Virus record (IMG/VR): IMGVR_UViG_3300031539_000254
Span: 1-27,361 of that record
Strand: one strand, 5' to 3'
Source of the DNA: a virus
Length of the DNA stretch: 27,361 bases
Part shown: positions 1 through 27,361 of the stretch, in pieces
Layout of the letters: each line of letters starts with the position of its first letter
How positions within the stretch are numbered: the stretch's first letter is position 1
The notes under the pieces: model-generated
Told to the model about the DNA's origin: nothing
The model's database searches: none
What the model saw: the letters and a program-made list of their open reading frames with translations, nothing else
Program-made: the position numbers and the translations under genes

Positions 1-35
1 CTTGCTTCGTAGAAGAACTTGAAGGGGGATTTGTC

Positions 36-113
36 ATGCTGTTGCCTCTGTTGATTATCCTGATTGCTGTCGTCTGGGCGGCTGCTAACCTCTTGGACCT
101 TCGGATACCCTAA
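36..113 (+). CDS. Small single-pass membrane peptide (25 aa)
   Basis: This short reading frame encodes MLLPLLIILIAVVWAAANLL followed by DLRIP. Its first 20 residues form one hydrophobic segment, so the product would be a membrane peptide. A good ribosome site (AGGGGG at about 23-28) lies a suitable distance before the ATG. The frame stops 10 bases before the RNA ligase start. I recognise no family. Phages often carry such tiny membrane proteins, but the small size makes the call uncertain. It could instead be a leader that couples translation to the ligase gene. Confidence 0.45.
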   Translation: MLLPLLIILIAVVWAAANLLDLRIP

Positions 114-123
114 CTGGAGACGA

Positions 124-1176
124 ATGGTGTCTTCTCTTGTTGTCGAAGTCTGTACTATATCCCGTGTCGAGCCCCACCCCAATGCAGACAAGCTCGATAT
201 CTGTGTTGTCAAGGGCTGGCAGGTAGTCACCAGAAAAGGTGAGTTCAAGGATGGGGACACCTGTGTTTATTTCCCCCCTGATACGGTTCTGTCCAAAGAA
301 TGGACAGACCGTTTTGGTGTGACTAGTTACTGCCAGGAGCGTGAGCAGGGCATGAGGATCAGGCAGACTAGGCTTCGTGGCGAGCCCAGCTTTGGCCTTG
401 TGGTTCCTAATTTAGAGGGGTTCATTCTTGGGTCAAGCGTGGTGGCCTACTATGGAGCCGTGAAATATGAGCCTCCTGTGTTGGGCATGGCCGGGGATAT
501 TCTAGGGCCCAACCACCCGATGTTCCCTTGCTACACAGACATCGAGGATTTGAATAACTTCCCTGATATTCTGCGTCCAGATGAGTTTGTGTGTATCACA
601 GAGAAGATTCATGGGACCAACTGTAGGGTGGGCCTGGTTGAGGGAACCTGGATGGCTGGCTCTCACAGATATCCAAGGAAGATGCCTGAGACCGAGAAGG
701 AGCAGGCTGCGAATTGGTATTGGCATCCTTACACCCTGGAGCCAGTCAGGCAGCTTATACAGGCTGTCTATGATGGGTTCAACGCCAAAAGCGTGGTTCT
801 TTTTGGTGAGACCTACGGGAAGATCCAGAGCTTGAACTATGGGCACCCGAAGGATATCACTTTTGCTGCCTTCGATCTCTGGGTAGATGGCAGGTACATG
901 AATGCTGGCTCGTTTTTCATGCTTGTTGACAGGTTTGGAATCCCTGCCGTTCCCAGGTTGTTTTTCGAGGGGCATGGCTTCGCTCGCTTCTCTCATGATC
1001 TTGTAAGGGAGGTGGTTTCGGGAGAGTCTTTCCTGGGTGGAAACATCCGAGAGGGCGTAGTCATAAGACCAATGGTGGAAAGGACTAATGAGAAAGTGGG
1101 CAGGGCAATTTTGAAGGCCATCAGTCCGGACTACAGGCTCTCCAAGCACGCTGACAAGGACAAAAAGGACGTATAG
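124..1176 (+). CDS. RNA ligase, Rnl5 / DRB0094-like
   Basis: This is a nucleotidyltransferase-type RNA ligase of 350 aa, close in size to the Deinococcus DRB0094 enzyme. The adenylation motif I is EKIHGTN at residues 160-166, with Lys161 as the expected AMP acceptor. Further motifs are FGETYG (IIIa-like), REGVVIRP (motif IV) and ILKAISPDY (motif V). The N-terminal 100 residues contain HPNADKLDICVVKG, which resembles the OB-type domain that precedes the ligase domain in the Rnl5 family. That family seals 3'-OH/5'-phosphate nicks in RNA; phage RNA ligases commonly repair tRNAs cut by host defence nucleases. I chose ATG 124 because GGAG lies just upstream. An upstream in-frame TTG at 64 would overlap the membrane peptide. 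The tRNA genes nearby fit a tRNA-repair role, but this is inference. Confidence 0.88.
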   Translation: MVSSLVVEVCTISRVEPHPNADKLDICVVKGWQVVTRKGEFKDGDTCVYFPPDTVLSKEWTDRFGVTSYCQEREQGMRIRQTRLRGEPSFGLVVPNLEGFILGSSVVAYYGAVKYEPPVLGMAGDILGPNHPMFPCYTDIEDLNNFPDILRPDEFVCITEKIHGTNCRVGLVEGTWMAGSHRYPRKMPETEKEQAANWYWHPYTLEPVRQLIQAVYDGFNAKSVVLFGETYGKIQSLNYGHPKDITFAAFDLWVDGRYMNAGSFFMLVDRFGIPAVPRLFFEGHGFARFSHDLVREVVSGESFLGGNIREGVVIRPMVERTNEKVGRAILKAISPDYRLSKHADKDKKDV

Positions 1177-1193
1177 GTAAGAATATTTTCCTT

Positions 1194-1223
1194 TTGCTGT
1201 TGACTTTCCTCTCCGGGTATGCT
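1194..1223 (+). promoter_or_regulatory. Possible promoter, GGGTATGCT type
   Basis: CGGGTATGCT carries a -10-like TATGCT at 1218-1223, with TTGCTG at 1194-1199 (18-base spacer) as a candidate -35. The core resembles the GGGGTATACT promoters found elsewhere in the window. It lies in the short gap between the RNA ligase and the next small gene, so it may drive 1261-1744. The closer TTGACT at 1200-1205 leaves only 12 bases of spacer. Confidence 0.4.
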
Positions 1224-1260
1224 AAACTCTAGGACACCTGGGGAGAAAAGGAGAAAGGTC

Positions 1261-1461
1261 ATGGTGCCGAAATACCCAAACGTGAGAGTCAGGCTGAGCC
1301 ACCGGGATGGGAATGCCTTTGCAATTATGGGGGCTGTAGACAAGGCTCTCAAGAAGGCAGGGTGTCCTGAGGCCGAAAGGGACACCTTCCTGGACGAGGC
1401 CAGGAGCGGTGATTATGATCACCTGTTGAAGGTCTGCATGCTCTGGGTGCAGGTGGACTAG
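1261..1461 (+). CDS. Small conserved phage-type protein (66 aa), unknown function
   Basis: This is a soluble 66-aa protein beginning MVPKYPNVRVRLSH and containing a GDYDHLL segment. Short proteins with this pattern (a basic N-terminal strand, then DGNAFAIMGAV and GDYDHLL) seem familiar from phage and plasmid genomes as hypothetical proteins. I know no assigned function. I chose ATG 1261 because AAAAGGAG at 1246-1253 is correctly spaced. A longer frame starting at 1219 would begin inside the putative promoter. The gene is followed after 25 bases by another small gene, suggesting joint transcription. Confidence 0.75.
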   Translation: MVPKYPNVRVRLSHRDGNAFAIMGAVDKALKKAGCPEAERDTFLDEARSGDYDHLLKVCMLWVQVD

Positions 1462-1486
1462 CTTTTTACAACAAAAGGAGCGGGAA

Positions 1487-1744
1487 ATGATGAAAGGCAT
1501 TGAGGCTGCAAAATCTGGGGGTTGTGGAGGCTTTTTTGGATGCAATGAGGATGAGTGGTTAGGCCGCTCGCCGCCACGGTGTCTGGAGTGTCTGGAAGAG
1601 GGTCTTGCTTTCGATGCCGAGATGGAATTTGGTTTCCATGATGACCTCGAAATGTCACAACATATTTTCAGAACCATGAGGGAAGAGGAAGAACAAGAAG
1701 CACTTGATTTCCGTGCCGAGAGGGAAGCTGACCAGTATGAATAA
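1487..1744 (+). CDS. Small acidic Cys-containing protein (85 aa), unknown
   Basis: The protein starts MMKGIEAAKSGG and contains four cysteines at residues 13, 19, 32 and 35, the last two as CLEC. It could bind a metal, although the spacing is not a standard zinc ribbon. The C-terminal half is strongly charged, with runs of Glu and Arg, and probably helical. AAAGGAG at 1474-1480 lies 6 bases before the ATG. The stop codon is immediately followed by the inverted repeat at 1744-1785, which may end or regulate this transcript. No family is recognised. Confidence 0.7.
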   Translation: MMKGIEAAKSGGCGGFFGCNEDEWLGRSPPRCLECLEEGLAFDAEMEFGFHDDLEMSQHIFRTMREEEEQEALDFRAEREADQYE

Positions 1745-1785
1745 GGGTATGCTTTATTGTCTTCCTGTCCTTCAAAGCATACCCT
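1744..1785. repeat. 12-bp inverted repeat containing promoter-like -10 cores
   Basis: AGGGTATGCTTT at 1744-1755 is perfectly inverted as AAAGCATACCCT at 1774-1785, with an 18-base loop. Each arm carries a GGGTATGCT core like the promoters in this window. On the minus strand TTGTAA lies 17 bases before the TATGCT core, a plausible leftward promoter. The plus-strand copy has no clear -35. The element sits between a small gene and the anomalous tRNA, so it may be an operator, a hairpin, or two facing promoters. Confidence 0.6.
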
Positions 1786-1847
1786 ATTGCAGCAGCCTTT
1801 ACAAGAGGAAGAATGAGAAGCAGTGGACTAGGGCTCTTTTACAACAT

Positions 1848-1993
1848 GGGGAAGTAGCTCAACGGCAGAGCAGCGTTGCCCCCTGGCTGTCTGGCACCCT
1901 TTCTTGATCAGGTTGGGGGATCTGGACAGATGCTGAGACTGATCATCTTAGCAGGGCTGCGTATAGAAGCAGGTTCAACCCCTGCCTTCCCCA
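1848..1993 (+). tRNA. Anomalous tRNA-like gene with about 70 extra bases (isotype unclear)
   Basis: Both ends look like one tRNA. The acceptor GGGGAAG (1848-1854) pairs 7/7 with CTTCCCC (1986-1992). The D arm is GCTC-loop-GAGC (1857-1871), and the T arm is GCAGG TTCAACC CCTGC (1969-1985). The total length is 146 nt rather than about 75, and no CCA is encoded, unlike the other tRNAs here. The bases after the D arm (GCGTT) find no good partner at the normal place. Inside the extra sequence an 8-bp stem (1931-1938 with 1946-1953, one G-T pair) encloses the 7-base loop CTGATCA. If that is the anticodon loop, the anticodon would be GAT (Ile) with an unusual C37. It could be an interrupted tRNA, a recombined pseudogene, or a tRNA-like RNA with another job. 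Confidence 0.5.
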
Positions 1994-2002
1994 ACAACAC
2001 GA

Positions 2003-2077
2003 TCCAGGGTAGCTCAATGGTAGAGCAACTCGCTGTTAACGAGAGGGTTGGAGGTTCGAGCCCTCCCCCTGGAGCCA
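2003..2077 (+). tRNA. tRNA-Asn(GTT)
   Basis: This is a complete 75-nt cloverleaf. The acceptor TCCAGGG pairs with CCCTGGA, the D arm is GCTC/GAGC, and the anticodon loop CTGTTAA gives GTT. The T arm is GGAGG TTCGAGC CCTCC, the discriminator base is G, and CCA is encoded. The anticodon stem has one A-A mismatch at its outer pair. It follows the anomalous tRNA-like gene by 9 bases, so both are probably cut from one transcript. Confidence 0.93.
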
Positions 2078-2087
2078 AAAAAAGAAG

Positions 2088-2116
2088 TTGAAAACGCCTT
2101 GCTTTGGGGTATACTG
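2088..2116 (+). promoter_or_regulatory. Promoter, TTGGGGTATACTG class, before the sigma-like gene
   Basis: TTGAAA at 2088-2093 and TATACT at 2110-2115 are separated by 16 bases. The -10 lies inside the 13-base string TTGGGGTATACTG (2104-2116), shared with four other sites in the window. It sits just after tRNA-Asn and 46 bases before the sigma-like gene, which it should drive. Confidence 0.82.
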
Positions 2117-2161
2117 AATAGTCCAAGCGAGGGATCGGGAACCTTTTTAGGGGATCGGGCG

Positions 2162-2887
2162 ATGAGTACTTCAGAGATCAGGTTTGAGGATTACGAAGAC
2201 CTCCTGTGGTCGGAGGTGAATCGTGTTGCAGGCAAGTTCCGAAACTTCACCCTGATTGACAGGGATGATCTCTTTGGAGAGGCGTGCTTGGTCTTTACCA
2301 AGTGCTTGCAGAGTTGGGTGCAGGACGAAAGCAAAGGCCCTACCTACCAAACCTTCGCTTCCTATCTCATTGTGTGTATCCGCAAGAGGTGGAACGAAAA
2401 TGTGCTGCGAGATCTGATGCGTAGACCCAGAGATGGGGCTCAGAGGATTGGGGAGGGCAAAGTGTTCAGTCAGTCTTATTTGTGCAGGCCCCGTGATCTT
2501 AAGACAAAGGTGTCTGTTCATACTGACCCTGCTGAGGATCTTCAGGAAGAGTTCAGGATGGGCAGGGGTTCTCTTAAGACTAGGACGCTAGTGAAAAGAA
2601 CAGATGACTACCCAGAGATGTCCGAACGGGATCCCGGCCTGGACCTGCTCCTCTGCCGTGGAGAGATCAGTGAGACCGCGTTCAAGGTCCTTACTACTCT
2701 CAAGACCCCTCCTCCTGCCTTTGTCAAGCAATACAGGGGGCAGTTGCAGGGGCGTAGGCTGAAGGGCTGTCTGATGGACTTCCTGGGTCTTACTGACAGG
2801 GACTGGAAGGGTGTGGTCGCAGAGTTGTCTGCTTTTGCTGGAGATACTGTAGCTACTGATGCTATTATGCACCTGCGGCTCATTTAG
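2162..2887 (+). CDS. Sigma-70-like protein (region 2), 241 aa
   Basis: The first 90 residues resemble sigma-70 region 2. IDRDDLFGEACLVFTKCLQS, then a segment with FASYLIVCIRKRWNENVL, matches the usual DDLxQEGxxxLxxAxxxFD...FxTYxxxxIRxxx pattern. A classical region 4 helix-turn-helix is not obvious in the C-terminal part. I chose ATG 2162 because AGGGGA lies about 8 bases upstream and the strong promoter at 2088 precedes it. Extending the frame upstream would run into tRNA-Asn. A terminator closes the unit at 2920-2955. It probably redirects host RNA polymerase to phage promoters, perhaps with the second sigma-like protein at 13136. A DNA-binding protein of another kind with a similar helical fold is possible. 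Confidence 0.65.
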   Translation: MSTSEIRFEDYEDLLWSEVNRVAGKFRNFTLIDRDDLFGEACLVFTKCLQSWVQDESKGPTYQTFASYLIVCIRKRWNENVLRDLMRRPRDGAQRIGEGKVFSQSYLCRPRDLKTKVSVHTDPAEDLQEEFRMGRGSLKTRTLVKRTDDYPEMSERDPGLDLLLCRGEISETAFKVLTTLKTPPPAFVKQYRGQLQGRRLKGCLMDFLGLTDRDWKGVVAELSAFAGDTVATDAIMHLRLI

Positions 2888-2919
2888 GGCACTGAAAGAT
2901 CAGGTAGTTTCCAACCACT

Positions 2920-2955
2920 GGAGCAGGCGGATAAACTCCGTCTGCTCCTTTTTTT
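2920..2955 (+). terminator. Strong intrinsic terminator, directly before the clamp gene
   Basis: GGAGCAGGCGGA at 2920-2931 pairs over 12 bp (one G-T) with 2937-2948 around the loop TAAAC, followed by seven T (2949-2955). This is a textbook rho-independent terminator. Its T run stops only 12 bases before the clamp start codon, so it may act as an attenuator or processing site as well as ending the sigma transcript. Confidence 0.9.
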
Positions 2956-2967
2956 AGGGTAGTAGTT

Positions 2968-4026
2968 ATGTTGATCGATGCTAAGAAGTTCAGCAAGGCT
3001 TTGGCGATGGTAAAGAAGGTGGCTAGTGCTGGCTTTGGGCCTCAATGTGGGAAGATCAGGTTGAGGGGGGATAGGCTTGAGGCCGCGTCTTTTGGTGTGA
3101 GCATTTCTCTCTCTCTGGAAACGGAAGCAGATTTTGACTGTGTGCTTCCTGTGGATACTCTGGTGGGCGTGGTAAAAGGGTTGAAAGGCGAGCTTAGCCT
3201 AGCTCAGGAGAAGGGATCGATCCTGCTTGAGTGTGGCAAGCACAGGTCTAACATAGCGACCGAGAAGCTCAGTGACTGGAGGATGGTTCCTGCGGGTGAT
3301 GGGGAGGAAGCTGTCCCCGAAAACCTTGACAAAGCACTGGCTTGCTGCCTTAGCGTGATAGCTAAGAGCGAAATTAGAAGCCACTTCAATGGTGTTTCTT
3401 TGCATGAAAATGGGACACAGTTGGTTGCGTCAGACGGGTTTAGGGTGGTCAGATACACCCTGGAAACGGGCCTGCCAGTCAATGATGTGATCTTGCCAAA
3501 AGCGTTTGTGGAGGTTGTTAGCAAGCTAGACAGTATTAGTAGCCTGTCTTATACTCCTGAAAGCTTGAGTGTGCTTTCTAGATCAGAAACCATCTCAGCA
3601 CCAACTATTGTTGGCTGCACTTTTGTTGATGCTGTGTTTCCTAAGGAATGGCTACAGTTTTTCCCAACAGAAGACAGGGGCCAGTGGGTGACGCTGAACA
3701 TGGCAGGGGGTATGACAGACTGCTTGAAACGAATGACTCTATATGAGACGGCAGATTTGTACTTCCCTGGGGTAGACTTTAAGCTAGAGGGAGGTGCCCT
3801 GTTTTGTAATTACAAGGGCAAGCGTACAATCGCAGAGGAAGAGATTGCGATAGACCCTCCTTACACAGGCTTGCCTTGGGAATGGTCTACCTATCCATCC
3901 TACTTGCTGAGTGCTTTGATGTTGTCTCAAGGCAGGTTTACGATAAGACGAAGTCCAGATCTTGTGTGTGCTAAGAGCGAAACCGACCCTGTAGAAGTAC
4001 TTGTGAGCGTTACTGCTAATGGGTAA
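2968..4026 (+). CDS. DNA polymerase sliding clamp (DnaN/beta-like)
   Basis: At 352 aa this is slightly shorter than bacterial DnaN (about 366). The middle contains SHFNGVSLHENGTQLVASDGFRV, cut here for length; it matches the domain-2 signature of the beta clamp, in which a strand is followed by VATDGHR. The usual three-domain layout and the end in a short hydrophilic tail also fit. The clamp encircles DNA and tethers the polymerase, and its polymerase and loader are the next genes. ATG 2968 has AGGGTAG upstream, just behind a terminator hairpin. The stop overlaps the polymerase start by 8 bases, suggesting translational coupling. Bacterial-type rather than T4 gp45-type ancestry is my reading of the sequence. 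Confidence 0.85.
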   Translation: MLIDAKKFSKALAMVKKVASAGFGPQCGKIRLRGDRLEAASFGVSISLSLETEADFDCVLPVDTLVGVVKGLKGELSLAQEKGSILLECGKHRSNIATEKLSDWRMVPAGDGEEAVPENLDKALACCLSVIAKSEIRSHFNGVSLHENGTQLVASDGFRVVRYTLETGLPVNDVILPKAFVEVVSKLDSISSLSYTPESLSVLSRSETISAPTIVGCTFVDAVFPKEWLQFFPTEDRGQWVTLNMAGGMTDCLKRMTLYETADLYFPGVDFKLEGGALFCNYKGKRTIAEEEIAIDPPYTGLPWEWSTYPSYLLSALMLSQGRFTIRRSPDLVCAKSETDPVEVLVSVTANG

Positions 4027-6547
4027 ATCCCTAGCGTTCTATTTGGATCCGGATGCAGCCTGGGAAGCAATGGGTTCTACGGGCAGGCCAAACCGTAGAA
4101 ACATTTCAGGCCCCAAAGGGGGTTGTGAGGGTTGTGTAGGCAAAGATTTTGCCAGGGCCCCAAGAATTCCTGGTTTTGGGGAGAAAACAGGGCTGGTTAT
4201 AGTGGGTGAGGGTCCTGGCGATAGCGAGGACAGGCAGGGCATTCCTTTTGTCGGGGCTACGGGGAGGTATCTCAGAGAGGTTTTGGTTGATCTAGGCATT
4301 CATATGGATAAGGACTGTTTCAGGACCAATGCTTTACAGTGCTATATTCCAAAAGTCAAAAAGACAAAGCAGGTCTTGGAAAAGTGTAGGGCAAACTGTT
4401 TGCACAGGCTGGAGGCAGAGCTACATAAATTAGAGCCTAAGCTGATTCTGTGCTTTGGTGGCCCTGCGGTCAAGTCTGTTTTGAGCCCACCTTTCGGAAC
4501 ACAGATCAGCAAGCTTCGAGGCAGGTTGATCCCCTCCCAAAAGTATCAATGCTGGGTGGCGTGCTTGTTACATCCCTCTTACATTCTCAGGCAAGTGCAG
4601 ATTGCTTCTGACTTTGGTCAAGAGAGTGATATGCCCAGCCTGTTCCGTCAAGATCTGAAGAATGCTCTTAGATATCTGGATATACCTATTGATGAGGTGC
4701 CTTACTTAAATCCGGGAGAGTTTGAGTATGTCACTGATGCAGACGAGGCAATAAGGATTCTGGAAAGGCTGTCAAGATCTGATAGACCTGTGGGGTTTGA
4801 CTATGAAACCAGCCATACTCAGCCATTCAAGGATGATTTTACACTACTGTCTGTAGGGCTGGCAGTCGAGTCAGAAGACGAAGAAATGTCTCGCTGGTTT
4901 ATACCTCTAGACTACAGGGGGCACTGGGCAGACGAGCAGCTAGAAAGTATATACAATGCTCTTAGAGGCTTTTTGCAGTCAGACTGTAAGAAGGTCTGCC
5001 AGGCCATGGATTTTGAGTACAAGGCTTCTGTAGCAGTGCTTGGTGTAAAGCCTAGAAACATAGTGCATGACACTATGGTAGGCGAACATGTCAGGGACGA
5101 GAGGAAGGGTTGTTGCAGTCTGGAGTTCCAAGTCTTCACGTCTTTTGGGGTCACTTACAAGAAGGGGGTTTCGTTCAAGAACAAGAGTCATATGACTGCT
5201 CTTGATTGCCTCCCCTCCTACAATGCCTTGGATGCTGGCTATACCCTTCACCTGTACAAAAAACAGGTTCGTGAGTTGCTGAGCATTCCGAGTGTTTATG
5301 ATGCTTACCAGTTTTTCCATACTGTAGTGCCTGTACTGTCCAGGATGTCTGAGGCTGGAATTAAAGTGGACAGGGTTTTGCTAGAAAAGATGCAGAGCGA
5401 AGCTGAAGAAGAGACTGCTATTTTACTAGAGGATTTGGCAAACCAGCCTTGCGTAGCAGATTTGGCTGAGGCAAGGAAGAAAGAGGTAAATCTGCTAAGT
5501 AATGATGATGTAAAAACAATACTCTATGATGTTCTTGGCCTTACTACCAGACAGAAGACAGAGGGTGGGGACTACTCAGTTAACGAGAAGGCTCTTAGCG
5601 GTCTGCTTGGGAAGAAAGCGCTTTCTACAGAGGCCAGGGTGTTTATCACGGCTGTTCTCAGGCTACGTAAGCTCTGCAAGTTTTCGGGCACCTACACTAA
5701 AAACCTGCTTGACCTGTCAGACGAGAGAGGGCATCTACACCCATCTTACCATTTGCATGTGGCCGAGACCTACAGGTCTTCCAGCAGCGATCCTAACTGG
5801 CAGAATCAGCCTATTCGTGATCCTGAGATGAAGAAGATCCGAAGGGCAGTGGTGCCTTTGCACGGTGACCTTTTTCTGGAGGCCGACTATGCAGGGGCAG
5901 AGGTGCGTGTATTGGCGATGTACTCTCAGGACAAGACCCTGACTACTTACCTGAATGAGGGGGTAGACTTTCACCGAATTTGGGCGAGCAGGATCTTTGC
6001 TGTTCCTGAGGCCGACGTTACCGATGAACAGCGTTTTCAGGCGAAGAACTTGTTTGTCTTCCCATCCTTTTATGGGGCGATACCCGCCTCCATTGCTCAT
6101 AATTTGGGTATGGATGTGGGCGATATAGCTATTCTCCAGGGAGTGTTGTTTCAGGAGTTTCCTGGGGTAAAGAAGTGGCAGGAGGGGGTGCTTGAGGAGT
6201 ACTTCAGCAGGGGCTATGTAAGCACCTTCATGGGTTTTCGCAGGAGAGCCCCGCTGTCTATTAACAAGGTCATCAATATGCCTATTCAGGCTACGGCTTC
6301 CCACCTGCTATTTGATGGGCTGGTCAGAGCAGACGACCTGTTTACAGAGTTCAAGTTTGGAACCAGGCTGGTTGCTCAGATTCATGACAGCGCTCTTTCC
6401 GATACCGTTGAATCTGAGCTAGAGGATGTGTTTGAAACCCTTAGGGCATGCCTTGAGACCAAGAGGTTTGACTGGGAAGGGAAAGTTAAAATGAAATGTG
6501 ACTGGAAGGTGGGGTATAACTGGTTTGACATGGAGGAACTGCTATGA
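4019..6547 (+). CDS. DNA polymerase I with N-terminal UDG-4-like domain and 3'-5' exonuclease
   Basis: This 842-aa replicative polymerase has three parts. Residues 1-200 match family-4 uracil-DNA glycosylase: GEGPGDSEDRQGIPFVGATG (63-82), HPSY (185-188), and cysteines 36, 39, 108 and 123 spaced like the family's iron-sulfur ligands. Residues 255-415 form the proofreading domain, with DYE (261-263), DFEY (331-334) and YNALD. Residues 430-842 form the family A polymerase: motif A DYAGAEVRV (Asp623), finger motif QRFQAKNLFVFPSFYG (Lys676, Tyr685), NMPIQATAS, and motif C IHDS (788-791). Motif C has Ser where most family A enzymes have Glu, and the finger helix is one residue longer than in E. coli Pol I. 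SPO1 phage polymerase has the same UDG-polymerase fusion. The start overlaps the clamp gene and the end overlaps the next gene. Confidence 0.95.
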   Translation: MGKSLAFYLDPDAAWEAMGSTGRPNRRNISGPKGGCEGCVGKDFARAPRIPGFGEKTGLVIVGEGPGDSEDRQGIPFVGATGRYLREVLVDLGIHMDKDCFRTNALQCYIPKVKKTKQVLEKCRANCLHRLEAELHKLEPKLILCFGGPAVKSVLSPPFGTQISKLRGRLIPSQKYQCWVACLLHPSYILRQVQIASDFGQESDMPSLFRQDLKNALRYLDIPIDEVPYLNPGEFEYVTDADEAIRILERLSRSDRPVGFDYETSHTQPFKDDFTLLSVGLAVESEDEEMSRWFIPLDYRGHWADEQLESIYNALRGFLQSDCKKVCQAMDFEYKASVAVLGVKPRNIVHDTMVGEHVRDERKGCCSLEFQVFTSFGVTYKKGVSFKNKSHMTALDCLPSYNALDAGYTLHLYKKQVRELLSIPSVYDAYQFFHTVVPVLSRMSEAGIKVDRVLLEKMQSEAEEETAILLEDLANQPCVADLAEARKKEVNLLSNDDVKTILYDVLGLTTRQKTEGGDYSVNEKALSGLLGKKALSTEARVFITAVLRLRKLCKFSGTYTKNLLDLSDERGHLHPSYHLHVAETYRSSSSDPNWQNQPIRDPEMKKIRRAVVPLHGDLFLEADYAGAEVRVLAMYSQDKTLTTYLNEGVDFHRIWASRIFAVPEADVTDEQRFQAKNLFVFPSFYGAIPASIAHNLGMDVGDIAILQGVLFQEFPGVKKWQEGVLEEYFSRGYVSTFMGFRRRAPLSINKVINMPIQATASHLLFDGLVRADDLFTEFKFGTRLVAQIHDSALSDTVESELEDVFETLRACLETKRFDWEGKVKMKCDWKVGYNWFDMEELL

Positions 6548-6780
6548 GTAAACCTTTGTTTGTTAGGCTGACAAAGAAGCCAGTGGGAGCTTCTAAAGAC
6601 AACAGAGGAGCTTCTAAAGACAACAGAGTTGTTTTTTTACAGGTAGCCCATATCCGTTCTTTCGAGGCTTATGGAGAGGATGATTTAAGCACCATACTCT
6701 ATATGGTTGGGGAAGATGTCATTTTTATTGTTCAAGAAACTACATACGAAATCTGTGAGTTGATAGGAGGAATAGTTTAG
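6544..6780 (+). CDS. Small protein, possibly FlbD-like fold (78 aa)
   Basis: The 78-aa product begins MSKPLFVRLTKKP and overlaps the polymerase stop by four bases (ATGA). Its core, HIRSFEA then STILYMVGEDVIFIVQETTYEI (shown in part), follows a pattern of beta strands ending in a helix. This resembles short FlbD-like proteins found in phages, whose role is unknown. The N-terminal part carries the peptide GASKDNR twice, encoded by a perfect 21-bp tandem duplication, probably a recent event in a flexible loop. The family assignment is a guess from pattern only. Confidence 0.65.
   Translation: MSKPLFVRLTKKPVGASKDNRGASKDNRVVFLQVAHIRSFEAYGEDDLSTILYMVGEDVIFIVQETTYEICELIGGIV
6586..6627 (+). repeat. 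Perfect 21-bp tandem repeat, two copies
   Basis: The 21 bases at 6586-6606, beginning GGAGCTTCTAAAG, are repeated exactly at 6607-6627. They add seven residues (GASKDNR) in frame to the small protein at 6544. The perfect match at synonymous positions points to a recent slippage or duplication event. Confidence 0.95.
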
Positions 6781-6852
6781 GTGGACAAGGAGCCTTTCCC
6801 CCATTCAATTTCCCTATTACCCACAAACCTAGCTAAAGGGTTTTGTTTATGA
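6781..6852 (+). CDS. Possible 23-aa leader peptide before the clamp loader
   Basis: A GTG-initiated frame encodes MDKEPFPHSISLLPTNLAKG plus FCL. GGAGG lies about 9-10 bases before the GTG, and the TGA overlaps the ATG of the clamp loader (ATGA). The frame fills the only gap between two coupled genes, so it may exist to couple translation. No family is recognised, and the GTG start with few residues leaves real doubt. Confidence 0.3.
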   Translation: MDKEPFPHSISLLPTNLAKGFCL

Positions 6853-7808
6853 GTCTTATTGTTGAAGTCAGGCCCACCAGCCTGGACGGGGTTTTTGGTA
6901 ATGCAGAAACCCTGTCTTCCTTGCAAGCTTTACTAGCCAGGAGCAATCTGGAAGCCGTCCCTCATGCGTTCCTTTTCCATGGCCCTCCTGGGTGTGGCAA
7001 GACTACACTGGCTAGAATCATGGCGAGAGAACTGGGCTGTTTTGACACCAATATTGTGGAGATCAATGCAGGGAATCTTCGGGGCATTGACATGGTTAGA
7101 GAGACCATTTGCTCTCATATGAGCATACCTCCCTTCGGGGGTATAATGGCCTATATCATAGATGAATCTCACGCTCTTACTAAGCAGGCTATGGAGTGCT
7201 TGCTTAAGCCCGTAGAGGACGCTCCCAGTTGGTGTTACTTCTTCTTTTGCACTACGGACCTTAGTAAGGTTCTCCCTGCCATAAGGAACAGGTGTTCTGC
7301 CTATACAGTCAGTCCTATCAATGATGATGAAATGATTGAGCTTGTCCTTTTCGTGATGGAGACAAAGGGGATAAGGGTTGAGGACAGCGTCATCTCTGCC
7401 ATCGTAAAAGCGGCGGCGGGCTGTCCCAGGGAGGGCCTGAAGTTTCTAGAACAGGCCAACGGGATGGAGCCTGCTGTTGCTACCCGTTTTTTGGCTACGG
7501 TAGAGGGAGAAGAGACTGAGTGTATAGATATATGCAGGCTGCTGGTTACACCAGTGTTCGGGCATAACAATGAGATAATGGCCCGTTTTGTTTCTTGTAG
7601 AACTAGCTATGAGGGAATAAAAAACAAGGACCCAGAAGCCCTAAGACGTAGTATCTTGGGGTATATGAAAGCATGCTTACTGAGAACCACTAGAATAGAG
7701 GAAGCATCCAGGTATGTGAAAATCATAGAGACCTTTGCTTGTGTAAACCTGCTTTTTGGAGGCGAGCCTGCTTTTATCGCTGCACTTTTCAAAGCTTGCT
7801 CATTATGA
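6849..7808 (+). CDS. AAA+ sliding-clamp loader subunit (DnaX/RFC-like)
   Basis: This 319-aa AAA+ ATPase has the Walker A motif GPPGCGKT (45-52), the Walker B AYIIDESH (Asp105-Glu106), sensor 1 FFFCTTD, and the RNRCS segment (146-150) typical of clamp-loader arginine fingers. Loaders open the clamp and place it on primed DNA; the clamp and polymerase genes are just upstream. I chose ATG 6849 with AAAGGG upstream. Only one loader gene is seen, so the complex may be a homo-oligomer, or partner subunits may lie elsewhere. T4, for comparison, uses gp44 plus gp62. Confidence 0.9.
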   Translation: MSLIVEVRPTSLDGVFGNAETLSSLQALLARSNLEAVPHAFLFHGPPGCGKTTLARIMARELGCFDTNIVEINAGNLRGIDMVRETICSHMSIPPFGGIMAYIIDESHALTKQAMECLLKPVEDAPSWCYFFFCTTDLSKVLPAIRNRCSAYTVSPINDDEMIELVLFVMETKGIRVEDSVISAIVKAAAGCPREGLKFLEQANGMEPAVATRFLATVEGEETECIDICRLLVTPVFGHNNEIMARFVSCRTSYEGIKNKDPEALRRSILGYMKACLLRTTRIEEASRYVKIIETFACVNLLFGGEPAFIAALFKACSL

Positions 7809-7815
7809 GGTGATT

Positions 7816-8007
7816 ATGGAAACCATTGGCTTGATTTTGAAGATAATGGGAGGTTGGCTGTTAGGAACAGGGATGCTTGGTATCAGTATTTATGTGATTT
7901 TCCATTCTGCCAGTCTAGGCTGGTGGGGAGGAATTTTGTACTTGAATAACAGGGCTCCCCAAACAATGCAAACCCCCCCAAAAGGAGATGGCAATGTCGC
8001 GTCTTGA
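7816..8007 (+). CDS. Small membrane protein (63 aa)
   Basis: The product begins METIGLILKIMGGWLLGTGM and has a long hydrophobic stretch through about residue 40 with glycines and tryptophans, consistent with one or two membrane passes. A hydrophilic tail rich in Pro, Gln and Asn follows. GAGGTG lies upstream of the ATG. The 3' end overlaps the start of the single-strand binding protein gene. No family is recognised, and its place among replication genes says little about its role. Confidence 0.6.
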   Translation: METIGLILKIMGGWLLGTGMLGISIYVIFHSASLGWWGGILYLNNRAPQTMQTPPKGDGNVAS

Positions 8008-9022
8008 CGCTATTCGTAAAATGATTGTGGACAAGGAAACAGGCAGGTCTTTCAGAGGCAAGAGTTATATTAACGATGAGCTATTAGCCGAATGGCCGGA
8101 AGGACCAATCAAAAAGTTTCGGTCACAGGCCGGCCAAAACTTCATCAAGATCTTGCCACCCAGACGAGTGGACGCTTATTATGGAGTTGCTCTGTTTGTG
8201 CATAGAGAACTTGGTTGTAATAGTGACTCCTTTATCTGTCCTAACATGACCAGAGGAACGGCTTGTCCTGTCTGTGAGTTTATCAAGAAGATCAAGCCAA
8301 CCCTGGATCTTACTCAAGAAGCTGCAAGGGAATTTATTCGTAAGTTGAGTTGCCTGCCTCCACGTTGGGGTTTCTTCGTGGTGAACATGGCTAGCGACGA
8401 TACCATGGTAGAGGGGCCTCAGTGGTATGATGCTCCCCAGACAATCAACGATCAGTTTCTAACTCTTTCAAAACACCCCAGGACCGGAGAGGTTGTTGAC
8501 TTGTCCGATCCAAGAGAGGGCTGGGAGTTCAGTTTTGTGCGTACTGGTGAGGGCATGAAAACTCGTTATTCAGGCTACAGGCTGGGCAAAAACGAGGCCT
8601 GGGATGATCGCTGGTTGTCCATTCCTGATTTTGATGAAGTCGTAGTAATGTCTTCCTATGAGGAAATTGACGCCGCTTTCGACGCTGGGGTGCTGGATAT
8701 CCCAGGAGCAGATCCTGAGGAAGTTACATCTATGCCTTCTCGTCTCAGCAGGGATGATAAGGACAGCAGGGTTGGTAATGATGATCCGCCTGCTGGCAGG
8801 CCACAGACCTACAGGCAGACCAGCGGGGTTGACGAGGTTCCCGATAACATGACCTTTCGAGACCAGAGACCGGCGGGAGATACTGCAACTAGGGCCCCGC
8901 GAGAAGACGTGGGCAGACTTCTTGAAGAAGAGAGGGCTACCACCGGAGACGACGAGGGTGACGGTGCAGATAGCAGGCTTAAGAGAATTAGAGAGAGAGT
9001 AAGCCGTCGTCTAGAGCAGTAA
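7994..9022 (+). CDS. Single-stranded DNA-binding protein, gp32-like
   Basis: This 342-aa protein has an N-terminal basic region, then a core with a likely zinc site: His70, Cys75, Cys82, Cys91 and Cys94 in HRELGC, ICPN and ACPVCE. T4 gp32 also has a Cys/His zinc subdomain within its DNA-binding fold. The C-terminal third (after about residue 245) is rich in Asp, Glu, Arg and Pro and looks disordered, as in SSBs that use their tail to bind partners, but it ends in a basic segment (RIRERVSRRLEQ). I chose ATG 7994 because AAAGGAG is 6 bases upstream; the ATG at 7988 touches the ribosome site. The replication neighbours support the call. Confidence 0.75.
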   Translation: MSRLDAIRKMIVDKETGRSFRGKSYINDELLAEWPEGPIKKFRSQAGQNFIKILPPRRVDAYYGVALFVHRELGCNSDSFICPNMTRGTACPVCEFIKKIKPTLDLTQEAAREFIRKLSCLPPRWGFFVVNMASDDTMVEGPQWYDAPQTINDQFLTLSKHPRTGEVVDLSDPREGWEFSFVRTGEGMKTRYSGYRLGKNEAWDDRWLSIPDFDEVVVMSSYEEIDAAFDAGVLDIPGADPEEVTSMPSRLSRDDKDSRVGNDDPPAGRPQTYRQTSGVDEVPDNMTFRDQRPAGDTATRAPREDVGRLLEEERATTGDDEGDGADSRLKRIRERVSRRLEQ

Positions 9023-9030
9023 CCAGGACC

Positions 9031-9060
9031 AGGGGGGAGGGGTTTATCTCCTCCCCCCTT
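9031..9060 (+). terminator. GC-rich terminator-like hairpin before the methyltransferase
   Basis: AGGGGGGAGG at 9031-9040 pairs over 10 bp with 9050-9059 around a short loop. Only a weak T run follows (TTAT), so termination may be partial. It lies about 20 bases before the methyltransferase start, resembling the hairpins before the clamp gene and the gene at 14022. Confidence 0.65.
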
Positions 9061-9079
9061 ATCAGCGTAGGAGCTAGTA

Positions 9080-10486
9080 ATGCTGAGAGTTCTGGTTGGT
9101 GATAGTAGGGTGAAGGCTAGTGAGCTAGAACACGATAGTATACAGTTAATTATTTGCAGCCCACCTTATCTGAATCAACGAGACTATAAAGTAGGCGATC
9201 TTGTGTGGGGAGGGACTCCCTTATGTAATCACCAATGGGGAGAAAAGCTTACAAATCCAGCCAGGGATGACAGATCTCCTGCAAAGATGAGGCAGGATGG
9301 GGCTAGGACAGGTAACAACATAAAGAAGACCAAGTTCAACCCCAAAACCTCAGGGGCTTACTGTGGCCTGTGTGGGGCGTGGAGAGGGCCTCTAGGAGCA
9401 GAGCCTGACCCCTGGCTGTATGTGGAGCATCTGGTTGAGGTCTTCGAGGCTTGCAAGCCTGTTTTGAGACCAGACGGACAGCTTTGGGTCAACCTGAACG
9501 ATGGCTGGTGCGGTACTGGCTATGGGAAGGGGACGGGGAATTTTGCCCACAAAAGCACTGATCATTGTATGAAAAAAAAGATGGCTGTGCCTGAGGGCAT
9601 GAAGCGAAAAGACCTGATGGGTCTGCCCTGGATGTTTGCTATGGCTATGCGGGACGCCGGTTGGTGGTGGAGGGCATGGTGTCCCTGGCTTAAACGTAGC
9701 TCTATGCCCGATTCTGCCGATGATAGGCCAGGAAATGCGTTAGAGGTCTGGTTGCAGTTTACTAAAACAGATACCTATTTTCATGATGTGGATGCCGTTA
9801 GGCTCCCTTTGTTAACTGCCGATGGATTAGGCAGACGCAGAAGAAACACAGACTGGTTTTTTGAATCTTTAGAGCTTGTCATTGAACAAATGGAAGATGA
9901 GCTTCTCCAACTGAAGCAGGCTGTAAAGAAGGGAGCCATTACAGAAGGAGAAAACCTGCTGGGTCTTGTTTTCAACCCCGGTGGCGGGATGGATGAGCAT
10001 TTTGCCACTTACCCGCTGGATATGATATTGCCTATCATAAAAGCGGCTACGTCTGAGCATGGGTGTTGCCTTTTTTGCAAGGCTCCTTATACCAGAATAA
10101 TTGTCAAAGCCAATGACCAGGATCCTGCTATAAAGGAGTGGAAAAAGCGGTGTGGTTCTGATGTAGATGGGGTATATACTGGTAAGGATGCACGGGATTT
10201 TGAGTCTAGCGGGGCTCAGTCTCCTGCTTCAGTAAAAGCCAATGTCCTGGCTAATATGGGTAAGCGGGTGCAGATAGGCTGGAGACAGACTTGCTCTTGT
10301 GAACTAGCCGAGCCCGTGGCCTGCACCATACTGGATCCTTTCTGTGGAACAGGGACCAGTCTAGTTGCTGCTAAGACGATTGGGCTTAGTGGTATAGGCA
10401 TAGAAATTGGTGAGCAGCATGCTGAGTCTGCTATTAAACACCTAAAAACCTGTTTTGGGCCACTCATTACTGTTACCAAGGAGTAG
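9080..10486 (+). CDS. DNA methyltransferase, beta-class amino-MTase (N4-cytosine or N6-adenine)
   Basis: The catalytic motif IV SPPY is at residues 27-30 and the AdoMet motif I, DPFCGTGTSLVAA, is near residue 425. This order (catalytic first) marks the beta class. SPPY is most often seen in N4-cytosine enzymes, though some N6-adenine enzymes also use it. The 468-aa length includes a long central insert with CGLCGAW and GCCLFCKAPYTR, which suggests a metal site. No restriction endonuclease is adjacent, so it probably protects phage DNA from host restriction or marks it for another purpose. TAGGAG precedes the ATG. The target sequence cannot be read from the gene. Confidence 0.9.
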   Translation: MLRVLVGDSRVKASELEHDSIQLIICSPPYLNQRDYKVGDLVWGGTPLCNHQWGEKLTNPARDDRSPAKMRQDGARTGNNIKKTKFNPKTSGAYCGLCGAWRGPLGAEPDPWLYVEHLVEVFEACKPVLRPDGQLWVNLNDGWCGTGYGKGTGNFAHKSTDHCMKKKMAVPEGMKRKDLMGLPWMFAMAMRDAGWWWRAWCPWLKRSSMPDSADDRPGNALEVWLQFTKTDTYFHDVDAVRLPLLTADGLGRRRRNTDWFFESLELVIEQMEDELLQLKQAVKKGAITEGENLLGLVFNPGGGMDEHFATYPLDMILPIIKAATSEHGCCLFCKAPYTRIIVKANDQDPAIKEWKKRCGSDVDGVYTGKDARDFESSGAQSPASVKANVLANMGKRVQIGWRQTCSCELAEPVACTILDPFCGTGTSLVAAKTIGLSGIGIEIGEQHAESAIKHLKTCFGPLITVTKE

Positions 10487-10489
10487 ATG

Positions 10490-11038
10490 ATGGAAGAATC
10501 TAGACAAGCACAGCCCAGACTTCGGGCACAGTTCTCTCTAGGAGATGCCGAGTTTGATAGTGCCCTTAGAGATTTAGGGAACAGTACCAGGATTGACATT
10601 CACAAACTAGAGGGGGAGTGTGCCGACCAGCCAGAGCTTTATGAAACGGCAGCTAGGCTTCAGACAATGGCTAGGATAGAGTACACTAGGGCACAATTAC
10701 GCAGAGATCAGGTCAAGGCCGAGGTTGCTTCTAGCATACGACGAGACCCTGTTTCGTTTGATATAACTAAGATAACTGAGGGCACCGTTTCTGAGAATGT
10801 GACCACCTCTGCGGAGGTGAGGCAGGCCGAGGACGAGGTCATTCAGGCAGAAGAGGCTTATCGGTTGGCTACAGGCGTTCTTGGAGCTATGGAGCAGCGT
10901 AGGTCAATGTTGTCTGCCCTTGTTGATTTGTATGTCCATAACTACTACATGGAAACGGATGGCGGCAAGACACCCATGTCAGATTCGGCACGGGACAAGA
11001 TCATGGACAAAATCAGAGAGGCTAGAAAAGAAGAATGA
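10490..11038 (+). CDS. Helical protein before RecA, possible UvsY-like recombination mediator
   Basis: The 182-aa protein is predicted mostly helical and charged, with motifs such as DIHKLEGECADQPELYETAA and MARIEYTRAQLRRDQVKAEV. Phage UvsY mediators have a similar plan: a short segment with a conserved K-L-x-x-E, then long helices. They load the RecA-like recombinase onto SSB-coated DNA. The gene overlaps the recombinase start by four bases (ATGA), supporting a shared pathway. AAGGAG is 6 bases before ATG 10490, so I prefer it to the ATG at 10487. The UvsY link rests on layout and pattern, not on a firm motif. Confidence 0.5.
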   Translation: MEESRQAQPRLRAQFSLGDAEFDSALRDLGNSTRIDIHKLEGECADQPELYETAARLQTMARIEYTRAQLRRDQVKAEVASSIRRDPVSFDITKITEGTVSENVTTSAEVRQAEDEVIQAEEAYRLATGVLGAMEQRRSMLSALVDLYVHNYYMETDGGKTPMSDSARDKIMDKIREARKEE

Positions 11039-12096
11039 CTAAGGAGCAGACCGATAGGCTGCGAGATGAGCTAACAGAAATAGGTGATAAAGGTTTTGCT
11101 ACAGAAGTAGATTTGTCACCTGTTATTACGTGGCTAAGCTCAGGCTGTACTTTGCTTGACCTGGCCCTGTCAGGAGGCAAGGCCAATGGGGGCTTTCCAG
11201 CAGGCAGGATCAGTCATATTTATGGTGCAGAGTCTACAGCTAAAACGGTGCTTGCAGCAGAGCCCTTGGGGTCTGCCCAACGGCAAGGAGGCAAAGGGTA
11301 TCTGGTGGATGCGGAGTGGACATTTGACCTGGAAAGGGCCAGGTCTGTTTACGGAGTGAATGTTACCGACCCAGCTATTTGGGAGCTAAGCCGTCCTTCT
11401 TGTGTCGAAGAGCTTTTTGATGATGTCATTGATGGTGCCCTGACAGAGATTGAGAAGGAAGGCATTCCCATTGCTGCTATGTCTATTGATTCCCTTAGCT
11501 CTCTAAGGTCCAAAACAGAGGCGATAGATAGCAAGGGTAAACCCGTCAAAATCGGTGAAATGGGTGGGTATGGTGCTTCGAGGGCACGTAGACTAAGCAC
11601 GGCTTTCCGGATAAAAATACAGGATATTGCTGCCAGCAACCTGGCCCTGATTTTTGTTGATCAGGCCAGGGACGATCTTAGTTCCCCTTACAAAGCGGAG
11701 ACTACAGCTAGTGGTAGAGCTATCAAGTTCTATTCATCTGTCAGGTTGTATCTGAAGTATAAGGGTATGCTAAAAAACAAGCACAAGCAGCCTATTGGAG
11801 TAAATCTCGGGTTTAAGGTAGAAAAAAACAAAGTAGCCCCCCCTTTCAGATCGGGTGAGTTTGAACTATACTTTGATTATGGTATAGACGACGTAGGGAC
11901 AAGCCTGAAGTGGATTAAGTCGGTCACTGCTCCATCCAGCAGGAAGTGGGAGTTTGATGGGCAGAGCTATTACTTTGACGATATGGTAAAATATGTAGAG
12001 GATAATGATAAAGAGGCGTTGCTGAAAGAACGGATGGTTGCTGTGTGGGCAGAGGTTTTTCCTCCTAGCTCAAGGAAACCCCGGAGCAGGCTGTGA
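11035..12096 (+). CDS. RecA/UvsX-like recombinase
   Basis: This 353-aa RecA-fold ATPase has GAESTAKT (64-71) at the Walker A position, YLVDAEWTFD matching the RecA strand-2 motif, SIDSLSSL as Walker B, and a FVDQARDD segment like the RecA FINQIR motif. The Gly normally preceding the P-loop Lys is Ala. T4 UvsX is also non-canonical at this position, so this may be a phage feature. It should form filaments on single-stranded DNA for strand exchange, repair and recombination-dependent replication. It is coupled to the gene before (ATGA overlap) and the primase after (GTGA overlap). Confidence 0.88.
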   Translation: MTKEQTDRLRDELTEIGDKGFATEVDLSPVITWLSSGCTLLDLALSGGKANGGFPAGRISHIYGAESTAKTVLAAEPLGSAQRQGGKGYLVDAEWTFDLERARSVYGVNVTDPAIWELSRPSCVEELFDDVIDGALTEIEKEGIPIAAMSIDSLSSLRSKTEAIDSKGKPVKIGEMGGYGASRARRLSTAFRIKIQDIAASNLALIFVDQARDDLSSPYKAETTASGRAIKFYSSVRLYLKYKGMLKNKHKQPIGVNLGFKVEKNKVAPPFRSGEFELYFDYGIDDVGTSLKWIKSVTAPSSRKWEFDGQSYYFDDMVKYVEDNDKEALLKERMVAVWAEVFPPSSRKPRSRL

Positions 12097-13166
12097 CTAG
12101 TGTTGAGATCTCTCTCAAAATCGAAGAGCTTGATATCTTGTCTTACCTGGACTTGCATGGTATAGCTTACCAAACAGCGGGTAGGAATGTTGGTGTCGCA
12201 TGTGTAGGGGTTTGCTGCCCTGTCTGTGGTGATTCAAGTTACCACTGCGGGGTTTTTCTGGACAGGAAGAATTGGTCATGTTGGAGGTGCAATGCTAAAG
12301 GCTCTTTGTTTGATCTTATGGTGGCCTACAGCAGCATGCGTTGGGACGAGTTTCTGGATTCTCTGGGTGAGGTTGTTGTCAGATATGTGTCTGTGGAGGA
12401 GGCAGTGAAAAGCAAACTGGAAGGACCTAAAATTTTGGAGTTTGGGGGGTTGATAGTAGAAACACAAGCCCCCCCATTGCCTCCCAGCGTGCCTATAACA
12501 GAAAAGCTTCTCAGCACTTCGCGGTTGCTGAGTAGATTTTTTGAAGAGAGGCCACACCTAGACCTTTGTTCTGTAGCACAAAAAGGTGGCCGTTTTTGTT
12601 GTTCAGGTAAATATGCAAACAGGCTTATTTTACCTGTTTATAATAACAGTGATGTCCGAGTATCTTTTCAGGCCAGGGACCTGACTGGACAAGCAGAGGC
12701 TAAATACCTGGCTCCCAGTATGGCGCTAAAGTCTCATTTGTATGGTGAGCCAGATGTGCGGAGAGGCATGCCCTGGCGTCTTGTTATTATGGAGGGCATA
12801 CTGGATGCTATTGCTGTTTATGATCATCACGAGTTTCGATCAGCAACAGTGGCTACCATGGGTACTCAGGTAACCTCTGAGCAAAAGAGGTTGTTGGTTC
12901 GTCTCATAAGGGATCTAGCAGGCTACAAACTAAACTATGCCCAGGCTTGGTTTTCGGAGGATTCTCCCCATAGGACCGAGGGTCTGGAAGTATATTTTGC
13001 TTTTGATGGGGATGCTTTTTTCAAGTCTTTGGAGCTTGCCCAGGAAATGAAGCTTTTGTTACCTGGTAACACAACAATTGCTGTTTTTCAATTAGAGGAA
13101 GGAGATGACCCCTGTAGCATAGGGGGAGATAACCTTTGGGAAAAACCAACAATTCTAATCAACTGA
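12093..13166 (+). CDS. DNA primase, zinc finger plus Toprim (DnaG-type)
   Basis: The N-terminal zinc site CPVC (42-45) with CWRC (63-66) and the surrounding strands match the primase zinc-binding domain. A Toprim fold follows, with MEGILDAI (Glu234, Asp238) and the metal-binding FDGDA (Asp305, Asp307). At 357 aa it lacks the C-terminal helicase-binding region of cellular DnaG; a separate DnaB-like helicase lies 2.2 kb downstream. It should make RNA primers for lagging-strand synthesis. The start is GTG, overlapping the recombinase stop, and GGAG lies upstream. Confidence 0.88.
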   Translation: MTSVEISLKIEELDILSYLDLHGIAYQTAGRNVGVACVGVCCPVCGDSSYHCGVFLDRKNWSCWRCNAKGSLFDLMVAYSSMRWDEFLDSLGEVVVRYVSVEEAVKSKLEGPKILEFGGLIVETQAPPLPPSVPITEKLLSTSRLLSRFFEERPHLDLCSVAQKGGRFCCSGKYANRLILPVYNNSDVRVSFQARDLTGQAEAKYLAPSMALKSHLYGEPDVRRGMPWRLVIMEGILDAIAVYDHHEFRSATVATMGTQVTSEQKRLLVRLIRDLAGYKLNYAQAWFSEDSPHRTEGLEVYFAFDGDAFFKSLELAQEMKLLLPGNTTIAVFQLEEGDDPCSIGGDNLWEKPTILIN

Positions 13167-13639
13167 TAGCAGAGCATCAGCTAGCGCTGCACAAGACAAT
13201 AAATATTCTGGCCTGGGCATTTGGTAGGCCCTGTCCTGGGCTAGAGATAGATGATCTTGTCCAGGAAGGCTGGCTGATTCTGGTAAAAGCTATAGAGAAA
13301 TATGACCCTGAAATGGGGACCATCAATGCTTGGGCAAGTACTGTTCTAAGGAACCATTTCTGCAAGCTTTTGACCCAGCATTCGAGTGAGTGGAGTGCTG
13401 TAGAAGACACGGGTACAGAGGAGGATATGCTAGCCCTGATTATCGATAAGGAGGCGGGCTCTTTGCTAAAAGGGCTCCTCTCCCCTGCTGCTAAGGAACT
13501 TTACAAGTGGAAGGCCGGTGGGGGTAGGTTTGTTGGGGTAGTCAGATCTAAAGGGTGGGCTAATAGAGATTTGGTGCTGGCTCGGTCTGAGTTAAGAGAG
13601 GTCGGTAAGCTGCTGGTTTGTTTAGGGGTGCTAGAGTGA
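13136..13639 (+). CDS. Sigma-70 family protein (second in window)
   Basis: Residues 35-85 are a clear sigma-70 region 2: IDDLVQEGWLILVKAIEKYD followed by GTINAWASTVLRNHF. The 167-aa protein is of ECF or phage sigma size. The C-terminal part (SPAAKELYKWK and NRDLVLARSEL) could be a reduced region 4. The start is TTG at 13136, supported by a strong GGGGGAGA site but overlapping the primase end by 31 bases. With the protein at 2162, the window has two sigma-like genes, a plausible basis for timed use of the TTGGGGTATACTG promoters. It overlaps the next gene by GTGA. Confidence 0.78.
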   Translation: MGKTNNSNQLIAEHQLALHKTINILAWAFGRPCPGLEIDDLVQEGWLILVKAIEKYDPEMGTINAWASTVLRNHFCKLLTQHSSEWSAVEDTGTEEDMLALIIDKEAGSLLKGLLSPAAKELYKWKAGGGRFVGVVRSKGWANRDLVLARSELREVGKLLVCLGVLE

Positions 13640-13935
13640 GATGCTATGGCAAAGCCTTTCTGCCCACTGCTTTTGAGTGTAGGACTTGTAACAGGGTCTT
13701 TGCATGTGCTAAGGATGCTTCCAGTAGTAGAGTTACCAGAAACAAGGTCAGGGTGGCTATACTGGAGGCAGTAGGGCGGGATCCTATGCGTTATGATGAG
13801 GTTAACCAAATAGTTACCGAACAGGTAGGAAAAAGTGTTTCGTCTACACATTATCATCTGCACAGATTAAAGCTTGAGGGCAGGATAGAAATGTTCAGAG
13901 AACAAGGCTCTGTTTACTATCGCAGACGAGCTTAG
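13636..13935 (+). CDS. Winged-helix DNA-binding protein with Cys pair
   Basis: The 99-aa product starts MRCYGKAFLPTAFECRTCNR; CRTC and later FAC form a possible zinc knuckle. The rest is a winged helix: KVRVAILEAVGRDPMRYDEV, then SSTHYHLHRLKLEGRI, then a wing (EQGSVYY). This suggests a transcription regulator or an accessory to the adjacent sigma-like protein. I chose GTG 13636, which overlaps the sigma stop codon and has AGGGG upstream. A terminator follows at 13977. Confidence 0.72.
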   Translation: MRCYGKAFLPTAFECRTCNRVFACAKDASSSRVTRNKVRVAILEAVGRDPMRYDEVNQIVTEQVGKSVSSTHYHLHRLKLEGRIEMFREQGSVYYRRRA

Positions 13936-13976
13936 TTTGTAAGGACAAAAAGAAAAGTTGTTTCTCGTGTATAGAT

Positions 13977-14009
13977 GAGGGTAAGACACAATGTCACCCT
14001 CTTTGTTTT
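13977..14009 (+). terminator. Intrinsic terminator after the winged-helix gene
   Basis: GAGGGT (13977-13982) pairs with ACCCTC (13996-14001), and within it GACA pairs with TGTC around CAA. TTTGTTTT follows. The hairpin ends 12 bases before the next start codon, so it could also regulate the gene at 14022. Confidence 0.8.
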
Positions 14010-14021
14010 AGATAGGAAACT

Positions 14022-14258
14022 ATGATGCAAGAAAAGCTGGTTCGCGTGCATGTTACAGGTAAGTCTAAGGGTATTGTGAGACCCGTGGCTTCTGTCCATT
14101 TCTTTTCTAATGTAGATGGGCTGAGAGACGCCATAGCTGTGCTTACACAAGACGCCTGCGAAGACAAGGATGTCTGTCTTTTCAATGTAAACAGTGTGGA
14201 GTCAATTGAAGTATTCTTTAATGATTATAATCCTAAGTTTGGTCGCAGGGACGACTAG
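14022..14258 (+). CDS. Small protein (78 aa), unknown function
   Basis: The product begins MMQEKLVRVHVTGKSKGIVRP and is probably a small alpha/beta protein with alternating strands (VASVHFFSN, DVCLFNVNSVESIEVFF) and a helix (LRDAIAVLTQ). AGGAAA precedes the ATG (or the next ATG at 14025). It stands directly behind a terminator, with no strong promoter visible between them. No family is recognised. Confidence 0.7.
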   Translation: MMQEKLVRVHVTGKSKGIVRPVASVHFFSNVDGLRDAIAVLTQDACEDKDVCLFNVNSVESIEVFFNDYNPKFGRRDD

Positions 14259-14264
14259 CCAAAT

Positions 14265-14600
14265 ATGATCCTTAAGATCGCAATCTTTCATTGGGACCGC
14301 TGTCCCGCTTGTAGTGGGACTGGGCATAGGGGAACTGTTGGCTCATTTTCTGCGACAAGTGAAGCCCTTCTTGGGGTATCTAAGAAGGACAAGGCGTTGC
14401 TTGCTCAGAACATCTGCTTGTGTTGCAGAGGCAAGGGCCAATACAAAACAGATCATGTTATAGCGGCCTATAGTGTTAGCCTTGTTGGCTACCTCCGAAA
14501 CTACTTCACAGGCTGGTTGCCAAAGGAGTGGCTCTATGATTCTCAGAGTGGAAATGACTCCAGAGGTAAGGCAAGAGTTGGAAGAGAGCGGCGAAGTTAG
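14265..14600 (+). CDS. Zinc-knuckle protein with two CxxCxGxG-like motifs (111 aa)
   Basis: CPACSGTG near residue 13 and CLCCRGKG near residue 51 are the two halves of a DnaJ-type cysteine-rich zinc site, here without any J domain. A hydrophobic segment (AAYSVSLVGYL) follows. The C-terminal 20 residues are polar and overlap the next gene by 65 bases in another frame. The ribosome site before ATG 14265 is weak, so translation may depend on the gene before, which ends 6 bases upstream. No specific function is assigned; phage proteins of this type may bind nucleic acid or partner proteins. Confidence 0.6.
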   Translation: MILKIAIFHWDRCPACSGTGHRGTVGSFSATSEALLGVSKKDKALLAQNICLCCRGKGQYKTDHVIAAYSVSLVGYLRNYFTGWLPKEWLYDSQSGNDSRGKARVGRERRS

Positions 14601-15384
14601 GGTTGTTGGGGTGGTTAGTCGGGGGAATGGGGAGGTTCTGGTGGGGCTCGAAAAGGCTACCAGAGTAGCCATAGTTGAAGAGATGTTGGTTGACAGGGGA
14701 AAGAGGAAAGGCAAAGGCTTTAGGGAAACCAGGATTGTGCCTAGCCTGGAAGAATCTCAGATTGTAATGCTTTGGAATAGCAGGGGTGCCGAGAAAAACT
14801 ATGAGGGCAGGAACAAACCTGCTTCTCTTAAGTGTGTTACCGATATCAAGGCAGTAAGAAAAACTCTGGCAGCAGTTGGTTTTGAAACCCTTAAGGCTGA
14901 AATCACTGCTTATTTTGACTACTGCTTTGCTGGAAAGCACCTGAGAGGCTCTATAAACTATGCCTATAGCTCTATTCAACGCTTCCTGAGTGTATTCCTG
15001 GATGAGGACTTTAAGGCTTGGTGGCACTTGAAGGATGAGGTTGAAGATCCCTACCCAGATCACACCCAATTTTTTGCTGATGAGTTTGCCATAGAGTTCC
15101 TGGCTGCTAAAGGCTTGGCCCTTCAGAAAGGGACAAAAGACTGGGACGTTTTCGTGACGGGGGCCAGACACCTTCTGGAACTGGAGGACTGCCCAGCAGT
15201 TCACAAAAGCTACGAAGACTTGGTTACTATGGTTCTAAGCTGCCTTCGCAAAACGATGTACGGAGACAGACTGGTTATTCCTAGCAGGTCACTTAACCCT
15301 AGCTTCTGGTCAGTTATCTTTCCACAGCATCTCAAAGAGGTTTTGGGTCTACCTCCAAGTACTTTTGATGAACTAGGTAGGTAA
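14536..15384 (+). CDS. Unknown protein before the helicase, possible helicase loader or initiator
   Basis: The 282-aa protein starts MILRVEMTPEVRQELEESGE. Its N-terminal 70 residues look like beta strands (RVVGVVSRG, EVLVGLEKA). The remainder is helical, with KAVRKTLAAVGFETLKAEIT and the aromatic FDYCF and AYSSIQRFL. I recognise no catalytic motif. It lies directly before the DnaB-like helicase (2-5 base gap), a place where phages often encode helicase loaders or origin-binding proteins. I chose ATG 14536 because AAAGGAG is 7 bases upstream. The role is inferred from position only. Confidence 0.6.
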   Translation: MILRVEMTPEVRQELEESGEVRVVGVVSRGNGEVLVGLEKATRVAIVEEMLVDRGKRKGKGFRETRIVPSLEESQIVMLWNSRGAEKNYEGRNKPASLKCVTDIKAVRKTLAAVGFETLKAEITAYFDYCFAGKHLRGSINYAYSSIQRFLSVFLDEDFKAWWHLKDEVEDPYPDHTQFFADEFAIEFLAAKGLALQKGTKDWDVFVTGARHLLELEDCPAVHKSYEDLVTMVLSCLRKTMYGDRLVIPSRSLNPSFWSVIFPQHLKEVLGLPPSTFDELGR

Positions 15385-15389
15385 TATTG

Positions 15390-16814
15390 ATGGGCAAGGC
15401 TGTTTTAACGGCTCATATGCAGGACAACTATATTTTTCTTGCTATAACGGATAAGGTTTTTCTGGGGGCTGTCAGGGCAGTACTCAAACCTGAGCTTCTT
15501 ACCAGTTCTATAGCAGCCGAGATTCTACAGATATGCTATGATTTTTTTGACAGGTTCGGGGAGGCCCCTGGTGACCATCTGCATGATGAAGTAGTCAGGA
15601 TTCTGCCCTTTAAGAAGGAGCCTGACAGGGAGCTATACCTAGACTATCTGACAAAGTTGCAGAGTGAGCGACCCCCACAGAGAAGTTACTGTATTGAGAC
15701 CATCTCCTCTTTTGTGAAAGAGAGAGAGGTAGGAGAGGCCCTCATTACTGCGGCGGGGCTTCTGCAAAAGGGGCAGGTAGCGGAGGTTCAGAATGTTCTT
15801 TTCAGGGCACTTAAAAGTGGGGTGGACCTTGAGAACACGGGGCTGCATTACCGCGAAAGCAAGGGGTATGCAGAAAGGGTAATAGAAGGGCCTGACGGGT
15901 TTTATCTGGACTACCTGTGTGGAATAGGAATACCTCCTTTGGGGTGGTTGAAGCTGAAGCGTGGGCAGTTTGTGACTACTTTGGGCTATTACAAATCAGG
16001 TAAGACTTGGTTCTTGATGCACCTGGCCCGTGAGGCTTTGCTGAGGGGTTTACGGGTCTTGCATGTTTCCCATGAGGTCAGTCTGGATGAAATGGAGCTT
16101 AGATATGATATGATGCTGGGAGCTTTTCATAATAAGGGCCCTGACCCATTTCCAGTACAGTATACCAGGTGGGAGGATTATAGGGTTCCTTCTACTGAGG
16201 TAAGACCGTCTGTCCTGAATATAGCTGCCGTGAAAGAGACCCGGCGTAGGATCTTCCGTTTTGGGGGGGATCTGATCATCAAAAAGTATCCAATGGGTTC
16301 TTGCACAATGGACGAATTGGAGCGGCTGGTCAATCATTTGGAACAGTTTGAAGGCTGGTCCCCCGATGTTGTTTTGAACGACTATGCAGACATCATGGCC
16401 CCCTCTCCTGGGTTTGAGAGGAAAGATACTCGACATGTGGTCAACGAGATTTATGTCAGGCATAAGCGGCTGGCAGATGAGCGTGGGATCCTGGTTGCTA
16501 CGGTGAGTCAGATCAACAGGGATGGTGCTATTGCTGAGTTTATTCACAGTAATCACATGTCTGAGGATATCAGGAAGGCAGGGAACGTCGATGTAGCTTT
16601 AGCTATCAACCAGACCGAGGCTATGAGAAAAGAGAATTGGGGCAGGTTTCATGTTCTGCTGAACAGGTCTGGGCCTATGGGTATTTATTGTTGCTATACT
16701 AGCTGTTTCGATACAGGCCAGTTTATTGTTGATACTTGGGAAGAAGAGAAAAAAGATGCACCCAGCAGCAAAGGCAAGCCAAACAGCAGGAAGGTTGGAC
16801 AGAGATCTGTCTGA
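15390..16814 (+). CDS. Replicative DNA helicase, DnaB-like
   Basis: This 474-aa protein has an N-terminal helical domain and a RecA-like ATPase domain with Walker A GYYKSGKT (199-206), Walker B VVLNDYADIM and the SQINRDG motif. The later DVALAINQTEAMR and NRSGPMG segments are placed as in the DnaB family. It should unwind DNA as a ring at the fork and work with the primase at 12093. AGGTAGG precedes ATG 15390, and a TTG sits directly before it. The gene overlaps the SNF2-like helicase by 59 bases. Confidence 0.88.
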   Translation: MGKAVLTAHMQDNYIFLAITDKVFLGAVRAVLKPELLTSSIAAEILQICYDFFDRFGEAPGDHLHDEVVRILPFKKEPDRELYLDYLTKLQSERPPQRSYCIETISSFVKEREVGEALITAAGLLQKGQVAEVQNVLFRALKSGVDLENTGLHYRESKGYAERVIEGPDGFYLDYLCGIGIPPLGWLKLKRGQFVTTLGYYKSGKTWFLMHLAREALLRGLRVLHVSHEVSLDEMELRYDMMLGAFHNKGPDPFPVQYTRWEDYRVPSTEVRPSVLNIAAVKETRRRIFRFGGDLIIKKYPMGSCTMDELERLVNHLEQFEGWSPDVVLNDYADIMAPSPGFERKDTRHVVNEIYVRHKRLADERGILVATVSQINRDGAIAEFIHSNHMSEDIRKAGNVDVALAINQTEAMRKENWGRFHVLLNRSGPMGIYCCYTSCFDTGQFIVDTWEEEKKDAPSSKGKPNSRKVGQRSV

Positions 16815-18300
16815 CAATATTCCTTCCTCTGATTATAAGCTGGTTCCATTAGCAGAGTGGGAGGCGATGTTTGCTGACGCTTCTCCCCACTTTGTTTCCA
16901 CACCCAATACACACCAGTATGCCTCCATTGCCTGGGCCCTGGACAAGGACAGGGTAGTCTTCTGGCATGATGTAGGCATAGGCAAGACTCTGACAGCCTT
17001 GTACACGGCCATTCTGTGGGGCTGCAAAAGAATCTTTGTGGTATGTCCTAACGGAGTAAGGTTTTCCTGGCAAGAGGAAGTGAAGAAGCACTGTAGCGGG
17101 TATGACGTTGTCGTTTTTGATGGACCTACAGAAAACAGGAGAGGTGTGCTTGAAGACTTGGTAGAGAGATTGTATAGAGAACCTGACTACCGTGTTATTA
17201 CTGCAATCAATTACGAAAGCCTTTCTTACCTGTTTGGGATCTCAAAAACTACAGTGATGGGTAAAACCATGCTGAAGTATAAAATCCCACCCGCCATTGG
17301 GGTCATGGGGTTTGACTGCCTTATCCTGGATGAGTTGCACCATCTACGAAGCCATCTGACAAACCAGACACTGATCTGTTGGGCTATGAGTGCTGCTGTG
17401 GACAAGGTTATTGGGCTTACTGGCACGCCAAGGGACCGGTCGGAAGAAGAGCTTTGGTCAGAGTTTTTTGCGGTAGACAGAGGCAAAAGTCTGGGTAACA
17501 ATTACTACAGATTTATGAATACCCATTTCAAAAAGAGTAGGTTCAAATATTATCCTAAGCCAGGAACAACAGAAAGGATTTTGTCCCTTGTTGAGCCTGT
17601 GACAATGAGGTATGACAGAGCAGAGTGCCAGGACCTGCCGTTGATTCTCACCAAAGAAATTATGTGTCCTATGACTGCGGAGCAGAGCAAGGAACTGATA
17701 AAGCTTACTAGCTCAGCCAGAACAATAGGAGAAATGCGGGGTCAGGGTCCTAAGCTGCTGATGGCATGCGGGGGGATTTGTGCTTCTCTGTCGGACGAGG
17801 ATAATATTGTCTTCCTGAAAAATGCTGCTGGGGGGTATCCTTCCTACAAGCTCGATGCCCTTGTAGAAATAGTAGATGAGCTAGCCGGTAAAATCCTTGT
17901 TTTCCATCAGTTTGTGGCAGAGGGGCGGCTTATCGGAAGAATTTTGGAGACACTGGGGTATCCTGTAGTGGAGTTGAGAGGTGAGACCAGGAAGAAACAG
18001 GAAGCCCTGGACAGATTTGTAGAGGATCCTGATGTGAGATGCCTGGTTGCTCACCCCCGGTGTGCCAGCGAAGGTATCAACATTCAGCATGTGACCAACA
18101 ACATCGTTTGGTACAGTCGGGACTGGTCTGCCATAGTACAAAGTCAAGGCGTAGGCAGAATATGGAGAACTGGACAAGAGCGGGAGTGCTTGGTCCTGGA
18201 TCTGATTGTCAAGGACTCTCCTGACGAAGCTGCCTACCGAGCCATACAAAACAAGGCTGACGCTAACCAAGCGATTTTGGATTGGATGACAAATGCTTGA
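16756..18300 (+). CDS. SNF2-like superfamily 2 helicase / ATPase
   Basis: The 514-aa protein carries the full SF2 motif set: DVGIGKT (motif I, residues 72-78), ILDELHH (motif II, DELH), GLTGTP (motif III), ASEGINIQH (motif V) and QSQGVGRIWRTGQ (motif VI). The latter is characteristic of the SNF2/RapA group. Phage members such as T4 UvsW reorganise recombination intermediates and stalled forks. Placement between the replicative helicase and the Rad50/Mre11-like genes fits that role. I chose ATG 16756, where GGAAGAAGAG precedes it; an upstream in-frame TTG at 16726 is possible. The 3' end overlaps the next gene by 8 bases. Confidence 0.88.
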   Translation: MHPAAKASQTAGRLDRDLSDNIPSSDYKLVPLAEWEAMFADASPHFVSTPNTHQYASIAWALDKDRVVFWHDVGIGKTLTALYTAILWGCKRIFVVCPNGVRFSWQEEVKKHCSGYDVVVFDGPTENRRGVLEDLVERLYREPDYRVITAINYESLSYLFGISKTTVMGKTMLKYKIPPAIGVMGFDCLILDELHHLRSHLTNQTLICWAMSAAVDKVIGLTGTPRDRSEEELWSEFFAVDRGKSLGNNYYRFMNTHFKKSRFKYYPKPGTTERILSLVEPVTMRYDRAECQDLPLILTKEIMCPMTAEQSKELIKLTSSARTIGEMRGQGPKLLMACGGICASLSDEDNIVFLKNAAGGYPSYKLDALVEIVDELAGKILVFHQFVAEGRLIGRILETLGYPVVELRGETRKKQEALDRFVEDPDVRCLVAHPRCASEGINIQHVTNNIVWYSRDWSAIVQSQGVGRIWRTGQERECLVLDLIVKDSPDEAAYRAIQNKADANQAILDWMTNA

Positions 18301-19456
18301 GAGTGTGACCTTAAGAGATTTCCAGAGCCACAAGCTTTCTGAGCTTGTGTTTTCCAGTGGTCTGAACGTGATTGTTGGGGCCAGCGATAAAGGCAAGACT
18401 TCTATCATAAGGGCTTTGGAGTGGGTCAGGCTAAACAGGCCACTAGGTGACAGCTTTGTACGTAGAAGCTTACAGGGTAGACCAGCGTCCAGTGCCCATG
18501 TAACTGTAGTGATGGACGGGCATACTATAGAAAGGGTGAGAGGCAAGTCTGGCCCAGATTATAGATTTGATGGGGTGGCTTACAATGTCGTAAACAGGGG
18601 CATACCAGAACCTGTAGTTGCCTTGCTATGGCAAGATATCAATGTACAGAGACAGCTAGACAGTCATTTCTTTGTGATGGACCCTTCATCTCAGTCGGCC
18701 AGGATGGTAAATGAGGCCACAGGTCTGCTTGCAGTGGACAAGATACTCAAGGTCATAGGGGCCAGGGCAAGAGAAGTTGCGGCTAGAGCTAAGTTTGTAC
18801 GTGAGCAGGTGGGTAAGGCAGAGGAGGCCATAGCGGATCCCAGGTGGGCCTTGCTGGATGATTACAAAACCACTCTTACTGAGCTAGAAAGCATAGTGAC
18901 AGAGGGGACGAGACTGGTTGAGCGTAAAGCTTGTTTGGAAACTGTAATTGCATTGATTAATACCCATCAACAGGCATTTGATAGTCAACCTGCTGTGAAG
19001 GAACAGACAGTAGCCTCTGCCGAAGAGATAGTAGAAAGTTTACGCGATTTGGGTCTTGTTTCTGTGGCTAAGTGGGACGAAGCTAGTAGAATCCTTGCTT
19101 GTATAGAGCAGGCAGAAGCTGTAGTGGGTATAGTTGAGCAGCCTGTCATTGATGCAGACGAGATGAACAGGCTTTATCAAGAGATTGTGGGGTGGAGGGA
19201 TGATGAAAAAGAGTTGGCTAGGACAAGGACAGCTTTAATCAACTGTTCTGATTGGGCAGCTAGCTCAGAGATCAAAGCCAGTGAGGCCAGGGAAGCCTAC
19301 AACACCCTTTGGGATAGGCTCGTTGGAGAGCTATCAGAGCTTATTGTCAGTGAGGGAATCTGTCCTGTGTGTAACACAAAGCTTGCTACTGAAGAAAGTC
19401 TTGAGCAGGCTATTGTGAACATGTGTGACCTGCTTTTGGAGACAGGAGATGCTTAA
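18293..19456 (+). CDS. Rad50/SbcC-like ATPase, N-terminal half with zinc hook
   Basis: The 387-aa protein begins MLESVTLRDFQSHKLSEL, the typical Rad50/SbcC/gp46 start. Walker A is GASDKGKTS and a Q-loop-like QDINVQRQ follows. Helical coiled-coil sequence fills the middle, and a zinc-hook CPVC lies near residue 357. It ends about 30 residues after the hook and lacks the signature, Walker B and H-loop. Those occur in the separate gene at 20876, with the Mre11-like nuclease between. The two halves should assemble into one ABC ATPase that tethers DNA ends. The start overlaps the SNF2 stop and the stop overlaps the next gene. Phage gp46-type proteins are usually a single chain. Confidence 0.88.
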   Translation: MLESVTLRDFQSHKLSELVFSSGLNVIVGASDKGKTSIIRALEWVRLNRPLGDSFVRRSLQGRPASSAHVTVVMDGHTIERVRGKSGPDYRFDGVAYNVVNRGIPEPVVALLWQDINVQRQLDSHFFVMDPSSQSARMVNEATGLLAVDKILKVIGARAREVAARAKFVREQVGKAEEAIADPRWALLDDYKTTLTELESIVTEGTRLVERKACLETVIALINTHQQAFDSQPAVKEQTVASAEEIVESLRDLGLVSVAKWDEASRILACIEQAEAVVGIVEQPVIDADEMNRLYQEIVGWRDDEKELARTRTALINCSDWAASSEIKASEAREAYNTLWDRLVGELSELIVSEGICPVCNTKLATEESLEQAIVNMCDLLLETGDA

Positions 19457-19709
19457 GCGAGTTTTGATTTGGGTTTTGTGGTTAGCAGTAATACCTCTTA
19501 TATTTTTTCTTATTTTGCTTGGTTTTAGCTTTGGTTTGAGTTCTGTTATTGACAAAGCAGCCATTGACGGAGCAGCAAAACAAGAGCATGGCCGACAGGG
19601 CTCTATCTACAAAACAACTCACGCTGCTAGGCAGACTGAGGCATATGAAAGAATAGCGGCTGCTTTGGAACGGCTTGCAGATCAGGCAGAAAAGGAGGAC
19701 AAAAAATGA
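19449..19709 (+). CDS. Small membrane-anchored protein with charged tail (86 aa)
   Basis: The product starts MLKRVLIWVLWLAVIPLIFF and continues hydrophobic to about residue 32, a single membrane anchor. It ends in a charged, probably coiled-coil tail (YERIAAALERLADQAEKEDKK). GGAG lies 7 bases before ATG 19449. It overlaps the Rad50 N-half by 8 bases and the nuclease start by 4. A membrane gene inside this repair cluster is unexpected. It might anchor the repair complex, but it could be unrelated. No family is recognised. Confidence 0.6.
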   Translation: MLKRVLIWVLWLAVIPLIFFLILLGFSFGLSSVIDKAAIDGAAKQEHGRQGSIYKTTHAARQTEAYERIAAALERLADQAEKEDKK

Positions 19710-20629
19710 AGCTTCTTCTTATGTCAGACTTGCACATACGGCAAACAAACCCCAGATGCAGGAAAGACAATTTTTGGCAGACCCAGCTAAGCAAATTCTC
19801 TCAGGCAGTAGACATAGCTGTTAAGGAGGGTTGCTCTTTCATTCTACAGGCAGGGGATTTCTTCGACAACCCAAGACAGCCTCTGAGCGTTCTTTTCCAC
19901 TATATTCCTTTATTGAAAAAGGTTCCAGTGCTTACTGTTTATGGACAGCACGATCTTTACATGAGATCTTATGAGGCTGTAGACAAGACAGCTATGGCTC
20001 TGCTGGACCAAGCGGGGATAATCAGGTGCCTGGGGGAGGATCCTTTTCTGGTCGATGACGTAGCCTTTTATGGTGGCTCTTACGGAAGGCCGGTGCCGTC
20101 CCCTTACACCACAGAGGAAAGAAATATTCTAGTTCTGCATGCTCCTGTAGGAACAAAGCAATTATTCCCTGACCACAAACTGGTTTCTCCTGAAGAAGCC
20201 GCTTACGATTACCTGGGCTATGATCTCATCTTGTGCGGTGACTACCACTACCCATTTCAGGTGTTTACAGGAGATCCAGGGACCTGGGTAGTTAACATGG
20301 GGGCCCTTGTTCGTCTGACCATATCTGCAATTGACAGGGCTTTAATGCCTTCTGTTGGGGTATATGATACCAGGATAGACTATGAACACGGGATAACGGT
20401 GCATAAACTGGACGTTGTCCCTTCTGAGGTGGTGTTTGATTTGTCTACTCTTGAAGATGAAGACAAAACTACAGTAGAAATGTTTGGGCTTTTTGATGCT
20501 CTTAAGAGAGATGGCAGGGTAGGAGTGGACTTTGTCCAAAATCTAAGGTTGGCTATGGACAAAAGCACCTTGTGCCCCGACGCAAGGAAAGAGCTTGAAT
20601 CTGTTATAGAGGAGACTAAAGATGAGTAA
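19706..20629 (+). CDS. SbcD/Mre11-like nuclease (T4 gp47-like)
   Basis: The 307-aa calcineurin-type phosphoesterase has MSDLHIR (metal ligands Asp and His), AGDFFDN, YGQHD (in place of the common GNHD), LHAP and CGDYHYPF (in place of GHxH). These are the five metal-binding motifs of the Mre11/SbcD family. The enzyme processes double-strand break ends with its Rad50 partner, here encoded on both sides. AAGGAGG precedes the ATG. The C-terminal part is the usual poorly conserved region that contacts Rad50. It overlaps the coiled-coil gene by 8 bases. Confidence 0.9.
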   Translation: MKLLLMSDLHIRQTNPRCRKDNFWQTQLSKFSQAVDIAVKEGCSFILQAGDFFDNPRQPLSVLFHYIPLLKKVPVLTVYGQHDLYMRSYEAVDKTAMALLDQAGIIRCLGEDPFLVDDVAFYGGSYGRPVPSPYTTEERNILVLHAPVGTKQLFPDHKLVSPEEAAYDYLGYDLILCGDYHYPFQVFTGDPGTWVVNMGALVRLTISAIDRALMPSVGVYDTRIDYEHGITVHKLDVVPSEVVFDLSTLEDEDKTTVEMFGLFDALKRDGRVGVDFVQNLRLAMDKSTLCPDARKELESVIEETKDE

Positions 20630-20879
20630 TATAATGAGCAGGGCTACAGACTTGGTAGCCCGCTTGCATAAGGCCAGGGTGGACAGAGCCAAGGCAGAGG
20701 CCAGTATGGAAGCTGCCATGAAACGGTTGAAAGACGAGTTTGACCTAGACACAGTCGCTGCTGCCAGGGAACGACTGAAAGAGCTAGAAGAAGATATTGC
20801 TGGCAATAAACAGCAAGAGGGTGTCCTTGATACTAAGCTAGACAGGATAGAAAAAGAGGCTTTTGGAGACAGCAGGTGA
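20622..20879 (+). CDS. Coiled-coil protein between the Mre11 and Rad50 C-half genes (85 aa)
   Basis: The product starts MSNIMSRATDLVARLHKARV and is almost wholly helical with heptad-like spacing and high charge (AAARERLKELEEDIAGNKQQ). It might pair with the coiled coils of the two Rad50 halves, replacing part of the missing arm, since all three genes overlap their neighbours. GGAG lies 7 bases before the ATG. No catalytic motif is present; the role is inferred from position and shape. Confidence 0.65.
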   Translation: MSNIMSRATDLVARLHKARVDRAKAEASMEAAMKRLKDEFDLDTVAAARERLKELEEDIAGNKQQEGVLDTKLDRIEKEAFGDSR

Positions 20880-21502
20880 TCTCTCTGGCTGAAAGACAAA
20901 GATTCTTTACCCAGCAGGAAACTATCCTGGATGGGCACAGAAAGGCTTTGAAAGTCCACAGGACGGAACTGGCTGACCTGGAAACCAGGGCTACCTACTT
21001 GGAAGAGGGCAGGAGCCTGGTTAATGACGTAGCTATCGTGACCCAAAGAGAAATAAGTAGCTACATTAGCGACGTGGTTACTCTGGCTCTTGCCAGCATT
21101 TATGGTGACGAGTACTCCTTTGTGGCAGAGTATGAGATCAAGCGGGACATCCCACAATTGGTCTGTACTGTCAGGAAGGGAGACTTGATTCTAGATCCCA
21201 GAGGAGAAGAGGTGGGTGGCGGGGTATTGGATGTATGTGCCTTGGGGCTGAGGCTGGTGCTTTGGTCCCTTTCCAGGTCCAGGGTCCCCTCCCTGCTGCT
21301 GCTGGACGAGCCTTTCAGGTTTGTAAGGAGCCCAGGGCAGGACCTTATGCCAAAGGCGGCAGAGGTCTTGAAAGAACTGAGCAGGATGATGAGTGTGCAG
21401 ATTATTGTGGCTACCCACAGTCCTGAATTGGCAGAGGCAGCAGACTCGGTCTTCGTGGTGACCCAGGCAGACGGGGTATCCTCTGTGGAAAAAAGGCAGT
21501 AG
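20876..21502 (+). CDS. Rad50/SbcC-like ATPase, C-terminal half
   Basis: The 208-aa protein begins with a helical coiled-coil region (residues 1-65). It then has a signature-like VGGGVLDVCAL (the usual LSGGE is degenerate), Walker B and D-loop SLLLLDEPFRF, and the H-loop VATHSPEL. These are exactly the elements missing from the N-terminal half at 18293. Together they can form a full ABC ATPase head at the base of a short coil. The start is GTG, overlapping the stop of the gene before, with GGAG 7 bases upstream. The replication block ends here; the next element is a promoter-led RNA region. Confidence 0.88.
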   Translation: MISLAERQRFFTQQETILDGHRKALKVHRTELADLETRATYLEEGRSLVNDVAIVTQREISSYISDVVTLALASIYGDEYSFVAEYEIKRDIPQLVCTVRKGDLILDPRGEEVGGGVLDVCALGLRLVLWSLSRSRVPSLLLLDEPFRFVRSPGQDLMPKAAEVLKELSRMMSVQIIVATHSPELAEAADSVFVVTQADGVSSVEKRQ

Positions 21503-21513
21503 TTTGGTCTGTC

Positions 21514-21526
21514 TTGGGGTATACTG
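21514..21526 (+). promoter_or_regulatory. Promoter -10 region, TTGGGGTATACTG class, before the structured RNA
   Basis: The exact 13-base string occurs 12 bases after the Rad50 C-half stop codon, with TATACT at 21520-21525. No good -35 is present at 16-18 bases, so the GGGG extension may make up for it. It should transcribe the structured RNA and tRNA-Met. Confidence 0.65.
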
Positions 21527-21531
21527 TAATG

Positions 21532-21825
21532 GATGGATGCTCTTTACCAACCCACCTCCCGAAGCGGACGGCTTAGCGATAAAGCCCAGGACACCTACCT
21601 ATAACTAAGTCGCGGGTTTGCTGCCAACTCACTTGCTCGGACAAGAACCTGCCTGATTGGTTTCTGGGCGGTCATAGACAAAGCTGGGCTTCCCCGCTTC
21701 GGGTAATTTTACATGGCTGTTTGGGTTTGAAGTGCTGACTACAGATCCAACGAGGTGAGAGTTGCTCGCCCCTTCTCCACCTAACAGCCATCTAGAGCCC
21801 AGGAACGGTCCCCTCCTGGGCTCTA
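21532..21825 (+). ncRNA. Structured non-coding RNA of unknown family
   Basis: About 300 bases lack a convincing gene but contain strong pairing. CCCGAAGCGG (21558-21567) pairs 10/10 with 21694-21703. AAGCCCAG (21582-21589) pairs 8/8 with 21684-21691, nested inside the first helix. ATGGCTGTT (21713-21721) pairs 9/9 with 21783-21791. AGGTG-A-GAG (21753-21761) pairs with 21775-21782, stacking on that helix. A 12-bp hairpin at 21793-21825 closes the region. A promoter lies directly upstream and tRNA-Met directly downstream. I tested mentally for tmRNA, RNase P, 6S, SRP and group I intron signatures and found no match. Exact ends are uncertain. Confidence 0.6.
21793..21825 (+). terminator. Strong hairpin, possible terminator or processing signal
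   Basis: TAGAGCCCAGGA (21793-21804) pairs 12/12 with 21814-21825 around a 9-base loop. No T run follows (CTATA), and tRNA-Met begins 5 bases later. It is therefore more likely the end or a cleavage site of the structured RNA than a full terminator. Confidence 0.55.
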
Positions 21826-21829
21826 CTAT

Positions 21830-21904
21830 AACGGGGTAGAGGAATGGTACCTCAGCGGGTTCATGTCCCGTATGTTGCAGGTTCGAGTCCTGCCCCCGTT
21901 ACCA
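21830..21904 (+). tRNA. tRNA with CAT anticodon (Met or Ile2 type)
   Basis: This is a full 75-nt cloverleaf. Acceptor AACGGGG pairs with CCCCGTT, the D arm is GAGG/CCTC, the anticodon stem GCGGG/CCCGT has loop TTCATGT, and the T arm is GCAGG/CCTGC with TTCGAGT. The discriminator is A and CCA is encoded. The anticodon is CAT, but G at position 37 and T at 38 are unusual for Met tRNAs. Whether it reads Met or, after lysidine modification, Ile cannot be decided here. Confidence 0.9.
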
Positions 21905-21922
21905 TACTTTGGAGAAAATACT

Positions 21923-22372
21923 GTGTTGTATCAAGTAGTAGGTGCTACAGGAGCAGAGCTTGCCAAGGAGGCAATGTGGCTGGCTTGGAAAGCTTGTGGT
22001 GGCCCTAAAGGAATGGGTGTATTTCAGGACAGACCTCTTGCTACTAAAGTAGAGGTTGTTGCGGCTGCTGCCGGGGCATATGATTATGGGGGTTCTGTTC
22101 ACAAGCAATCAGGGCCGGGAACATTGGACGGGGATTACGTCTTTGGCCGAATGATGAAGCTCCGCATGCAGTTTGCTGGTAATGAAATCACTCTAACAGA
22201 CGGTCCTCTCTCTCCAGGCTACCATGATTGGGATCGTTTGTACCCCTCCTATGAGGCCCTGTTGATAGCGGCTGCTGAAAGCCTGGGTGTTGACCTGCTA
22301 AGAGATAATGGGCTTGTAGCCCAATTCAGCTTGGCTAAAGATAAACCCGCCCCATCTAAGGAGATCGAGTAA
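21923..22372 (+). CDS. Phage protein of unknown function (149 aa)
   Basis: The product starts MLYQVVGATGAELAKEAMWLAWKAC (shown in part). Its first half has the recurring phage-type pattern of a helix with WLAWKACGG, then FQDRP and a strand-rich middle (DGDYVFGRMMKLRM). It ends in a polar lysine-rich tail. I chose GTG 21923 because GGAG lies 8 bases upstream and the tRNA ends at 21904; a TTG follows at 21926. The stop overlaps the next gene's ATG. I recognise a familiar hypothetical family but know no function. Confidence 0.72.
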   Translation: MLYQVVGATGAELAKEAMWLAWKACGGPKGMGVFQDRPLATKVEVVAAAAGAYDYGGSVHKQSGPGTLDGDYVFGRMMKLRMQFAGNEITLTDGPLSPGYHDWDRLYPSYEALLIAAAESLGVDLLRDNGLVAQFSLAKDKPAPSKEIE

Positions 22373-22671
22373 TGTCAGGTTCGCAGGCTGTAAAGGTTTT
22401 TGTTCTTGTCGTTGCCTTCCTTGCGATGATATCAGTCTGCTGGTTTGCAGACTATACCTTTTATCCCAGTGTCCAGAGAGAGGCTGCTCTGGATCAATTT
22501 GATGCAAAAAAAGCAGATTCTGCCTTTGTAGTTATGAGAGCTACCCAGTCTTCAAAAAACGTGGTCAAGTCTATGCCTGTTGTAGTTACCTTTGTGTTGG
22601 GGATCGCCCTGTTTTGGAAGGAGGTTAAAAGGGGCGTGCTTTACTTGTTCCAAAAACCCTCTTGTAGATAG
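22372..22671 (+). CDS. Two-pass membrane protein (99 aa)
   Basis: The product begins MSGSQAVKVFVLVVAFLAMI, with a first hydrophobic segment at about residues 7-28 and a second (PVVVTFVLGIALFW) at about 69-83. Between them is a polar region of about 40 residues with many charges, and the C-terminus is basic. AAGGAG precedes the ATG, which overlaps the upstream stop. It lies directly before the SPFH-like lipoprotein (11-base gap), so the two may act together at the membrane. No family is recognised. Confidence 0.7.
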   Translation: MSGSQAVKVFVLVVAFLAMISVCWFADYTFYPSVQREAALDQFDAKKADSAFVVMRATQSSKNVVKSMPVVVTFVLGIALFWKEVKRGVLYLFQKPSCR

Positions 22672-22682
22672 GAAACCTTGCT

Positions 22683-23804
22683 ATGAAGATTCGACTTTTG
22701 CTGGTAGCCGCTTTGGTGGCAGCATGTACTCTGGTAGGCTGTTCTCAGTATGACACCCCGGAGTATGTGGAGATTGGCAACAACGAAACGGCCTACCTGG
22801 TGACGCTTGAAGGCTCACCCCAGGCCAAGAAGAACGTATCCTACAGCGTTGACGACCTGAAGCAAATGGAGCTTCCACCCACTACCAAGAGGGTGCAGAT
22901 TCCTCACAGGTGGAACAAGTTGGGTTATTGGTACAGAGATGGTGTGTGGATCCCTATTGTTAGGGTCCTGGTTGTTAACAGAACACCAGAAACCCGTGAA
23001 TGGGAAGCTGAGGCTGGCAAGGGTACCTCTAAGAACAACGAGGCCCTGTGGATTGAGTCCAGTGACAGCATCGAGTTCTCCTGTTCAATCACCTGTACGG
23101 CCATGATCAAACCAGAAGATGCTTCGATGTTTCTGTTTTACTACCCTACTACAGTAAGTGGTAAGTCCGATGTACTTGGTGAAAGAGCCCTTTCACGAGC
23201 AACACTGGCCCCGATCATGGATGGAGAGATTCGAGGAAGAATCCAGTCTTCGGCTGCGGAGTTTTGCTCCGGGCTGGCAATGACAGAACTAAGAACCAAG
23301 AAGAAGGAAATGCTGCTGTTTGTGCAAGAACAGACCGTTGCTTTCTTTGCAGAGCGTGGCATTTCTATCACCAACCTGGGTCTTGGTGGAGGTTTTGTTT
23401 ACCGAGATCAGAAGATTCAGGATTCTATCAACGAGAACTTCGTGGCCCAGCAACTCATGGTCGTGAATAAGGCCAAGCTGGATGCTCAGGAAGACGACAA
23501 CAAGCGTGTTCGGCTGGCTGCTGAGGCCCAGGGTGACGCTATGGCAGAGGTCGAGCTTAGGGCTGCGAAGGGCGTGGCCGATGGCATGCGAGAGATTGCG
23601 AAGGCCGCATCTGAGGCCCAGACAAACCCCTTGTTCTACAAGCTCAGGGTGCTGGAGACGCTGAACCAAGCTGTAGATAAGTGGGACGGCAGCGTGCCCC
23701 GATGGTTGTTTATGCCTACTGGGAACGGGAATGGAATAGCTCCTCCCGCCATGCTGCTCAACATCCCTGCCGAGCCTGACGTTGCTACCTCGCAGGTAAG
23801 GTAG
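22683..23804 (+). CDS. Lipoprotein with SPFH/band-7 (prohibitin-like) body
   Basis: The 373-aa protein has a signal peptide MKIRLLLVAALVAACTLVGC; the lipobox LVGC places the lipidated cysteine at residue 20. The body looks like an SPFH/band-7 protein: VRVLVVNRTPE, then SIEFSCSITCTAMIKPEDAS (about residues 130-150), ERGISITNLGLGGGFVYRDQ, and a long charged helix (LAAEAQGDAMAEVELRAAKG). SPFH proteins form membrane-bound oligomers that scaffold or modulate membrane complexes. Phage versions are not well characterised; a role in superinfection exclusion or in protecting the membrane is speculation. AGGAAA precedes the ATG. A terminator follows at 23859. Confidence 0.75.
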   Translation: MKIRLLLVAALVAACTLVGCSQYDTPEYVEIGNNETAYLVTLEGSPQAKKNVSYSVDDLKQMELPPTTKRVQIPHRWNKLGYWYRDGVWIPIVRVLVVNRTPETREWEAEAGKGTSKNNEALWIESSDSIEFSCSITCTAMIKPEDASMFLFYYPTTVSGKSDVLGERALSRATLAPIMDGEIRGRIQSSAAEFCSGLAMTELRTKKKEMLLFVQEQTVAFFAERGISITNLGLGGGFVYRDQKIQDSINENFVAQQLMVVNKAKLDAQEDDNKRVRLAAEAQGDAMAEVELRAAKGVADGMREIAKAASEAQTNPLFYKLRVLETLNQAVDKWDGSVPRWLFMPTGNGNGIAPPAMLLNIPAEPDVATSQVR

Positions 23805-23858
23805 AAATGTATAAGTGCTTGAGGGTGGTAGTTTTGTCTCTTTCTGCCACCTGCTACG

Positions 23859-23902
23859 GAGACCTGGGGGTGGGGGGTGTTCCATCCCCAGGTCTCATTT
23901 TT
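23859..23902 (+). terminator. Intrinsic terminator after the lipoprotein gene
   Basis: GAGACCTGGGG (23859-23869) pairs 11/11 with CCCCAGGTCTC (23886-23896) around a 16-base loop, and ATTTTT follows. It closes the transcript of 21830-23804; a promoter follows at 23923. Confidence 0.85.
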
Positions 23903-23922
23903 GTGTCCAGAAAGTTTTGTGC

Positions 23923-23935
23923 TTGGGGTATACTG
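23923..23935 (+). promoter_or_regulatory. Promoter -10 region, TTGGGGTATACTG class, before tRNA-Ser(GCT)
   Basis: The exact 13-base string lies 21 bases after the terminator and 8 bases before tRNA-Ser. TATACT is at 23929-23934. The -35 region is poor, so the extended -10 may be the main signal. It should drive the tRNA and the genes to about 25280. Confidence 0.7.
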
Positions 23936-23943
23936 GGGAATTC

Positions 23944-24029
23944 GGAAGGATGCCAGAGCGGTAATGGCCTGGGCCGCTAACCCAGAGGCTGGTTCGCCAG
24001 CGGAGGTTCAAATCCTCCTCCTTCCGCCA
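23944..24029 (+). tRNA. tRNA-Ser(GCT)
   Basis: This is a class II tRNA of 86 nt. Acceptor GGAAGGA pairs with TCCTTCC, the anticodon stem CTGGG/CCCAG encloses CCGCTAA (anticodon GCT), and the long variable arm is GCTGG-TTCG-CCAGC. The T arm is GGAGG TTCAAAT CCTCC, the discriminator is G, and CCA is encoded. It reads AGC/AGT codons. Confidence 0.95.
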
Positions 24030-24047
24030 AGAAAGGGGTTTTTTGCT

Positions 24048-24308
24048 ATGGTTCCGGATAAACCTGGTATTTGGGTTGCTTTAGACCGAATGGGCTCACC
24101 AGAAGTAACCATTCTTGTTGAGGGCACAGCACCAGATAACCTTGAGGAGGTGTACAGGAACGCTCATGGTTGGGATTCTGCTCCTCTTGCTGACTGGACT
24201 CAACTTGACCGGAAAAGAAACTGGGTTTTTGTTATGGACATCGAAACAGCTAAAGCTAAAGTTGACCAGTGGGATTATGACGAACGTAAAGAAAAGGAGG
24301 CCACCTAA
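24048..24308 (+). CDS. Small protein (86 aa), unknown function
   Basis: The product starts MVPDKPGIWVALDRMGSPEV and looks like a small alpha/beta protein; the final third has strongly charged lysines and glutamates (KVDQWDYDERKEKEAT). The ATG at 24048 has AAAGGGG upstream and lies 18 bases after tRNA-Ser. A longer upstream frame would run through the tRNA and terminator, so I rejected it. The stop overlaps the next gene's ATG. No family is recognised. Confidence 0.72.
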   Translation: MVPDKPGIWVALDRMGSPEVTILVEGTAPDNLEEVYRNAHGWDSAPLADWTQLDRKRNWVFVMDIETAKAKVDQWDYDERKEKEAT

Positions 24309-24595
24309 TGGCCTGGCTACATTTGGTTGCTGAAGAGCCCACTACCTGTGCTATAGAGGAAGACTATCAGTTCATTCATGATCTTTCTGGCTGGCACAAG
24401 CATGACATACAAAACTATGCCGAGTCATGGGCATACCGTAGGCTACTGGACTATGCCGACAGGTTTCATGTCCATGCTACAGTGGTAAAAACGCCTCCCA
24501 GGGGTTGGTGCAGACGAAGGGCTGGTATACTTAAAAAAGAGATAGAGTTCAAGCAACTACGCCTTGCCCGACTACTGAGAATAGCTAACCGCTAG
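24308..24595 (+). CDS. Small basic protein (95 aa), unknown function
   Basis: The product starts MAWLHLVAEEPTTCAIEEDY. The N-terminal half is acidic and aromatic and the C-terminal half is arginine-rich and helical (KKEIEFKQLRLARLLRIANR), so nucleic acid binding is possible. It is translationally coupled to the gene before (TAATG), with AAAGGAGG upstream. It is 13 bases from the peptidase gene. No family is recognised. Confidence 0.68.
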   Translation: MAWLHLVAEEPTTCAIEEDYQFIHDLSGWHKHDIQNYAESWAYRRLLDYADRFHVHATVVKTPPRGWCRRRAGILKKEIEFKQLRLARLLRIANR

Positions 24596-24608
24596 AAAGG
24601 TAAGAGTT

Positions 24609-25280
24609 ATGGCTTTACACGGTTTGGGTAGACTTGTGGCTGTTGATCCTAGAGATGGGTTGCACCTGCTCTTTAGAAAGGCTAAGAAGAGCAAGAGGGT
24701 AACTAGATATTGGTATGACAATCGCTGGTGGGCTGACCAGGGCGAGACACCCCACTGTGTAGGCTATGCCTGGGCACACTGGCTGGTCAATACCCCTGTA
24801 ATCAATTACATGGACCCAAACGGGCTATATGCCCTTGCCCAGCAGAATGACGAGTGGCCTGGTGAGGATTATGATGGTACCACTGTCAGGGCTGGAGCCA
24901 AGGTGCTTAGGACCCTTGGGTTTATCCATGAGTATAAGTGGGCTTTTACCCTTGATACCCTTGTGGAAGCTCTACTGGAAAAAGGCCCTGTGGTTGTGGG
25001 TACAGACTGGTATGAGGCCATGTCCAATCCCAATCGTTATGGCAAGATCAAGATAGGGGGTAAGAAGGAAGGAGGGCATGCTTACTTGCTGACTGGAGTG
25101 GATACGAAGAAAAGAGTTTTCAGAATAAAGAATTCTTGGGGTCGTGCCTGGGGTAAACAGGGAAGAGCCCTCATCGGATTTGCAGAAATGAGAATATTGC
25201 TTCGGGAAAAAGGTGAGGCTTGCTTGGCTGTGGAGCGGGCAGTTACATCGGAAGGGTTGCCCAAAGCAGTTAAAAAGTAA
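24609..25280 (+). CDS. Papain-like (C1) cysteine peptidase
   Basis: The 223-aa protein carries the C1 pattern. DQGETPHCVGYAWAHW has the oxyanion Gln44 and the nucleophile Cys50. GGHAYLLTGV has the catalytic His157. RIKNSWGRAWGKQG has Asn175, and the NSWG...WG motif is diagnostic for papain-family enzymes. There is no signal peptide or propeptide, so it would act in the cytoplasm unless moved by other means. Phage homologues are seen occasionally, with unclear substrates. Cleavage of a phage protein or a host defence protein is possible. AAAGG precedes the ATG. Confidence 0.88.
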   Translation: MALHGLGRLVAVDPRDGLHLLFRKAKKSKRVTRYWYDNRWWADQGETPHCVGYAWAHWLVNTPVINYMDPNGLYALAQQNDEWPGEDYDGTTVRAGAKVLRTLGFIHEYKWAFTLDTLVEALLEKGPVVVGTDWYEAMSNPNRYGKIKIGGKKEGGHAYLLTGVDTKKRVFRIKNSWGRAWGKQGRALIGFAEMRILLREKGEACLAVERAVTSEGLPKAVKK

Positions 25281-25302
25281 TCTCTAGTTTTAGGAGCTAA
25301 CT

Positions 25303-25326
25303 ATGCTTAAGTTAGATGGGCATTAA
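25303..25326 (+). other. Seven-codon open frame with ribosome site (MLKLDGH)
   Basis: ATG CTT AAG TTA GAT GGG CAT TAA follows AGGAG at a suitable distance of 7-8 bases, between the peptidase and tRNA-His. The frame ends in a His codon before a tRNA-His gene, which may be coincidence. It overlaps the -35 region of a likely promoter. Confidence 0.2.
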
Positions 25327-25342
25327 GTAAACTGTGTATAAT
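25312..25342 (+). promoter_or_regulatory. Likely promoter before tRNA-His
   Basis: A consensus -10 TATAAT occurs at 25337-25342. TTAGAT at 25312-25317 is a possible -35 with a 19-base spacer. It lacks the GGGG extension of the other promoters, so it may be read by the unmodified host polymerase. It would drive tRNA-His and 25484-26102. Confidence 0.5.
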
Positions 25343-25386
25343 CCCTGTTGGGATAACTTCAAAAGAGGATGCCCAGCAGGCGGCAA

Positions 25387-25461
25387 GGTGCTGTTAGCTC
25401 ACTGGTGAGAGCGTTCGGCTGTGGCCCGAAAGGGTAGGGATCGTAACCCTACGGCACCCCA
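25387..25461 (+). tRNA. tRNA-His(GTG)
   Basis: The extra G-1 (25387) pairs with C73. The acceptor is GTGCTGT with ACGGCAC (one G-T pair), the D arm is GCTC/GAGC, and the anticodon stem TTCGG/CCGAA has loop CTGTGGC. CCA is encoded. The T loop ATCGTAA departs from the usual TTCRANY, which is odd. Confidence 0.88.
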
Positions 25462-25483
25462 TACTTTTTAGGAGCTTGCTGCT

Positions 25484-25849
25484 ATGCCTATCGGTGATGA
25501 GGACTACCTAGAGGACTTCCCAGATGACTGGGACAAGGTTCCTAATGACGTTCTTTTTGATCTAGTTAAAACCGCTGTCCGGGCACCCAACATAGCAGAC
25601 ACAATGTTGGGCCTGGTAGTCGCTGTACTAGAAAAAGAGCTTGTTGAAGGGAATCATTCCTTTCACTTTGCTATCCAGGTATGCACCCTCCTTAGTGATT
25701 TGACAGGACCCATTTTGGGAAACAAAACAAATCCTGTTACAGTTACAGATTCCGAGCTATACCATTGTCTGGTCAATACGCTTGAGCTTGTGCTACCCAG
25801 GCTGAAGAAGATCCAGGCAGATCTGGAAGAGCAAGAAAGGAGTGGTTGA
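25484..25849 (+). CDS. Small acidic helical protein (121 aa), unknown function
   Basis: The product begins MPIGDEDYLEDFPDDWDKVP, is rich in Asp, Glu and Leu, and looks mostly helical with no catalytic motif. AGGAG lies 9 bases before the ATG. The gene comes 22 bases after tRNA-His and overlaps the next frame's upstream region. No family is recognised. Confidence 0.7.
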   Translation: MPIGDEDYLEDFPDDWDKVPNDVLFDLVKTAVRAPNIADTMLGLVVAVLEKELVEGNHSFHFAIQVCTLLSDLTGPILGNKTNPVTVTDSELYHCLVNTLELVLPRLKKIQADLEEQERSG

Positions 25850-25850
25850 A

Positions 25851-26102
25851 ATGGACGATGCCGAGGGTGTGGGTGTTCCTATTAAAGCTTCAGAAATATA
25901 CTGGTCAGTAAAGCCTGTTTTGAAAGAAGCTGAGGGGGGAGAGCAGTTTGTAGAGCTACTGTGGGGCTGGACAGCAGGCTGGTCCCAAGAAAGAATTGAT
26001 GAGTTAGCTGAGGACTGTCCCAAAGGGTCGGCCTCAGTAAAGATGTCTTTGGCTGGAGCAAGGGCTCTCAGAGACAGACTGGATGCGTTGTTGGGAGACT
26101 AA
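25851..26102 (+). CDS. Small protein (83 aa), unknown function
   Basis: The product starts MDDAEGVGVPIKASEIYWSV and includes the compact segment FVELLWGWTAGWSQERIDEL, followed by a helix (SLAGARALRDRLDALLGD). I chose ATG 25851, 8 bases behind AAAGGAG; an in-frame GTG at 25842 lies on the ribosome site. It directly follows the previous gene and ends one base before tRNA-Ser(TGA). No family is recognised. Confidence 0.68.
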   Translation: MDDAEGVGVPIKASEIYWSVKPVLKEAEGGEQFVELLWGWTAGWSQERIDELAEDCPKGSASVKMSLAGARALRDRLDALLGD

Positions 26103-26185
26103 GGAAGGTTCGCCTAACGGTATGGCAGCAGACTTGAAATCTGCCGGCTTCGGCCATGAGAGTTCGACTCCCTCACCTTCCGCCA
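26103..26185 (+). tRNA. tRNA-Ser(TGA)
   Basis: This is a class II tRNA. Acceptor GGAAGGT pairs with ACCTTCC, the anticodon stem GCAGA/TCTGC has loop CTTGAAA (anticodon TGA), and the variable arm contains CGGCTTCGGCC. The T stem GAGAG/CCCTC has one A-C mismatch. The discriminator is G and CCA is encoded. It starts immediately after a stop codon. It should read TCN serine codons, complementing tRNA-Ser(GCT). Confidence 0.9.
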
Positions 26186-26236
26186 ATTTTTTGTTGAAAA
26201 GGTCCTGTGATTGGGGTATACTGTGCCAGGCAACAA
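26183..26236 (+). repeat. Promoter-containing direct repeat, copy 1
   Basis: This 54-base block, beginning CCAATTTTTTG, matches 26982-27035 with one mismatch. It begins with the CCA end of tRNA-Ser(TGA) and contains a full promoter. It appears to be a duplicated regulatory cassette. Confidence 0.93.
26194..26223 (+). promoter_or_regulatory. Strong promoter, TTGGGGTATACTG class, copy 1
   Basis: TTGAAA (26194-26199) and TATACT (26217-26222) are 17 bases apart, an ideal sigma-70 arrangement. The 13-base string spans 26211-26223. It should drive the cysteine-rich gene and tRNA-Thr. Confidence 0.9.
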
Positions 26237-26268
26237 CTAATTGTTTTTCTATTTGAAGTGGTTATATA

Positions 26269-26658
26269 ATGGCAAACGAAAAACCTTACAGAATGCACGG
26301 GCTCCATGGCAAATGTCATTACAACGTCCTGGTTGTGAATGAGACTGTTTGTGGAGATTGTGTGCATTACAAAGTTTGCTCCATGGAAATGGAAAAGTTT
26401 TGTATCAACTACGAGTTTGGGACATCAGCTAGCACGAGGTGTCATAGGTGCTTGCACCACTATACTCGCTATGCTACACACAAGCCGCTACCTTGTTTTC
26501 GATGCAACTTCTTTTCCAGGAGGAAGCCTAGCCTAGTGCCACGGTCTCTTTGGATACAGAAACTAGTGGACGAGCGAAAGGAGGCTTTCCGACGAGGGCT
26601 GGATGCCTCCGCTAAGATGATTGCCGAAGGTCGGACTGAGCCTTATTGGCATCGCTAG
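26269..26658 (+). CDS. Cysteine-rich, probable zinc-binding protein (129 aa)
   Basis: The product starts MANEKPYRMHGLHGKCHYNV. It has cysteine clusters GDCVHYKVC, HRCLHH and CFRC with nearby His, suggesting two or three zinc knuckles. The C-terminal third is basic and helical (KLVDERKEAFRRGLDASAKM). It may bind nucleic acid or a partner protein. The ribosome site is weak (GAAGTGG). The gene's last 5 bases overlap tRNA-Thr. No named family is recognised. Confidence 0.7.
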   Translation: MANEKPYRMHGLHGKCHYNVLVVNETVCGDCVHYKVCSMEMEKFCINYEFGTSASTRCHRCLHHYTRYATHKPLPCFRCNFFSRRKPSLVPRSLWIQKLVDERKEAFRRGLDASAKMIAEGRTEPYWHR

Positions 26659-26728
26659 CGTGGCTCAACGGTAGAGCAGGACTTTTGTAAAGTTCAGGTT
26701 GGGGGTTCGACTCCCTCCGCTAGCTCCA
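26654..26728 (+). tRNA. tRNA-Thr(TGT)
   Basis: This is a complete 75-nt cloverleaf. Acceptor GCTAGCG pairs with CGCTAGC, the D arm is GCTC/GAGC, the anticodon loop is TTTGTAA (anticodon TGT), and the T arm is GGGGG/CCCTC with TTCGACT. The discriminator is T and CCA is encoded. It overlaps the 3' end of the cysteine-rich gene, which provides the stop codon inside the acceptor stem. Confidence 0.95.
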
Positions 26729-26743
26729 TAAAGGAGACTGGTT

Positions 26744-26974
26744 ATGAAAATCTCTCATACACAACTTAATCTAGCCACTGGGCTCTTGACTGTGTCTTTA
26801 TTTCATGAGGATCCAGACAAAGGAGACTTTGACATAAGAGACGAGGCTTGCCGAGTATCTCTGCATGTCCTGGCAGAGGATACAGCCTACACCCTGAGAA
26901 TGTCTCCTGAAACGACTAGGTGGTTGATTGACAGGCTAGAAGCTGCCATAGAGAGAGTCCCGGTAAAAGGATAG
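26744..26974 (+). CDS. Small protein (76 aa), unknown function
   Basis: The product starts MKISHTQLNLATGLLTVSLF and looks like beta strands followed by a C-terminal helix (ETTRWLIDRLEAAIERVPVKG). AAAGGAG lies 8-9 bases before the ATG, and the gene follows tRNA-Thr by 15 bases. It should share the promoter at 26194. No family is recognised. Confidence 0.7.
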   Translation: MKISHTQLNLATGLLTVSLFHEDPDKGDFDIRDEACRVSLHVLAEDTAYTLRMSPETTRWLIDRLEAAIERVPVKG

Positions 26975-26981
26975 ACCACCA

Positions 26982-27035
26982 CCAATTTTTTGTTGAAAAG
27001 GTCCTGTGATTGGGGTATACTGTGCCAGGCGACAA
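26982..27035 (+). repeat. Promoter-containing direct repeat, copy 2
   Basis: This is the second copy of the 54-base block at 26183-26236, with a single base difference near its end. It lies between two small genes, not at a tRNA end, which suggests that it was copied from the first site. Confidence 0.93.
26993..27022 (+). promoter_or_regulatory. Strong promoter, TTGGGGTATACTG class, copy 2
   Basis: TTGAAA (26993-26998) and TATACT (27016-27021) are 17 bases apart, and the 13-base string spans 27010-27022. It drives the acidic protein at 27059. Confidence 0.9.
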
Positions 27036-27058
27036 TCCTTTACTTTAGGAGTGGTGTG

Positions 27059-27316
27059 ATGAAGATCGCCGTTGTGGTCGGACAGGATGGGCGGTTTGTC
27101 GAGGCTTTTACAGACCATGCAGGGCCTGTAGAGGTCGAGTTCCTCCCCGTTGACGAGTCTGGAGACGAGGACATTGCTGACATGGTCAGAATCCCCGTCA
27201 CCATGCCAGTTCAAGAGGATCTGTATCCTTTTGAAGACGAGGACGAGGACGAGGACGAGCCTGAAGACGAGTCTGTAGCCGATTGCCCTGAGATCGAGGC
27301 CGACGAGGAGGAGTAG
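27059..27316 (+). CDS. Small acidic protein with Glu/Asp tail (85 aa)
   Basis: The product starts MKIAVVVGQDGRFVEAFTDH, a short beta-rich domain, and ends in a run of Glu and Asp encoded by GAGGAC repeats (FEDEDEDEDEPEDES). The net charge is strongly negative, so it might mimic DNA or bind a basic partner, but nothing proves this. I chose ATG 27059, 7 bases behind AGGAG. It has its own promoter copy. No family is recognised. The last 45 bases of the window hold no visible gene. Confidence 0.7.
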   Translation: MKIAVVVGQDGRFVEAFTDHAGPVEVEFLPVDESGDEDIADMVRIPVTMPVQEDLYPFEDEDEDEDEPEDESVADCPEIEADEEE

Positions 27317-27361
27317 ACGCAAGGCGGGCAGGTGTCCAGTACGCATGGGTTTCTTAAGCGG

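Follow-up and report, generated by a model that had tools for sequence, protein, structure and literature searches.

The window analysed here, a 27,361-base IMG/VR virus record, carries five consecutive open reading frames (ORFs) on the + strand across positions 18293–21502. In order, they encode the N-terminal half of a Rad50-type ATPase (N-half, 387 aa), a small membrane protein, a phosphoesterase of 307 aa, a coiled-coil protein of 85 aa and the C-terminal half of the ATPase (C-half, 208 aa). The first-pass annotation had described a Rad50 split in two at its zinc hook, with Mre11 and the coiled-coil gene in between, and both the ORFs and the motifs were found in place. Start and stop codons overlap by 8 bases between the Mre11 and coiled-coil genes, and by 4 bases both between the coiled-coil gene and the C-half (GTGA) and between the membrane ORF and Mre11 (ATGA). 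Among the genes lying between the two halves, Mre11 and the coiled-coil gene proved to be conserved, whereas the membrane ORF, for which the ATG at 19449 is a more plausible start than the GTG at 19425, is not conserved among the relatives and falls outside the conserved set.

The N-half (18293–19456) comprises the N-lobe, the outgoing arm and the zinc hook. It matches AAA_23, the Rad50/SMC N-lobe family, above cut-off (E 2.4e-8), as well as phrog_16465 (E 1.6e-29), and a profile built from its family matches Rad50 N-lobes with an E of 3e-17. Walker A (GASDKGKT, residues 29–36) lies at 18377–18400, the Q-loop glutamine Q121 at 18653–18655, and the hook (CPVC, residues 357–360) at 19361–19372, 27 residues from the C-terminus. 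Q121 and both cysteines are invariant across an alignment of 42 diverse N-halves, and the C-terminal end of the profile matches the Rad50 zinc-hook crystal structures 6zff and 1l8d (E 2e-4).

The C-half (20876–21502) consists of a returning helix of about 50 aa followed by the C-lobe; it matches phrog_15167 (E 7e-23), and its profile matches the Rad50 C-lobe structures of P. furiosus and M. jannaschii with E values of 1e-15 and 4e-15, respectively. Its motifs read GGGVLDV, LLLLDEP and THSPEL. Walker B (LLLLDEP, residues 140–146) is located at 21293–21313 and the H-loop histidine H181 at 21416–21418; among 25 C-halves, D144 and E145 are invariant and H181 is kept in more than 90%. The C-half alignment and the structure profile place the signature motif at residues 114–116 (21215–21223), where GGG aligns with the SGG of the Rad50 LSGG signature, so that the serine is replaced by glycine and the two following glycines are kept. 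The motif sets of the two halves are thus complementary and do not overlap. Walker A, Q-loop, Walker B, H-loop, a CxxC hook and a linked Mre11 are all present, as in Mre11-Rad50/SbcCD; the signature serine is absent, and the window, like 69 further loci, divides lobes and arm among several genes. By its predicted function and most of its motifs the complex is Mre11-Rad50/SbcCD, one that is non-standard in its signature serine and in the number of its chains. CxxC is missing from the N-half of Microbacterium phage Magritte and from the armless fusions described below.

The Mre11/SbcD-type phosphoesterase (19706–20629) was recognised by a Metallophos match (E 6e-11), a match to Mre11 structures in the PDB and a motif count over 84 relatives, in which D8, H10, D51, H82, D83, H145 and H181 are invariant. 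In the phage clade of the window, N81 is replaced by Q and H179 by D, the two being exchanged together (counted in 20 and 21 of the 84 relatives, respectively); the window protein accordingly reads GQHD for GNHD and GDYH for GHxH. Since both new residues can bind metal, the site may be expected to be active but altered. With the signature serine changed to glycine and two Mre11 metal ligands exchanged, the activity of the complex is not certain.

The same split is found in five unrelated sequenced phages, namely one each of Bacillus, Microcystis, Microbacterium and Tunturiibacter and a huge uncultured phage of 485 kb. A search for the gene order in other phages, which the first-pass annotation had recommended, was answered by Microcystis phage Mvi-JY20, in which N-half, Mre11, coiled coil and C-half follow one another exactly as in the window. 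In Bacillus phage vB_BboS-125 an AP2-domain gene is inserted after the N-half, a coiled coil of 78 aa and the C-half follow, and Mre11 is present but unannotated. The 485-kb phage, Tunturiibacter phage Tunturi_5 and Magritte likewise possess both halves, Mre11 and a small coiled-coil protein, with the genes scattered in Magritte and Tunturi_5; in some phages up to about 100 kb separates the two half genes. In every record examined in full the two halves co-occur. The Magritte N-half is gp155; two other candidates named as ASCE ATPases were rejected, as gp247 reads as a sliding clamp and gp4 as a clamp loader.

Scans of viral contigs with the single window halves returned no match, and the six sequences of a C-half alignment diverged too far to be used in a pattern scan. 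With a two-member alignment, N-halves were located in 50 viral and 42 genomic loci. Both halves were present on the same piece in 37 viral (IMG/VR) and 32 chromosomal loci, which together with the window gives a set of 70, some of them near-identical Bacillus prophages, so that the 70 are not independent cases. The order Mre11-N-coil-C was found in 30 loci, all chromosomal, N-Mre11-coil-C in 18 viral loci and the window, and N-coil-C-Mre11 in 19. Within the phylum Bacillota, 66 of 398 genomes hold a C-half. The locus had initially been treated as isolated, a view that does not survive these counts: it belongs to a widespread family spanning dozens of phages and many Bacillota chromosomes.

The 85-aa coiled-coil protein (20622–20879) has no family match in Pfam, NCBIfam, PHROGs or PADLOC, and among solved structures it resembles nothing more specific than generic coiled coils. 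A stand-alone gene of its family occurs in 69 of the 70 loci, and it is therefore a conserved third part; where it had only been suggested that the protein perhaps takes part in the ATPase, that suggestion is now much firmer. The family HMM is specific, giving no clear match outside the family among 9,153 ORFs. Its members measure 75–106 aa (median 83), possess a conserved central turn of their own and a hydrophobic C-terminus, and are nearly always encoded immediately upstream of the C-half; N-half, coiled coil and C-half were also adjacent in all 20 further genomes drawn from the phylum search. The sole exception among the 70 is a viral locus, L073, in which Mre11 is fused to the N-half and a tail of 141 residues extends beyond the hook; the end of this tail, searched alone, matches the coiled-coil family weakly (E 0.001). 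Fusions of the coiled coil to the C-half were suspected in the N-terminal extensions of three C-halves (L062, L065 and L109) and rejected, as the extensions are not coiled coils and the true gene is separate.

The arm itself is variable. The first-pass annotation had called it very short, which fits the window, where about 190 residues separate lobe and hook, but cannot be extended to the relatives, in which the length differs. The hook cysteines lie 4–27 residues from the end of the N-half, and on chromosomes the distance from Walker A to the hook takes only the values 334–336, 381–383, 422–433 and 476–477, that is, steps of about 47 residues (Rayleigh R 0.96). Among phage N-half lengths a 47-aa period is not convincing (best period 53), yet a lag of 47 gives the highest arm self-similarity in both the chromosomal and the phage sets. 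As neither the coiled-coil protein (median 83 aa) nor the C-half (median 211 aa) changes in length with these steps, the arm appears to be built from arrayed helical repeats and not simply from two helices that match each other.

Natural fusions bear on how the parts belong together. In 3 of the 66 genomes with a C-half (L140–L142), a single ORF of 684–700 aa joins Mre11, N-lobe and C-lobe, lacking the arm and the CxxC, and no coiled-coil gene lies nearby. These fusions therefore link the lobes to each other and the coiled-coil gene to the arm; they appear to be the strongest, although indirect, evidence for both halves sharing one head with Mre11 and for assigning the coiled-coil protein to the arm. 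In a C-lobe tree the branches are long and the row of L141 is badly trimmed. The role of the arm and hook of Rad50, SbcC and SMC proteins is still debated, and these armless relatives amount to natural deletion mutants of both.

Upstream in the window lie genes for an RNA ligase, a uracil-DNA-glycosylase/PolA fusion, a gp32-like single-stranded DNA-binding protein, RecA, a primase, a DnaB-like helicase and a SNF2-type helicase. A T4-like replication-recombination module of this kind is where gp46/gp47 would be expected. On chromosomes the set appears as recA-(recX)-mre11-N-coil-C-rny or adjoins HerA: RecA is near 17 of 41 chromosomal and 28–29 of 53 viral loci, and chromosomal neighbours include RecX in 7 loci, RNase Y in 12 and a HerA-like ATPase in 13.

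Taken as a whole, the locus very probably encodes a DNA-end-processing complex of the Mre11-Rad50 (SbcCD) type, in which Rad50 would be assembled from three chains. The earlier proposal of a heteromeric Rad50-type ATPase with a distinct architecture is backed by the comparative evidence. The N-half would supply Walker A, the Q-loop and the outgoing arm with the zinc hook at its C-terminal end. The signature motif, Walker B and the H-loop would come from the C-half together with a short returning helix, and the coiled-coil protein of 75–106 aa would complete the arm. N- and C-half are predicted to pair into one ABC head, whose joint ATP site is suggested by the motifs and by the natural fusions of the lobes, and two such heads would dimerise on ATP around DNA ends. 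Mre11 would sit at the arm base and cut upon ATP hydrolysis, and the hooks could join two complexes through zinc. In the phage, the processed ends may be fed to a RecA/UvsX-like recombinase for recombination-dependent replication. With N-lobe plus hook, return coil and C-lobe as separate proteins, each part could be removed or mixed at will.

The alternative that deserves the most attention, though we consider it rather unlikely, retains the split ATPase with Mre11 and makes the 85-aa protein an independent partner, such as a loader, an inhibitor or a DNA-binding helical hairpin, instead of the missing piece of the arm. Its central turn and hydrophobic C-terminus agree with such a role, and a length held at 75–106 aa while the chromosomal arm varies in 47-aa steps means that it cannot simply mirror the outgoing helix. 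Against this, the gene is absent precisely from the armless cases and lies nearly always directly upstream of the C-half, and the L073 chain continues beyond its hook into a segment that matches the family weakly. Much less probable is that the halves form no single head and act as two separate, possibly homo-oligomeric SMC-like proteins: distances of up to about 100 kb between the genes in some phages would suit this, but the complementary motifs, the constant co-occurrence in the records examined in full and the fusion of the lobes in cis in L140–L142 all speak for a shared head.

Equally little credence is given to a defence or anti-host system resembling Lamassu, in place of a repair or replication nuclease. 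LmuB does give the N-half its best PADLOC scores (48–60 bits); however, the window match spans the P-loop region alone (residues 3–45), LmuB is a single chain, and the partner here is an Mre11 nuclease beside RecA, RecX, RNase Y or HerA. As for a sequencing or assembly error that broke one gene, the overlapping start and stop codons could in principle suggest a frameshift, and nothing else was found in its favour. With Mre11 and the coiled-coil gene between the halves, CxxC invariant in 42 N-halves and the split recurring in about 100 loci from unrelated genomes, that explanation is refuted by the recurrence and has practically no chance of being right.

For the three-chain assembly in chromosomes, a comparison was made with full-length SbcC (TIGR00618), which was found in 0 of 33 carriers versus 16 of 32 non-carriers of the same phylum (Fisher p 9e-7), a figure to be read with the mutual relatedness of the genomes and with the scoring of the best first-look candidates, applied alike to both sets. 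Among ten further carriers, one has a full-length SbcC, and its split set is of the prophage type. A Bacillota SbcC reaches no more than about 15 bits with the C-half profile of the split family. On chromosomes the split set seems to take the place of the usual SbcC, and the mutual exclusion points to a missing repair complex in many Bacillota. A broader proposition, to which we assign roughly even chances, is that in many phages and a substantial share of the Bacillota the normal Mre11-Rad50/SbcC may be one with a three-chain Rad50. Its arm would consist of a variable array of 47-residue helical repeats, with the zinc hook at the C-terminal end and a small coiled-coil protein as a separate subunit closing it. 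This form would replace SbcCD in the recA-recX-rny or HerA neighbourhood and sometimes be reduced to an armless single-chain Mre11-Rad50.

In textbook accounts, Rad50, SbcC and the SMC proteins each consist of a single chain with an arm that folds back on itself. The archaeal Mre11-Rad50 of P. furiosus and M. jannaschii (PDB 3qkr, 1ii8, 3aux) shares with the window both ABC lobes, the zinc hook and the Mre11 partner, and differs in that the window Rad50 is divided into N-half, coiled coil and C-half and has GGG instead of SGG in its signature. Archaea also possess HerA-NurA-Mre11-Rad50 operons, which the HerA beside some chromosomal split loci recalls. Bacterial SbcCD likely has the same role, but SbcC is one chain of about 1050 aa. 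Among phages, T4 gp46/gp47 and single-chain SbcC proteins, such as that of Achromobacter phage JWF, occupy a similar recombination-replication setting; the JWF protein has its N-lobe family in common with the split set, yet it is a single chain of 670 aa with the hook in mid-chain, and its tail gave no match to the coiled-coil family, which is not recognisable there. Viral Mre11 and Rad50 are genetically rearranged elsewhere too, as Mre11-Rad50 fusion proteins of the Mimivirus R555 type have been described (PMC3175470), and L073 and L140–L142 are also Mre11 fusions; the fusions described there join two whole partners, and the abstract of that paper describes no split Rad50.

In the open-access literature, to which the search was confined, no published description of a split Rad50/SbcC was found, and the genome paper of vB_BboS-125 mentions neither SbcC, SbcD nor Rad50. 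Among the models of Pfam, NCBIfam, PHROGs and PADLOC, none represents the split complex. The N-half corresponds to PHROG 16465 ('exonuclease') and the C-half to PHROG 15167 ('ATPase'), neither being annotated as half of one ATPase, and the phage relatives now carry vague names, for instance exonuclease, ATPase or hypothetical protein.

Two metal-ligand positions of Mre11 are exchanged jointly in the protein encoded at 19706-20629 of the window and in its phage clade (L026-L074 among the relative loci of the split-Rad50 family), with N replaced by Q in the GNHD motif and H by D in the GHxH motif. By motif count, this joint exchange was found in 20-21 of 84 relatives.

A different kind of variation was observed in the chromosomal N-halves (L078-L118), whose arms, the coiled-coil stretch between the Rad50 lobe and the CxxC zinc hook, differ in length by steps of approximately 47 residues. 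Since the length changes in such steps, these arms are suggested to contain helical repeats in variable number. Three further loci (L140, L141 and L142) encode Mre11, the Rad50 N-lobe and the C-lobe on one armless chain of 684-700 aa, from which the zinc hook is absent. At L073 (7059-9374), the N-half is joined to Mre11 in a fusion with a long tail beyond the hook, and the C-half is encoded by its own gene.

In two genomes, stops break the split-Rad50 genes of L080, around 8894-9442, where the N-half is spread over two ORFs, and truncate both halves of L082, around 9299-9930; these interrupted genes represent either pseudogenes or sequence errors. In Bacillus phage vB_BboS-125 (L002), an AP2-domain gene (7401-7973), possibly a mobile insertion, separates the N-half from the coil gene, and the Mre11 gene, located at 9241-10221, carries no annotation.

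Elsewhere in the window, a uracil-DNA-glycosylase domain forms the N-terminal part of a fusion with a DNA polymerase of family A that also has a 3'-5' exonuclease (4019-6547), and the phage gene at 24609-25280 contains a cysteine protease domain of the papain family. Of the six phage genes for tRNAs (Asn, Met, Ser, His, Ser and Thr) located within 2003-26728, all but one lie downstream of the Rad50 cluster.

Follow-up and report, generated by a model that had tools for sequence, protein, structure and literature searches.

What is encoded at 21503-21829 of this virus record (27,361 bases, analysed as a whole and called the window below), in the interval 3' of the stop codon of an SbcC-like ATPase gene and 5' of a tRNA-Met gene? 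The plus strand of this interval contains no open reading frame (ORF) of at least 60 aa, the longest open stretch lying entirely within it being 51 codons from stop to stop. This agrees with the first-pass annotation, which had described the stretch as free of genes and as lying before tRNA-Met; the tRNA (anticodon CAU) was called at 21830-21904 by both ARAGORN and Rfam. According to folding predictions, the ~300-base noncoding stretch very probably adopts an elaborate RNA structure, and as a structured element it is real and statistically strong. It is also an orphan, without a known family or a detectable relative, and its function is one that we infer. The features of the locus are:

20876-21502: gene for the SbcC-like ATPase (PHROG 15167)
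21514-21526, plus strand: phage-class promoter core TTGGGGTATACTG, five exact copies in the contig
21532-21829, plus strand: candidate structured RNA of ~298 nt, from the predicted +1 to the 5' end of the tRNA, supported by its fold z-score and the lack of an ORF of 60 aa
21830-21904, plus strand: tRNA-Met (CAU) with encoded CCA (ARAGORN; Rfam tRNA, 62.9 bits)
21923-22372, plus strand: first ORF of the unit, with a GTG start behind TGGAGAAA; no family
22372-22671, plus strand: 99-aa ORF; no confident family
22683-23804, plus strand: 373-aa ORF of a PHROG 'lipoprotein' family (E 1.3e-14)
23859-23896, plus strand: likely terminator of the unit, a 17-pair stem followed by T-rich ATTTTTGTGT

Promoter and transcription unit

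The sequence TTGGGGTATACTG occurs in five identical copies, at 2104, 21514, 23923, 26211 and 27010, all on the plus strand, while the reversed control sequence gave 0. Since one of them, at 21514, is located directly upstream of the element, the earlier description of the RNA as promoter-led is upheld. The spacing from the -10 element predicts a transcription start near 21532, and, judging by the promoter, the element is very probably transcribed. The copy at 23923 is found immediately before tRNA-Ser, and those at 2104, 26211 and 27010 are each followed by a short leader and then a gene. The likely terminator at 23859-23896 just precedes the copy at 23923. When the whole transcript was folded jointly, the tRNA-Met cloverleaf and the fold of the RNA were both retained. 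As separate observations, the copies at 26211 and 27010 lie within a near-identical 57-base duplicated promoter region, and the ORF at 13136-13639 is weakly sigma-factor-like.

Predicted secondary structure

The region 21530-21829 is predicted to fold at -117.2 kcal/mol (z -4.7). Among 182 windows of 300 nt surveyed across both strands, the element ranked first (z -4.8), the remaining windows having a mean z of -0.5 (sd 1.1); the minus strand of the element reached only -2.3. Perfect helices of 8 bp or more number five, whereas 1000 dinucleotide shuffles average 0.61 and none reaches five; for helices of 9 bp or more the count is four, with 0.15 expected. Nowhere else in the contig do three or more such perfect helices occur. 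The ranking (z about -4.8, top of the 182 windows) and the excess of perfect helices bear out the earlier view of a highly structured RNA, although a strong folding energy does not by itself prove a functional one. The predicted helices are arranged in three modules:

21558-21703, plus strand: module A, helices P1-P4 (mean pair probabilities 0.97-0.99)
21558-21567/21694-21703: P1 of module A, perfect, 10 bp
21570-21577/21683-21690: P2 of module A, using G-U pairs
21584-21591/21662-21669: P3 of module A
21612-21619/21645-21652: P4 of module A
21713-21791, plus strand: module B, with two arms, closed by the 9-bp helix AUGGCUGUU/AACAGCCAU
21713-21721/21783-21791: closing helix of module B, perfect, 9 bp
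21793-21804/21814-21825, plus strand: module C, a perfect 12-bp hairpin that ends 4 nt before the tRNA
21582-21589/21684-21691, plus strand: alternative 8-bp helix, a true complement but disfavoured (pair probability about 0.001)

In module B, the mean pair probabilities are 0.91 for the closing helix, 0.98 for the first arm and 0.72-0.80 for the second. The helices of 8, 9 and 10 bp and the 12-bp hairpin named in the first-pass annotation are all perfect complements; however, of the 10-bp and 8-bp helices that it stacked into one arm, the 8-bp pairing is not favoured (probability about 0.001). The 5' strand of this helix prefers 21662-21669 and its 3' strand prefers 21570-21577, so that P3 and P2 outcompete it, and forcing it costs about 4.7 kcal/mol (-112.5 vs -117.2 kcal/mol). 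Hairpin C is not followed by a T run and is therefore not an intrinsic terminator. The 9-base word AGCCCAGGA is present in module A and repeated in hairpin C.

Comparison with known RNA families

Does the element belong to a family that has already been described? When the whole window was scanned, tRNA was the only Rfam 15 family matched at the gathering score. Apart from the tRNA, a relaxed scan of the 511-base region returned no credible match up to E=10, its weak microRNA and snoRNA matches being far under the gathering scores; the proposed assignment to no known family thus passed the Rfam check. The same relaxed scan recovers sub-threshold YrlA-like RNAs in distant phages and is therefore not blind to diverged family members. 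The ROOL and GOLLD covariance models gave no match either at the gathering score or up to E=10, and no covariance-model match was obtained for tmRNA, RNase P RNA, 6S RNA or group I and group II introns. ARAGORN finds no tmRNA either; the first-pass annotation had seen no signatures of tmRNA, RNase P or 6S RNA. The HDV-like Rfam families did not match, though theta ribozymes themselves may lack an Rfam model, and YrlA (RF02553) was not matched in the element. A pattern scan for the permuted T-arm, acceptor and D-arm unit, positive in the relatives' loci L078, L096, L099, L100 and L112, showed this unit to be absent from the RNA of the window. A permuted or intron-bearing tRNA identity was rejected, because the RNA has no T-arm/D-arm pair.

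The resemblance to previously described RNAs is one of context only. In the T4 tRNA cluster, RNAs C and D are stable noncoding RNAs that are co-transcribed with phage tRNAs and whose function is unknown; they are shorter than the RNA described here, and the likeness is contextual, with no sequence similarity claimed. ROOL and GOLLD are structured phage or prophage RNAs, often located near tRNA islands, with unknown function (PMC12286853). They share with the RNA of the window a structured fold and a tRNA neighbourhood but are large (many GOLLDs exceed 800 nt; PMC12286853), compared to ~298 nt between the predicted start and the tRNA here. GOLLD env-38 was found downstream of tRNA-Met (PMC12286853), whereas our RNA precedes tRNA-Met. 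A homo-oligomeric cage is a further feature of ROOL and GOLLD. Theta (HDV-like) ribozymes, minimal phage ribozymes proposed to mature tRNA 3' ends (PMC10879173), are likewise structured RNAs immediately beside tRNA genes; however, such a role does not suit an RNA that lies 5' of tRNA-Met and has a protein gene upstream. YrlA is also a multi-helix noncoding RNA, and distant relatives of this phage carry genes resembling it, but its tRNA-mimicking module of T arm, acceptor and D arm is absent from the RNA of the window.

Other tRNA-like genes

A tRNA of normal order with about 74 extra bases between the D arm and the T arm was noticed at 1848-1993 of the window. Neither ARAGORN nor the whole-window Rfam scan called it, yet it scored 39.5 bits to RF00005 in a local scan. 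Its predicted fold includes a 7-nt-loop hairpin (CTGATCA), which could be an anticodon arm with GAU, and the gene may be an intron-bearing or a bloated tRNA. It is located near an RNA ligase gene (64-1176).

Permuted tRNA-like genes, in which the T arm and the acceptor 3' strand precede the acceptor 5' strand and the D arm, were observed in relatives at 5028-5157 of L099 and 16288-16417 (minus strand) of L078, with similar ones in L079, L096, L100 and L112. Between L096 and L099, paired changes are seen in the acceptor and D stems. Their reading as permuted tRNA genes was abandoned, as Rfam matched two of them to YrlA (Y RNA-like), below threshold (39.7 bits for L099 and 35.9 bits for L078; gathering score 69), and they are probably diverged phage-borne Y RNAs. 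Two permuted tRNA-like units were also noted in L078 (13878-13932 and 3882-3935, minus-strand coordinates), where 27 tRNAs and a tmRNA are called in the surrounding stretch. In the upstream halves of the two units there are 7-nt-loop hairpins with CAU and GCU in the anticodon position, and the unit at 3882-3935 overlaps the YrlA-like match at 16288-16417.

Search for relatives

BLASTN of the RNA gave no match in phages, only a 26-base chance match in plasmids, and only chance matches of 14-22 bases in loci from protein-guided scans; nhmmer found no match in the latter loci. Single-sequence covariance models R1 and R2, run against 52 sources, detected the RNA in the window alone, and a run of R1 over 26 whole virus records and two genome loci gave no match. 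In IMG/VR, no exact 18-22-mer taken from the RNA or the tRNA was matched.

The contig carries a replication block with genes for RNA ligase, a polymerase processivity factor, family A DNA polymerase, clamp loader, UvsX-like recombinase, primase, DnaB-like helicase and SbcC/SbcD-like proteins. Scans that used the adjacent ATPase or the DNA polymerase singly, with search patterns not picked from conserved stretches, retrieved no relatives. Alignment-guided scans with the peptidase and the SbcC-like ATPase yielded 71, 27 and 23 viral loci and 2 genome loci, the best identities being 53% (peptidase) and 37% (ATPase). Phages sharing the order clamp loader, UvsX, SbcC, SbcD and SbcC-like ATPase, often together with the polymerase, show about 22-39% protein identity, and BLAST, nhmmer and covariance models all failed to detect a counterpart of the RNA in the region that follows their ATPase gene. 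As every sequence aligned from this group keeps the ATPase motif around LLDEPFR, a closer IMG/VR relative with the SbcC-like ATPase would very probably have surfaced, the records nearest to the window possibly having been excluded. Being one sequence with no relative found, the RNA has the status of a candidate rather than of a family.

Two further observations concern the proteins of the window. The family A DNA polymerase (4019-6547) has ADYAGAEVRV where two of the three aligned relatives have a motif A of the DYSQIELR/DYSQLELR type. The product of 24609-25280 is a papain-like cysteine peptidase, the nearest IMG/VR relatives of which are up to 53% identical; relatives of this gene adjoin holin genes in Gordonia phages.

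Possible role of the RNA

The promoter, the predicted fold, the tRNA and the terminator are seen directly in the sequence, and the transcript that joins them is what we infer. Our preferred reading, offered tentatively and falling just short of probable, is a phage noncoding structured RNA that is co-transcribed with tRNA-Met, freed by RNase P and most likely active in trans. The phage-class promoter would start a transcript near 21532 that would span the ~298-nt three-module RNA, tRNA-Met and the three small ORFs, up to the terminator at 23859-23896. RNase P matures the 5' ends of precursor tRNAs; given this activity and the intact cloverleaf in the joint fold, it could be expected to cut at 21829/21830 and so part the RNA from tRNA-Met. 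The 3' end of the released RNA would carry the 12-bp hairpin, which should slow exonucleases. The free RNA would then most likely act in trans, as a stable RNA binding a protein or the translation machinery. This last step is the weakest, and it is suggested by analogy with ROOL and GOLLD (PMC12286853) and with T4 RNAs C and D. That the RNA founds a new class of compact three-module phage RNAs, with their own promoter, released by RNase P and trans-acting in infection, appears doubtful.

The main rival to a trans-acting RNA is a cis-acting leader, a folded 5' region that would control its own operon and have no separate life after cleavage, either as an antitermination element or as a leader that affects the processing or stability of tRNA-Met and the three ORFs. 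The element does follow the promoter and precede the first products in a unit well bounded by promoter and terminator. Moreover, as AGCCCAGGA is repeated in modules A and C, the 3' arm of hairpin C could pair with either copy, and switch pairing would be possible; however, it is about 33 kcal/mol worse in the equilibrium fold, and hairpin C, having no T run, is not a terminator that could be controlled. In phage HK022, the put RNAs are antitermination elements and likewise structured RNAs directly after a phage promoter, but they are far shorter, the likeness is by description only, and ~298 nt is long for an element of this type. The other promoter copies of the phage, in turn, have short leaders. 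A cis-acting role is, on balance, somewhat unlikely.

The stretch could also be a relic or spacer, that is, sequence that was inserted or duplicated, or the decayed remains of a structured RNA or of a tRNA gene, in either case now functionless. Neither a homologue nor a syntenic counterpart was found, the repeated AGCCCAGGA word hints at internal duplication, and folding energy does not equal selection. On the other hand, in the absence of selection the four perfect complementarities of 9-12 bp (0.15 expected) would be lost over time unless they were recent, and no tRNA remnant was detected in the element; we regard this origin as improbable.

It is very improbable that the inverted repeats work at the level of DNA, duplex or single-stranded, by serving as a replication origin or packaging site: the region is intergenic, rich in inverted repeats and beside a promoter, but the GC skew is uniformly positive along the entire contig and does not inflect at 21.5 kb, which weakens the origin idea, the transcribed strand folds more strongly (z -4.8 vs -2.3), and P2 and other helices contain G-U pairs that do not form on the opposite strand. 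Just as remote is a divergent member of a known family (a tRNA-associated ribozyme, Y RNA-like RNA, tmRNA, RNase P RNA, 6S RNA, ROOL, GOLLD or a group I intron), for although ROOL, GOLLD and theta ribozymes typically lie near tRNAs (PMC12286853, PMC10879173) and distant phages here carry sub-threshold Y RNA-like genes, the relaxed scan that picked up those diverged genes gave nothing credible to E=10 in the stretch, which also has no permuted T-arm/D-arm unit.

Phages keep structured RNAs, such as ROOL, GOLLD and T4 RNAs C and D, beside their tRNA genes, and the roles of these RNAs are unknown. Testing a compact RNA of this kind, with its clear promoter and its bounded unit of transcription, would be simpler than testing the giant ones.
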